A stretch of 50,295 bases of DNA from an uncultured Eubacteriales bacterium (lineage in GTDB: Bacteria; Bacillota; Clostridia; Oscillospirales; Acutalibacteraceae): assembly GCA_900316025.1 (NCBI GenBank), contig ONBJ01000004.1:1-50295 (forward strand), given 5' to 3'. Below the pieces are notes generated by a model, which saw only the letters and a list, made by a program, of their open reading frames with translations, was not told the DNA's origin and did not search any database. Position 1 is the first letter of the stretch. Every line of letters begins with the position of its first letter. The position numbers and the translations under genes are program-made. This document shows, piece by piece, positions 1 through 50,295 of the stretch.

Positions 1-1421
1 GCTATTTCCTCGCCGTCAAGAAAATCCTGATTTCTTTCATCTATTTTTACGTAAGGTCGTCTGGGAAGAACATTTTCATATGCAGGACGTATGATTTTGC
101 TTGCATTTGAAAGCTCCTCTATACGGTGAGCACTCCAGCCTGCAATTCTTGCAACGGCAAACAGGGGAGTAAACAGCTCTTTCGGAAGTTCAAGCATACT
201 GTATACAAAGCCGCTGTAAAAATCTACATTTGCACTTACGCCCTTATATATTTTTCGTTTCTGAGCAATAAGTCTTGCTGCGATTTTTTCAACGTTGCTG
301 TAAAGCCTGAACTCTTTTTCACGTCCCTTTTCCTTGGAAAGACTTTCAACAAATCCCTTGAAAACTCTTGCACGGGGGTCACTTATCGAGTAAATTGCGT
401 GACCCATACCGTATATAAGACCGCTTCCGTCAAAGGCTTTTTTATCAAGTATTTTTTCGAGATAAGCCGCAATTTCGCCCTCGTCATCAAAGTCGGTTAC
501 ATGAGCTTTTATGTCATCAAACATTTTTACTACCTTTATATTTGCACCGCCGTGCTTAGGACCTTTAAGAGAACCAAGTGCCGCCGCTATGGTGGAGTAG
601 GTGTCCGTGCCTGATGATGTTACAACGTGGGTTGTAAATGTGGAGTTGTTTCCGCCGCCGTGTTCTGCGTGAAGAACAAGTGCCATATCTAGAAGCTTTG
701 CTTCGAGAGGTGTATATTTTGAATCGGCACGGAGCATATAGAGAATATTCTCAGCGGTGGAAAGTTGCGGCTGGGGAGTATGGATTATAAGGCTCTGATT
801 ATCGTGAAAGTACTGATAAGCCTGAAAGCCGTAAACAGAGAAAATAGGGAAAAGGGATATAAGCTGAATACACTGTCTTAAAACATTAGGGACTGAGGTA
901 TCGTCAGCGTTGTTGTCATATGAGTACATTGTGAGAACGCTTCTTGATATGGCATTCATAATATCCCTGCTGGGAGCTTTCATAATTATATCTCTTACAA
1001 AGCCTGTGGGAAGTGTGCGGTAGTAGTCAAGCAGTTCGCAGAACTCACGCAGACTTTTTACTCCGGGAAGCTCTCCGAAAAGCAGAAGGTATGCAACCTC
1101 CTCAAATCCGAAGCGGTTTTCGCTTGTAAAACCTTTTACTATATCTTCAACATCATAGCCTCTGTAGAAAAGCCTTCCGTCCTGCGGAATACGTGTACCG
1201 TCAGGTGCTTCCTCGAAGGAATATACCTCTGAAATTTCTGTAAGACCTGTGAGAACACCCTTGCCGTTCAAATCTCTCAGACCTCTTTTTACATCGTACT
1301 TGCTGTACAGAGAGGGGTCTATCATATTGTTCTTTATACACTTTTTGCTCAGTCTGTATATTTCGGGGGTTATCTCGCTGAATGCACGATTTTCGCCCCG
1401 CATTGTAAAATAGCTGTTCAT
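1..1421 (-). CDS. Citrate synthase, C-terminus cut off by the window edge
   Basis: Condenses acetyl-CoA with oxaloacetate to citrate in the cytosol, here probably feeding 2-oxoglutarate and glutamate synthesis. About 473 codons are visible and the stop lies beyond base 1. Reading from the start I see family signatures: a His region AEHGGGNNSTFTTHVV, then GSLKGPKHGGAN, then GMGHAIYSISDPRARV with the active-site His, and near the end FYSGFVYSMLELP and the Arg-containing IAGWSAHRIEE. The N-terminus is longer than in compact type II enzymes, as is common for clostridial forms. The ATG at 1421 follows AAGGAAG at a good distance. It lies 55 bp behind ilvB on the same strand, so co-transcription from the ilvB promoter is likely. 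Family is certain; 2-methylcitrate synthase activity cannot be excluded. Confidence 0.93.
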   Translation of the reverse strand, partial: MNSYFTMRGENRAFSEITPEIYRLSKKCIKNNMIDPSLYSKYDVKRGLRDLNGKGVLTGLTEISEVYSFEEAPDGTRIPQDGRLFYRGYDVEDIVKGFTSENRFGFEEVAYLLLFGELPGVKSLREFCELLDYYRTLPTGFVRDIIMKAPSRDIMNAISRSVLTMYSYDNNADDTSVPNVLRQCIQLISLFPIFSVYGFQAYQYFHDNQSLIIHTPQPQLSTAENILYMLRADSKYTPLEAKLLDMALVLHAEHGGGNNSTFTTHVVTSSGTDTYSTIAAALGSLKGPKHGGANIKVVKMFDDIKAHVTDFDDEGEIAAYLEKILDKKAFDGSGLIYGMGHAIYSISDPRARVFKGFVESLSKEKGREKEFRLYSNVEKIAARLIAQKRKIYKGVSANVDFYSGFVYSMLELPKELFTPLFAVARIAGWSAHRIEELSNASKIIRPAYENVLPRRPYVKIDERNQDFLDGEEI

Positions 1422-1476
1422 ATATTACCACTTCCTTTTTATTTGAATTTTAATCTGAAAGATTATCTGAAAGTTA

Positions 1477-3138
1477 TTATTTGAGTTCAAGAATTACATC
1501 GTCAACATCTTTTCCCGGAGGTATCATAGGGAGTACGTTTGAATCGGGTGAGATGTGGAAGTCTATTAAAACGGGAGCGTGAAGCTCAACTGCCTTTTTT
1601 AGTGTGGGGAGTACGTCCTCAGATTTTGAAACGGTGAAGCCCTCTATGCCGAAAGCTTTGGCAGCAGCTTCAAAATTTGTAGCTCTGTGAGGGTCGGTAG
1701 AGGAAAATCTTCTGCCGTAGAAAAGTTTCTGCCACTGTCTTACCATACCGAGAACCTCATTATTGAATATCATTACGATAACGGGAACATTATAGCTTTT
1801 GAGAGTTACCATTTCATTCATATTCATATGGAAGCTTCCGTCACCTGTAACAAGGAAAACCTTACTTTCGGGTTTTGCAAAATATGCACCTATGGCTGCT
1901 CCCATACCGTAACCCATTGTACCAAGTCCTCCCGAAGTAAGGAAGGTTCTGGGTTCTTTGAAACTGCACTCCTGAGCCGTCCACATCTGATGCTGTCCTA
2001 CATCGGTTACAACAATGTCGCCGCCGTCCCTAAGACTTTCCATCGCTCTGAGAATTTCCTGAGGTGTTATGTATTCGCCTATCTTAACTTCTGTAACTGT
2101 TGAATATTTTGTAAGGCTGAGTTTCCAAGGCTCATGGTTCTGCTGTTCAAGTCTTTTGTTAAGTTCGGAAAGCGAAGTCTTTACATTTCCGATAAGCCAT
2201 TTGTCAACCTTTACGTTTTTGTTTATTTCGTTTTCGTCTATGTCAAGCTGAATGATTACGGCTTTTTGTCCGAATTTATCGGTATCGCCTGCAACTCTGT
2301 CGGAAAATCTTGTACCTGCCGCAACTATGAGGTCAGCCTCTTTTATAGCCATACCTGTTTCCATTATGCCGTGCATACCCATATTTCCTGCAAAGAGGGG
2401 GTGGTCTGCCGAAATTGCACCCATTCCCATAAGTGAGCAGCATACGGGAGCGTCAAGAAGTTCTGCGAATTTTGTAAGCTCCTTTGATGCGTTGCTGGAG
2501 ATTATTCCGCCGCCTGCGTAGATTGCAGGTTTTTTGCAGTTTTTAAGAAGACTTACTATTTCGTCTATGCTTTTTTCGTCTGCGGAAAATATCTCCTGAC
2601 ACTTGCAGGGGTCTTCTCTTACGTATTCGGTTTTCAAGGCAGTTATGTCCTTTGGAATGTCTACAAGAACAGGACCCTTTCTTCCGCTCTGAGCTATTTT
2701 AAACGCTTTTCTTATGGTAGGAGCAAGCTCCTCCATTGATGATACCTGAAAGCTTGCCTTTGTGACGGGCTTTACTATACTTGCTATGTCAACTTCCTGA
2801 AAGCTTGACTTTCCGAGTAATGCCCTGCCTACGTTACCTGTTATTGCAACAACGGGTATACTGTCCATAAATGCAGTTGCTATTCCTGTTACAATATTGG
2901 TAGCACCCGGGCCGGAGGTTGTTATTACTACTCCTGTCTTGCCTGTAACTCTTGCGTATCCGTCGGCTGCGTGGGAAGCTCCCTGCTCATGTGCAGTCAT
3001 AATATGTTTTATTTTGTCACTGTATTTATAAAGTGCATCGTAAATTTCCAGAACAGCTCCGCCGGGATATCCGAAAACGGTATCAACCCCTTGTTCCAGC
3101 AGACATTCCGCTATAATCTCAGAACCCTTTAATTCCAT
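1477..3138 (-). CDS. ilvB: Acetolactate synthase, large (catalytic) subunit
   Basis: ThDP-dependent enzyme making 2-acetolactate or 2-aceto-2-hydroxybutyrate from pyruvate, the first common step of branched-chain amino acid synthesis. N-terminal PYR domain carries the ThDP-activating Glu in TAHEQGASHAADGYAR and the GPGATN segment; a central FAD-type domain follows; the C-terminal PP domain has the ThDP/Mg motif GDGSFHMNMNE ending in FNN. A TTG nine bases upstream (3147) is possible, but the AAAGGA site abuts that TTG and is well spaced for the ATG at 3138, so I choose 553 residues. No small regulatory subunit (ilvN) is adjacent; citrate synthase follows instead. A near-consensus promoter and a palindrome lie upstream. 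Confidence 0.95.
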   Translation of the reverse strand: MELKGSEIIAECLLEQGVDTVFGYPGGAVLEIYDALYKYSDKIKHIMTAHEQGASHAADGYARVTGKTGVVITTSGPGATNIVTGIATAFMDSIPVVAITGNVGRALLGKSSFQEVDIASIVKPVTKASFQVSSMEELAPTIRKAFKIAQSGRKGPVLVDIPKDITALKTEYVREDPCKCQEIFSADEKSIDEIVSLLKNCKKPAIYAGGGIISSNASKELTKFAELLDAPVCCSLMGMGAISADHPLFAGNMGMHGIMETGMAIKEADLIVAAGTRFSDRVAGDTDKFGQKAVIIQLDIDENEINKNVKVDKWLIGNVKTSLSELNKRLEQQNHEPWKLSLTKYSTVTEVKIGEYITPQEILRAMESLRDGGDIVVTDVGQHQMWTAQECSFKEPRTFLTSGGLGTMGYGMGAAIGAYFAKPESKVFLVTGDGSFHMNMNEMVTLKSYNVPVIVMIFNNEVLGMVRQWQKLFYGRRFSSTDPHRATNFEAAAKAFGIEGFTVSKSEDVLPTLKKAVELHAPVLIDFHISPDSNVLPMIPPGKDVDDVILELK

Positions 3139-3201
3139 TTTTAACAATCCTTTCGTATATCACTTTATCTTTTTTGTTTTAAGATATGTCCAAAAATGTA
3201 A

Positions 3202-3220
3202 ATGTATTTTAAAAATACAT
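3202..3220. promoter_or_regulatory. 19-bp palindrome in the ilvB 5' leader, possible operator
   Basis: Nine-base arms ATGTATTTT and AAAATACAT are separated by one A. It falls just downstream of the predicted ilvB transcription start and about 65 bp before the ATG, a natural position for a repressor. No T-box core or classical leucine-rich leader peptide is seen in this leader. The protein that binds is unknown. Confidence 0.4.
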
Positions 3221-3244
3221 AAGGAATAAGCCGATATAACTTAG

Positions 3245-3273
3245 ATTGTATACTTTTGTTAAGTTTTTGTCAA
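3245..3273 (-). promoter_or_regulatory. Sigma-A-type promoter of ilvB
   Basis: On the minus strand TTGACA and TACAAT are separated by 17 bp, five to six matches each to the vegetative consensus. Transcription would start near 3238, giving a leader of about 100 nt. Confidence 0.75.
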
Positions 3274-3380
3274 GCTAAATATCAAGCTATTTATCGGAGT
3301 CGGTGCAATATGCGGTATGTATAGATATTCATAATTATCATAAATTTCTTACCTGTTCAAAAAACATATTAATATCACAC

Positions 3381-3409
3381 TTGCAGTTATTTTTGGTTTG
3401 TGCTATCAT
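3381..3409 (+). promoter_or_regulatory. Sigma-A-type promoter of the miaB operon
   Basis: TTGCAG and TATCAT with a 17-bp spacer lie 35 bp before the miaB TTG start. Nothing else obvious lies in the divergent ilvB-miaB gap apart from the ilvB promoter and palindrome. Confidence 0.6.
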
Positions 3410-3443
3410 ATAGTGTACAGTTTGAGGATTGGGGTAGTTTTAT

Positions 3444-4850
3444 TTGCATAATACAAACGAAATTTTAAATCTGAATAACGAATATATACCGCTTGTTGCT
3501 CAGATTATGGAGATACGAAAAAGAGGAAATACACCTCTTGCGTATGTAAGAACATACGGCTGTCAGCAGAATGTTGCAGACAGCGAACAGATAAAAGGAC
3601 TTCTGGGACAAATGGGTTATGATTTTACCGAAAATCCCGAAGAAGCCGATTTTATACTTTTCAATACTTGTGCGGTAAGAGAGCATGCGGAGGACAGGGT
3701 TTTCGGAAATGTAGGTGCGTTGAAATCTCTGAAGCGTAAGCACCCGTCTGTACTTATAGCCCTGTGCGGCTGTATGATGGAGCAGAAGCATATAGCAGAA
3801 CGTATTTATAAGAGTTTTCCGTTTGTGGGACTGGTTTTCGGAACGAACTGTATACATCAGCTTCCAAAGCTTATGTATGACTGCCTTGTGGACGGAAAAA
3901 GACTTGTATTCAGAGGAAATGATGATACAACGGTATACGAAAATATACCTGTAAAACGTGACGGCACGTTCAAGGCATGGCTGCCGATTATGTACGGCTG
4001 CGATAATTTCTGTACTTACTGTATTGTTCCGTATGTAAGGGGCAGAGAAAGAAGCCGAAATCCCGAAATTATAATTTCGCAGGCGAAAGAGCTTATTGCA
4101 AAAGGCTATAAGGAAATTACACTGCTCGGACAAAATGTCAATTCTTACGGAAAAGGACTTCCTACCGAAGATAAGATGACATTTGCACAGCTTATTTCCG
4201 AAATTGATAAGATTGACGGAGAATATATCCTCCGTTTTATGACCTCACATCCGAAAGACTGTTCCAAAGAACTGATTGATACTATTGCGGAGAGCAGGCA
4301 TATATCAGTTCATCTGCATCTGCCGTTCCAGAGCGGCAGCGACAGAATACTTAAACAGATGAACAGACGCTATGACAGGGAAAAATATCTTGAAATAATA
4401 AATTATGCCAAGGAAAAAATACCGCAGCTATCGCTTACCAGCGATATAATAGTCGGCTTCCCGGGTGAAACATACGAGGATTTTAAGCAGACGCTTTCGC
4501 TTGTGGAGGAGGTAGGATTTACGTCATTGTTTACGTTTATTTATTCGCCGAGAAACGGAACGCCTGCCGCAAAAATGGCTGACCCTGTAAGCTATGAGGA
4601 GAAAAACAGATGGTTTCAGGAGCTTCTGTCGCTACAGGAAAAAATATCGGCAAAACGCTGTGCGGATATGGTAGGAAAGCAGTACCGTGTTCTTGTGGAG
4701 AGTATCAATGAAAAGAATAATGAGCTTCAGACCCGTACATCAGGAAATGTTATAGTTGAGGTACAGGGCGATGAAGGTATCATAGGAACTTTTCAGAATG
4801 TAGAGGTTACATCTGCAAGAAACTGGATACTTAAAGGAAAAATTATCTGA
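3444..4850 (+). CDS. miaB: tRNA-2-methylthio-N6-dimethylallyladenosine synthase MiaB
   Basis: Radical-SAM methylthiotransferase that adds the 2-methylthio group to i6A37 of tRNAs reading UNN codons, acting after MiaA, which is also in this window. The N-terminal UPF0004 domain has three cluster cysteines: YGCQQN (about residue 40), NTCAVREHAEDR and LCGCMM. The radical-SAM CxxxCxxC is CDNFCTYC near residue 190, and a C-terminal TRAM domain ends the 468-residue protein. Length fits the family. The start is TTG, preceded by a G-rich site about 9 bases away; no ATG lies in a better position. It heads the run miaB, YlbF/YmcA protein, mutS, mutL, miaA. Confidence 0.96.
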   Translation: MHNTNEILNLNNEYIPLVAQIMEIRKRGNTPLAYVRTYGCQQNVADSEQIKGLLGQMGYDFTENPEEADFILFNTCAVREHAEDRVFGNVGALKSLKRKHPSVLIALCGCMMEQKHIAERIYKSFPFVGLVFGTNCIHQLPKLMYDCLVDGKRLVFRGNDDTTVYENIPVKRDGTFKAWLPIMYGCDNFCTYCIVPYVRGRERSRNPEIIISQAKELIAKGYKEITLLGQNVNSYGKGLPTEDKMTFAQLISEIDKIDGEYILRFMTSHPKDCSKELIDTIAESRHISVHLHLPFQSGSDRILKQMNRRYDREKYLEIINYAKEKIPQLSLTSDIIVGFPGETYEDFKQTLSLVEEVGFTSLFTFIYSPRNGTPAAKMADPVSYEEKNRWFQELLSLQEKISAKRCADMVGKQYRVLVESINEKNNELQTRTSGNVIVEVQGDEGIIGTFQNVEVTSARNWILKGKII

Positions 4851-4891
4851 TTTTTTGATTATAAAAATTATATTTTAAAGGAGTTTTAAAA

Positions 4892-5296
4892 ATGAGTATT
4901 GTAGATTTGGCAAGAGAAATAGGCAGAGAGCTTCAGAAAGACAAGGATTATCTTTCGTTTAGAAATCTTGAAAAAGCGTGCGATGAGGACAAAGAGCTTC
5001 AGGATCTCGTTGGTGAGTTCAATCTTAAAAGAATGTCCCTGAACAACGAATCTGCAAAGGCTGACAGAGATGAGGAAAAAATCGAAAGACTTAACAGCGA
5101 ACTCAGAATATGCTACTCTAAAGTTATGGAGAACGAAAGTATGGCAGCCTATAACAAGGCGAAAACATCGTTTGAAAACAGGGTTCAGCAGGTTATCGGA
5201 ATTATAACGCAGTGTGCAGAGGGAGCAGACCCTGATACGGCAGAGGGAGTACATTCCTGCGACTGCGACTGTTCAAGCTGCGGAGGGTGTCACTGA
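4892..5296 (+). CDS. YlbF/YmcA-family protein (RicA/RicF type) with C-terminal cysteines
   Basis: Short helical protein of 134 residues. In Bacillus the related RicA and RicF join RicT in an Fe-S complex that promotes mRNA maturation by RNase Y and affects sporulation and competence. The helical body (residues 1-115) is charged and coiled-coil-like; the last 15 residues hold five cysteines (HSCDCDC, SSCGGC), a likely cluster-binding tail. A perfect AAAGGAG precedes the ATG. It follows miaB, matching the Bacillus ymcB-ymcA order and favouring RicA, although the Cys tail also recalls RicF. A RicT homologue lies at 18482-19351. Its iron-sulfur role here is inferred. Confidence 0.8.
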   Translation: MSIVDLAREIGRELQKDKDYLSFRNLEKACDEDKELQDLVGEFNLKRMSLNNESAKADRDEEKIERLNSELRICYSKVMENESMAAYNKAKTSFENRVQQVIGIITQCAEGADPDTAEGVHSCDCDCSSCGGCH

Positions 5297-5331
5297 TTTT
5301 TGGATTTAAGATTTAATCCGTTGTATTCTGA

Positions 5332-5372
5332 TGCTGCAAATTTCAAAAGCACGGCTTTTGAAATTTGCAGCA
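5332..5372. repeat. Perfect 19-bp inverted repeat between the YlbF/YmcA gene and mutS
   Basis: The left arm TGCTGCAAATTTCAAAAGC (5332-5350) pairs perfectly with 5354-5372 around the 3-nt loop ACG. No T-run follows, so it is a poor intrinsic terminator. Its inner module TTCAAAAG..CTTTTGAA resembles one arm of the four-way element at 25314, suggesting it is a one-arm relative of that repeat family. Confidence 0.75.
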
Positions 5373-5409
5373 ATTAGTCTTGATATTATAAATTTTGAGG
5401 TGAATTTTA

Positions 5410-8046
5410 ATGGCAGAGCTTTCTCCGATGATGAAGCAATACCTTGAAATAAAAAAGGAAAACGAGGACTGTATTCTTTTTTTCAGGCTGGGCGATTTTT
5501 ACGAGATGTTTTTTGAGGACGCAAAGACAGCATCGAGAGAGCTTGAGCTTACGCTGACGGGAAGGGACTGCGGTCAGGCTGAAAAAGCTCCGATGTGCGG
5601 AGTACCTTTTCACAGCAGCGAAACATATATAGCACGTCTTGTAGCAAAGGGCTATAAGGTTGCGATATGTGAGCAGATAGAAGATGCAGCGTCCGCAAAG
5701 GGACTTGTAAAAAGAGATATAATAAGGGTTATAACTCCTGGAACAGTTACCGAAAGCAGTATGCTTGAGGACGGAGTAAATAATTTCATATGCTGTATAT
5801 ACTCTTCAGGGGACTGTGCAGGAATATGCTACTGTGATATTTCCACTGGTGAATTTTCGGGTACGTTCTTAAAAGGAGAAATTCCGTCTTTGATTAAAAA
5901 CGAACTTGGAAAGATAAATCCCAGAGAAATTCTCATAGGCGGAGATATTATAAAATATAAAGAGCTTTCCGTATTTATCAAAGATAAGCTTTCGGCAGGA
6001 GTTGAGCTGACAGAGGACGAAAAATTTGATTACGGAGAATGCTGCACAATAATTTCGGAAATTTTCGGAAAAGATACTCTCAGACAGCTTGAAGATAAGA
6101 AATTCGGATTTACGGTACTTAGTGCAGGAGTGCTTTTATGGTATCTTAAGGATACTCAGAAACAGGGAATGGAACGTCTGAAAAAATTCAATATATATTC
6201 CGATACGCAGTATATGTCCATAGATTTCAATACAAGAAGAAATCTTGAACTTACGGAAACTATGCGTAACAAAGAGAAAAAAGGCTCTCTTCTGTGGGTT
6301 CTTGACAAAACAAAGACATCAATGGGAAAAAGACTTATTCGTTCGTGGATAGAGAAGCCTCTTTTAAGCTGCGGTGCTATAGTAAAAAGACAGAATGCAA
6401 TAGAAGAGCTTGTAAACAATACGGTTCTCAGACTTGAAATTACCGAATCACTTCAGGGTATATTGGATATGGAAAGACTGATGACAAGAATAGTTTACGG
6501 AACATCAAATGCAAGAGAGCTTCGTTCCCTTGCAAATGCTCTTGCAAAGCTTCCGATGGTTAAGAGAACTATTGAGAATACATCGTCTTCCCTTATGCGT
6601 GAAATTTACGAAAATACAGATACACTTGAGGATATATACCTGAAAATAAACAGTGCCATTGTAGACGAACCGCCTTTTAGCATTCGTGAGGGCGGAATGA
6701 TAAAAAAGGGTTACAGCAGCGAACTTGATTCAATAATGGACGATATGAACCATTCTTCCGATATTCTGACAGAGATAGAAACCGAGGAAAAGAAAAAAAC
6801 AGGTATTCCTAAGCTTAAAATAGGGTATAACAGAGTTTTCGGCTATTACATAGAGGTGTCAAATTCGTACAAAAATCAGGTTCCTGCCGAATACATAAGG
6901 AAACAGACGCTTGCAAACTGTGAGCGTTATATAACTCAGGGACTGAAAGCTGTAGAGGGAAGAATACTTGGAGCAAAGGAAAAATCTGTAGCTCTGGAAT
7001 ATAAGCTTTATGAAGAAGTCAGGTGCTTTACAGCCGATAATCTTACAAGGGTTCAGAAAACAGCCGAAAGCATAGCAAGGCTTGACGTTTTATGCTCACT
7101 TGCAAATGTTTCAAGCGATAACAGATACTGCAAGCCTGATATAAATTTAAAGGGTATTATAGAAATAAAGGACAGCCGACATCCTGTTGTTGAGCAGCTT
7201 GTAAAGGACGTTCCGTTTGTTCCGAATGATGTTTTTCTGGATAAGGACAGCAACAGAACCGCAATAATAACAGGTCCTAATATGGCAGGAAAATCCACTT
7301 ATATGCGTCAGACGGCACTTATAGTCCTTATGGCACAGATGGGGTGTTTTGTTCCGGCGGCATCTGCAAATATAGGAATTGCAGATAAGATATTTACAAG
7401 AGTTGGTGCGTCAGATGATTTGTCGGCAGGTCAGTCCACGTTTATGGTTGAAATGAGCGAGGTCGCAAACATAATAAGAAATGCAACTCCCGACAGTCTG
7501 CTTATTCTTGACGAAATAGGAAGGGGTACTTCTACATTTGACGGAATGAGCATAGCAAGAGCTGTTCTTGAATTTGTAAGCGACAGAAAAAAGCTTGGTG
7601 CAAAAACTCTTTTTGCAACTCATTATCACGAGCTTGCCGTTATGGAGGAGCTTCTTGACGGAGTTAAGAATTACAACATAGCCGTAAGAAAAAAGGGTGA
7701 TGATATAAAGTTCCTGAGAAAAATAGTTCCAGGCGGAGCAGATAAAAGCTACGGAATAGAGGTTGCAAAGCTTGCGGGTATTCCCGACTGGGTAATAAAG
7801 CGTGCAAAGGAGATTCAGAAAGAGTACGAAAACGGAACAGCCGAAAACGTGAACGTAAGCAAAATCAAAACCAGAAAGAAACAAACCATAGAAAGTTCTG
7901 ATACTCAGATGTCATTTCTTGGAAGTATGGCTGAAAACGAAATCATATCTGAACTTAAAGCTACAGACGTAAATATGCTTACTCCTATGGAAGCTATGAA
8001 CGTTCTGTACAGACTGAAGGCAAAGGCAGATGGTTTACATAGCTGA
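5410..8046 (+). CDS. mutS: DNA mismatch repair protein MutS
   Basis: Binds mispaired bases and recruits MutL. The N-terminal mismatch-binding domain has the Phe-x-Glu-type motif in GDFYEMFFEDA (about residue 30). The central lever and clamp domains follow. The ATPase has Walker A GPNMAGKST, Walker B LLILDEIGRGTSTFDG and the ATHYHEL switch. Near the C-terminus QMSFLG looks like a sliding-clamp-binding peptide. At 878 residues it is full length. GAGGTG precedes the ATG. mutL follows after a 177-bp gap filled by a four-way palindromic element, so the two may be translated from one mRNA carrying that structure. Confidence 0.97.
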   Translation: MAELSPMMKQYLEIKKENEDCILFFRLGDFYEMFFEDAKTASRELELTLTGRDCGQAEKAPMCGVPFHSSETYIARLVAKGYKVAICEQIEDAASAKGLVKRDIIRVITPGTVTESSMLEDGVNNFICCIYSSGDCAGICYCDISTGEFSGTFLKGEIPSLIKNELGKINPREILIGGDIIKYKELSVFIKDKLSAGVELTEDEKFDYGECCTIISEIFGKDTLRQLEDKKFGFTVLSAGVLLWYLKDTQKQGMERLKKFNIYSDTQYMSIDFNTRRNLELTETMRNKEKKGSLLWVLDKTKTSMGKRLIRSWIEKPLLSCGAIVKRQNAIEELVNNTVLRLEITESLQGILDMERLMTRIVYGTSNARELRSLANALAKLPMVKRTIENTSSSLMREIYENTDTLEDIYLKINSAIVDEPPFSIREGGMIKKGYSSELDSIMDDMNHSSDILTEIETEEKKKTGIPKLKIGYNRVFGYYIEVSNSYKNQVPAEYIRKQTLANCERYITQGLKAVEGRILGAKEKSVALEYKLYEEVRCFTADNLTRVQKTAESIARLDVLCSLANVSSDNRYCKPDINLKGIIEIKDSRHPVVEQLVKDVPFVPNDVFLDKDSNRTAIITGPNMAGKSTYMRQTALIVLMAQMGCFVPAASANIGIADKIFTRVGASDDLSAGQSTFMVEMSEVANIIRNATPDSLLILDEIGRGTSTFDGMSIARAVLEFVSDRKKLGAKTLFATHYHELAVMEELLDGVKNYNIAVRKKGDDIKFLRKIVPGGADKSYGIEVAKLAGIPDWVIKRAKEIQKEYENGTAENVNVSKIKTRKKQTIESSDTQMSFLGSMAENEIISELKATDVNMLTPMEAMNVLYRLKAKADGLHS

Positions 8047-8061
8047 TTTACGTCAGCACAA

Positions 8062-8160
8062 TGCGGCGATTGCTTCCCGAAAAAGACAAGTCTTTTTCGG
8101 CGAAACGGCATAGCCGTTTCGGAGTACTGCGGAAATTCCGCAGTACGGGCAATCGCCGCA
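8062..8160. repeat. Four-way-junction palindromic element, copy A1
   Basis: Outer stem TGCGGCGATTGC (8062-8073) pairs with 8149-8160. Inside are three hairpins: CCGAAAAAGAC with 8090-8100, CGAAACGGC with 8113-8121, and GTACTGCGGAA with 8136-8146. A few junction bases are unpaired. The 3' flank GCGAAGCCG recurs beside copies A3 and A4. It fills the mutS-mutL gap and ends about 45 bases before the mutL ribosome-binding site. Confidence 0.85.
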
Positions 8161-8223
8161 GCGAAGCCGCAGGCTGAGCAATAGTTATGGCAAAAATAAA
8201 GTTTTTAAGGAGGCACGGCATCT

Positions 8224-10206
8224 TTGGGAAAAATAAATGTTCTTGACAAAAGTATAGCAGAGCTTATTGCCGCAGGAGAGGTTGTCGAAAGACCTGCGTC
8301 TGTCATAAAGGAGCTTCTTGAAAATTCGATAGATGCAGGAGCCGATGCAATAACCGTTGAAATAAGAAACGGCGGAGTTAAATACATAAGGATTACGGAT
8401 AACGGTTCGGGTATTTTAAGCGAAGATGTTCCCAAAGCGTTTCTTCGTCATGCTACAAGCAAGGTGTCGAATGCAAATGACCTTGACAGTATAGCAACAC
8501 TGGGTTTCAGAGGTGAGGCATTGGCATCGGTATGTGCCGTTGCAAAGGTGCAGATGCTCACGAAGCACGAAAGCGAGGATATAGGCACACTTTATGAAAT
8601 AAGTGCAAGCGAGCAGTCAAAATATGAAGCGGCAGGCTGTCCTAAAGGAACTACAATAATAGTGCGTGATTTGTTTTACAATGTTCCTGCCAGAATGAAG
8701 TTTCTGAAAAAAGATGTGGCGGAAGGAAATGCTATTGCCAACATACTTGACAAGCTGGCACTTTCTCACAGCGAGATTGCCTTTACTTTCATAAGGGACG
8801 GAAAAAAGGTTTTGCAGACATCGGGTGACGGAAATCTTAAATCAGCCATATATTCCGTATACGGAAAGGAATTTGTAAGCAAGCTTATCCCGATAAAGTA
8901 TGAGCTTGACGGAGTTATGATATACGGATATATTACAAAGCCTGAGTACGGACGCCCCAACAGAAATATGCAGAATTTTTTCATAAACGGAAGATTTGTA
9001 AAATCTGTAACGGCGGCAAAAGCGTTGGAGGAAGCCTACAAGGGAAGTATAATGGTCGGAAAGATGCCGTCATGTGTTATGCACATAAGGATACCGTTTG
9101 AAAGCATAGACGTAAACGTACACCCTGCCAAGGTAGAGGTACGTTTTATAAACGAAAGACCTATTTTTGATTCAGTATATCACGGAACAAAAACAGCTCT
9201 TTTAAAGGGCGATGAGGCAAAGAAAATAAGTCTGAATAATACCGATATTATTCCGCATAAGATACAGCAGCCGTTTTCTTTTGAAAGCACTCCGTATGCT
9301 GCAAAATCTGAAAAACCTGCCCAGATGTCCTTGAAAATACCGCAGAGTGAAAAATCCGAATATATTCAGGAACCTGAGATATTTATACCGAAAGCAAAGC
9401 AGTTTGTTCAGTCGTCATACGGAAATTCTCAGGAAAATGAAGCTGCTGAAATATCGGCAGATAATTACAGAGCAGTCCTGAAAGAAGAAAAGGCTGATAT
9501 TGACAGCGTTATTTCAGAAGAAATTTCCGAAAAAGCCGAAGAAGAAAGCTTTATTGAAGAAGTCGGCGGAGATACGGCGGAAAACAAAACGGAAACCGAA
9601 GCTGAAAATATATCAGAAAATTTTGTCAGTGACGAAGAACAGCTTAAATATCTTGGAGAAGCATTTTCGGCATATATAATTGTGCAGAAAGGCAGCGATA
9701 AGATAATGTTTATAGATAAACACGCAGCTCACGAAAGAATTATATATGAACGTCTTTTAAAGGAAAAGGGCAGGGGATATATGCAGATACTGCTTACACC
9801 TGTTATAGTATCGCTGCCTAAAAATGAGTATGGTGCGGTTATTGAAAATATAGACAAGCTCAATGAGTATAATTTTGAAATAGATGATTTCGGAAACGGA
9901 AAAATAGCTGTAAGAGGTATACCTCAGTATGTTGAGCATTACGGAATAGAGGATATGATTGCGGAAATAGCAGACAATCTTATAGCAAAAAAGAATGATA
10001 TAAATACGGAGCAGATGGACTGGATATTTCACAGTGCCGCCTGTCGTGCAGCAATAAAGGCAGGCGATGTGAACTATGAGCAGGAGCTTATGGAAATTGC
10101 CAGAACAGTTGATACCGATGAAAATATAAGATATTGTCCTCACGGCAGACCGGTAAGGTTTATTCTTACAAAAAGAGAGCTTGAAAAGCAGTTCGGCAGG
10201 GTGTGA
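8224..10206 (+). CDS. mutL: DNA mismatch repair protein MutL (endonuclease type)
   Basis: GHKL ATPase matchmaker with latent nicking activity. The N-terminal ATPase shows ELLENSIDAGA, DNGSGI and TLGFRGEALASV within the first 100 residues; an acidic, poorly conserved linker spans about 335-460. The C-terminal domain has the metal motif DKHAAHERIIYE, AACRAAIKAGD and CPHGRP, all marks of endonuclease-proficient MutL from bacteria lacking MutH. QILLTP in the same domain fits the clamp-binding QxLxxP pattern. The start is TTG, 10 bases after AAGGAGG. Its end nearly abuts miaA, implying co-translation. Confidence 0.97.
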   Translation: MGKINVLDKSIAELIAAGEVVERPASVIKELLENSIDAGADAITVEIRNGGVKYIRITDNGSGILSEDVPKAFLRHATSKVSNANDLDSIATLGFRGEALASVCAVAKVQMLTKHESEDIGTLYEISASEQSKYEAAGCPKGTTIIVRDLFYNVPARMKFLKKDVAEGNAIANILDKLALSHSEIAFTFIRDGKKVLQTSGDGNLKSAIYSVYGKEFVSKLIPIKYELDGVMIYGYITKPEYGRPNRNMQNFFINGRFVKSVTAAKALEEAYKGSIMVGKMPSCVMHIRIPFESIDVNVHPAKVEVRFINERPIFDSVYHGTKTALLKGDEAKKISLNNTDIIPHKIQQPFSFESTPYAAKSEKPAQMSLKIPQSEKSEYIQEPEIFIPKAKQFVQSSYGNSQENEAAEISADNYRAVLKEEKADIDSVISEEISEKAEEESFIEEVGGDTAENKTETEAENISENFVSDEEQLKYLGEAFSAYIIVQKGSDKIMFIDKHAAHERIIYERLLKEKGRGYMQILLTPVIVSLPKNEYGAVIENIDKLNEYNFEIDDFGNGKIAVRGIPQYVEHYGIEDMIAEIADNLIAKKNDINTEQMDWIFHSAACRAAIKAGDVNYEQELMEIARTVDTDENIRYCPHGRPVRFILTKRELEKQFGRV

Positions 10207-10210
10207 TATT

Positions 10211-11158
10211 TTGGAAAACAATAAGAAAATACCGCTTGTTGTCATATGCGGGCCTACGGCTTCGGGAAAGACAGCACTTAGTTTAAGTCTTGCACGTTAT
10301 TTTGATGCTGAAATTGTTTCTGCTGATTCAATGCAGATTTATAAGGGAATGGATATAGCAACGGCGAAACCGTCAGAAAGTGAAATGGAAAGCGTAAAGC
10401 ACCATATGATAGGCTTTGTTGAAACTAATGAGAACTACAGTGTTGCCGAATATGCGGCTAAGGCAAGAGATGTTATAGCTGATATTTACGGAAGAGGGAA
10501 AATTCCGTTTCTGGTAGGCGGTACGGGACTGTATATAAGCTCCATTCTGGATAATATTGAGTTTGGAAAAGAAAATTACGATAATGACATAAGAGAGGCT
10601 CTGAACAAAAGACTGATTGCTGAGGGTGCAGAGGTTCTTCTTAAAGAGCTTTCGGAGTTTGACCAGGTATCTGCTCAGAGAATAGGTACGTCAAATCACC
10701 GCAGGCTTATAAGGGCGATTGAAATTTATAAGACAACAGGCAGAACAATGACAAGTTTTATTGAGGAGTCAAAGCTTACACCATCGCCGTACAATGATGT
10801 AAGGCTTGGGATTACATATCTTGACAGGCAGAAGCTGTATGAGAGAATAAATATCAGAGTAGATGAAATGATTGAGAACGGTCTTATTGAAGAAGCTGAG
10901 GATTTTCTGAAAATGGGATATAACTCCACGGGAGCAAAGGCTATAGGCTATAAGGAGCTTGAGCCGTATTTCAGGGGTATTATTACGCTTGATGAGGCGG
11001 TGGAAAATCTGAAGCGTGAAACAAGACGATATGCTAAACGTCAGCTTACATGGTTCAGACGTGACGAAAAAATAGTGTGGCTTTACAGAGATGTTATGTC
11101 AGAGAATGAAATTCTGAAAAAAGCTCTTGAAACAGTTGAAAAAAGCCTTATAATATAA
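10211..11158 (+). CDS. miaA: tRNA dimethylallyltransferase MiaA
   Basis: Transfers dimethylallyl from DMAPP to A37 of tRNAs reading UNN codons, making the substrate of MiaB. The P-loop GPTASGKT is at residues 13-20, followed by DSMQIYKGMDIATAKPS and GGTGLYISSI. The TTG at 10211 is chosen because it places the P-loop at the usual distance from the N-terminus and follows CAGGGTG, which overlaps the end of mutL. A TTG 30 bases upstream would add ten residues inside mutL. At 315 residues it is family length. It ends the mutS-mutL-miaA run; the gap after it holds a hairpin array. Confidence 0.95.
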   Translation: MENNKKIPLVVICGPTASGKTALSLSLARYFDAEIVSADSMQIYKGMDIATAKPSESEMESVKHHMIGFVETNENYSVAEYAAKARDVIADIYGRGKIPFLVGGTGLYISSILDNIEFGKENYDNDIREALNKRLIAEGAEVLLKELSEFDQVSAQRIGTSNHRRLIRAIEIYKTTGRTMTSFIEESKLTPSPYNDVRLGITYLDRQKLYERINIRVDEMIENGLIEEAEDFLKMGYNSTGAKAIGYKELEPYFRGIITLDEAVENLKRETRRYAKRQLTWFRRDEKIVWLYRDVMSENEILKKALETVEKSLII

Positions 11159-11172
11159 TATCATTGGTACAG

Positions 11173-11267
11173 TTCAAGGGTTTTGCCCTTGAAAATCCCG
11201 CCAAAGGCTCTGCCTTTGGAAACCGCAAGGGCTCTGCCCTTGACCCGCAAGCCTTTGAAAAGGCTTG
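11173..11267. repeat. Tandem hairpin array, family B copy 1 (four hairpins)
   Basis: Four consecutive hairpins: TTCAAGGG/CCCTTGAA (11173-11193), CCAAAGGC/GCCTTTGG (11201-11219), CAAGGGC/GCCCTTG (11226-11242) and CAAGCCTTT/AAAGGCTTG (11248-11267). The flank GACCTAAAC continues to 11275. Copies 2 and 3 are in the opposite orientation. It lies between miaA and the HlyD-like gene. Confidence 0.85.
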
Positions 11268-11306
11268 ACCTAAACTTTAATGTTTTTCGGTCAGAAGGTG
11301 ATGTAA

Positions 11307-12623
11307 TTGAAAAAAAGTTCATTAAAATTCAGGTATATGATTATTCCTGTTGCAATAGCGGTTCTGCTTATATATTTTGGTGTATCAATGATAGCTCCGA
11401 GTTTTTCAATGGTATATGTTGAGCCTGCAAGGGAAGAAACAGTATCAAAAACTCTCAGCACAAGAGCATACATAATAAGAAATGAAAGTTATGTGGTCAA
11501 TAACACGGGCGGAGTGCTTTATTACAACTTTGATGACGCTTCCGCAGTTGAAAAGGGCGGAGTTATAGCAGGAATATATGAAAATGAAACCGATGCCATA
11601 AATTTCAACAAGATAAACAAGCTGAATACAAAGATAGAGAACCTGAAAAAGCTCAATTCAATGTCCGAGGTTATAGGAGCATCATTGGAATCCATAAACA
11701 AATCGCTGAACAGCAGTATACACAGCTTCATATCCGATGTTGACAGCAACAGGTTCGGTAATGCAGAAAAGTCGGTTGATGACTTTCTGTACTCGATAAA
11801 CGAAAAACAGATTATAACAGGAAAGATAAATAACTTTGACAGCAAGATAAAGGAGCTTGAAAACGAGAAGATAATTCTTGAGCAGTCAATAAAGCCGTCA
11901 CTGGGTCAGATAGTTGCAGACAGGGCAGGCGTTTTTACAAGCCATACGGACGGCTGTGAGGAAAGCTTTGAATATGCACAGGCACAGCATATATCATATC
12001 AGGAGCTTTCAGCGTTGCAGTCGGCTGAGAAATCCGAGCCGCCAAAGAACGTGATAGGAAAGATAATATCCGATGTAAACTGGTTTATATGCTGTCCTGT
12101 GAGTGCCACAGAAGCGGCTGAGTTTGACGAAATATCCGGAACAGTCAGCATAGGAATCCCATATGCTTCAACGGAGCATTTCAATGCAAGACTTGTGTCT
12201 GTAAACAAGGAAGGTCAGACAGGAAATGCAGTTGTTGTTCTGGAATGCAAGTCTATGGACGCAACGCTTGCAAAGATAAGAAATGAGCAGATTAACATTT
12301 CTGTAAAGGAATATTCGGGTATCAAAATAGAGAAATCCGCAATACACCGTGACAAAGTAACCAGAACAACAGATAACGGTGACGGAACATCAAGAACCGA
12401 GGAAAGAGTTGTTGACGGAGTTTATATACTTTACGGAAATGAGCTTAAATTCAAGGAAATAGTCAGTATATATGAAACAGATGATTATGTAATATGCAGT
12501 AAGGATAATGAAAATGAAAAGCTTTTCAGCGGAAATACCGTAAAGCTGTATGATAAAATAGTAACGGAAGGAACTGATTTGTATGCAGGAAAAATTGTCA
12601 AGCAGTCAACAGAAATTGAATGA
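11307..12623 (+). CDS. HlyD-like periplasmic-adaptor-type membrane protein
   Basis: Anchored extracytoplasmic protein of 438 residues. One N-terminal transmembrane helix (about 9-30) is followed by a barrel-sandwich-like stretch (ARAYIIRNESYVV, GGVLYYNFDDASAVEKGGVIAGIYE), a helical hairpin (about 95-200) and a second beta-rich part with a KSAIHRDKVTR segment, the order seen in HlyD/membrane-fusion adaptors. No partner ABC or RND pump is adjacent. It starts with TTG behind AGAAGGTGAT and overlaps yggS by 41 bases, so it belongs to the division-associated operon. Such genes often sit before yggS-sepF in Clostridia; the transported substrate is unknown. Confidence 0.7.
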   Translation: MKKSSLKFRYMIIPVAIAVLLIYFGVSMIAPSFSMVYVEPAREETVSKTLSTRAYIIRNESYVVNNTGGVLYYNFDDASAVEKGGVIAGIYENETDAINFNKINKLNTKIENLKKLNSMSEVIGASLESINKSLNSSIHSFISDVDSNRFGNAEKSVDDFLYSINEKQIITGKINNFDSKIKELENEKIILEQSIKPSLGQIVADRAGVFTSHTDGCEESFEYAQAQHISYQELSALQSAEKSEPPKNVIGKIISDVNWFICCPVSATEAAEFDEISGTVSIGIPYASTEHFNARLVSVNKEGQTGNAVVVLECKSMDATLAKIRNEQINISVKEYSGIKIEKSAIHRDKVTRTTDNGDGTSRTEERVVDGVYILYGNELKFKEIVSIYETDDYVICSKDNENEKLFSGNTVKLYDKIVTEGTDLYAGKIVKQSTEIE

Positions 12624-13314
12624 TATAAACTATAACTACAGGAAGATAGAGGAGAATATTGCCAACGCTGCCCTCATAAGCGGAAGAACAAGAGATGATA
12701 TAACGTTTCTTGCCGCTACAAAAACGGTTGATGTTGAATACATAAATTATGCGGTCAGCTTAGGGCTTAGATATATAGGAGAAAATAAGGTGCAGGAGCT
12801 TCTTTCAAAATATGAGGGATATGCTCTTGATAAATGCAGTCTGCAATTCATAGGACATCTGCAAAGCAATAAGGTAAGACAGATTGTCGGAAAGGTTGAT
12901 ATGATACAGTCTGTAGACAGCGTAAGGCTTGCGGACGAAATTTCAAAGCAGAGCCTTAAACACGGTATAAAAACGGATATTCTGCTTGAGGTCAATATAG
13001 GAAGAGAAGAAAGCAAGTCGGGAGTTTTTCCTGAAAAACTTGATGAGCTTTGCGGATATGTCAGTACGCTGGAGGGAATAAAGGTAAGAGGTCTTATGAC
13101 AATTCCGCCCATATGTGCGGATTCTGCCGAAGCAGCAGGATATTTTTCAGGTATGTATAAGTTGTTTATTGACATAAAGGGCAAAAATATGGATAATATC
13201 AGTATGGATTATTTATCTATGGGTATGTCCTCGGATTATGAGGAAGCCATAAAGTGCGGAGCCAATATGGTAAGGATAGGTTCATCGCTTTTTGGCGAAA
13301 GGATTTACAGATAA
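12583..13314 (+). CDS. YggS/PLPBP-family PLP-binding protein
   Basis: Cytosolic PLP-binding TIM-barrel protein involved in vitamin B6 and amino-acid homeostasis, with no firmly known enzymatic activity. The PLP lysine is in LAATKTVDVEYI. Other family features are YIGENKVQE, FIGHLQSNKVR, SVDS, LLEVNIGREESKSG, GLMTIPP and SMGMSSDYEEAI ending in VRIGSSLFGER. The ATG lies inside the upstream gene behind GGAAGGA. In many Gram-positives this gene (ylmE) sits directly before sepF, as here. Confidence 0.93.
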   Translation: MQEKLSSSQQKLNDINYNYRKIEENIANAALISGRTRDDITFLAATKTVDVEYINYAVSLGLRYIGENKVQELLSKYEGYALDKCSLQFIGHLQSNKVRQIVGKVDMIQSVDSVRLADEISKQSLKHGIKTDILLEVNIGREESKSGVFPEKLDELCGYVSTLEGIKVRGLMTIPPICADSAEAAGYFSGMYKLFIDIKGKNMDNISMDYLSMGMSSDYEEAIKCGANMVRIGSSLFGERIYR

Positions 13315-13335
13315 TATTGCAGGAGCAGATTGTTT

Positions 13336-14037
13336 ATGGCAAAATTTACTGACAGAATTAAGGAATGGTGGAGGCTGCCCGAAGAGATGGAACGTGACTA
13401 TGACGAAGAATCCGAAGAAACGGAAAAAAGAACGGAAAGCAGACGTTCAGGCTTGTCTGGAAGGAGAACCTCACGGGAAAGAGCATCATCACGCAGAAAA
13501 TACGACGATTACGGAGAAAGTGATTACGATAATAATGATTATTATGCTTCATCATACGAAAGAAGCTATGATAATGATAATGACAGCTATTATGATTACG
13601 GCAGCAGCACAGAAAGAAATTACAGCAGCGGCAGAGAGTATCAGAGCGAAGATTACCGCAGCGGCAGAGGAGAGTATCAGAGCGGAGATTACCGCAGATA
13701 TGAAAACGGTGAGGGCAGTGACGGAAAGGTTCTGAACATAGCCGCAACGACAAGACTTAAAGTTGTGTGCGTAAAGCCGAAAGTTTATGACGATGATATA
13801 AAGGGTATAGCAGACCAGATAGTTGACGGCTATACGGTTCTTATAAATCTTGAGGAAACACCGAAGGACGCAATAATAAGAATAATAGATTTTGTAAGCG
13901 GCTGTGCATATGTAAGACGTGGAAACGTACAGCGTATCGCAAGGAATATATTTATAGTGACCCCGAATAATGTAGAGCTTAAAGGCGACAGCCTTATAGG
14001 AGAGCTTGAAAGCAACGGGTTTATATTTATGGAATGA
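13336..14037 (+). CDS. sepF: Cell division protein SepF
   Basis: Membrane-binding partner of FtsZ that helps align the Z-ring. An N-terminal amphipathic helix (MAKFTDRIKEWWRL) would bind membrane. Residues about 20-130 are low complexity, rich in Arg, Ser, Tyr and Asp, with two near repeats around EYQSEDYR and EYQSGDYR. The C-terminal SepF fold (about 135-225) shows VLNIAATTRLKVVCVKP, QIVDGYTVLINLEE and DFVSGCAYVRRGNVQRIARNIF. ATG at 13336 is 10 bases after AGGAG; the TTG at 13330 is too close. The stop overlaps ylmH. The long linker exceeds the Bacillus one. Confidence 0.94.
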   Translation: MAKFTDRIKEWWRLPEEMERDYDEESEETEKRTESRRSGLSGRRTSRERASSRRKYDDYGESDYDNNDYYASSYERSYDNDNDSYYDYGSSTERNYSSGREYQSEDYRSGRGEYQSGDYRRYENGEGSDGKVLNIAATTRLKVVCVKPKVYDDDIKGIADQIVDGYTVLINLEETPKDAIIRIIDFVSGCAYVRRGNVQRIARNIFIVTPNNVELKGDSLIGELESNGFIFME

Positions 14038-14789
14038 GGACGGAAGATAATAACGGTCTTGTTATCGCAAGACTTAAAGATGCAGTGGAAGCCTGTAAGA
14101 AAAGGAATTATCCCTGTTTTATAGGCTTTCTGAATGAAAGTGAAATATCGGCTGCGGTAAAATATCTTGGCAGTGAGCATTTTTCGGGATACAGGCTTTT
14201 CGGAGGCTATGAAAACAGTGAAAGATGTATGCTGGGAGTTTCCTCAGACGGTGGTTATATAGAAGACTATTATTATCCGATATGCGGTATTTCTTTCAGA
14301 TACAGGAAGGAGTACCGACTCGGACACCGTGACTTTCTGGGTTCTCTGATGTCGCTGGGCATAAAAAGAGAGGCTGTGGGCGATATTCTCACGGGTGACG
14401 GAGAAACGGTTGTATTTGTCAGAAACGAGCTTAAAGACTACATAATAAATCAGATAAGCAAGATAGGCAGGGTAGGAGTTGCTGTGGAAGAATGGGACGG
14501 CGGCTTTCTGCCTGAGAACTGCGACTTTGAAAATATTGTGATTACGGTTTCTTCCGCAAGGCTTGACAGTGTAGTTTCGGCTGTTTTATCGCTGAGCAGG
14601 GAAAAATCTGCGGAGCAGATAAGACAGGGCAGAGTTTTTGTCAATTCGGCAGAAACGGATAATGTCAGCCGTATACTCAGAGAGGGGGATAAAATCTCCG
14701 TAAGAGGTTACGGGAAATTTTTATTGGAAGGATTTTCGGGACTGACTAAAAAAGGCAGACTAAAAATAAATATAAAAAAATACAGGTAA
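14034..14789 (+). CDS. YlmH-type S4-domain RNA-binding protein
   Basis: RNA-binding protein of the ylm division cluster; Bacillus YlmH binds 50S subunits and can act in ribosome-associated quality control. The N-terminal domain (about 1-165) has the family stretches FIGFLNESE and LGHRDFLGSLMSLGIKREAVGDI. The C-terminal S4 domain (about 178-250) contains ARLDSVVSAVLSLSREKS, IRQGRVFVN and GDKISVRGYGKF. ATGA overlap with sepF implies translational coupling. Length is 251 residues, normal. Confidence 0.92.
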   Translation: MRTEDNNGLVIARLKDAVEACKKRNYPCFIGFLNESEISAAVKYLGSEHFSGYRLFGGYENSERCMLGVSSDGGYIEDYYYPICGISFRYRKEYRLGHRDFLGSLMSLGIKREAVGDILTGDGETVVFVRNELKDYIINQISKIGRVGVAVEEWDGGFLPENCDFENIVITVSSARLDSVVSAVLSLSREKSAEQIRQGRVFVNSAETDNVSRILREGDKISVRGYGKFLLEGFSGLTKKGRLKINIKKYR

Positions 14790-14803
14790 AGGAAGTGTCT
14801 TAA

Positions 14804-15472
14804 TTGATTAGTATTGATGACGCAAAAAATATTGAATTTAAAAAATCTGTAAGAGGTTACAACACGGAAGAGGTAGACAAATTTGTCAGTGAGGTAGTTG
14901 CAACTCTTGAACAGAATAAAAAAGAGAAGGTAGATTTGGTTAAGAAGCTTGATATTCTTGCAAAAAGAATAGAGCAGTACAGAAAAGACGAAGAGAATGT
15001 AAGAGGAGCTTTGATAAATGCCGAGAAAGTAAAGGGTTCTGCGGTTAAAGAAGCTGAACTTAAAGTATCATCGCTGCTCGAAGAGGCAAAGGCTGAGGCA
15101 AAGCGTATAGTTTATGATGCAAATATGAGCGTTGAGGATCAGAAAACAAACTATCTCAAGCTTCAGGCTGATGCGGTTGTTCTCAGGGAACAGCTTTTGT
15201 CTGTTTATAATCACCACATAAAAATGCTTGAGGACTTGCCTACGGCAGCCGATATTGGTAAGAAGAAGATGGAGCTTGACAAGAAATATCCTACAGAGCA
15301 GGTAGCTCCGCCTGTTACAGAGGATAAGAAAGAGCCTGTAACGGAAGAAGAAATAGCAAAGGCTGTAGCAGCAGAGGTCGCAGAGAGAGTTCTTGAAAAA
15401 TCCGCAGTTGAAAAGGCAAGGGAAGATATAGAAAATTCAGCAGCTGCAGAAAATAAAAAAGAGGAAAAATAA
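14804..15472 (+). CDS. divIVA: DivIVA-family polar/septal scaffold
   Basis: Coiled-coil protein that recognises curved membrane at the septum and poles. The N-terminal lipid-binding module is intact: IEFKKSVRGYNTEEVDKFV in the first 30 residues. Two coiled-coil stretches (about 30-80 and 85-145) follow, then a Glu/Ala/Lys-rich tail. The start is TTG, eight bases after AAAGGAAG. A hairpin with a short T-run follows the stop. Placement after ylmH is the standard Gram-positive order. Confidence 0.93.
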   Translation: MISIDDAKNIEFKKSVRGYNTEEVDKFVSEVVATLEQNKKEKVDLVKKLDILAKRIEQYRKDEENVRGALINAEKVKGSAVKEAELKVSSLLEEAKAEAKRIVYDANMSVEDQKTNYLKLQADAVVLREQLLSVYNHHIKMLEDLPTAADIGKKKMELDKKYPTEQVAPPVTEDKKEPVTEEEIAKAVAAEVAERVLEKSAVEKAREDIENSAAAENKKEEK

Positions 15473-15489
15473 CTGTATCTGCTTTTTAA

Positions 15490-15520
15490 ATGCGGTGCGT
15501 GGTTTATGCACCGCATTTTA
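15490..15520 (+). terminator. Hairpin with T-run between divIVA and lspA
   Basis: ATGCGGTGC (15490-15498) pairs with GCACCGCAT (15508-15516), followed by TTTATAA. The T-run is short, so partial termination or processing of the operon mRNA is more likely than a full stop. Confidence 0.6.
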
Positions 15521-15544
15521 TAATTGAAACAGGAGGTTATTTTT

Positions 15545-16021
15545 GTGATAATAGTTTTGATTGCAGCAGCACTCCTTGCGGCAGCCGACCAGCTTTTTAA
15601 AATAATTGTAATGAATACTCTGAAACCCGATAAAAGTGTTGATATATTGGGAGGACTTATAAATTTTCAGTATCTGGAAAACCGTGGAATGGCTTTCGGA
15701 ATGCTTCAGAATTTCAGATGGATATTCATAGCGTTTACACTTGCCATAATAGCAGGAACGATTGTCTATATGATAAAGGTAAAGCCGAAAAACAAGCTTT
15801 TGCTTACATCGCTGTCTCTTATTATTGGAGGAGCGGTAGGAAATCTTATAGACCGAATTTTTCTGGGTTATGTAGTGGATTTTATACAGCTTTCATTTTT
15901 TTCGCCGGTATGCAATTTTGCGGATTACTGCGTAACCATCGGAACGGTACTTTTGCTGATATATATTATTTTTGTTACCGAGAGGGAAGAAAAAAAGCAG
16001 TCGGAAGGCGATATACAATGA
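15545..16021 (+). CDS. lspA: Lipoprotein signal peptidase (signal peptidase II)
   Basis: Aspartyl protease that cleaves prolipoprotein signal peptides in the membrane. Four transmembrane helices are evident in 158 residues. The conserved boxes are AADQLFK, NRGMAFG, GGAVGNLIDR with YVVDFIQL (first catalytic Asp) and NFADYCVTIG (second Asp). GTG at 15545 is chosen because AGGAGG lies 8 bases before it; a TTG further upstream (15524) precedes that site and would not be served by it. The histidine phosphatase begins 20 bases after the stop. Confidence 0.95.
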   Translation: MIIVLIAAALLAAADQLFKIIVMNTLKPDKSVDILGGLINFQYLENRGMAFGMLQNFRWIFIAFTLAIIAGTIVYMIKVKPKNKLLLTSLSLIIGGAVGNLIDRIFLGYVVDFIQLSFFSPVCNFADYCVTIGTVLLLIYIIFVTEREEKKQSEGDIQ

Positions 16022-16040
16022 AACTGAGGATAAAAAAATT

Positions 16041-16592
16041 ATGCTTTATATAATGAGGCACGGAACAACAGACTGGAATAAAAAACATATGCTTCAGGGC
16101 AGAACGGATATACCGCTTAATAATGACGGAAGATTTATGGCAGCAGAAGCGGCTGAAAGGTATAAGTATATACATCTGGATTTATGCTTTTGTTCTCCGC
16201 TTGTCCGTGCAAGGGAAACTGCGGAAATATTTCTGAAAGGAAGAAATATACCGATTATAACAGATGACAGACTTATGGAAATGTGTTTCGGTATATATGA
16301 GGGTACTGAAAACTATTTCAATAATTCCGAATCACCTGTAAATATAATTTTCAGAGAACCACAAAACTATAAAATTCCGTTTGAGGGTGCGGAAAGCTTC
16401 GGGGAGCTTTATTCCAGAACAGGAGAATTTATAAAAGAAGTTGTTATGCCTGAGCTTGAAAAGGGAAAGGATATTCTTATTGTAGGTCACGGTGTAATGA
16501 ATTTAAGTATAGTATGTCAGATAAAGAATATTCCTATGGAGAAATTTTGGAGCTTGGGTATAGAAAACTGCAGGCTTTTCAGGCTTCTTTAG
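16041..16592 (+). CDS. Histidine phosphatase family protein
   Basis: Phosphoglycerate-mutase-like phosphatase of 183 residues. The catalytic RHG motif is at residues 6-8 (IMRHGTTDWN), Glu/Arg residues lie in FCSPLVRARETAEIF and MCFGIYEG, and the second His is in IVGHGVMN. Substrate cannot be read from sequence; relatives act on sugar phosphates, alpha-ribazole phosphate or nucleotides. ATG at 16041 follows GAGGA. It is the last gene of this run and faces the sirtuin. Confidence 0.85.
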   Translation: MLYIMRHGTTDWNKKHMLQGRTDIPLNNDGRFMAAEAAERYKYIHLDLCFCSPLVRARETAEIFLKGRNIPIITDDRLMEMCFGIYEGTENYFNNSESPVNIIFREPQNYKIPFEGAESFGELYSRTGEFIKEVVMPELEKGKDILIVGHGVMNLSIVCQIKNIPMEKFWSLGIENCRLFRLL

Positions 16593-16637
16593 AATTTATA
16601 GAAAAGATATATAAACGAGTGTATGAAATTAAAAGTT

Positions 16638-16697
16638 GTGCGGCTTTTGAGCAAAATTTTTCAGCTAAGCTATAGAAAAACTGTTCAGAAGCCGCAC
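16638..16697. repeat. Inverted repeat between convergent genes
   Basis: GTGCGGCTT (16638-16646) pairs with AAGCCGCAC (16689-16697); the 42-base interior contains a weaker TTTTTC/GAAAAA pairing around AGCTAAGCT. It sits between the phosphatase and sirtuin stops and may terminate transcription from both sides, but no clear T-run is present. Confidence 0.45.
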
Positions 16698-16718
16698 GTT
16701 CATATGTTGAAAAGGCTG

Positions 16719-17444
16719 TTAAATTTTAATCTGAGCGAAAACCTCACCCACAGGAGCTTCTATTACAAGATTGGCGTGTGTGTTTATTCCCGTCCTTCCC
16801 TTGTTTATCAGAACGAGATTTTTTCCGCTGAAGTAGTGTATAAGTCCGGCGGCAGGATAAACCACAAGGCTTGTACCTGCTATAATCATACAGTCAGCCG
16901 AACGTATTGCATTTACACTTTTTCTTATTATGCCGTCATCAAGACCTTCCTCATACAGAACCACATCAGGCTTTATAACGCTTCCGCATTTTTCGCATTT
17001 CGGAATACCGTCTGCTTTGGCTATATAGTGAGCATCATAGAATTTACCGCAGTTTGTGCAATAGTTTCTGTGTACGCTTCCGTGAAGTTCGTAAACCTTT
17101 TTGCTTCCTGCCATCTGGTGCAGACCGTCAATATTCTGAGTTATTACTGCACTGAGCTTTCCTGTTTTTTCAAGCTCAGCCAGAAATATATGAGCCTTGT
17201 TGGGCTTTGCGGAAAAGCAAAGCATTTTGCTGCGGTAGAAATCAAAAAATTCTTCCGTATGATTTTCAAAAAAAGAATGGCTTAACATCTCCTCGGGAGA
17301 ATATCTGTATTTCTGGTTATAAAGTCCGTCAACGCTCCTGAAATCAGGGATACCTGATTCTGTGCTTACTCCTGCACCTCCGAAAAATACAATTCTTTTG
17401 TTTTCATCAATGATATTCTGAAGTTTTGATATACTGTCTTCCAT
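16719..17444 (-). CDS. Sirtuin: NAD-dependent protein deacylase
   Basis: Removes acyl groups from protein lysines using NAD. The 241-residue protein has the NAD motif GGAGVSTESGIPDFRS, TQNIDGLH, the catalytic His in ELHGSVH, and a zinc module with two CxxC pairs (CTNCG and CEKCG). IAGTSLVVYPAA is in the Rossmann part. All catalytic residues look intact. AGAGGTG precedes the ATG and a good promoter lies upstream. Single-gene unit on the minus strand. Confidence 0.95.
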   Translation of the reverse strand: MEDSISKLQNIIDENKRIVFFGGAGVSTESGIPDFRSVDGLYNQKYRYSPEEMLSHSFFENHTEEFFDFYRSKMLCFSAKPNKAHIFLAELEKTGKLSAVITQNIDGLHQMAGSKKVYELHGSVHRNYCTNCGKFYDAHYIAKADGIPKCEKCGSVIKPDVVLYEEGLDDGIIRKSVNAIRSADCMIIAGTSLVVYPAAGLIHYFSGKNLVLINKGRTGINTHANLVIEAPVGEVFAQIKI

Positions 17445-17485
17445 ACAAAAACACCTCTTTCGGGATTTATAAATCTGTAATATTA

Positions 17486-17515
17486 ATTATACACCTTATG
17501 AAATATTTTTATCAA
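17486..17515 (-). promoter_or_regulatory. Promoter of the sirtuin gene
   Basis: Minus-strand TTGATA and TATAAT with an 18-bp spacer, about 40 bp before the ATG. Confidence 0.6.
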
Positions 17516-17611
17516 GTATTCTTTTGAAAAAGTCAGATGATAAAATTTTTTAAGGAAAATAAGAAAAGTTCATATAAAATAAGTAGTAATTTCGGATAAA
17601 AAATGTTAGAA

Positions 17612-17617
17612 TATAAT
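17612..17617 (+). promoter_or_regulatory. Possible -10 box for holB-ricT
   Basis: TATAAT lies 22 bp before the holB start. No convincing -35 hexamer is found 16-18 bp upstream, so this is weak. Confidence 0.35.
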
Positions 17618-17639
17618 TTACTGTAAAGAGGTGGTTATC

Positions 17640-18485
17640 TTGGACTTTGAAAAAGTGTCATCAGGAAGAAACGCACTGAGAAAAGCATTGAAGCTTAACA
17701 GAATATCCCATGCCATTGTTCTGGAGGATAAATACAGAAAAGGTATTGAAAGTGAGCTTGAATATATATGCAGGTGGGCAGTGTGCAGGGAAAATGAAAG
17801 ACCTTGCGGAAAATGTATTCAGTGCAGAAAAGCGGAAGGTCTGAGCCACCCTGATATTTATAAGGCACAGCTTTCGGGAAAGATGGAGGCTGTAAACGTA
17901 GAGGAAGTAAGAAATATATGTTCAGATGCGTATATAAGACCGAATGAGGCTGCAAACAAGGTTTATATAATAAGGAATGCCGACCGTATGCAGATACAGG
18001 CACAGAATGCACTTTTAAAGCTTATAGAAGAACCGCCGCAGAATATATTGTTTATACTTTGCTGTGAGAGAAAGGACAATCTGCTGCCGACAATACTTTC
18101 AAGAGTAACGGTGTACAGTCTTGAAAATTCGGAAAAAGCTGAGGACGGCACAGATGAAGTATATGCAGCCGCAGAAATTATAGCCGCAGCGATACCTCAA
18201 AGCAAGGGGTATAACCTGCTTTTAGCCGCAAAGGATTTTAAGGACAGGGAGTATGCAGGCAGGGTTATAAGAAATCTTAAAGAAATAATAGCTGATGCAC
18301 TCAAGGCAAAAACGGCGGGAACAGAATGCAGTGATACAGAAAAAAAGCTGTGCGAAAAGGTTGATGCAATAAATTTACTGAATATCAACGATACGCTTGA
18401 TACAGCGTTGAAAAGGCTGGGCAGCAATATAAATATGAATTTGTTCTGCACGTGGCTTTGCAGCGAGATAAGGAGGAAAAAATGA
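17640..18485 (+). CDS. holB: DNA polymerase III delta-prime subunit
   Basis: Clamp-loader subunit of the replisome. The AAA+ fold lacks a working P-loop (the region after ISHAIVL reads EDKYRKG), as is usual for delta-prime. Zinc cysteines are in CGKCIQCRKAEG. Typical blocks are SHPDI, VRNICSDAYIRPNEAANKVYII, ADRMQIQAQNALLKLIEEPP and LPTILSRV. TTG at 17640 is chosen because AGAGGTGG lies six or seven bases before it and overlaps the alternative GTG at 17631. Its stop overlaps the ricT start, the Bacillus holB-yaaT order. Confidence 0.9.
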   Translation: MDFEKVSSGRNALRKALKLNRISHAIVLEDKYRKGIESELEYICRWAVCRENERPCGKCIQCRKAEGLSHPDIYKAQLSGKMEAVNVEEVRNICSDAYIRPNEAANKVYIIRNADRMQIQAQNALLKLIEEPPQNILFILCCERKDNLLPTILSRVTVYSLENSEKAEDGTDEVYAAAEIIAAAIPQSKGYNLLLAAKDFKDREYAGRVIRNLKEIIADALKAKTAGTECSDTEKKLCEKVDAINLLNINDTLDTALKRLGSNINMNLFCTWLCSEIRRKK

Positions 18486-19351
18486 CAGAGGTAGTAGGAG
18501 TAAGATTTAAGGAAGTAGGGAAGATATATTATTTTGCCCCTAATTCATTAAATCTCAGGCTTGGAGATTATGTCATAGTTGAAACAGCAAGGGGAGTTGA
18601 ATGCGGACAGATAGCTATGACCAACAGAAAAATAGATGATGATGATATAGTACGTCCATTGAAAAAGATTATAAGGAAAGCAAATGAGGAAGATATTAGT
18701 TGTATAGAGGAAAACAGGAAGAAAGAAAAGGAAGCTTTCAGAATATGCGGAGAAAAGATAGCACAGCATAAGCTTTCGATGAAGCTTGTAGACGTTGAGT
18801 ATACGCTTGACAACAGCAAGATACTTTTCTACTTTACCGCAGACGGAAGAGTGGATTTCAGGGCATTGGTAAAGGATCTGGCAGCTATCTTCAAGACAAG
18901 AATAGAGTTAAGGCAGATAGGAGTAAGAGATGAAGCAAAAATGCTCGGAGGAATAGGCGTATGCGGAAGACCGTTCTGCTGTTCATCGTTTCTCGGAGAA
19001 TTTCAGCCTGTTTCAATAAAAATGGCAAAGGATCAGGGATTGTCATTAAGTCCCGTAAAGATTTCGGGAACGTGCGGAAGGCTTATGTGCTGTCTTAAAT
19101 ATGAGCAGGAGGCATATACCGATTTTCTGAAAAGAACTCCGAAGGTCGGAGCGATAGTAAATACGCCTGACGGAAAAGGAGTAGTTGTTGAGCAGAATTT
19201 GCTTACGGGTGTTTTGAAGGTTCAGCTTGATAAATCACCGAATGCAGCACCCTCATCATACAAAGTAAAGCAGATAAAGCTTATAAAGGACGGACAGATA
19301 AAGCTTGAAAAAAGCGAAATCGAGCAGCTTAAAGACCTTGAAAAAGACTGA
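18482..19351 (+). CDS. ricT: RicT/YaaT (PSP1-domain) protein
   Basis: PSP1-domain protein that forms the Fe-S Ric complex with RicA and RicF and stimulates RNase Y-dependent mRNA processing in Bacillus. An N-terminal VVGVRFKEVGKIYYF stretch begins the PSP1 region. Cysteine-rich signatures GVCGRPFCCSSFLGEF and GTCGRLMCCLKYE (about residues 158-205) keep the conserved cluster ligands. ATG at 18482 follows AGGAGG and overlaps the holB stop by four bases. A partner of the YlbF/YmcA family is at 4892-5296. Confidence 0.93.
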   Translation: MTEVVGVRFKEVGKIYYFAPNSLNLRLGDYVIVETARGVECGQIAMTNRKIDDDDIVRPLKKIIRKANEEDISCIEENRKKEKEAFRICGEKIAQHKLSMKLVDVEYTLDNSKILFYFTADGRVDFRALVKDLAAIFKTRIELRQIGVRDEAKMLGGIGVCGRPFCCSSFLGEFQPVSIKMAKDQGLSLSPVKISGTCGRLMCCLKYEQEAYTDFLKRTPKVGAIVNTPDGKGVVVEQNLLTGVLKVQLDKSPNAAPSSYKVKQIKLIKDGQIKLEKSEIEQLKDLEKD

Positions 19352-19390
19352 TTATAACAAAATAACAAAAAACGGATTGGAGGAGCTTTT

Positions 19391-20419
19391 GTGAACGAAA
19401 ACAAAAAAGATGAAAAAACAATAAAAATTACGGCGATATGTGTTGCGGCAGCAGTCGTACTGATTGCAGTCGGAGCGACAGCGTTCGGAATAATAAGCAG
19501 TAATAAAAAAGATGAAGCGGTAAAAACCGAGGTAGGTCTGACACCTGATGGTGAGATTGTCGTTATGAACGGAACAAGTCCCGATGGTGAATGGATAGAG
19601 GCAGGAACGTATGCAGATGGCAGAGTAGCTGAGGCGGCAACCGACAGCAAAGGAGAAGCTGCAACAAATGCAAGCGGTGAATATGTAATAAATTATCCTG
19701 AAAGAAATATCAGTTCTGTTTCATCATCTTCGGAAAACGGAGCGACAACAGGTACGGCAGAAAGCAGAGCGAATATTTCTTCGGCAAGTTCTCAGCAAAG
19801 TTCAGATGATAATAACCAATCTTCGTCTGTGAGCAGCAGTAGAACGGAAAACAAAGAAAATTCATCTAAGACTTCGTCATCAAAAAGCACATCATCAAGC
19901 AAAACGGCTTCATCATCAAAACCTGCGTCATCAAGTAAAGCAGCTTCATCATCAAAGACTTCATCGTCAAGCAAGACATCTTCATCGTCAGGCAGTACGA
20001 CATCATCTCAGGTCAAGACAACTACAGCCGTTATAAACGGTACAAGTTATAATGTGGGCGATAAAATAAGAGTTTCGTTCTATATGCAGTGTTCTCAGAA
20101 ATTCCTCGGAATAAATGCAGTTACAAATTATGACGGCAAAATTCTTAAAGTAGAAACTCCTGAAATAAATATGCCTAATCTTACGGGTTCTATGAGCAAC
20201 ACTGATTTGGAAAACGAGTTCAGAATGACTGCTTCTTCTGCGGTGGCTATCTACGACTTTTCAACCGAAAAGCTTCTTGCAAGCTGTGACTTTACAATAA
20301 AGAACGTAAGCCCCAACCCGACAAATATAACAATGAATATCATTGAGCTTCTCGATAACGATATTAATAACATATCACCCGAAAATTACAGCATAAGAGT
20401 TGTAACGGAAAAAATTTAA
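19391..20419 (+). CDS. Membrane-anchored Ser-rich surface protein with a C-terminal beta domain
   Basis: Not recognised as a named family. An N-terminal transmembrane segment (about 11-33) is followed by a short-repeat region containing TPDGE, SPDGEW and ASGEY. A Ser/Lys/Thr/Ala linker (about 105-210) has repeated ASSSK and TSSSSK units, visible in DNA as TCATCA-rich repeats. The C-terminal domain of about 130 residues (INGTSYNVGDKIRVSFYM, NYDGKILKVETP, KLLASCDFTI) resembles the cohesin/Ig-like beta sandwich found on clostridial surfaces, but this is a pattern judgement only. GTG start behind GGAGGAG. It lies 39 bp after ricT and before a four-way repeat. Confidence 0.7.
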   Translation: MNENKKDEKTIKITAICVAAAVVLIAVGATAFGIISSNKKDEAVKTEVGLTPDGEIVVMNGTSPDGEWIEAGTYADGRVAEAATDSKGEAATNASGEYVINYPERNISSVSSSSENGATTGTAESRANISSASSQQSSDDNNQSSSVSSSRTENKENSSKTSSSKSTSSSKTASSSKPASSSKAASSSKTSSSSKTSSSSGSTTSSQVKTTTAVINGTSYNVGDKIRVSFYMQCSQKFLGINAVTNYDGKILKVETPEINMPNLTGSMSNTDLENEFRMTASSAVAIYDFSTEKLLASCDFTIKNVSPNPTNITMNIIELLDNDINNISPENYSIRVVTEKI

Positions 20420-20438
20420 GTATCAAGGCTTCATCGAG

Positions 20439-20536
20439 GCGGCGATTGCTGAGGCAAAAGTTATACTTTTGCCTCGACCGCAAGGCTGAGCCTTGCGGTC
20501 GCCCTGCGGAATTATCCGCAGGGCAGCAATCGCCGC
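20439..20536. repeat. Four-way-junction palindromic element, copy A2
   Basis: Outer stem GCGGCGATTGCT (20439-20450) pairs with 20525-20536. Three hairpins follow with no unpaired base between them: GAGGCAAAAGT with 20465-20475, GACCGCAAGGCT with 20489-20500, GCCCTGCGGA with 20515-20524. All pairs are perfect. The outer stem nearly equals that of A1; the arms are different. It sits between the Ser-rich protein gene and the glycan-cluster promoter. Confidence 0.9.
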
Positions 20537-20565
20537 ATACCCAAGGCTGTGTGAAAATTTTTGGA

Positions 20566-20595
20566 TTGACTGATTATAAGTATATAGGCTATAAT
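20566..20595 (+). promoter_or_regulatory. Promoter of the glycan cluster
   Basis: TTGACT and TATAAT with an 18-bp spacer, starting 30 bp after element A2 and about 70 bp before the first glycosyltransferase. Confidence 0.65.
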
Positions 20596-20662
20596 GTCTA
20601 TGAATGGTGGGGCAAGGTTTTCAGCCAATGTCTTATGTAAAAGCACTTAAAGGTGGAGTAAA

Positions 20663-21775
20663 ATGAAAAAGGTATTATTTTTAATTCCAACGCTGGGACA
20701 TGGTGGAGCTGAAAAGGTGTTGGTCAACCTTGTAAACAATATGGATAAAAGCAGGTACGATGTCACGGTTATGTGTTTGTTTGACTTCGGTGTAAACAGG
20801 CAGTTTCTCGGTAATGACGTAAAGTACACATATGCTTTCAAAAGAATATTCAGAGGAAATTCAAGGATACTTAGTATGTTCAGCCCGGAATTTTTATACA
20901 GCAAGCTCATAAAAGACAGATATGACATTATTGTGTCATATCTTGAAGGAGTTGCGGCAAGGATAGCAAGCGGCTGTCCGTATGAAGAAACAAAGCTTGT
21001 AAGCTGGATACACTGTAAGATAGACAGTGAGAGCGTTGCTGCGGCAGGGTTCAGAAATTACGAAGAAGCGAAAAAGTGCTATAACAGGTTTGACAATACG
21101 GTCTGCGTATCGAAAATGACGCAGGAATATTTTACGGATACGCTTTCATTTGACAAGCCGTCAGAGGTTTTGTACAATACGATAGAAAGCGGGCAGATAA
21201 GGGAGCTTTCGAAAGAAAAAATAGATGACGTTGAATTTTCCAAAGATTGCTTCAATATATGTTCTGTCGGCAAGATAACAAAGGTAAAGGGTTTTGAGCG
21301 TCTTGCGGCAGTACACAAAAGATTACTTGAGAGCGGTATAAAAAACAAGGTATACATACTCGGTGTAGGTGAAGAGCAGGAAAAAATAGAGGAATATCTT
21401 TCAGAAAATAATCTTAACGATACCTTTATATTTTTAGGCTACAGGGTAAATCCTTACAAATATGTGCGTAGCTGTGATCTATACGTATGTTCTTCATATT
21501 CCGAGGGTTTCAGTACATCTGTGACAGAAGCACTTATTACTGGTACACCTGTTGTAACCACATTCTGTTCAGGAATGCAGGAGCAGCTTGGATATAACAA
21601 CGAGTATGGAATAGTTACGGAAAACGATGAAGAAAGTCTGTATCAGGGAGTAAAGAAGATACTTACAGAAAAGGGACTGCTGGAGCATTATGCGGAAATG
21701 TCGGCACAGCGTGGAAAGCGTTTTGACAAGAAAGTTACTGTCAAGGCGGTAGAAGATATGCTTGAGAGGATATGA
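20663..21775 (+). CDS. Glycosyltransferase family 4 (GT-B fold)
   Basis: Adds a sugar from a nucleotide donor to a growing glycan on the cytoplasmic face. The N-terminal acceptor domain begins with LIPTLGHGGAEKVLVNLV, where the GGAE loop is typical. The C-terminal donor domain has ICSVGKITKVKGFERL and the nucleotide-site stretch SSYSEGFSTSVTEALITGTPVVTT with the EGFS..EA Glu residues. 370 residues, family length. AAAGGTGGAG precedes the ATG. First gene of a run to 25294. Sugar specificity is not readable. Confidence 0.9.
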   Translation: MKKVLFLIPTLGHGGAEKVLVNLVNNMDKSRYDVTVMCLFDFGVNRQFLGNDVKYTYAFKRIFRGNSRILSMFSPEFLYSKLIKDRYDIIVSYLEGVAARIASGCPYEETKLVSWIHCKIDSESVAAAGFRNYEEAKKCYNRFDNTVCVSKMTQEYFTDTLSFDKPSEVLYNTIESGQIRELSKEKIDDVEFSKDCFNICSVGKITKVKGFERLAAVHKRLLESGIKNKVYILGVGEEQEKIEEYLSENNLNDTFIFLGYRVNPYKYVRSCDLYVCSSYSEGFSTSVTEALITGTPVVTTFCSGMQEQLGYNNEYGIVTENDEESLYQGVKKILTEKGLLEHYAEMSAQRGKRFDKKVTVKAVEDMLERI

Positions 21776-21781
21776 AATGTT

Positions 21782-22330
21782 ATGAAAATCAGGTCTTTTA
21801 TATATAAGCTCAGGGGAGAAACGCCTACAGAAGTTCTTATAAAAAACGGACTTAAAGTAGGCAGCAACTTCAACAGAATGGGCAGAACAGAAATTGACAA
21901 TTCTCATAGCTGGCTTATAACCATAGGTGATGATGTTACTTTAGCACCTGGAGTACATATACTTGCACACGATGCAAGCACGAAAAACTCACTTGGCTAT
22001 ACAAGAATAGGTCTTGTAAAAATAGGAAGCAACGTTTTTATAGGGGCTGAAAGTATAATACTTCCTGGTGTTACAATAGGCGATAATGTTGTAATAGGAG
22101 CAGGAAGTGTAGTAACAAAAAATATTCCGTCCGACAGCGTAGCCGCAGGAAATCCTGCAAGGGTAATACAGGAATACGGAGTTTTCATAGAAAGACGCAA
22201 GGCTGAAATGAAAGACGGCATAGTTTTTGACGAAAGCTATACCGTAAGAAGTAGTGATTTTGGTCAGGAAAAAAGAGAAGAAATGATAAAGAAACTGAAA
22301 GAGGGCAGCGGTACAGGATATGTCAGATAA
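21782..22330 (+). CDS. Hexapeptide-repeat acyltransferase
   Basis: Left-handed beta-helix O-acetyltransferase of the WbbJ/maltose-acetyltransferase type, likely acetylating a sugar of the surface glycan. Hexapeptide repeats run through about residues 50-125 (IGDDVTLAPGVHILAHDAS, IGSNVFIGAESIILPGVTIGDNVVIGAGSVVTKNIP) and the C-terminal cap starts SVAAGNPARVI. The catalytic His is probably in ILAHDAST. It starts six bases after the GT4 stop and overlaps the next gene by 11 bases. Confidence 0.88.
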   Translation: MKIRSFIYKLRGETPTEVLIKNGLKVGSNFNRMGRTEIDNSHSWLITIGDDVTLAPGVHILAHDASTKNSLGYTRIGLVKIGSNVFIGAESIILPGVTIGDNVVIGAGSVVTKNIPSDSVAAGNPARVIQEYGVFIERRKAEMKDGIVFDESYTVRSSDFGQEKREEMIKKLKEGSGTGYVR

Positions 22331-23333
22331 CAGCAAATATAAAATATCGGTTATAGTTCCCGTATATAACATAGCGGAGTATCTGCCGAGAAGTCTTGAC
22401 AGTATTCTTTCTCAGACTCATAGAAATACGGAAGTAATAGTAATTGATGACGGTTCATCTGACGGCTCAGGAGATATAATCAGGGAATACGAAAAAAAGG
22501 ACAGCAGGGTAAAGGGAATATTCAAGGAAAATTCGGGAGTTTCCGATACCAGAAATGCAGGCATTGAACTTGCAACGGGCGACTACATAAGCTTTGTTGA
22601 CGGCGATGACTACATAGAACCCGATATGCTTGAGCATCTTCTTGAAAATTCGTTGAAGTACGGTGCAGACATATCGCACTGCGGTTATCAGATGGTTTTT
22701 CCGTCAAGAGTAGACTATTATTACAATACGGGAAAGCTTATTGTACAGGATAACAGGCAGGGGATAAGTGATTTGATGAAAGGTGAGATTGTCGAGCCTG
22801 GAATATGGAACAAATTATATAAGCGTGAGGTTATCGGAAGTGTAAGAATGCCTTCGGATATAAGAATAAACGAGGACTATCTTTTTAACGTTGAGGTGTT
22901 TCTCAATTCTGAAAAATCAGTTTTTGAGGACAAGCCGTTTTATCATTATATTCTCAGAGAAAACTCAGCGGCAACTTCCGAGCTTTCAGAAAAGAAGCTT
23001 TTTGACGGAATAAGGGTAAGAGAAAGAATTTTAAAGATATTTGAAAATGATGAAGAGATGTACTGTCTTGCTCTTACAGGACTTTTAAAGCATAATATAA
23101 ATCTGTACAGAATGCTTGTGCTTAGCAAAGCCGCAAAGAAATTTTCAGACAGAAAGAAAGAAATAAAGGAAAATATAAGAAAACAATTCAAGAAAGCAAA
23201 TGAGCTTGGTATTGCCGATAAGAGAACAAAGCTTGACTGTTTTCTTATATTTTACTTTCCGCCGCTGTATAAGCTTATGTACAGGGTATATTTTGCAATA
23301 TCCAAAAGTGACAGAAGATACGAGGTTAAATGA
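22320..23333 (+). CDS. Glycosyltransferase family 2 (first of a tandem pair)
   Basis: GT-A transferase with ISVIVPVYN at the start, IDDGSSDGS, NSGVSDTRNAGIELATGDYISFVDGDD (the DxD-type metal site) and a downstream W-N-K-L/R segment (EPGIWNKLYKREVI..NEDYLFN) typical of EpsJ/WcaA relatives. 337 residues, no transmembrane segment. Overlaps its neighbours on both sides, so it is translated as part of the run. Closely resembles the next gene, suggesting a local duplication followed by divergence. Confidence 0.92.
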   Translation: MSDNSKYKISVIVPVYNIAEYLPRSLDSILSQTHRNTEVIVIDDGSSDGSGDIIREYEKKDSRVKGIFKENSGVSDTRNAGIELATGDYISFVDGDDYIEPDMLEHLLENSLKYGADISHCGYQMVFPSRVDYYYNTGKLIVQDNRQGISDLMKGEIVEPGIWNKLYKREVIGSVRMPSDIRINEDYLFNVEVFLNSEKSVFEDKPFYHYILRENSAATSELSEKKLFDGIRVRERILKIFENDEEMYCLALTGLLKHNINLYRMLVLSKAAKKFSDRKKEIKENIRKQFKKANELGIADKRTKLDCFLIFYFPPLYKLMYRVYFAISKSDRRYEVK

Positions 23334-24313
23334 TGAACAGCGAACCTTTGGTAAGTGTAATAGTACCTATATACAACGTAGAGAAATACCTCAGAAAAAG
23401 CGTTGACAGCATTATAAACCAGAGCTATAAAAATCTTGAGATAATACTTGTAGATGACGGTTCACCCGACAACTGTCCCGATATATGCGAGGAATACGCA
23501 GAAAAAGACAGCAGGGTAAGAGTAATACACAAGGAAAACGGAGGACTGTCTGATGCAAGAAACGCAGGAACGGATATAGCAAAAGGTGAGTACATAAGCT
23601 ATATAGACAGCGATGACTGGATAGACAGCGAAACAATAAAGCTTACTCTTGAAAAAATGCTTGAGGTCGGAGCGGAAATAGGAGCATTCAACGTACTTGT
23701 TGTATATGAGGGTGAACAGGTAACGCCTGACTTATCGGAAGATTTTGAAGTTATGAACTCTGAGCAGGCTATAGCAACCACAATGCGAAACACTAAGGTA
23801 AAGACTACAGCGTGGAACAAGATATACAAGTTTGAAATTCTGAAAGACCTGAGATTTCCGAAAGGCAGACTTAATGAGGACGAATTCTTCACTTTCAGGG
23901 TATTGGACAGAGCCGAAAAAATAGTATATATTCACCGTCAGTGTTATTATTATTTACAGCGGAAAAACAGCATTATGGGAGAATATAAGATAAACAGGCT
24001 GGATATGATTGACGGAGTACGTGAGCGAATGCTGATGATAGAGAAGAAATATCCGTCACTATACAGTCAGGCAAAGGCGATTATGTGTGAGGTATGCCTG
24101 TATCACTATCAGCTTTTGTTAAAAAACAGGAATGTTGATATTGATAATCAGGGAAAGAAAAAGCTTAAGAAATACCGAAGTCAGCTTCACATTACGTTAA
24201 AAGATGTGCGTGATATGAAACTTATGAACAAGATAACATTTCTTATGTCAAACAGCAGCTTTGGATTTGTTCTTGCGGCAAAAATAAGAAATGCCCTTAA
24301 TTATGGAATATAA
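23330..24313 (+). CDS. Glycosyltransferase family 2 (second of the pair)
   Basis: Same architecture as the preceding gene: VSVIVPIYNVEKYL, VDDGSPDNCPDI, NGGLSDARNAGTDIAKGEYISYIDSDDWID, then TAWNKIYKFEIL and LNEDEFFTFRVLD. 327 residues. ATGATG at the start overlaps the upstream stop; either ATG is possible. Differences around the metal site (DSDD instead of DGDD) and the C-terminal half suggest a different acceptor. Confidence 0.92.
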   Translation: MMNSEPLVSVIVPIYNVEKYLRKSVDSIINQSYKNLEIILVDDGSPDNCPDICEEYAEKDSRVRVIHKENGGLSDARNAGTDIAKGEYISYIDSDDWIDSETIKLTLEKMLEVGAEIGAFNVLVVYEGEQVTPDLSEDFEVMNSEQAIATTMRNTKVKTTAWNKIYKFEILKDLRFPKGRLNEDEFFTFRVLDRAEKIVYIHRQCYYYLQRKNSIMGEYKINRLDMIDGVRERMLMIEKKYPSLYSQAKAIMCEVCLYHYQLLLKNRNVDIDNQGKKKLKKYRSQLHITLKDVRDMKLMNKITFLMSNSSFGFVLAAKIRNALNYGI

Positions 24314-24322
24314 AGGTGAATT

Positions 24323-25294
24323 ATGAGAATAGTTTCATTATTTAAAAACAGAGTAATACTCCCTTTTAATATATTATTTCAGAGTTTGTCACATAAAGAG
24401 GCAAGACTGGGCTTTATAGGATTTTTTGCAGTTGCATTCAAGGGAGTACCTGTGTTTGACAATCTCTATAAAAAGAAAAACAAAATCATTCTTGAGAGAT
24501 TAAAGAAAGAATTTGATTATGTTATAGATGAATTTAAGGAGTATAGTTTTGATACGGAATATGACGAAAATGCTCCCGTATGGGTGAGCTGGATGCAGGG
24601 CTATGATAAAGCCCCTGACATCGTAAAAAAATGTATTGACAGCATAAAGGCTTCTACAAAGCACCCTGTTTACATCGTAACAAGCGAAAATCTGAACGAA
24701 TACGCAGATATACCCGATTATATATCCGAGAAATATGCCTCAGGAATAATAACGAACGCACAGTTTTCCGATATACTGAGAATGAGCCTTCTTTCAAAAC
24801 ACGGAGGAATATGGATAGACGCAACAGTATTTGCTCCCAAAAAGTTACCTGAAAGCATATTTGAAGGCGAGTTCTATACCTGTAAGAGAAAACAAAGAGA
24901 GTGTGCCTATGTATCGCAGTACAGGTGGACATCGTTTATAAACGGCGGTCAGAAAGGCTGTGTAGTACAACAGGCTATGAACCGGCTTTTCAGCGAATAC
25001 TGGAGAAAAAAGGATTATCTTATAGATTATCTTCTTGTAGATTACTTTATGTGCCTTGTCTACGATAACATACCCAAAGCAAAAAAGCTTATAGATGAAC
25101 TTGACTACAACAATTCAAAAGTTGACGATTTGCAGGAAATTATGAATCTTAAATTTGACAAAAATACATATGATGATATAATCTCTGCACAGGATACATA
25201 TTTCTATAAGCTTTCGTGGAGAATGGACTTTGCGGAAAAAACGTCAGACGGTGAGCAGACGTTTTTCGGGTATTTTATGAACGGCAAAAATTAA
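24323..25294 (+). CDS. Capsular polysaccharide synthesis protein, GT32-like
   Basis: Resembles the Caps_synth/GT32 group. VWVSWMQGYDKAPDIVKKCIDS opens the catalytic domain (about residue 90), followed by HPVYIVTSENLNEYADIPDYI and the donor/metal block QFSDILRMSLLSKHGGIWIDATVFAPK, where the usual DxD is IDAT. FINGGQKG is also seen. 323 residues. AAGGTGA precedes the ATG. Last gene before element A3. Confidence 0.85.
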   Translation: MRIVSLFKNRVILPFNILFQSLSHKEARLGFIGFFAVAFKGVPVFDNLYKKKNKIILERLKKEFDYVIDEFKEYSFDTEYDENAPVWVSWMQGYDKAPDIVKKCIDSIKASTKHPVYIVTSENLNEYADIPDYISEKYASGIITNAQFSDILRMSLLSKHGGIWIDATVFAPKKLPESIFEGEFYTCKRKQRECAYVSQYRWTSFINGGQKGCVVQQAMNRLFSEYWRKKDYLIDYLLVDYFMCLVYDNIPKAKKLIDELDYNNSKVDDLQEIMNLKFDKNTYDDIISAQDTYFYKLSWRMDFAEKTSDGEQTFFGYFMNGKN

Positions 25295-25313
25295 GCTGGT
25301 ACGGGAGAGTGAG

Positions 25314-25410
25314 GGCGATTTCAGCTGCCGCAGTTTAAACTGCGGCAGACTTTAAGTGCTAAGCCCTTAAAGTAAATTCAAAAGTGAACTTTTGAATTTC
25401 TGAAATCGCC
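25314..25410. repeat. Four-way-junction palindromic element, copy A3
   Basis: Outer stem GGCGATTTCAG (25314-25324) pairs with 25400-25410. The inner hairpins abut exactly: a 24-bp perfect palindrome at 25325-25348, ACTTTAAG with 25366-25373, and AAATTCAAAAGT with 25388-25399. No junction base is unpaired. The 3' flank GCCTGAGCGAAGCCG (25411-25425) is identical beside A4. It separates two glycosyltransferase genes. Confidence 0.9.
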
Positions 25411-25469
25411 GCCTGAGCGAAGCCGAAAGTCTGAAAGAAACCGCAGACAAAAAGTATGGGGGAAACAAA

Positions 25470-26360
25470 ATGGTGACGATTTTCACACCGCTTTATAACA
25501 GAGCGGATATAGTTGAAAATTTATACAATTCTCTGAAAAGGCAGACGGTAAAGGATTTTGAGTGGCTGGTGATAGATGACGGCTCAACGGACAATCCCAA
25601 GGAAAAATTTGACGTCTGGATAAAAGAGAACAACGGCTTTGATATACGCTTTTACAGAGTGGAGAACGGAGGCAAGCACAGAGCCATAAACAAGGGTGTA
25701 AAGCTTGCAAAGGGAGAGCTGTTTTTCATATCGGACTCAGACGATTATCTGCCTGATAACGCAATCGAGCTTGTAGAAAAAATAGACAGCGGAATAGAGG
25801 ACAAGACAGGCTTTGCAGGATTTTCAGGAATAATAAAATCGCCGTCAGGTGAGCTTTTCGGAACAACGTTTGACGGAGATTACATAGATGCAACAAGTCT
25901 TGACAGGGGAGAGTACGGAGTATCGGGGGACAAATCCGAGGTAATGTATACCAAGGTTATGAAAAAGTATCCTTTTCCTGAGATAGAAAACGAAAACTTC
26001 ATAACAGAAGATATAGTATGGTCGAGAATGGCAGCGGACGGATACAAAATCAGGTGGACAAACGAGTTTATATATGTAGCTGAATATCTTGAGGACGGAC
26101 TTACAATGCAGGGCAGGGAAAAGTTCAGAAAAAATCCGATAGGCTATACGATGTACGCAAAGCAGATTACCAAGTTAAGAAATATGAGCGAAAAAGAAAC
26201 ATACAATTATTACTACTACTGTTATCTTGACCTCAAAGATACTTTAGGACTTGTAAAGACAGCAAGGCTTCTTGAAGCATCAGCATTAAAACTATGGCTT
26301 AAAGCGGCAAATATGAAAACAAGGCAGCTTCTTCATAACTTACTGAAAAAGAACAGGTGA
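25470..26360 (+). CDS. Glycosyltransferase family 2
   Basis: GT-A transferase of 296 residues: VTIFTPLYNRADIVENLYNSL, VIDDGSTDNPKEKF, NGGKHRAINKGVKLAKGELFFISDSDDYLPDNAIEL with the DSDD metal site, and TEDIVWSRMAADGY later. The C-terminal part is basic and helical. It starts behind GGGGGAAA after element A3, so it may be translated from a read-through mRNA or have its own unrecognised promoter. The DUF115 gene starts seven bases later. Confidence 0.92.
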   Translation: MVTIFTPLYNRADIVENLYNSLKRQTVKDFEWLVIDDGSTDNPKEKFDVWIKENNGFDIRFYRVENGGKHRAINKGVKLAKGELFFISDSDDYLPDNAIELVEKIDSGIEDKTGFAGFSGIIKSPSGELFGTTFDGDYIDATSLDRGEYGVSGDKSEVMYTKVMKKYPFPEIENENFITEDIVWSRMAADGYKIRWTNEFIYVAEYLEDGLTMQGREKFRKNPIGYTMYAKQITKLRNMSEKETYNYYYYCYLDLKDTLGLVKTARLLEASALKLWLKAANMKTRQLLHNLLKKNR

Positions 26361-26367
26361 TAAAATA

Positions 26368-27150
26368 ATGGGAATTACTGATAAAGTAAAAAACTCTCTT
26401 TTTTCGAGAACAAGACCTTTTGTTCAAAATCATTTTGAAAGCTCTCATGACGGAAAAAGACTTGCGGCATTAAAGGACAAATACAAGGGCAAAAGATGTT
26501 TCATATGCGGAAACGGCCCAAGTCTGAAAGCTGAGGATTTGAACATTCTTCATCAAAGAGGAGAATACACCTTCGGAATGAACAGGATTTTTAAAATATT
26601 TTCCAAAACCGAATGGCGGCCAAGCTTCTACATATGCGAGGACAATGTAATTATGGAAAACATACAGGAGCAGGTCAATGCGATAGAGTGTGACTATAAA
26701 TTTATACCCGCACAGCTCAACTGGTACTATAACGTAGACATAGAAAATGCCTACTATTTCAATATTCACTTTCAGGAGGGAAACCACGCATTTTCATATG
26801 ATGCGGCAAAGCAGCTTGAATGTACTGGAACAGTTACAATAACCTGCATACAGCTTGCTTATTATATGGGATTTTCCGAAGTATATCTGATAGGTGTAGA
26901 TCACAATTTCAGCAATATGACAGACAAGGATGGAAACAAGGTTATAGACAATACCGTAAAGAACTACTTCTGTGACGATTACGACAAGGACGTAGCCGAC
27001 AAGGTAGTACATGACCTGCACTATACAACAAGGTCATACGAGCTTGCGAAGGAAGCCTGCGATAAAGTCGGCTTCAAGGTATACAACGCTACAAGAGGAG
27101 GAAAGCTTGAAGTATTTCCCCGTGTTGACTTAGACAGCCTTATAAAGTAA
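26368..27150 (+). CDS. DUF115/MptE-like protein resembling GT42 sialyltransferases; candidate CMP-Kdo transferase
   Basis: Residues about 33-48 (KGKRCFICGNGPSLKAED) and about 150-178 (TGTVTITCIQLAYYMGFSEVYLIGVDHNF) match the family pattern; a third block is HYTTRSYELAKEACDKVGFKVYNAT. The GNGPSL loop, the TG..CxxA segment and the GxD..HY order are the same as in the Campylobacter GT42 enzyme CstII, which binds CMP-sialic acid. Alternative labels are Maf-like flagellin glycosylation or MptE-like pyrophosphokinase, but no flagellar or pterin genes are near. The first gene downstream makes a CMP-sugar. Donor use is inference; the family call is solid. Confidence 0.75.
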   Translation: MGITDKVKNSLFSRTRPFVQNHFESSHDGKRLAALKDKYKGKRCFICGNGPSLKAEDLNILHQRGEYTFGMNRIFKIFSKTEWRPSFYICEDNVIMENIQEQVNAIECDYKFIPAQLNWYYNVDIENAYYFNIHFQEGNHAFSYDAAKQLECTGTVTITCIQLAYYMGFSEVYLIGVDHNFSNMTDKDGNKVIDNTVKNYFCDDYDKDVADKVVHDLHYTTRSYELAKEACDKVGFKVYNATRGGKLEVFPRVDLDSLIK

Positions 27151-27179
27151 AATAATAAATAAAATTAAAAATCATAAAG

Positions 27180-27261
27180 TTTAGGTCAAGCCTTTTCAAA
27201 GGCTTGCGGTTTCCAAAGGCAGAGCCTTTGGTGGGATTTTTAAGGGCAAAGCCCTTAAAAA
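27180..27261. repeat. Tandem hairpin array, family B copy 2 (three hairpins)
   Basis: After the leader TTTAGGT come CAAGCCTTT/AAAGGCTTG (27187-27206), CCAAAGGC/GCCTTTGG (27213-27231) and TTTTTAAGGGC/GCCCTTAAAAA (27237-27261). The last hairpin has A/T-rich ends and could end transcription partly. It separates the DUF115 gene from kdsB; the kdsB ribosome site begins within a few bases. Confidence 0.88.
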
Positions 27262-27288
27262 AAACAAGGAAAGGGTGTATATACAGAT

Positions 27289-28023
27289 ATGAAAATCATA
27301 GGAATGATACCGGCAAGAGGCGGCTCAACAAGGTTTTATAACAAGCCTACAAAAATGATATTTGACAAGCCTATGCTGTGGTGGGTGTGGAAGCACTCAA
27401 AAGAAGTAGAGTGCTTTGATGAGGTTTACGTTGCAACCGACAGCGAGGAAATAAAGGAAATGGCAGAGGGTTTCGGTGCAAAGGTTGTAATGACATCAAA
27501 GGATAACGAAACAGCAACCGAAAGACTGTACGAATTTTCTCAGAAAATAGACGCTGACTTGTATGTAATGGTAAACGGAGATGAACCCTGCATAAAAAAA
27601 GAAGCTATAGTTCAGTGCATACCCGAAAATATAGATACAAATGACTTTTATGTATCAAATCTTATGACGGATTTCAGCGACCCCGTAGAGGTTGTAGATA
27701 GCACAAATCTGAAAATCGTAACAAACAAGGACGGTATCTGTCTTTTCATATCAAGAAGTCCCATACCTTTCCCTAAGGGAGCTATGAACTATACCTACCA
27801 TAAATTTGTAGGAGTGGGAGCGTTTACAAAATCAGCTTTGCAGTACTATCACGATACCCCCAGAGGCCCAATAGAGAAAATAGAAGAAAATGACTCTTTC
27901 AGATTTATAGAGAACCGCAAGGACATATATTACATAAACGCACACTGCAAGACAATATCCGTGGATACCCCCAAGGATATAGCAAAGGTTGAGGAGTACC
28001 TCAGAAAAAGCGGGGAGGTTTAA
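27289..28023 (+). CDS. kdsB: CMP-Kdo synthetase-like cytidylyltransferase KdsB
   Basis: Couples CTP to Kdo, giving CMP-Kdo. 244 residues as in KdsB. The nucleotide loop is MIPARGGSTRFYNKP rather than the usual IPARYxSTRLPGKP, VATDSEEI and VMTSKDNETATERL follow (the usual SGTDR is ATER), then VMVNGDEPCI and the C-terminal block IEKIEENDSFRFIEN..KTISVDTPKDIAKVEEYL, which is strongly KdsB-like. The changes could mean a related keto-acid substrate. AAGGAAAGGG is about 14 bases before the ATG. kdsA starts four bases after the stop. Confidence 0.82.
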   Translation: MKIIGMIPARGGSTRFYNKPTKMIFDKPMLWWVWKHSKEVECFDEVYVATDSEEIKEMAEGFGAKVVMTSKDNETATERLYEFSQKIDADLYVMVNGDEPCIKKEAIVQCIPENIDTNDFYVSNLMTDFSDPVEVVDSTNLKIVTNKDGICLFISRSPIPFPKGAMNYTYHKFVGVGAFTKSALQYYHDTPRGPIEKIEENDSFRFIENRKDIYYINAHCKTISVDTPKDIAKVEEYLRKSGEV

Positions 28024-28026
28024 ATT

Positions 28027-28803
28027 ATGTTCAGACTTATAGCAGGACCTTGCGTAATAGAAAGCAAGGAAAACGCAATGATGATAGCGGAGCATTTAAA
28101 GGAAGTAACCGATAAACTCGGAATACCATTTACATTCAAAGCCTCTTTCGACAAGGCAAACAGAACCTCTATAAAAAGCTACAGAGGTCCCGGTCTTGAA
28201 AAGGGACTTCAGATATTATCCGACATAAAAGAAGAAGTCGGAGTAAAAATAGCAACCGATGTTCACGAACCGTGGCAGGCAGGCACTGTAGGAGAAGTAG
28301 CGGATATTATACAAATTCCTGCATTTCTGTGCAGACAGACTGATTTGCTCATAGCAGCGGCAAAGACAGGAAAAGCAATAAATATAAAAAAAGCTCAGTT
28401 TTTAGCTCCGTGGGATATGGTCAACTGCATAGACAAAATAAAGGATATAAACAGCAACCTTATGCTCTGTGAAAGAGGTACTGCTTTCGGATACAACAAC
28501 CTTGTAGTTGATATGACAGGTCTTGTCGAGATGAAAAGCTTTGGATTTCCTGTAATATTTGATGCAACACACAGCGTTCAGAAGCCCGGCGGAAAGGGTA
28601 ATGCTACAGGCGGCAACCGTGAGTTTGCCGAGCCTCTTGCAAAGGCAGCAATAGCCGTAGGCGTTGACGGAATATTTATGGAAACGCACCCCGACCCCGA
28701 CAATGCTCTTTCTGACGGTGCCAATATGGTGTATCTTGACAAGGTAGAGGAAATGTTGAAAAATCTGATAAAGATTTACAAGGCGGTAAATGACGATGAA
28801 TAA
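28027..28803 (+). CDS. kdsA: Kdo-8-phosphate synthase KdsA (metal-dependent class)
   Basis: Condenses PEP with arabinose 5-phosphate to Kdo-8-P. Signatures are IAGPCVIES (residues 5-13), FKASFDKANRTSIKSYRGPG, ATDVHEPWQAG, IQIPAFLCRQTDLL, INIKKAQFLAPWDM, CERGTAFGYNNLVVDM, FDATHSVQKPGG and METHPDPDNALSDG. Cys9 stands where the Escherichia coli enzyme has Asn and the Aquifex enzyme has its metal-binding Cys, so this is the metal-dependent class. 258 residues. The stop overlaps the kdsD start. Confidence 0.96.
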   Translation: MFRLIAGPCVIESKENAMMIAEHLKEVTDKLGIPFTFKASFDKANRTSIKSYRGPGLEKGLQILSDIKEEVGVKIATDVHEPWQAGTVGEVADIIQIPAFLCRQTDLLIAAAKTGKAINIKKAQFLAPWDMVNCIDKIKDINSNLMLCERGTAFGYNNLVVDMTGLVEMKSFGFPVIFDATHSVQKPGGKGNATGGNREFAEPLAKAAIAVGVDGIFMETHPDPDNALSDGANMVYLDKVEEMLKNLIKIYKAVNDDE

Positions 28804-29767
28804 TAACGAAGTTATTGCAGAAGGAAAAAAACTTTTTGATACCGAAATAGAAGCACTTGAAATAACAAAAAACGCACTTGATGAAAGCTTTGTAAAAATT
28901 GTTGAGCTTATAGTAAACTGCACAGGCAAGGTAGTAATAACAGGAATGGGAAAGCCTGGACATATAGGTACAAAAATCGCCGCAACAATGTCCAGCTTAG
29001 GAACACCGTCATTTTTTCTGCACCCTGCCGAGGCTCAGCACGGTGATTTGGGAATGCTCAGAAGCGATGATGTGGTAATAGCAATCTCATTTTCAGGCGA
29101 AAGCGAGGAAGTTACAAAGCTTATCCCCAGTCTTAAAGTCATAGGAGTTCCGCTTGTGGGAATATCGGGAAACAAGGATTCCACTCTTATCAGAAACAGT
29201 GACTATAGCTTTGTATTTCCATATTTTAAAGAAGCTTGTCCGATGAATCTTGCACCTACTTCAAGTACAACTGCAGCACTTGCTTTCGGTGATGCTCTTG
29301 CGGTCTGTGCATCTGTAATCTACGGCTTTAACGAGAAGAACTTTGCACTTTTCCACCCTGCAGGCTCTTTGGGAAAGAAGCTGCTGTATACTGTAGGCGA
29401 TATTATGCACACAGGCGAAAGCAATCCCGTTGTAGGTTGTGATGCTATGCTCAGGGACGCTATAATTGTAATGAGCAAAAAGGCTTTGGGTATAGTGAAT
29501 ATTTCCGAAAACGGAAAGCTTAAAGGAGTTTTCACTGACGGCGACCTCAGAAGAGCGTTGAGCAACGAAAATATAGACGTATACAAAGCCGATATAAAAT
29601 CCCTTATGAGCGTAAATCCTATTACAGTACCCAGCAATATGCTTGCAATAGAGGCTCTCAAGCTTATGAATGACAGGAATATTTCGGCTCTGCCTGTTGT
29701 GGATAACGGAATGCTTGCAGGTACTGTCAGAATAAACGATATTACAAATACAGGAATTGTCCTGTAA
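28796..29767 (+). CDS. kdsD: Arabinose-5-phosphate isomerase KdsD (KpsF/GutQ type)
   Basis: Interconverts ribulose 5-phosphate and arabinose 5-phosphate, the first Kdo step. The SIS domain (about 30-190) shows VVITGMGKPGHIGTKIAATMSSLGTPSFFLHPAEAQHGDLGM and ISFSGESEEV, then APTSSTTAALAFGDALA and FHPAGSLGK. Two CBS motifs follow (about 205-320). ATG at 28796 is chosen over 28790 because AGGCGG is nine bases before it. Full length, 323 residues. With kdsA and kdsC adjacent, the Kdo role is preferred over gluconate/glucitol (GutQ) roles. Confidence 0.92.
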   Translation: MNNNEVIAEGKKLFDTEIEALEITKNALDESFVKIVELIVNCTGKVVITGMGKPGHIGTKIAATMSSLGTPSFFLHPAEAQHGDLGMLRSDDVVIAISFSGESEEVTKLIPSLKVIGVPLVGISGNKDSTLIRNSDYSFVFPYFKEACPMNLAPTSSTTAALAFGDALAVCASVIYGFNEKNFALFHPAGSLGKKLLYTVGDIMHTGESNPVVGCDAMLRDAIIVMSKKALGIVNISENGKLKGVFTDGDLRRALSNENIDVYKADIKSLMSVNPITVPSNMLAIEALKLMNDRNISALPVVDNGMLAGTVRINDITNTGIVL

Positions 29768-29783
29768 GGTACGGAGCGGAAAT

Positions 29784-30266
29784 ATGACTGATTTAAAAAA
29801 TATAAAGCTGCTTGTTATGGACGTTGACGGAACTATGACAGACGGTAAAATATATGTCGGTTCTAACGGTGAAATTTTCAAGGCTTTCAACGTAAAAGAC
29901 GGTTATGCCCTTATACAGTGTGCAGGCTATGGAATAAAGACTGCCATAATTACGGGAAAAACTTCTGAGATAGTGGAATCGAGAGCGAAAACACTAAGAA
30001 TTGACGAGGTTTTTCAGGGAGTAATGAATAAGCCTGAGATTATGGAAAAAATTCTGAATAAATACGGTTTTCAGTGGTCGGAGGCGGCATACATAGGCGA
30101 TGATGACAATGACCTTGAATGTATGAAAAAATGCGGCTGTTCAGCGTGTCCGAGCGATGCTATGGAAAGCGTTATAAATTCCGTAGATATTGTATGCAGA
30201 CGCAAGGGCGGCGACGGAGCTGTAAGGGAATTTCTGGAAAAGGTATTCGCCGAAAAAAGAAGATAA
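29784..30266 (+). CDS. kdsC: Kdo-8-phosphate phosphatase KdsC (HAD family)
   Basis: Removes phosphate from Kdo-8-P. The small HAD enzyme (160 residues, no cap domain) has the nucleophile motif LVMDVDGTMTDGKIYV, FNVKDGYALIQCAGYGIKTAIITGK, and the metal motif IGDDDNDLECMKKCG followed by CPSDA and CRRKGGDGAVREF, all typical of KdsC. ATG at 29784 follows GGAGCGGA; an earlier start inside kdsD lacks a site. Last gene of the kds operon; a terminator lies about 155 bp on. Confidence 0.93.
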   Translation: MTDLKNIKLLVMDVDGTMTDGKIYVGSNGEIFKAFNVKDGYALIQCAGYGIKTAIITGKTSEIVESRAKTLRIDEVFQGVMNKPEIMEKILNKYGFQWSEAAYIGDDDNDLECMKKCGCSACPSDAMESVINSVDIVCRRKGGDGAVREFLEKVFAEKRR

Positions 30267-30291
30267 ACTCAGACGGAGAAAAACCATAAGG

Positions 30292-30371
30292 TTTAGGTCA
30301 AGCCTTTTCAAAGGCTTGCGGGTCGAGGGCAGAGCCATCGTCAGGATTTTTAAGTGTGAAACCCTTAAACG
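30292..30371. repeat. Tandem hairpin array, family B copy 3 (partly decayed)
   Basis: The first hairpin CAAGCCTTT/AAAGGCTTG (30299-30318) with the TTTAGGT leader is identical to copy 2. The second (CGAGGGC with GCCATCG, 30324-30340) has one mismatch, and the third (TTTAAG..CTTAAA) has lost its GGC centre. This looks like an ageing copy. Confidence 0.75.
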
Positions 30372-30385
30372 GAATTATTAAAAAT

Positions 30386-30410
30386 CAGGAAGCCGCAGTG
30401 CGGCTTCCTG
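30386..30410. repeat. 12-bp perfect hairpin after the kds operon
   Basis: CAGGAAGCCGCA pairs with 30399-30410 around a single G. On the minus strand it is followed by ATTTTTAAT, so it may be a backup terminator for transcription coming from the tRNA side. Confidence 0.55.
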
Positions 30411-30420
30411 AATAAATTTA

Positions 30421-30454
30421 TGCGTATGCCGAAAAAGCGGCATACGCAGTTTTT
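30421..30454 (+). terminator. Intrinsic terminator of the kds operon
   Basis: TGCGTATGCCG (30421-30431) pairs with 30438-30448 around AAAAAG, then GTTTTT. Strong GC-containing 11-bp stem with T-run. Confidence 0.8.
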
Positions 30455-30462
30455 CCCGTGTG

Positions 30463-30535
30463 TTAAAGGGCGTTGCCCTTTAAAATCCCACCAAAGGCTC
30501 TGCCTTTGGAAACCGTGAACTTTTGAAAAAGTTCA
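30463..30535. repeat. Tandem hairpin array, family B copy 4 (arm swapped)
   Basis: Reverse orientation to copy 2: TTAAAGGGC/GCCCTTTAA (30463-30483), CCAAAGGC/GCCTTTGG (30491-30509), then TGAACTTTT/AAAAGTTCA (30516-30535) where copies 1-3 have AAGCCTTT/AAAGGCTT. Both halves of the stem changed together. Confidence 0.85.
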
Positions 30536-30574
30536 ATCAAAACTTTTCTGTTTTCTCAATCGTAGTCTGAGCAT

Positions 30575-30614
30575 AAAAAAACGGAAGATATTTGCTTTAA
30601 CAAATATCTTCCGT
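30575..30614 (-). terminator. Intrinsic terminator of the tRNA gene
   Basis: Read on the minus strand, a 14-bp perfect stem ACGGAAGATATTTG (loop 30595-30600) begins at the last base of the encoded CCA and ends in a run of seven T. Confidence 0.85.
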
Positions 30615-30690
30615 GGTGGATCACCAGGGACTCGAACCCGGGACCTACCGGTTATGAGCCGGTTGCTCTAACCAACTGAGCTAGTGATCC
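30614..30690 (-). tRNA. tRNA with CAT anticodon (Met, or Ile2 after lysidine modification)
   Basis: 77-nt cloverleaf with acceptor GGATCAC/GTGATCC, D-loop AGCTCAGTTGGTTAGAGC, anticodon arm CCGGCTCATAACCGG, T-arm around GGTTCGAGTCC and an encoded CCA end. It is not an initiator: the anticodon stem lacks the three G-C pairs next to the loop and the first acceptor pair is matched. GGCTCATAACC resembles tRNA-Ile2 as much as elongator Met, so the amino acid is left open. Confidence 0.93.
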
Positions 30691-30711
30691 GCTTTTCGTG
30701 ACTGCCTGATT

Positions 30712-30740
30712 ATTATATCAATAATCTTTGGTAATGTCAA
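30712..30740 (-). promoter_or_regulatory. Consensus promoter of the tRNA gene
   Basis: Exact TTGACA and TATAAT with a 17-bp spacer on the minus strand, about 20 bp before the mature tRNA 5' end. Typical of a strong constitutive stable-RNA promoter. Confidence 0.85.
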
Positions 30741-30792
30741 TAGCTAAAATAAATTTTTTTAAAAATTTTTAATTCAGGAGATAGAAAAAGAA

Positions 30793-31938
30793 ATGAAAGT
30801 ATTATTTGTATCTAATGTAAGAAGCCATATAGGACAGTTCCACACAAACTACATAAACTATTTACGGAAAAACGGACATCACATAGAAGTATCCTGTTAC
30901 GACAACTCAGCAGATAAGGACGGCTACGATTTCAGCTCAATAGACGCATTTCATTTTATCCCATTGCAGCGTTCGCCGTTCAAGCTGAAAAACCTTAAAG
31001 CCATATCCGAACTTACACAGATAATAAAGGACGGAAACTATGATATAATCCACTGTCACACGCCTATGGGAGCAGTAGCGGCTAGAACTGCTGCCAAAAG
31101 AGCAAAAACAAAAGCAAAAGTCATCTATACCGCACACGGCTTTCACTTTTTCAGGGGAGCACCGCTGATGAACTGGCTGTTTTTCTATCCTGTAGAGAAA
31201 TACCTTGCACACTATACCGATACGCTTATAACAATAAACAGTGAGGACTATAATCTTGCCGTAAAGAAAAAATTCAAAGTAAAGGACGGCATAATCAGGG
31301 TAAACGGAGTAGGGGTTGACCTTAAAAAGTTCACTCCCTCAACAGATGAAATAAAAGCAAAGCTCAGGGAGGAGTACGGATATTCACAGGACAGCTTTAT
31401 GCTTATATATCCTGCTGATATTGTAAGAGGAAAAAATCAGGAGATGATATTCAATGCGGTTAAGTCACTTCAGGAAAAAATACCGACAATAAGGCTTCTG
31501 CTTCCGGGACATCAGAGAATGCTCGAAGAATACAAACAGATAGTAAAGGAAATGGGTATAGAGGACAGAGTAGACTTTTTGGGCTACAGGAGAGATATAC
31601 ATAAGCTTGTGTCTATGTGCGACATATCGGTATCAGCCAGCAGACGTGAGGGACTTCCCGTAAATCTTATAGAAGCTATGGCAATAGGAAAGCCGATAAT
31701 AGCTACAAATGTAAGAGGAAATGCCGATTTGGTTGAAAACGGAAAAAACGGCTATATTGTAGAGCTTGACAACTGGCAGGAAATGGCAGACAGAATATGT
31801 GAACTGTACACTCACCCCGAAACGGCTGAGAAAATGAGCAAATCGGCGGTAAAAATGGCGGAAAAGTACTCAATAGAGAATGTAAACCATACTCTTTCGG
31901 AGGTGTACAAAAAATACGGAGCTGTATTTAACTGTTGA
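30793..31938 (+). CDS. Glycosyltransferase family 4 (CapM/EpsD-like)
   Basis: GT-B enzyme of 381 residues. The N-terminal domain has VLFVSNVRSHIGQFHTNYINYL, DIIHCHTPMGAVAARTAA and YTAHGFHFFRGAPLMNW, the pattern of early-acting capsule transferases that prime on undecaprenyl-linked sugar. The donor domain has YPADIVRGKNQEMI, FLGYRRDI and SASRREGLPVNLIEAMAIGKPIIATNVRGNADLV. AGGAGA lies about 11 bases before the ATG. It is separated from the rest of the cluster by the tRNA unit. Confidence 0.9.
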   Translation: MKVLFVSNVRSHIGQFHTNYINYLRKNGHHIEVSCYDNSADKDGYDFSSIDAFHFIPLQRSPFKLKNLKAISELTQIIKDGNYDIIHCHTPMGAVAARTAAKRAKTKAKVIYTAHGFHFFRGAPLMNWLFFYPVEKYLAHYTDTLITINSEDYNLAVKKKFKVKDGIIRVNGVGVDLKKFTPSTDEIKAKLREEYGYSQDSFMLIYPADIVRGKNQEMIFNAVKSLQEKIPTIRLLLPGHQRMLEEYKQIVKEMGIEDRVDFLGYRRDIHKLVSMCDISVSASRREGLPVNLIEAMAIGKPIIATNVRGNADLVENGKNGYIVELDNWQEMADRICELYTHPETAEKMSKSAVKMAEKYSIENVNHTLSEVYKKYGAVFNC

Positions 31939-32067
31939 AAATAATCTTATACTTCTGATTAAAGCAGAAATATATTTACTAAAAAATCCCATATGCGAGA
32001 GTTGACAGAAAAATAAAAAAATTTTTAATATTCATACTTTTTTAGTGATTTTATGTTTAAAGTATGA

Positions 32068-32073
32068 TATAAT
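32068..32073 (+). promoter_or_regulatory. Possible -10 box for secA
   Basis: TATAAT about 100 bp before secA; the region 17 bp upstream (GTGATT) is a poor -35. A TTGACA at 32002 lacks a good partner. The 31939-32170 gap shows nothing else. Confidence 0.35.
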
Positions 32074-32170
32074 ATAAAAGCTTACGAACCTTTATGAATT
32101 GAATAATGAATAATTTTATGTTATGAATTTATGATATGTTAAGGTAGAGATATAAACAAGGAGGATAAAT

Positions 32171-35107
32171 ATGGGTTTTATAAAAGCTATATTTGGAAAC
32201 TACAGCAAAAAAGAGCTTAAAAGGGTTAAGCCTATAATGAACAGCGTCCTTGCGTTGGAGGACAAATACAAGGCAATGACCGATGCTGAGCTTAAAGACC
32301 AGACCAATGTTCTGAAAGAAAGGCTTGCCAACGGAGAAACAACCGATGATATTTTACCTGACGCATTTGCGGTATGCCGTGAAGCTTCGGACAGAGTTCT
32401 CGGAATGAAGCATTATCCCGTACAGATAATAGGCGGAATAGTACTTCATCAGGGAAGAATAGCAGAAATGCGTACAGGTGAAGGTAAAACGTTGGTTGCA
32501 ACCCTGCCTGCATACCTGAACGGACTTACGGGAGATGGCGTACACGTAGTAACCGTAAATGACTATCTTGCAAAGCGTGACTCTGAGTGGATGGGCAAGC
32601 TTTATAACTATCTGGGACTTTCGGTAGGACTTATAGTACATGACCTTGACAGTGACGAAAGACAAAAGTCATACAACGCAGATATTACATACGGAACAAA
32701 CAATGAGTTCGGTTTCGACTACCTGAGAGATAATATGGTAGTTTACAAGGAAAGAAAGGTACAGAGAGGTCACGCTTTTGCAATAGTGGACGAGGTTGAC
32801 TCCATACTCATAGACGAAGCAAGAACACCGCTTATCATTTCGGGACAGGGCGACAAGTCAACTGATTTGTACGAAAGAGCCGATAAGCTTGCACGTTCGT
32901 TAAAGTGCGAAAAATTTGCCGAAATAGATAATAAAGAGGATAAAGAGGATTACTATAAATCCAATGATATAGACTATGTAGTTGACGAAAAGGCAAAAAC
33001 AGCTACCCTTACACAGACAGGTGTAAAAAAGGTAGAAGCCTATTTCGGCATAGAAAACCTTACCGACCCCGATAATCTTACAATACAGCACCACGTAAAT
33101 CAGGCAATCAAGGCACACGGCACAATGCGTCTTGACATAGATTACGTTGTAAAGGACGGAGAAGTTATCATAGTTGACGAATTTACAGGTCGTCTTATGT
33201 ACGGAAGAAGATACAACGAAGGACTTCATCAGGCTATAGAGGCAAAAGAGGGAGTAAAGATTGAAAACGAAAGCAAAACTCTCGCAACAATAACCTTCCA
33301 GAACTATTTCCGACTTTACAAGAAGCTTTCGGGTATGACAGGTACGGCTATGACCGAAGAAGCAGAGTTCGGAGAAATATACGAGCTTGATATAATCGAA
33401 ATTCCTACAAACAAGCCTGTACAGAGAATAGATGAGCCTGACCTCATATTCAAAAACGAAAAGGGCAAGTTCAATGCCGTTATAGACGATATTATAGAAT
33501 GTCACGAAAAGGGACAGCCTGTACTTGTAGGTACAATCTCAATAGAGAAGTCCGAAATTCTGAGTTCTATGCTGAAAAGGCGTGGCGTAAAGCATAACGT
33601 ACTCAACGCAAAGCAGCACGAAAAAGAAGCTGAAATAGTAGCTCAGGCAGGTAAGAAAGGTGCTGTAACCATAGCGACGAATATGGCAGGACGTGGTACT
33701 GATATAATTCTCGGCGGTAATGCTGAGTTTATGGCACTTTCCGAAATGAGAAAGCAGGGCTATGACGAGGAAATGATTTCTCAGGCTACAGGCTACGGCG
33801 AAACAGATGACGAGGAAATACTCGAGGCAAGAAAGCTGTTCAGAGAACTTAACCAGAAGTTCAAGGACGAGCTTCAGGGAGAGGCCGAAGAGGTAAGAGA
33901 AGCAGGCGGTCTTTACATAATCGGTACTGAGCGTCACGAGTCAAGACGTATAGATAACCAGCTCAGAGGACGTTCGGGTCGTCAGGGTGACCCCGGAAGA
34001 AGCCGTTTCTATCTTTCGACCGAAGATGACCTTATGCGTCTGTTCGGCGGTGAGAGAATGGAAGCCGTTATGACAAGGCTCAATACTCCCGATGATATGC
34101 CCATAGAGAACAAAATGCTTTCAAATATAATAGAAAGCTCACAGAAAAAGGTTGAAGGCAGAAACTTTGCTATACGTAAGAACGTTCTCCAATATGACGA
34201 TGTTATGAACAAGCAGAGAGAAATTATTTATACTCAGCGTGACCAGGTTCTTAACGGCGAAAATATAAGAGATGTCATAATCAAGATGATAAACGAAAAT
34301 ATCGAAAACACCGTCAAGCTTTACTGCGATGACAATATGCTCAGAGAGCAGTGGAATTTGGGAAGTCTTAAAGATTACTACACAGGCTGGGTTATAGACG
34401 AGGACGATGACTGTCTTGACTTTACTCTTGATGACCTTGCAGATATGGAAAATCAGCAGATTATTGAAGTACTTCAGAAAAAGGCAAATGACAGGTACGA
34501 GGAAAACGAAAGCCTTCTTCCTGAGGAAACAATGCGTGAGATGGAGCGTGTATATCTGCTTAAGAGCGTTGATACCTACTGGATGCAGCATATTGACGAT
34601 ATGGAAAATCTCAAGCAGGGCATAAGGCTCAGAGCATACGGACAGAAAGACCCCGTAGTTGAGTATAGATTTGAAGGCTTTGATATGTTCGACCAGATGA
34701 TAGATTCAATCAGAGAAAACACAGCAAAGCTTTGTCTGTCCGCACCTAAGAAGATAGCTGAAATTCAGAAAAGACAGCTTGCAGACGTTGAGAGGCTCAG
34801 AGCTATAAGAGAAGAGCGTATCAGAGAGCTTCAGGCGGCTAAGGAACAGGCTGTATTGCAGGGTGAAAGCTCTGATGAAATAGATGAGATAGATAAGGAA
34901 ATAGCCGAAGAGGAACAGGAAAACGTTGAGGACGCTTCTGTTGTTATAAAGCGTGAGCAGATGGCTAATCCTACATCTACAAGCGGCGGTTCGGAGAACA
35001 GCATATCTTCAAGTACTGTACGCAAAAGCAAAAAGGTAGGCAGAAATGATCCCTGTCCCTGCGGAAGCGGCAAAAAATACAAGAAATGCTGCGGAAAAAA
35101 TGAGTAA
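32171..35107 (+). CDS. secA: Preprotein translocase ATPase SecA
   Basis: Motor that drives secretory proteins through SecYEG. NBD1 has Walker A MRTGEGKT (about 100) and the [18 protein letters not shown] helicase box; a lysine/aspartate-rich insertion of roughly 40 residues (about 230-275) precedes the preprotein cross-linking part. NBD2 shows [35 protein letters not shown]; the helical wing contains [10 protein letters not shown]. The C-terminal zinc finger is [14 protein letters not shown]. 978 residues, full length. AGGAGG precedes the ATG. This appears to be the housekeeping SecA. Confidence 0.98.
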
Positions 35108-35141
35108 AAGCTGAAAAGCCTGTGCAAAAATAAAAAATTTT

Positions 35142-35179
35142 GCAGAGTTCCGAATCTGTGGGCGGCTTCGGAACTCTGC
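35142..35179. repeat. 13-bp perfect hairpin downstream of secA
   Basis: GCAGAGTTCCGAA (35142-35154) pairs with 35167-35179 around a 12-nt loop. No T-run follows, so it may be a repeat or a weak secA terminator. Confidence 0.55.
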
Positions 35180-35241
35180 GTGTAACCATACTGACGGAAG
35201 TTTTAGCTGAATTTAAAATTGGAGGTAAAAAATGTGATGAT

Positions 35242-35967
35242 ATGTACGATATAGATATAAGCGTATGGATTTGGATATTCGTAATTATTTTTATCATATT
35301 TTTAATAAGTCGTTATTTTAATAATCCGTTTACTTATCCATTGATTAAAAATACTATAGATATATCTGGGCGAAAAAAGCCGTCATATGATGAATGTATT
35401 GACCAGTGGATTATTGATCATAAAAGTTATGATATAAATAAAAATTATGAACGAGTATTAAATCAATGGAATAGTAATAATGAACGAATTTTAAACGGAG
35501 TTATTATTGGGAAAAAATACAAAGCTGAAATATGTGACAATATGAAACATAGGGTAATGAGTGATGAATACCCAATATTCCAGTTCGTTTTTATTCGCAA
35601 ACAGACTAGATATAAGCAAATAAATTATCAAAAAATAGCATATAAGGTTGATAATGTTGAACATGTTAGTGAATTGACATTAAATGACATGCTTAAAATT
35701 GAAAATTCATTAAAAAAAATAGATTATCAAACAACGAGAAAAAAATATAAGTCTAAAGAACAAAGAAAATTGATGACAAAGGAGTTAAGAAGAAAGGTTA
35801 TAGAAAGAGATAATTATACTTGTCAAATTTGTGGTAAATATATGCCTGATGAAGTTGGACTCCAAATAGATCACATTATTTCTATTAATAAAGGTGGAAA
35901 AACAATAGAGAGTAACTTGCAGGTTCTTTGTGATAAATGTAATTATAAAAAGGGTTCTAAAAAATAA
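35242..35967 (+). CDS. AT-rich membrane-anchored HNH nuclease-domain protein
   Basis: A transmembrane helix (about residues 7-27, rich in Ile, Phe and Trp) is followed by an unrecognised middle region (about 30-185) and a C-terminal HNH domain: RRKVIERDNYTCQICGKYM, LQIDHIISINKGGKTIESNLQVLCDKCNYKKG, with both CxxC zinc pairs and the D-H of the active site. Base composition is much more AT-rich than secA or the gene after it, which suggests recent transfer. The ATG at 35242 is 16 bases from GGAGG, and a nearer ATG (35232) meets an immediate stop, so translation may be weak. Role unknown; defence or mobile-element association is a guess. Confidence 0.7.
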   Translation: MYDIDISVWIWIFVIIFIIFLISRYFNNPFTYPLIKNTIDISGRKKPSYDECIDQWIIDHKSYDINKNYERVLNQWNSNNERILNGVIIGKKYKAEICDNMKHRVMSDEYPIFQFVFIRKQTRYKQINYQKIAYKVDNVEHVSELTLNDMLKIENSLKKIDYQTTRKKYKSKEQRKLMTKELRRKVIERDNYTCQICGKYMPDEVGLQIDHIISINKGGKTIESNLQVLCDKCNYKKGSKK

Positions 35968-36030
35968 TATAATAAAACCCTTTAAATTTTAAAATATATT
36001 ACAACTGTTTACAACTTTTGAAAAATTACG

Positions 36031-36073
36031 CTGTATATTGTGCGAGCAGCAAATTTAATTTCACTATATACAG
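36031..36073. promoter_or_regulatory. Imperfect inverted repeat upstream of the MetY-type gene
   Basis: CTGTATATTGTG (36031-36042) pairs with CACTATATACAG (36062-36073) with one mismatch and a 19-nt loop. It lies 60 bp before the start and could be an operator or leader stem. Confidence 0.4.
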
Positions 36074-36132
36074 TGTCAAAAATTAAAACTTGGAAACTGG
36101 TAAATATATTATTAAGCGGAGGAATAAATAAA

Positions 36133-37395
36133 ATGAAAGATGAAACAAAATGTCTGCACGCAGGCTATAAGCCTAAGAATGCAGAACCCAGAGTAATGCC
36201 GATAGTACAAAGCACAACATATGTGTATGATTCGACTGAGGAAGTAGCGTCAGTATTTGACCAGCCTATGAAGTCGCTGATATATTCAAGATTTGCAAAT
36301 CCCACAGTTATGGCGGTAGAAAACAAAATAGCTGAGCTTGAAGGCGGAGTAGGAGCAATGTGCACATCTTCGGGACAGGCAGCAACCTTGCTTTCAATAC
36401 TCAACCTTTGTGAAGCTGGCGACAGCTTTATAAGCACACCTGAGATATACGGCGGTACGGTAAATCTGTTTTCGTTCACATTTAAAAAGATGGGAATAGA
36501 GTGCATATTTGTAGACCCTGAATCAAGTGATGAGGAAATATCGAAAGCATTCAAGCCCAATACAAAGGCGGTTTTCGGAGAAACAATAGCAAATCCTGCA
36601 CTTACGGTATTCGACATAGAGCGTTTTGCAAGAATAGCACATGAGCATAATGTACCGCTTATAGTTGACAATACATTTGCAACACCTGTTCTGTGCAAGC
36701 CCTTTGATTTCGGTGCAGATATAGTAGTACATTCCACATCTAAGTATATGGACGGACACGCTGTACAGGTAGGCGGAGTTATCGTTGACAGCGGAAAGTT
36801 TGACTGGAAAAAAGGAAACTTCCCTGGAATAAACGAGCCTGACGAGTCATATCACGGAATTTCATATACAGAAACCTACGGAAATATGGCATATATCGTA
36901 AAGGCAAGAATGCAGCTTATGAGAGATTTCGGAGTATATCCGGCAGCACACTCAGCATTTATGCTCAATTTAGGTCTTGAAACTCTCGCAGTAAGAATGA
37001 AGCAGTACTGTGAGAATGCTATGACAGTTGCCAAGTATCTTGAAAGCAGTGACAAAATAGAAAGCGTGAAATACCCCGGTCTTGATAGTGATAAGTGCTA
37101 TGAGCTTGGTAAAAAGTATCTTAAGGGCTGCAGCGGAGTAATTTCCTTTGTAATAAAGGGAGGAAAGGAAGCAGCTATGAAGTTTATGAACTCACTTGAG
37201 CTTGCTTCAAACGAGGTACACGTAGCGGATATAAGAACCTGTGTTCTGCACCCTGCAAGCGAAACTCACCGTCAGCTTACGGACGAGCAGCTTGTTGCAG
37301 CAGGAATAGACAGCGGAATGGTACGTTTTTCTGTAGGTCTGGAAAATGTAGATGATATTATCGCAGATTTGGAAAAAGGACTGTCTGCTATATAA
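36133..37395 (+). CDS. PLP-dependent O-acetylhomoserine sulfhydrylase-type enzyme (MetY/Cys-Met family)
   Basis: Trans-sulfuration family enzyme making homocysteine or a related thiol from O-acetylhomoserine. 420 residues. Signatures are TKCLHAGYKP, IYSRFANPTVMAVENKIAELEGG, SSGQAATLLSILNL, the PLP Asp in LIVDNTFATP and the PLP Lys in VHSTSKYMDGHA; YHGISYTETYGNMAYIVKARMQLMRDFG and HPASETHRQLTDEQL fit MetY better than cystathionine gamma-synthase. A methionine gamma-lyase role is possible. GCGGAGG precedes the ATG at 36133; earlier in-frame starts lack a site. Confidence 0.88.
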   Translation: MKDETKCLHAGYKPKNAEPRVMPIVQSTTYVYDSTEEVASVFDQPMKSLIYSRFANPTVMAVENKIAELEGGVGAMCTSSGQAATLLSILNLCEAGDSFISTPEIYGGTVNLFSFTFKKMGIECIFVDPESSDEEISKAFKPNTKAVFGETIANPALTVFDIERFARIAHEHNVPLIVDNTFATPVLCKPFDFGADIVVHSTSKYMDGHAVQVGGVIVDSGKFDWKKGNFPGINEPDESYHGISYTETYGNMAYIVKARMQLMRDFGVYPAAHSAFMLNLGLETLAVRMKQYCENAMTVAKYLESSDKIESVKYPGLDSDKCYELGKKYLKGCSGVISFVIKGGKEAAMKFMNSLELASNEVHVADIRTCVLHPASETHRQLTDEQLVAAGIDSGMVRFSVGLENVDDIIADLEKGLSAI

Positions 37396-37453
37396 ATGCT
37401 GAAATTGATAATTTTCAGTCAGTTTCGGAATTTGCGCAATTTAATAAAGTTTA

Positions 37454-37482
37454 TTGATATAACTGTTATTTTGTGCTAAAAT
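37454..37482 (+). promoter_or_regulatory. Promoter of the DtxR-family gene
   Basis: TTGATA and TAAAAT with a 17-bp spacer, about 42 bp before the ATG. Confidence 0.6.
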
Positions 37483-37523
37483 GTAATAAAGTAATAAAAT
37501 ATCGGGAGAGTTTGGATTATATT

Positions 37524-37904
37524 ATGAAAATACAGGAATCTGCTGAAAATTATCTTGAAGCTATATTGATTATAAAAGAGCGTAACGGAGAGGTACGTTC
37601 TGTAGACGTAGTAAATGAGCTTGGATTTTCAAAGCCGAGTATAAGTGTAGCGATGAAAAACCTCAGAGAGAACGGGTATATAACTATGGATTCAAAGGGA
37701 TTTATAGAGCTTACGGACAAAGGCTTTGAGATAGCAAATACGATGTATGAAAGGCATAAGCTTTTTACAAAGTGGCTTATTGAACTTGGAGTAAGTGAGA
37801 ATACGGCTCAGGAAGATGCTTGTCGTATGGAACACGTTATAAGTGCGGAAACCTTTTCGGCAATTAAAAATCACATATCAGGGTGTAATGCGGAAAAAAT
37901 GTAA
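37524..37904 (+). CDS. DtxR/MntR-family metal-dependent regulator
   Basis: Winged-helix repressor of 127 residues. ESAENYLEAILIIKERNGEVRSVDVVNELGFSKPSISVAMKNLRENGYI is the DNA-binding domain; the dimerisation part has RHKLFTKWLIELGV and EEDACRMEH-like metal ligands (QEDACRMEHVIS). It lacks the extra SH3-like domain of DtxR, like MntR/TroR forms. No metal transporter is adjacent, so the target metal is unclear. ATG at 37524; GGGAGAG lies 14 bases upstream. Confidence 0.88.
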   Translation: MKIQESAENYLEAILIIKERNGEVRSVDVVNELGFSKPSISVAMKNLRENGYITMDSKGFIELTDKGFEIANTMYERHKLFTKWLIELGVSENTAQEDACRMEHVISAETFSAIKNHISGCNAEKM

Positions 37905-37949
37905 TCGTAAGCATTATAACCTTTTGCAGAGTAATTTGCAGAGTAAAGA

Positions 37950-37989
37950 GTTCGGGCAGATTTGCTTAATAAAGTAAATCTGCCCGAAC
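37950..37989. terminator. Bidirectional hairpin between convergent genes
   Basis: A 14-bp perfect stem GTTCGGGCAGATTT pairs with 37976-37989, followed by ATTATGTTTTT. It separates the DtxR-type gene from the zinc-ribbon gene on the other strand. Confidence 0.65.
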
Positions 37990-38047
37990 ATTATGTTTTT
38001 CAAAATTTACAGAATATGGGTATTGCACGGTTTCAGAACGTTTATTC

Positions 38048-38992
38048 TTAATCGTTAAGGGAAAGACCGAGGTCGAAATCGTCGAAATCATCGTCCTGTT
38101 CCCAAGGAAATTCCGAAGCAAATTCATCTAACATTTCCGAAGGTATTTCGTCCAACAATTCTGAAAATGTTGATTTGTTATCGGGATATGTTCTCGGATT
38201 TGCAAAACCGGGATACATAAACAATGCAATAAAACCTTCTGCAATAAACAAAATTACAAGAATTATAATTAAGATTGTCAAGCCCTTAGAAGAACGTTTT
38301 TTGGAGTTCGATGTATTCTGAGGTTCTGCCTGTCCGTACTGAGGTAACGACTGCGGCTGAATTTCCTGCTGTCCGTACTGAGGTAAAGCAGACTGTGACG
38401 GCTTTGGCTGAGATTGCTGCATCTGCTGCGGCTGCTGATTAGTCTGAGGCTGATTGTACTGAGGGAAAGTCTGAGTTTGCTCAGGCTGAGCCTGTTTTTG
38501 CGGATTAGGCTTTTTAGGCTGCTGCTGTGTCTGCGGTTGCTGATTAGCCTGAGGCTGATTGTACTGAGGGAAAGTCTGAGTTTGCTCAGGCTGAGCCTGC
38601 TTTTGGAGATTAGGCTTTTTGGGCTGCTGCTGTGTCTGCGGCTGCTGATTAGCCTGAGGCTGATTGTGCTGAGGGAAAGTCTGAGGCTGATTGGTCTGAT
38701 ATTGTTGTGTGTACGGCTTGTTATAGCCTGTTGATGATTTAGGCTGAGCGTACTGCTGCTGTACAGACGGTGCTGCCTGTTTGGGGTATGATGTCTGTTG
38801 CTGCTGAGGGTATTTGTTTTGTTGTGACTGCTGGGGCTGCTGAGGCTGACGGAACTGGTACTGTGCATTCTGAGCTTGTGCAGAGTTCTGAACAGGAGCG
38901 GCTTCATCTGAATACACAGGCTTTCCGCATGAGGGACAGAAGCGGGTTTGCGGTTGAAGTCTTGTACCGCATTTATCACAAAAATTAGCCAT
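38048..38992 (-). CDS. Zinc-ribbon, Gln/Pro-rich membrane protein
   Basis: 314 residues. An N-terminal double zinc ribbon (CDKCG..FCPSCGKPV) is followed by a Gln/Pro-rich region (about 30-235) built partly from 35-residue repeats beginning QTFPQ; a basic stop precedes a transmembrane helix (about 242-265, LTILIIILVILFIAEGFIAL) and an acidic tail (EFPWEQDDDFDDFD). So the ribbon is probably cytosolic and the tail outside, or the reverse. AAGGAGG precedes the ATG. It overlaps nothing and lies 12 bp after the next gene, forming a two-gene unit. Function unknown. Confidence 0.75.
   Translation of the reverse strand: MANFCDKCGTRLQPQTRFCPSCGKPVYSDEAAPVQNSAQAQNAQYQFRQPQQPQQSQQNKYPQQQQTSYPKQAAPSVQQQYAQPKSSTGYNKPYTQQYQTNQPQTFPQHNQPQANQQPQTQQQPKKPNLQKQAQPEQTQTFPQYNQPQANQQPQTQQQPKKPNPQKQAQPEQTQTFPQYNQPQTNQQPQQMQQSQPKPSQSALPQYGQQEIQPQSLPQYGQAEPQNTSNSKKRSSKGLTILIIILVILFIAEGFIALFMYPGFANPRTYPDNKSTFSELLDEIPSEMLDEFASEFPWEQDDDFDDFDLGLSLND
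38425..38705 (-). repeat. 105-bp in-gene tandem repeat
   Basis: The motif GAGGGAAAG recurs at 38461, 38566 and 38671, exactly 105 bp apart, encoding near-identical 35-residue Gln/Pro/Lys units. Copy number is likely to vary between strains. Confidence 0.85.
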
Positions 38993-39004
38993 TTTAAAAC
39001 CTCC

Positions 39005-39874
39005 TTACGGTCTGACAAGAGCAATAGCAGCAGATGTTCCATCGGGCCATGTAAAATCTCCGACAGCATACTCTTTGCTTCCGTCATAATAAAAATCTTT
39101 CAGTGTTAATTTCCCGCCTGAGCCTGTTGCGGTTATAGTACCTTCTGACCATGAGCCGTTAAAGGTTGATGACGGTGTATTGTCTTCCTGTGTTTTGTTG
39201 TCTGAGCCAATGAGTACATAATACCATGTGAACACAATTTTTGTACCCTTCTGTGAGGCTGAAATATCAACGTTGAAAAGATGTTTTGTATTTGCAGAGG
39301 AACTATCTGAGGAAATCATATATGCTTTCCAGCCGCCGAAAACAGAAGAAACCTCGTCCATTTTAACAGCGGAAGAAGGGAGCGACCATTTATAGCTTCC
39401 TTTTTTTGAATCAGATTTGAAATTCTTCACATCTGCAAGAGAGGGGTAATCGGTTGTACTCATTGTCTGAGAATCGGGCAGACTGGAATTGTCAGCACCT
39501 GTGCTGTTCTGAGTAGCTGCTGATGTCGGTTTTTCAGAAGATTTTTCAGAAGATGTCTGAGTAGATTCCGCCGTTGTTTCCTCAGAAGATTCGGCTGTAG
39601 CCTGTTCGGAGGTTTCCTCGGTGGAGTTCTGAGTATCAGCCTGTGTCGGTTTCTCTGTAGGTGCAGATGTCGGTTTCTGAGTAGCAGCCTGAGTATACGG
39701 TTGTGTTTCAATTTTTTGTGTTGACTTTTCGGTGCTTGACGATGTGGGGGTATTTTCCGAACCACCTTCGGGTGTTTTGAAAATATGCCAGTCTGTTATA
39801 AACGAAAAGAGTATCACAGCAAGCAGTGCAACGTCAAAAATTCCTAAAATGATTGCAATTATCTTTTTTGCCAA
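39005..39874 (-). CDS. Anchored extracellular protein with Thr/Ser/Gln/Glu linker
   Basis: 289 residues. N-terminal transmembrane helix (about 3-26), then a Thr/Ser/Glu/Gln-rich linker with repeated PTSAPTEKPTQ-like units (about 40-140), and a C-terminal beta-rich domain (about 150-289) containing WKAYMISSDSS, IVFTWYYVLIG, FNGSW and TWPDGTSAAIALVRP. I recognise no family. TTG at 39874 is chosen because AAGGAAG sits 7-8 bases before it; a GTG three codons upstream overlaps the site. First gene of the two-gene unit with the zinc-ribbon protein; both may sense or modify the envelope. Confidence 0.72.
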   Translation of the reverse strand: MAKKIIAIILGIFDVALLAVILFSFITDWHIFKTPEGGSENTPTSSSTEKSTQKIETQPYTQAATQKPTSAPTEKPTQADTQNSTEETSEQATAESSEETTAESTQTSSEKSSEKPTSAATQNSTGADNSSLPDSQTMSTTDYPSLADVKNFKSDSKKGSYKWSLPSSAVKMDEVSSVFGGWKAYMISSDSSSANTKHLFNVDISASQKGTKIVFTWYYVLIGSDNKTQEDNTPSSTFNGSWSEGTITATGSGGKLTLKDFYYDGSKEYAVGDFTWPDGTSAAIALVRP

Positions 39875-39919
39875 AAAAACCACTTCCTTGATTTAATTTT
39901 TGGAATACAACCCAAGCTA

Positions 39920-39949
39920 ATTATATACCACAAAGACATAATAGTGCAA
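39920..39949 (-). promoter_or_regulatory. Promoter of the two-gene unit at 38048-39874
   Basis: Minus-strand TTGCAC and TATAAT with an 18-bp spacer, about 45 bp before the start. Confidence 0.6.
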
Positions 39950-39957
39950 TAAGACAG

Positions 39958-39982
39958 GATAATTTGGCACGTACAAATTATC
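39958..39982. promoter_or_regulatory. Inverted repeat upstream of the -35 box, possible operator
   Basis: GATAATTTG pairs with CAAATTATC around a 7-nt loop. It lies next to the minus-strand -35. The rest of the 334-bp divergent gap shows only the two promoters and AT-rich DNA. Confidence 0.4.
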
Positions 39983-40102
39983 TTGCTATATTTTGATAAA
40001 AAAGTACAAAATACACAATGTACAAATGCAGTGTACTGTTGAAACTATATTATTCCGCTTTATTAAAAAGCTTTATTTATGTGAAACTGCGAATGGTAGT
40101 GC

Positions 40103-40131
40103 TTGAATTTTGATTTGAGTTGATATATAAT
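40103..40131 (+). promoter_or_regulatory. Promoter of the cyclophilin gene
   Basis: TTGAAT and TATAAT with a 17-bp spacer, about 75 bp before the ATG. Confidence 0.65.
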
Positions 40132-40208
40132 ATAACTCGCTTAAAAATCATCTTAAAATAAAATTAAGATTGAAAAACTATGAATTTGAAAAAGGAGTTT
40201 TTAAAATT

Positions 40209-40727
40209 ATGAGCAATCCTGTTTTTAGAATTGAAATGGAAAACGGAGATGTTATAAAAGGAGAGCTTTATCCCGAAGTTGCTCCCAATACCGTAAACAA
40301 CTTTATAAGTCTTGCAAACAGCGGTTATTACAACGGACTTAATTTTCACAGGGTTATATATGGATTTATGATACAGGGCGGATGTCCCAACGGAACAGGT
40401 ATGGGAAATCCCGGTTATTCCATAAAAGGCGAGTTTTCAGGCAACGGCTTTAAAAACGACCTTAAGCATACAGCAGGAGTGTTGTCAATGGCACGTTCTA
40501 TGATGCCCGATTCAGCAGGCTCACAGTTTTTTATAATGCACAGGGACGCACCTCACCTTGACGGTTCTTATGCTGCATTCGGAAAAGTAACGGAAGGTAT
40601 GGAAGTTGTGAATGCCATAGCCGAATGCGATACCGATTTCAGGGACAGACCTATAGACCCTCAGGTTATAAAAAGCTTATCCGTAGATACACTGGGAGAA
40701 ATCTATCCTGAGCCTGAAAAAATCTGA
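40209..40727 (+). CDS. Cyclophilin-type peptidyl-prolyl cis-trans isomerase
   Basis: 172-residue cytosolic cyclophilin without signal peptide. Active-site features are NFHRVIYGFMIQGGCP (catalytic Arg, Phe and Met/Gln), GVLSMAR, SAGSQFFIMHRDAPHLDGSYAAFGKVTEGMEVV. The Trp of human cyclophilin is replaced by His (APHLDG), as in many bacterial forms. ATG at 40209 follows AAAGGAG. htpG is 63 bp downstream. Confidence 0.94.
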   Translation: MSNPVFRIEMENGDVIKGELYPEVAPNTVNNFISLANSGYYNGLNFHRVIYGFMIQGGCPNGTGMGNPGYSIKGEFSGNGFKNDLKHTAGVLSMARSMMPDSAGSQFFIMHRDAPHLDGSYAAFGKVTEGMEVVNAIAECDTDFRDRPIDPQVIKSLSVDTLGEIYPEPEKI

Positions 40728-40790
40728 TTTGAATAATTTTAAGTATTAATTTATGCTTATCGAATTTATCTTTAGAGAGGGAAATTAATT

Positions 40791-42674
40791 ATGGAAAAGA
40801 AAGATTTCAAAGCTGAATCCAAAAGACTTATGGAGCTTATGATTAACTCCATATACACACACAAGGAGATATTTTTAAGGGAAATAATATCAAATGCAAG
40901 TGATGCACTCGACAAGCTTCACTTCATATCTCTTACCGACGAAAAAGCACAGCAGCTCCCTGAGCTTTACATAAGCATTACGGCTGATAAGGAGAGCAGA
41001 ACTCTGAAAGTATCGGATAACGGTATCGGTATGAACAGGGAAGAGCTTGAGGAAAATCTCGGAACAATCGCAAAAAGCGGAAGTCTGCAATTTAAGAATG
41101 AGCTTAGCGAGGACGAAAAGACAGATATTATAGGACAGTTCGGAGTAGGTTTTTACTCAGCGTTTATGGTTGCCGATGAAGTTACGGTTATAAGCAGAAA
41201 ATACGACAGTGATAAGGCATACGTCTGGAAATCTGAAGGAGCTGACGGCTACACAATAAACGAAGCTCAGAAAGACAACTGCGGTACGGATATTATTATG
41301 CACCTCAGAGAAGACAGCGAGGACGAAGATTACTGTCAGTATCTTGAAAGCTATAAAATACAGTCATTGATAAAGAAGTATTCCGATTACATAAGTTATC
41401 CCATAAAGATGGAGGTTGAAAGCTCCGTAAATACTGCAAACGAGGGCGAAGAACCCAGATATGAGAAGGTAAGGGAAATAAAAACGCTTAACAGTATGGT
41501 TCCCATCTGGAGAAGAAACAAAAATGAGGTAACTCAGGAGGATTACAATAATTTCTATAAAGATAAATTTATGGATATGGCAGACCCTCTTCTTACCATA
41601 AGCGTAAGTGCAGACGGAACAGTATCATATAAGGCTTTGATGTTTGTGCCTTCCGAGCTTCCGTACGGATACTACACAAAGGAATCCGAAAAGGGCTTGC
41701 AGCTTTATTCAAACGGTGTAATGATAATGGATAAGTGCGAACAGCTTCTTCCCGATTACTTCAGATTTGTAAAGGGCGTAGTTGACTCTCAGGATTTGTC
41801 ACTCAATATTTCACGTGAGCTTTTGCAGCACGACAGACAGCTTAAAATAATAGCTAAAAATATAGAAAAGAAAATCAAGTCCGAGCTTTCAAAACTGCTT
41901 AAAAACAGTCCTGAAAAATACGAAAAATTCTGGAAAGCCTTTGGTTTGCAGATTAAGTACGGTATAGCTTCATCTTACGGTATGAACAAGGATATTTTGC
42001 AGGATTTGCTTGTTTTCAGAAGCTCATCTGCCGACGGATATACTACACTTGCGGATTATGTGTCGAGAATGCCCGAATCACAGAAATATATTTATTATGC
42101 CTGCGGTGATACTGACGAAAGAATAAAAGCTCTCCCTCAGACCGAGCTTTGCAGGGAAAAAGGATATGAGTTCCTGTATTTTACAGATGAAATAGATGAA
42201 TTTGTTGCAAAAACACTGATTAACTATGACGGAAAGACAATACTTTCTATAGCTTCCGATATGGCGGAGCTTCAGTCAGATGAAGAAAAAGAAAAAACCG
42301 AAAAGCAGGCAGAGGAAAACAAAGACTTGCTCGAATTTGTAACCAATACACTTGGCGGCAGAATCAAAAAGGCTGTAATTTCCAAAAATCTTAAATCACA
42401 CCCTGTATGCCTTTCGGCAGACGGAGCTGTTTCCATAGAAATGGAAAAATACTTTGCACAGATACCCGGCAGTGAGCCTAAACCCAAGGCTGATAAGGTT
42501 CTTGAACTTAATGCCGAACACGGAGCTTTTGAGGCTCTCAAAAATGCTTTTGGTTCAGATAAATCCAAAGCCGAAAAGCTTGCGAAAATTCTCTACAGTC
42601 AGGCTGCACTCATAGCAGGACTTCAGATTGATAACCCTGTTGAGTTCTGTGACCTTGTATGTGAGTTGTTCTGA
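40791..42674 (+). CDS. htpG: Hsp90-family chaperone HtpG
   Basis: ATP-dependent chaperone dimer. The N-terminal GHKL domain has IFLREIISNASDALDKL, VSDNGIGM and IGQFGVGFYSAFMVAD; the middle domain shows the conserved Arg in LNISRELLQHDRQLK; the C-terminal dimerisation domain is about 130 residues. 627 residues, full length. AGAGAGGG precedes the ATG. Pairing with a cyclophilin suggests a small folding operon. No CIRCE-type repeat is seen in front. Confidence 0.97.
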   Translation: MEKKDFKAESKRLMELMINSIYTHKEIFLREIISNASDALDKLHFISLTDEKAQQLPELYISITADKESRTLKVSDNGIGMNREELEENLGTIAKSGSLQFKNELSEDEKTDIIGQFGVGFYSAFMVADEVTVISRKYDSDKAYVWKSEGADGYTINEAQKDNCGTDIIMHLREDSEDEDYCQYLESYKIQSLIKKYSDYISYPIKMEVESSVNTANEGEEPRYEKVREIKTLNSMVPIWRRNKNEVTQEDYNNFYKDKFMDMADPLLTISVSADGTVSYKALMFVPSELPYGYYTKESEKGLQLYSNGVMIMDKCEQLLPDYFRFVKGVVDSQDLSLNISRELLQHDRQLKIIAKNIEKKIKSELSKLLKNSPEKYEKFWKAFGLQIKYGIASSYGMNKDILQDLLVFRSSSADGYTTLADYVSRMPESQKYIYYACGDTDERIKALPQTELCREKGYEFLYFTDEIDEFVAKTLINYDGKTILSIASDMAELQSDEEKEKTEKQAEENKDLLEFVTNTLGGRIKKAVISKNLKSHPVCLSADGAVSIEMEKYFAQIPGSEPKPKADKVLELNAEHGAFEALKNAFGSDKSKAEKLAKILYSQAALIAGLQIDNPVEFCDLVCELF

Positions 42675-42680
42675 TAAATT

Positions 42681-43736
42681 ATGAATAATAATCAATCTGT
42701 AAAGCAGAACAACAGGGTTGAATGGATTGACCTGGCAAAGGGTTTGACAATGCTTTTGGTCGTAGTCGGTCACTGCCTTTATATTCCGGGACAGACTATA
42801 CCGTTATTAAGATTAGTAAGAGGACTGATTTTTTCTTTTCATATGCTGTTGTTTTTTGTATTGAGTATGGTAACCTATAAATTATCCGATACAAACGATA
42901 TGCTTGTCCGAAAAGCAGAAAAAGCGTTCAGACATCTTATTATTCCAACGTGTGTGCTGTTTTCTTTACAAACGGTATTGTATTTTTTACTGGAACGGAA
43001 AGATGAATCCATATCATTTTTCCTTGCAAAAACCGTTAATACTTTTATATATTCAAGTGGTGTTGAAATCAGAGTCGGCAGTGAAGTCATTCCTGAAATA
43101 GGAATGATATGGTTCTTTGTTGCTTTGTTTTTATCAAGGACACTTTATGATTATCTGCATTTAAAGCTCAGTAAAAAAAGGTTTATCATAGCAATCTGTC
43201 TGTTATCTGTAGTGGGAGTTGTTATGAGAAGAATACAATATCTTCCGTTTTCTTTTGATATAGTATTAGCAATAATGCCTTTTTTGTATTTCGGAGAATA
43301 TTTAAAAAAAGTTGATTTAAGAAAAAAACTGCTTATATACAGTGTTGTTTCCTTGATTATATGGTTAATAACCTTCGGAGTGCAGTTTTTTATTAATGGT
43401 ATATACTTGGAGTTAGCACAGAGAAGTTATCCCTTATATCCGCTTTGCTTTTTGACTGCGGCAGCAGGTGTGTTTTTCGTAATCTGTTTAAGCAATATTC
43501 TTATGAAGATTCGTAAGGTAATGATTCCGTTTATTTTCATTGGAAGAAATTCTATGTATTTTTTCTGGGCACATATTATGGATTATGTTTTACAGCCTGT
43601 CTGGGAAGATAACTCTCAGCCTGTAAAAATGGTTTTATTAAGACTTTTAATTGATATCATTTTATTTATTGCTATTGTTTTTTCAGTAAAGCTTATAAAG
43701 CACTTGACAAGCAAAATAAAAGAACTGAAACCGTAA
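42681..43736 (+). CDS. Acyltransferase 3 family membrane protein
   Basis: Ten or so transmembrane helices in 351 residues. RVEWIDLAKGLTMLLVVVGHCLYIPGQ contains the family His; FIFIGRNSMYFFWAHI matches the late helix. These proteins O-acetylate or succinylate surface glycans with acyl-CoA. It starts six bases after htpG but is followed by a terminator, and it begins the second group of glycan-related genes. Confidence 0.9.
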   Translation: MNNNQSVKQNNRVEWIDLAKGLTMLLVVVGHCLYIPGQTIPLLRLVRGLIFSFHMLLFFVLSMVTYKLSDTNDMLVRKAEKAFRHLIIPTCVLFSLQTVLYFLLERKDESISFFLAKTVNTFIYSSGVEIRVGSEVIPEIGMIWFFVALFLSRTLYDYLHLKLSKKRFIIAICLLSVVGVVMRRIQYLPFSFDIVLAIMPFLYFGEYLKKVDLRKKLLIYSVVSLIIWLITFGVQFFINGIYLELAQRSYPLYPLCFLTAAAGVFFVICLSNILMKIRKVMIPFIFIGRNSMYFFWAHIMDYVLQPVWEDNSQPVKMVLLRLLIDIILFIAIVFSVKLIKHLTSKIKELKP

Positions 43737-43770
43737 ACGTATACAGTCAACTCTATAAAGACGATAAGAA

Positions 43771-43807
43771 CTTAAACACTGCCAATTTAAGACAGTGTTT
43801 AAGTTTT
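43771..43807 (+). terminator. Intrinsic terminator after the acyltransferase gene
   Basis: CTTAAACACTG (43771-43781) pairs with CAGTGTTTAAG (43793-43803), then TTTT. Confidence 0.75.
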
Positions 43808-43829
43808 GTGATTCCGGAAATAACTGTTC

Positions 43830-43858
43830 TTGATTTTCATTTCGGTTTTATGTATAAT
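43830..43858 (+). promoter_or_regulatory. Promoter of the aldolase-dehydrogenase-EpsG operon
   Basis: TTGATT and TATAAT with a 17-bp spacer; a TG lies directly before the -10 box. Confidence 0.65.
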
Positions 43859-43946
43859 TAAGGACAGATTGCTGATAAGATTAATTTTTGTTTTTTCGTA
43901 AAAAATATATTCTTTGAGTATAGGAATATTTTTCGGAGGGTGTAAT

Positions 43947-44783
43947 ATGTCACTTAAGCTGATGTACATAACAAACAATCCGCAGGTTGCAAAGATTATA
44001 GACAATGCCGGTGTTGACAGAGTTTTTCTTGACCTCGAAATAATAGGAAAGGAAGAAAGGCAGGGACATCTTGATACTGTAATTTCAAAGCATTCGATAG
44101 ATGATATCAAAAAGCTCAGACCCGTTATAAAAAAAGCTCAGCTTCTTGTTAGGTGTAATCCGGTTCATGAAGGAATGCAGGCTGAAATAGACAGGATTGT
44201 CAAAGACGGTGCGGATATAATTATGCTGCCGTATTTCAGAACAGCCGATGAAGTGAGCAGATTTCTGGAATGCGTAAACGGAAGGGTCAGAACAAACCTT
44301 TTGTTTGAAACTCCCGAGGCAGTCAGAAATGCAGATTCCATACTTGAATTAAAAGGAATAGATGAGGCTCATATAGGGCTTAATGACCTTCATCTCGGAT
44401 ACGGACTGACGTTTATGTTTGAACTGCTTACGAACGGTGTTGCAGAGGGACTTTGCAAAAAGTTCAGAAGCTGCGGCATACCATACGGTGTTGGCGGTGT
44501 AGCCGCACTTAACAAAGGAGATTTGCCTGCGGAATATATAATAGCCGAACATTACAGACTTGGCTCATCATGTGCGATACTTTCAAGAAGCTTTTGTAAT
44601 TTTAAAAAGTTTTCGAGCGTCGAGGAGTTTTCCGCTAAGTTTTTAAAGGGACTGACTGAAATAAGAGGATACGAAAAAGTTCTTGCAAATGAAAATGAAA
44701 TCTTTTTTGAAAATAACCGACTTATGGTAGTTGATAAAGTGAACAGTATAGTTCAGCGTATCAAGGAAAGCAAAATGAATTAA
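43947..44783 (+). CDS. HpcH/HpaI-family aldolase
   Basis: Class II pyruvate-type aldolase, TIM barrel, 278 residues. Arg that holds pyruvate is in LLVRCNPVHEG; metal ligands are the Glu in LLFETPEAVRNAD and the Asp in IGLNDLHLGYGL. The family makes or breaks 2-keto-3-deoxy acids. The start is ATG at 43947, seven bases after CGGAGGG. With a 2-hydroxyacid dehydrogenase next, it may build an acid substituent of the surface glycan; the aldehyde partner is unknown. Confidence 0.85.
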   Translation: MSLKLMYITNNPQVAKIIDNAGVDRVFLDLEIIGKEERQGHLDTVISKHSIDDIKKLRPVIKKAQLLVRCNPVHEGMQAEIDRIVKDGADIIMLPYFRTADEVSRFLECVNGRVRTNLLFETPEAVRNADSILELKGIDEAHIGLNDLHLGYGLTFMFELLTNGVAEGLCKKFRSCGIPYGVGGVAALNKGDLPAEYIIAEHYRLGSSCAILSRSFCNFKKFSSVEEFSAKFLKGLTEIRGYEKVLANENEIFFENNRLMVVDKVNSIVQRIKESKMN

Positions 44784-44834
44784 TTTTTTATAGATAAATA
44801 AATTATGGCTTAAGTTATAATGATAGGAGAATAT

Positions 44835-45779
44835 ATGCAGAATTTAAAGAAAATCAAACTGCTGCTGACGGGTGCTTTCCACTATACTGAGGAACAGCTT
44901 GAACAACTTAAAAATTCAGGATTTGAGATAACCTTTATTCAGGATGAGAGAGTAAAAACTGATATAGACTTTTCAGAGTTTGAAGCTGTTGTCTGTAATG
45001 GGTTTTTTCTGTATAATGATATTGAAAGATTCAGGTCTTTGAAAATGATACAGGCAACAAGTGCAGGTCTTGACAGACTGCCACTTGATTTTATAAAGAA
45101 AAATGGAATAATGCTGAAAAATGCGAGGGGTGTCTACAGCATACCTATGGCAGAGTGGTGTATATGCAGAATACTTGATATATATAAATACAGTTGCTTC
45201 TTTGACGAAAATCAGAAAAACAAGGTATGGCAGAAACACAGAGGACTTAGGGAACTCAGCGGAAAAAGAGCAGTTATTTTAGGAGCGGGTGATGTCGGAA
45301 GCCGTACAGCTGAAAGACTGAAAGCTTTTGGAGTAAAAATAACCGCAGCTGATAAAGTAAAGCCGCAGTATGATATTTATGATGAATACTGCAAAATGGA
45401 AGATTTGGATACAGTATTAAAGGAAAGCGATATAATAATCATAACACTGCCGCTTACAAGTGAAACAAGAGGAATATTTGATGAGAGAAGACTTGGCATT
45501 CTTAAAGCTGACAGTATACTGATTAATATGGCGAGAGGCGGTATAGTAGACGAAAAAGCTTTGGTTTCGGCACTAAAAAAAGGAGCTCCGGGATATGCCG
45601 TCCTTGATGTTTTTGAGGAAGAACCGTTAGATAAAGACAGTATTCTATGGGATACCCAAAATTTGATTATATCTCCGCACAATTCATTTGTTTCAGAAAA
45701 AAATAACGAAAGAATGTTTGAAGTGATATACAAAAATCTGAATGAATATTTTTGTATCGTGCCAAAGTCGGTGAGTTAA
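44835..45779 (+). CDS. D-isomer-specific 2-hydroxyacid dehydrogenase
   Basis: NAD(P)-dependent reductase of 314 residues. The Rossmann motif is AVILGAGDVGSRTAERLKAFGVKITAAD (about 135-160). The catalytic residues are Arg in NMARGGIVDE, Glu in VFEEEPLDKDS and His in ISPHNSF, all in place. It may reduce the aldolase product or pyruvate-like acids. ATG at 44835 follows AGGAGA closely. The next gene's ATG directly abuts its TAA stop. Confidence 0.9.
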   Translation: MQNLKKIKLLLTGAFHYTEEQLEQLKNSGFEITFIQDERVKTDIDFSEFEAVVCNGFFLYNDIERFRSLKMIQATSAGLDRLPLDFIKKNGIMLKNARGVYSIPMAEWCICRILDIYKYSCFFDENQKNKVWQKHRGLRELSGKRAVILGAGDVGSRTAERLKAFGVKITAADKVKPQYDIYDEYCKMEDLDTVLKESDIIIITLPLTSETRGIFDERRLGILKADSILINMARGGIVDEKALVSALKKGAPGYAVLDVFEEEPLDKDSILWDTQNLIISPHNSFVSEKNNERMFEVIYKNLNEYFCIVPKSVS

Positions 45780-46910
45780 ATGCTTGTATACTGGTCTGTT
45801 TTTATATATACAACGATAGTGTCAATTATAGTAAAAAACAACAGCAATAAGACAGAATATTTCAGATCCGGACTGAGTGAAAACACTATAGTTGTAAAAA
45901 GAGTGGGAATATTCGGAGCGTTCATAACTTTTTTTCTTTTGATATATTTTGCAGGTAACAGATGTGACGTTGCGGATTCCGCAGCTTATATGGGTCTGTT
46001 TTATTCTGTCAACGGAAATGTTGATGATATACCGTCTGTTATGGAAGCAGGCGGTAAAGGGCCACTTTTCAATGTTTTTATTATAATATGCAGGAAAGTA
46101 TTTCATATGGAATGGCAGGAGTGGTTTATCACCATAGCTGTTTTTCAGGGCTTTTGTGTTGCAAAGTTTCTCGGAACATTTTCTGATGACTTCAGTTTTT
46201 CGAGCTACCTTTTTATAGCGGATACATCCTTTTACTGGATGCTGAACGGAATAAGGCAGTTTACGGCGGTTTGCATTGTTATTTTGTTTATAGATTTCTT
46301 TTTCAAGAGAAATTGGGTGATATTCCTCCTTTCAGTATATGCTGCTTATTTTATTCATGACAGCGTTGCTGTATGGGTTTTGTTCGGACTTTTTACGCAC
46401 TGGAAGCCGTTTGATATAAAGGCTATGCTTGCCATAACTGCAGCAGCATTGTTCTTTGCCCATTATATAAACAATGATATGGATGATAACGAAAATTATG
46501 CCGGATATTCGGAACAGATGGAAGAAGATGACGGTATAAATATAGTTTCTGTTATTCTGTATTCCATAACACCAGGGATAGCATTTATAAAAAGAAAGAC
46601 ATTGCTTTCAGCAGAACGACCATACTACATAGATATTATGGTAAACCTTTCGATTGCTGTTTTGGCTATAAGTATCATAGGAATATTTACCAGTGGAATA
46701 CTTATAGGACGTATTCCTATATATTTTTCTTTGTGTAATCTGGTTTTGCTTCCATGGCTTATAGAAAACTGCTTCTCGTCAGGTGAGGAGGATTTAATAA
46801 AAAAGGGGTGTTATATAGGCTACTTCTGTTATTTTATATATTTCTGTTATGTTTCAAACGGAGGGCTTACCTATCATTCAAGAAGTCTGCACATTGCTCT
46901 TTACGGATAA
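45780..46910 (+). CDS. EpsG-family polysaccharide polymerase-like membrane protein
   Basis: About ten transmembrane helices in 376 residues. NRCDVADSAAYMGLFY, MEWQEWFITIAVFQ and FYWMLNGIRQFTAVCIVILF match the EpsG/Wzy-like pattern, in which this family polymerises or assembles repeat units at the membrane. It is the only candidate polymerase in the window; no Wzx flippase is seen. It ends 10 bp from the convergent FkbM gene. Confidence 0.82.
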   Translation: MLVYWSVFIYTTIVSIIVKNNSNKTEYFRSGLSENTIVVKRVGIFGAFITFFLLIYFAGNRCDVADSAAYMGLFYSVNGNVDDIPSVMEAGGKGPLFNVFIIICRKVFHMEWQEWFITIAVFQGFCVAKFLGTFSDDFSFSSYLFIADTSFYWMLNGIRQFTAVCIVILFIDFFFKRNWVIFLLSVYAAYFIHDSVAVWVLFGLFTHWKPFDIKAMLAITAAALFFAHYINNDMDDNENYAGYSEQMEEDDGINIVSVILYSITPGIAFIKRKTLLSAERPYYIDIMVNLSIAVLAISIIGIFTSGILIGRIPIYFSLCNLVLLPWLIENCFSSGEEDLIKKGCYIGYFCYFIYFCYVSNGGLTYHSRSLHIALYG

Positions 46911-46920
46911 TATGCTTTAA

Positions 46921-47976
46921 CTATACGCAATATATGTTTGTATCCCATAATGGAATATAAGGGTGATGTCTTAGGAAAAATCTGTAGTCAGGATTTATTG
47001 AGTGGATTAGCAATATCAATTCAAAAAAATCTTCAAATCTGTGGTATGCAGCTATATTGAGCTTTGGCTTGGATTTTCTTAATGTAAGAACTCCGCCGAC
47101 AATCGCTTCCTTTTCATAACCTTCAATGTCCATTTTAATGTATGAAGCATTAAAATGGGCGTTTAATTTATCTATTGTTACAGCCTGAGATGGAGTACCT
47201 TTCATATTTATGCCTGAACTCCGTCCGCTTTCCTGAGAAAACAGGACTGTTCCGTTATTTTTCCAGATTATTTTGTTTTCTGTAAATATGTTTTTCATAT
47301 TGCGAGTGTGTTCATTAAGCTTACGGAAATTTTTAAAATCAGGCTCTACAGCTATAATTTTATTATAACCACCCGAATAGTAAATAAGCTCGTCAATTGT
47401 ATCTCCGTGATATGCACCGAGGTCTATATAGTTTTCGTATGGAGAAGGCTTAATAATATTTTTAAAAATTTCGTCCTTGCTGTCGGTTATATCCCATAAT
47501 AATTCAAGCTTGCCGCTGTAATAGAACCTTACTGTATTTTCAAATACCTGACGTGAACGACTGTCGGTAAGCAAAGAGTACGCACACTCCATTTTTTCGG
47601 TATTTTCAGAGATAAAGCTGTCATCAAATATGCCGCTGCCGAAAACAGGTACATTTGGGACAACAACCTCATGTCTGAGAGAAATATTTTTTATATTTTC
47701 CATTACCTCAGGTATCTGCGTTCCGAATGCTACAGCTATTATAAAATCGTCAAAAAGATTTTCAAAAAAGCTTAATTTATTTACCTTAAATCCACGGTAG
47801 CTCTGACCTCTTACAAAGTCATCGCTTGCCATAATTCCGCTGCACTTAATGCGGAATTTCCCAAAGTTTTCAAGAATTTTATCAGCACCGTTACCCATAC
47901 CGTACAGGATAACGGGCTTGTCTGTTGTGCTGAGATATTCCCATACATTGGTATATTTATCGTTAAGAAAGATCAT
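46921..47976 (-). CDS. FkbM-family methyltransferase with N-terminal Rossmann-like domain
   Basis: 351 residues. The N-terminal part KPVILYGMGNGADKILENF..IMASDDFVRGQSYRGFKV is a sugar-sensing or nucleotide-binding module common in glycan-cluster FkbM proteins. The SAM-binding domain has NYIDLGAYHGDTIDEL, IAVEPDFKNFRKL and YIKMDIEGYEKEAIVGG, with PKLNIAAYH. It probably O-methylates a glycan sugar. ATG at 47976 follows AGGAGAA at 7 bases; an upstream TTG-type extension into the terminator is unlikely. Confidence 0.88.
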   Translation of the reverse strand: MIFLNDKYTNVWEYLSTTDKPVILYGMGNGADKILENFGKFRIKCSGIMASDDFVRGQSYRGFKVNKLSFFENLFDDFIIAVAFGTQIPEVMENIKNISLRHEVVVPNVPVFGSGIFDDSFISENTEKMECAYSLLTDSRSRQVFENTVRFYYSGKLELLWDITDSKDEIFKNIIKPSPYENYIDLGAYHGDTIDELIYYSGGYNKIIAVEPDFKNFRKLNEHTRNMKNIFTENKIIWKNNGTVLFSQESGRSSGINMKGTPSQAVTIDKLNAHFNASYIKMDIEGYEKEAIVGGVLTLRKSKPKLNIAAYHRFEDFFELILLIHSINPDYRFFLRHHPYIPLWDTNIYCV

Positions 47977-48010
47977 AAAATTTCTCCTGTAAAATTTTTG
48001 TTTTGTCAAA

Positions 48011-48041
48011 AATAAAACACGTACCCGTTTTTGGGTACGTG
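48011..48041 (-). terminator. Intrinsic terminator upstream of the FkbM gene
   Basis: On the minus strand a 9-bp stem CACGTACCC/GGGTACGTG (48018-48041) is followed by TTTTATTTTT. It ends transcription of the structured RNA at 48062-48268, unless it acts as an attenuator for the FkbM gene. Confidence 0.75.
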
Positions 48042-48061
48042 CAGATAACATATAAAAAACC

Positions 48062-48268
48062 ATCCCGCTTGACCGTTAGGTGGATATTATAACCTGCCTA
48101 CTAAAAATAGCCAGGTGGGTGTCTAACCTAAATCATTACTGCTCCCAGCATCCGTAATGTATCGTGTACACACGGGAGGTCTGCAAACCGAAACAGGTAA
48201 TCCGACTCCCTTGATGAAAAGTGTAGGGTTATATGAACACCAAAGACGCATCAAGCAGGATATTTTTT
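48062..48268 (-). ncRNA. Structured non-coding RNA candidate, about 200 nt (6S-like?)
   Basis: No gene fits here. Base pairing is extensive. Closing stem ATCCCGCTTGA (48062-48072) with 48251-48261 has one wobble pair. Inner pairings are 48118-48123 with 48236-48241, and 48125-48128 with 48227-48230. Local hairpins: 48092-48096/48112-48116, 48134-48139/48154-48159, and 48174-48178/48206-48210. A minus-strand TATAAT ends 7 bp before the predicted 5' end, and a T-run follows the closing stem. Size, rod-like closing stem and a side hairpin recall Firmicute 6S RNA, but I cannot match a consensus. The plus strand also ends in T6, so orientation is not fully fixed. Confidence 0.5.
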
Positions 48269-48274
48269 AACCTG

Positions 48275-48280
48275 ATTATA
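48275..48280 (-). promoter_or_regulatory. -10 box of the structured RNA
   Basis: Exact TATAAT on the minus strand 13 bp before the closing stem; the -35 region is weak. It sits just after the DUF1292 stop codon. Confidence 0.45.
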
Positions 48281-48306
48281 AAAAGCTTAACCGAAACGAA
48301 AGTATT

Positions 48307-48615
48307 TTATTCGTTATCCTCATCTTCGTCGTCGAAAAGCTCCTCGAAGCGTTTTTCAAACTCATCGGCGAGTTCATCAAGCAATTCTTCGTCCTCGACC
48401 TCAAGAAGGAGTTCTTCACCGTCCTCCTCAACTGTCTGGAAAATGTAATACTCACCCTCAGCCTCAAGCTGCTCCTTAGCGTCATCAAAAACGGGAAGGA
48501 GAGCATAATAAACGCAATCGTCCTTTTCAATGCTGTCTATAATTTCAAACGTATGCTCAACATTATCATCATCAAGAAGAGTAATCAAGTCTGCTTCATA
48601 CTCGTTATTATTCAT
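48307..48615 (-). CDS. DUF1292 protein
   Basis: 102 residues, very acidic. LITLLDDDNVEHTFEIIDSIEKDDCVYYALLPV and EEGEYYIFQTVEEDGEELLLEVED-type strands match the DUF1292/YrzB group, of unknown function, usually near RNA and cell-wall housekeeping genes. The C-terminus is a run of Asp and Glu. ATG at 48615 is chosen because AAAGGA is 9 bases before it; the TTG two codons upstream is too close. Confidence 0.85.
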   Translation of the reverse strand: MNNNEYEADLITLLDDDNVEHTFEIIDSIEKDDCVYYALLPVFDDAKEQLEAEGEYYIFQTVEEDGEELLLEVEDEELLDELADEFEKRFEELFDDEDEDNE

Positions 48616-48646
48616 TTTCAATCAATCCTTTCAAATCTCTAAAGTT

Positions 48647-48675
48647 ATTTTAACCATTTATACGCATTAAGTCAA
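48647..48675 (-). promoter_or_regulatory. Promoter of the DUF1292 gene
   Basis: Minus-strand TTGACT and TAAAAT with a 17-bp spacer, about 30 bp before the ATG. Confidence 0.65.
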
Positions 48676-48764
48676 GTAAAAATTTATTAAAATTATGAAA
48701 AAAATGATATTTTGTGCATTTCCAACAAATATATAAAAATTTTCAAAATTATTCAAAAAAAGTA

Positions 48765-48792
48765 TTGACATTAACTGAAAAGGTGTTATAAT
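48765..48792 (+). promoter_or_regulatory. Consensus promoter of the micro-ORF RNA
   Basis: Exact TTGACA and TATAAT with a 16-bp spacer. Transcription should start near 48799. This is one of the strongest promoters in the window, yet no normal gene follows. Confidence 0.8.
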
Positions 48793-48823
48793 GTAATTGA
48801 ACTTAAGAAAGAGGTACAAACCA

Positions 48824-48835
48824 ATGAGAAGTTAA
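48824..48835 (+). CDS. Micro-ORF 1 (Met-Arg-Ser)
   Basis: ATG AGA AGT TAA with AAGAGG ending nine bases before the ATG. First start after the promoter. Such short frames can release peptidyl-tRNA, as known for bar minigenes of phage lambda; that role here is a guess. Confidence 0.4.
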   Translation: MRS

Positions 48836-48890
48836 GTTTTAGTATTCATTACAACAAAGGATTTAATCAAAGAGTGTGAGGTATACTCCG

Positions 48891-48902
48891 ATGAGAAGAT
48901 AA
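48891..48902 (+). CDS. Micro-ORF 2 (Met-Arg-Arg)
   Basis: ATG AGA AGA TAA with GAGG nine bases before the ATG. The context GAGGTATACTCCGATGAGAAG closely repeats that of micro-ORF 1 and the spacing is identical. Confidence 0.4.
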   Translation: MRR

Positions 48903-48996
48903 TATTTAAACTGGATGTCTGTTGAATTTGCAGCACATCAGGGCAGACCAATAGGCTCAGGTGTGTCTGAAGTCCGGGCAGAAAAATATTATGAAG

Positions 48997-49020
48997 TGAG
49001 GTATATTCCAATGTAATACT
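48997..49020 (+). promoter_or_regulatory. Start-stop element inside a hairpin (Met-stop)
   Basis: ATGTAA at 49011-49016 lies nine bases after GAGG. The flanks TGAGGTAT and ATACTCA can pair with a single bulged G, placing the start-stop in or near the loop and hiding the ribosome site. A bare start-stop with good initiation signals cannot make a peptide, so a role in ribosome binding or RNA accessibility would be needed. Confidence 0.4.
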
Positions 49021-49065
49021 CAGAATTATGCACAAGGAAAATCCGATATGAAAGGAGACAGTCGT

Positions 49066-49155
49066 ATGAGCGAATTAGAACCTGCTTTCGTTAAGGGCAT
49101 TTGCCATATGGCAGGTGTCGGGGATTACGGTCGGAGCGAAGAGTATCGAATTTGA
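49066..49155 (+). CDS. Small ORF of 29 codons (35 codons if started at 49048)
   Basis: ATG at 49066 follows AAAGGAG at eight bases, the strongest ribosome site of the series. An in-frame ATG at 49048 also follows AAGGA by nine bases, giving overlapping starts. The peptide begins MSELEPAFVKG and ends GRSEEYRI, with one Cys and one His in the middle (GICHMAGVG). It has no signal peptide or membrane helix. I recognise no family. Confidence 0.5.
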   Translation: MSELEPAFVKGICHMAGVGDYGRSEEYRI

Positions 49156-49194
49156 GAGTAAAAAAGAGCAGGTATAGAGAACAGTCACCGTAAG

Positions 49195-49263
49195 ATGCGG
49201 GAGGTTGTATTTATCTTTACCTTGATTTTAAACAGTGTCACGATGTGTGAAAGTGATACGTAA
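49195..49263 (+). CDS. Possible hydrophobic micro-ORF (22 codons)
   Basis: ATG AGG-like context is weak; the peptide MREVVFIFTLILN is hydrophobic at first and then polar. GGGAGG lies inside it, eight bases before an ATC. Least supported of the series. Confidence 0.2.
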   Translation: MREVVFIFTLILNSVTMCESDT

Positions 49264-49354
49264 GCTTTGGCAGTATGAAACAATACAACTGAATATTGGG
49301 TACGTAAGGCGTAATTTGTTTTACGCAGAACGAAGATTGTGAGAGTATACACAA

Positions 49355-49372
49355 ATGGCTTCGCAGTTGTGA
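49355..49372 (+). CDS. Micro-ORF (Met-Ala-Ser-Gln-Leu)
   Basis: ATG GCT TCG CAG TTG TGA with GAGAG nine bases upstream, a weak ribosome site but the same spacing as the others. Confidence 0.3.
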   Translation: MASQL

Positions 49373-49499
49373 AATGTGACTGCGGTGTGGCAAAAGGTCA
49401 TACATCAAGCTAAGCATTAAGGAAAAGACGTGTTATTCGTTGACCGATGGTTTGCGGTGGTATAAATTCGTAGCCTAATGTACATTTGGAGATATGCTT

Positions 49500-49532
49500 A
49501 TGAGTTTACAAATCTTTGATGAAATATATTAG
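49500..49532 (+). CDS. Micro-ORF of 10 codons just before the terminator
   Basis: MSLQIFDEIY, with GGAG eight bases before the ATG. Its stop ends directly before the terminator stem, so a ribosome finishing it would cover the stem. This placement could couple translation to termination. Confidence 0.4.
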   Translation: MSLQIFDEIY

Positions 49533-49572
49533 CGACCGACAGTATGGTTTATATGCTGTCGGTCGTTTTTTT
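49533..49572 (+). terminator. Strong intrinsic terminator of the micro-ORF RNA
   Basis: CGACCGACAG (49533-49542) pairs with 49556-49565 around a 13-nt loop, followed by seven T. Confidence 0.9.
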
Positions 49573-49610
49573 GTTTTGTATGATATTTTAGCAAGGTGCG
49601 GAAAACCGTA

Positions 49611-49701
49611 CGATTGCAGCCCGTGGCGGATACCGCCACGAAAAATCGAGCGGAAGCTTGATTTTTAATTTCGGACTTTTGTCCGAAATTGGCTGCAATC
49701 G
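49611..49701. repeat. Four-way-junction palindromic element, copy A4
   Basis: Outer stem CGATTGCAGCC (49611-49621) pairs with 49691-49701. Abutting hairpins are CGTGGCGG with 49633-49640, AAAAATCGAGC with 49656-49666 (one G-T pair), and AATTTCGGAC with 49681-49690. No junction base is unpaired. The 3' flank GCCTGAGCGAAGCCG is identical to that beside A3. It lies between the micro-ORF RNA and the CCA-adding enzyme stop. Confidence 0.9.
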
Positions 49702-49729
49702 CAGCCTGAGCGAAGCCGCAAATTTCAGA

Positions 49730-50295
49730 TTATAAAAGGCTGCTTATTATTTTATATGCGGCATTTTTCAGAGTATCACGGTTATTTTCAAGTGAATTGT
49801 CAAGTACCATTTCAAGCAGAGTGTTTAAAATGATACCTATATTCTTACCTTGGGGAACTCCCATTGAAATAAGGTCATTTCCGTTTATTTTCAGGTCTTT
49901 TACTGAGGTCATCAGCGTATTTTTATTTTTTATATTGTCATATATTTTACGGATTTTATATATTTTTTCCAGTCTTTCGGATATATATTCGGGTGACTGA
50001 GCTTTTACATCGCATTCTTTAAGTTTCAGAAGAAGTTCAAACATATTATGAGAGCCTGTTTTGTATACAGCACGTTTTACGGCTTTTTCTGAAGGTTCAA
50101 TAATTCTGTCATGGTGTCTGACAAGCTCAGAAACTAAATTCTGAGTTTTAGAATCCGCTTTAAGTCTTTGAAGTATATCAAGAGTAATCTGCGAGCCTTT
50201 TGCAGCGTGACCGTAGAAATGTCCGATATTATTTTCATCTTTGGTAAAGGTACAGGGTTTTGCAATATCGTGAAAAAGAACTGCAAGCCTTAGAT
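49730..50295 (-). CDS. CCA-adding tRNA nucleotidyltransferase, C-terminal half (N-terminus beyond the window)
   Basis: Adds or repairs the tRNA CCA end. The visible 188 codons include an HD domain start LAVLFHDIAKPCTFTKD, then NIGHFYGHAAKGSQITLDILQRLK, LVRHHDRIIEPS and a C-terminal helical part with LKINGNDLISMGVPQGKNIGIILNTLLEMVLD, the usual tail of the class II HD-containing clostridial enzyme. The nucleotidyltransferase head lies to the right of the window. An internal ATG at 50044 is not the true start. Confidence 0.88.
   Translation of the reverse strand, partial: LRLAVLFHDIAKPCTFTKDENNIGHFYGHAAKGSQITLDILQRLKADSKTQNLVSELVRHHDRIIEPSEKAVKRAVYKTGSHNMFELLLKLKECDVKAQSPEYISERLEKIYKIRKIYDNIKNKNTLMTSVKDLKINGNDLISMGVPQGKNIGIILNTLLEMVLDNSLENNRDTLKNAAYKIISSLL

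Follow-up and report, generated by a model that had tools for sequence, protein, structure and literature searches.

Conserved start-stop arrays on a candidate noncoding RNA beside the DUF1292 gene in a family of Clostridia

6S RNA holds RNA polymerase by open-promoter mimicry, and CsrA represses mRNAs at their start regions. Translation of the M-X-stop minigenes of phage lambda bar leads to peptidyl-tRNA drop-off, and in Gram-positive bacteria a Shine-Dalgarno (SD) sequence close to the 5' end protects the RNA that carries it. Here we describe a predicted RNA of a gut bacterium that encodes no recognisable protein and is unlike any kind of RNA known to us. It lies in a window of 50,295 nucleotides (i.e., the whole stretch of DNA that was analysed), where the locus comprises the following features.

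48765 to 48792, forward strand: sigma-A-type promoter from the promoter scan, an exact TTGACA-16-TATAAT that also has a TG ahead of the -10
48799 to 49572, forward strand: RNA transcription unit of approx. 0.77 kb, its ends set by promoter and terminator only
49531 to 49567, forward strand: intrinsic terminator from the terminator scan
48307 to 48615, reverse strand: DUF1292 (UPF0473, PF06949) gene, a divergent neighbour that adjoins the RNA in relatives too
48058 to 48264, reverse strand: 6S RNA from the Rfam scan, on the far side of the DUF1292 gene from the RNA

A sequence-only reading of this DNA had reported an exact TTGACA/TATAAT promoter and a terminator of ten pairs, and both were found. 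The promoter matches at 12 of 12 bases (-35 at 48765-48770, -10 at 48787-48792, 16-nt spacer), and of the 20 promoter-like sites that positions 46000-50295 contain, no other does so; relatives have a similar promoter at the equivalent position. The terminator is strong, with a T run and 16 pairs, counting G-U. With the RNA start placed approx. 7 nt past the -10 and the RNA end at the terminator, the fold of the RNA has a z score of -3.49 (against 20 shuffles). The other flank of the RNA holds an opposite-strand ORF (49730-50293). The predicted transcription unit stands alone and carries conserved SD-start-stop elements in arrays, which in the window are represented by the following features.

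48811 to 48835, forward strand: element 1, SD GAGG, CCA, ATG AGA AGT TAA (MRS-stop)
48878 to 48902, forward strand: element 2, SD GAGG, CCG, ATG AGA AGA TAA (MRR-stop)
48941 to 48953, forward strand: decayed element, GGGCAGACCAATA.., intact in genome G001 as MG-stop
48998 to 49016, forward strand: element 4, SD GAGG, CCA, ATG TAA (start-stop)
49050 to 49155, forward strand: SD GAAAGGAG and a 29-codon ORF (MSELEP...) starting at 49066
49096 to 49119, forward strand: hairpin within the 29-codon ORF (alignment columns 372-395)

In the series of micro-ORFs that had been described from the sequence, MRS-stop, MRR-stop, M-stop and the 29-codon ORF stand, but the 10-codon ORF at 49500 is probably incidental; this ORF and its GGAG are kept in G001 and not in the other aligned members of the genus. 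The three repeated start contexts noted before are present as GAGG-N6-CC-R-ATG at 48811, 48878 and 48998, leading to MRS-stop, MRR-stop and M-stop, respectively, and the decayed copy, which reads GGGCAGACCAATAGG and has no start codon, adds a further one. The 2.08-Mb genome contains this pattern at 12 sites, as compared to 13 for a reversed control pattern, and three of these sites are clustered here in a stretch of approx. 200 nt. In this genome, an EF-Tu-like gene (L040, G000 C15) begins with GAGGAATTTTCCAATG, a start context of the type seen in the array. The start region of the 29-codon ORF is widely conserved. The hairpin within the ORF has 9 pairs in the alignment and 10 in the window (by eye), and some relatives carry changes in both of its strands.

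The RNA was found in all six genomes that were searched from the window's genus, giving seven sequences as one genome (G003, 7% contaminated) carries two. DUF1292 lies upstream of the RNA in the genus loci inspected by eye. Six loci were scanned for 6S RNA (L004, L005, L007, L009, L010 and L014, the last from another genus; L006 was left out), and each of them has it. Among the seven sequences, the GAGG, CC and ATG columns do not vary in elements 1, 2 and 4, i.e., in three of the four elements aligned, and the third is poorly aligned (0.72); ATGTAATACTC of element 4 is invariant, the bases between GAGG, CC and ATG vary, and the columns between elements have a mean identity of 0.58. Genus elements with GAGG or GGG reach a stop within 8 codons, through different codons and at different places.

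Towards the 3' end of the RNA, the alignment resolved a structured core, which two models (R1 and R2) find in relatives.

49407 to 49487, forward strand: 3' core, a three-way junction
49414 to 49418 with 49477 to 49481, forward strand: core helix P1, GCAUU with AAUGU
49421 to 49422 with 49444 to 49445, forward strand: core helix P2, GG with CC
49449 to 49452 with 49472 to 49475, forward strand: core helix P3, GGUU with AGCC

Among 15 sequences, 99.4% of the cells of the core are paired, as compared to 43% or less with the partners slid, and cells changed on both sides number 10, as compared to 2.9 in shuffles (0 of 500 shuffles reach this value); for example, an A-U pair of P1 is replaced by G-C in G388 and in zg-924. 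A weaker measure, i.e., the number of pairs with a double change, gave 3 as compared to 1.4 (33 of 500 shuffles reach it), and further pair types in the core showed no excess (7, as compared to 8.3 in shuffles). Model R1, built for the 3' region on 8 sequences, matched 13 of 398 family genomes, and a search of the order (394 genomes) gave 3 matches, every one in the same family. Model R2 matched 6 of 6 genomes of genus g30 and, in the family search, 15 of the 398 genomes, representing 5 of 135 genera; one carrier with a name is Ruminococcus sp. zg-924 (NZ_WNJZ01000002.1). When R2 was run against 44 loci, it matched 5, all previously known, and several of the non-matching loci do carry elements; the core is thus not shown to be family-wide.

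Several other helices were considered and set aside. Long-range pairing of the ORF start (GCGAAUU..ACC) with the core was rejected as G034 and zg-924 alter its 3' strand with no compensating 5' change (by eye), and a CAUU/GAUG core helix of model R1 gave way to P1 once further sequences joined. Two local pairings, a GG..CC hairpin per element and GUCC-RAU-GGAC around the first AUG, fit many copies and not all. Four loci from the first family DNA search (L013, L015, L016 and L017) were rejected as homologues by eye, since none showed the promoter, the neighbour or the core. In G034 (L051:2353-3750), the RNA is approx. 1.4 kb long and has a large insert between ORF and core.

Recurrence of the elements was assessed upstream of DUF1292, which was located in 121 of 135 family genomes; the set covered 110 of the 121 (30 + 80 loci, some cut by contig ends; 11 excluded). 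A strict element was defined as GG..UCC-N followed by AUG, AAG, AAA, GUG or ACA (other start triplets, excluded from this search, made up 11 of 144 raw rows, duplicates included), and a relaxed element as an SD followed by CCN-ATG; those of the window fit the relaxed definition but not the strict one. Strict elements numbered 96 in 41 of the 110 genomes, as compared to a mean of 1 and a maximum of 3 in 20 shuffles and to 1 on the opposite strand, and relaxed elements numbered 113 in 56 genomes (10 shuffles: mean 29.4, maximum 39; opposite strand: 35). At least two strict elements occurred in 23 genomes and at least three in 11; the 69 genomes with none pool contig ends, divergence and true absence. 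A -35/-10 pair was present upstream of the first element in 32 of the 41 genomes, as compared to 1 of 41 with shuffled bases. Spacings between strict elements (n = 55) had a minimum of 47 nt, and 30 of them were 47-83 nt, i.e., about one ribosome apart; one relaxed pair (G075) was 45 nt apart. Model R3, which covers 46 nt of sequence at the ORF start, matched, at E up to 1 and mostly weakly, at least 111 of 200 family genomes, and 17 further genomes had an R3 match beside DUF1292 (by eye; 16 within approx. 0.7 kb and G055 at 1.5 kb). Four of 13 pattern matches on genome contigs (L055, L056, L061 and L066), as well as the viral matches L068-L070, with flanks as in L056, were judged to be chance or ordinary gene starts.

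The array is placed 5' in g1, 3' in g121 and, with one element, in g30, and throughout the RNA in G137. As the position of the array shifts and the element persists, the elements look like an independent unit rather than a by-product of one structure. The g30 RNA opens directly with the 5' ORF and has a single micro-ORF (M-I-stop or M-I-I-stop) just before the terminator; the g30 and g120 RNAs have two elements only, and G334 has three elements 3' of the core (AUG UAA; AUG AAA GUU UGA; AUG GUA GUU UGA). Locus L212 (G137, approx. 875-1625) consists of tandem units of approx. 110-118 nt with two elements each, one AUG-UAC-AAG-UAA and one in which ACA replaces AUG, and holds 12 strict elements in total. 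RNAs of the same kind occur in L096 (G104) and L105 (G051), where DUF1292 is on another contig; L096 combines a long 5' ORF with elements of the forms AUG-UAA and AUG-GUA-UAA, and L105 an ORF start with two non-AUG elements. On the IMG/VR contigs L233, L235, L237 and L240 (e.g., L235:6600-7050), a promoter-terminator RNA of approx. 330 nt lies behind phage tail-like genes and, in L233 and L235, precedes an MreB-like ORF. It had no Rfam match in the three contigs scanned (L235, L237 and L240) and opens with SD-GGUGAGUCC-N-AUG-UAY-stop, after which comes a sequence similar to the 16S tail; this is the array-type 5' element on what seems to be a different ncRNA.

The start triplets of the 96 strict elements were AUG (61), AAG (16), AAA (11), GUG (4) and ACA (4), counts that are not independent, as related genomes and tandem copies (G137) repeat. 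Among the 61 AUG elements, 26 are 5'-most ORFs of 9-29 codons and the other 35 have 0-4 codons. With the long 5'-most ORFs excluded by definition, 34 of these 35 were scored for near stops; a stop within 4 codons was present in 34 of 34 (20 of 20 genomes), as compared to 78 of the 275 remaining AUGs of these stretches. A near in-frame stop was also more frequent in AAG elements (14 of 16, as compared to 143 of 537), and AAA elements showed no clear excess (5 of 10, as compared to 313 of 1089). The non-AUG elements, of which the AAG ones keep near stops, suggest a sequence motif rather than a start codon alone. In a test blind to the SD, AUGs followed by 0-2 codons had a strong SD (E <= -8) in 38 of 368 cases on the RNA strand, as compared to 5 of 273 on the opposite strand and, a modest gap, to 143 of 2057 for other AUGs on the RNA strand (60 of 1806 on the opposite strand). 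Overall, the recurrence, spacing and near stops of the elements exceed chance by far, and the feature is real. As the start-stop arrangement recurs in dozens of related bacteria, it is probably under selection. The regularity had been called unlikely in decayed DNA and a comparison of SD-ATG-stop spacing among relatives had been proposed; SD, CC, AUG and near stop do recur genus-wide and, beside DUF1292, family-wide, which supports the view that the micro-ORFs are no decayed DNA.

Pairing was assessed against the 16S rRNA tail, which we take to be GGAUCACCUCCUUUCU; a pattern made from this sequence was not found in the draft genome studied here. The family consensus of the extended SD stretch, about AAARRGGUGAGUCC, is approximately the complement of this tail with one extra base. 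The duplex energy with this tail averaged -15.0 kcal/mol for strict elements, a value partly built in by the search word (GG + UCC), as compared to -7.8 for DUF1292 starts (n = 98) and -8.3 for gene starts of the window (n = 20). The elements of the window gave -11.1, -11.3 and -13.2 kcal/mol, and the decayed copy -4.2. The SD stretch is predicted to be less accessible than other positions (0.255 unpaired, as compared to 0.383 elsewhere); this prediction, together with the 35 of 96 elements that do not use AUG, argues against simple translation.

The sequence-only reading had proposed that the RNA might sense or sequester ribosomes, and a ribosome-binding or ribosome-sequestering RNA appears to be the best fit so far. 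Conserved SD-start elements, near stops, arrays, and a transcript predicted from promoter and terminator, which we propose as the marks of a ribosome decoy, were all found. We hypothesize that this is a family-specific, strongly promoted ncRNA built around an array of translation-initiation mimics, in which each extended SD stretch would pair with the 16S rRNA tail and is mostly followed by AUG and a stop 0-4 codons on. Initiating ribosomes (30S, or 70S with fMet-tRNA) may dock on the elements, terminate or stall with no protein made, and then rebind, so that one transcript would hold several ribosomes; such a decoy could trim initiation elsewhere or keep a reserve of idle ribosomes, and the structured 3' core might give stability or control. 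That the elements dock ribosomes and release them without a product is a reading we hold tentatively, as plausible though short of probable. Counting against it are the non-AUG elements, the predicted partial pairing of the SD, the modest gap in the SD-blind test, the g30 and g120 RNAs with just two elements, and the 69 genomes in which no strict element was seen.

Other readings account for parts of the same evidence. It had also been suggested that the RNA may be a polycistronic mRNA for small peptides, and a 5' ORF that stays open for approx. 10-30 codons in many genera, together with a codon 6 proline whose third base varies (CCA 5, CCG 4 and CCT 3 among 42 first ORFs compared across the family, a few of them chance matches), would fit this suggestion. 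However, codon 4 of the same 42 ORFs encodes E by GAA in 21 cases and by GAG in 1, so that bases and not residues appear conserved, and the micro-peptides differ between lineages and genera. No purifying selection on the peptide was found among the six copies of the g30 22-codon ORF (one per g30 genome), the counterpart of the 29-codon ORF of the window, where dN/dS was 0.74 in frame, as compared to 0.75 (+1) and 1.21 (+2), and variable columns by codon position numbered 12, 12 and 9 of 22. The peptides lack a clear coding signature; with the non-AUG elements added, the suggestion becomes highly improbable. Translation of the short frames could instead titrate tRNAs, if M-X-stop minigenes caused peptidyl-tRNA drop-off and lowered particular tRNAs or fMet-tRNA. 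Micro-ORFs of 0-2 codons dominate, often with UAC, AAA or AGA as codon 2, but codon 2 differs by lineage and the AUG-UAA forms have no second codon, and we regard titration as improbable.

Two further readings shift the function away from sequestration, and each seems unlikely to us. The elements could cap the RNA, keeping ribosomes on a structured transcript as protection against RNases J/Y or Rho, with the core as the working part; in 13 of 15 RNAs, the first SD does lie near the start of the transcript, at a distance of 59-61 nt from where the -35 begins, and in g30 elements are found at both ends of the RNA. A single 5' site would suffice for this purpose, however, and an array of 12 (G137) plus non-AUG elements exceed the need; moreover, the core was detected in just 5 of the 135 genera and the elements are more widespread. 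Alternatively, the approx. 25-nt motif RGGUGAGUCCAAWGNACARUUAA could be the site of a putative RNA-binding protein and the RNA its sponge; the motif would look like a start region if the protein, in the manner of CsrA, repressed mRNAs at such sites. More bases are conserved than initiation requires (the CC preceding the start, the NAC behind it, and AAG for AUG), which points in this direction. Yet AUG predominates and is followed at once by stops, and the 9 GAGGN6CCRATG sites that the genome has outside the RNA, among them 2 that open ORFs of > 300 codons (EF-Tu-like and secreted-protein-like, named by eye), reveal no evident target set.

No match to a known large noncoding RNA, which had been raised as a counter-explanation for the starts, was found over the RNA. 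No Rfam 15 family (4227 models) reached its gathering score over the RNA in the window; the strongest of the weak matches, to STnc240 (E 0.19), depends on the region of the terminator, and ROOL, GOLLD, OLE and raiA were absent among the 8 Rfam matches with E up to 10. In six relatives, the Rfam scan gave 6S RNA, a single tRNA and two matches that stay under the gathering score, none over the RNA, and ARAGORN found no tmRNA in the window (one tRNA-Met only). A possible likeness between words of the RNA and words of hammerhead RNA, RNase P and 5S rRNA was noticed. In a CsrB-type test (ANGGA in hairpin loops), the RNA showed an SD-like repeat with the consensus GGUGAGUCC, and by eye no hairpin is common to all copies. 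A literature search that included part of PMC8040213 returned no account of the RNA or of start-stop arrays; as that paper reports 3161 candidate RNAs, an unnamed entry for this RNA could exist among them.

If ribosomes do dock, the RNA would control translation globally via imitation of start sites, for which we know of no bacterial example. Even without docking, this is an RNA family missing from Rfam 15 and situated beside a marker gene in dozens of genera, and its start-stop ORFs, too short for the length limits of ordinary gene finding, are here in conserved arrays.

Compared to the known systems, the RNA resembles OLE, ROOL, GOLLD and raiA/ModT in that all are long, structured, stand-alone transcripts; none of these is known to us to have start-stop arrays. 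It shares with the CsrB/RsmZ sponges several short SD-like motifs per ncRNA and a variable copy number, whereas the GGA of the Csr RNAs is in hairpin loops without start codons or stops, and motif, neighbours and hosts differ. Phage lambda bar and other AUG-X-stop minigenes have the same succession of SD, AUG, one or two codons and stop, but are not known as arrays on a dedicated conserved RNA. The likeness to 6S RNA (RF00013) is that of an ncRNA which holds a core machine by mimicking a signal in nucleic acid; 6S RNA mimics an open promoter for RNA polymerase, whereas the start-stop RNA, which itself gave no 6S match in Rfam, mimics start regions, with binding putative. It is possible, if doubtful, that the RNA, whose gene neighbours that of 6S RNA in the window's genus, is a translational counterpart of 6S RNA, i.e., one that would sequester initiating ribosomes on start-stop arrays through extended anti-SD pairing, widely in this family of Clostridia.
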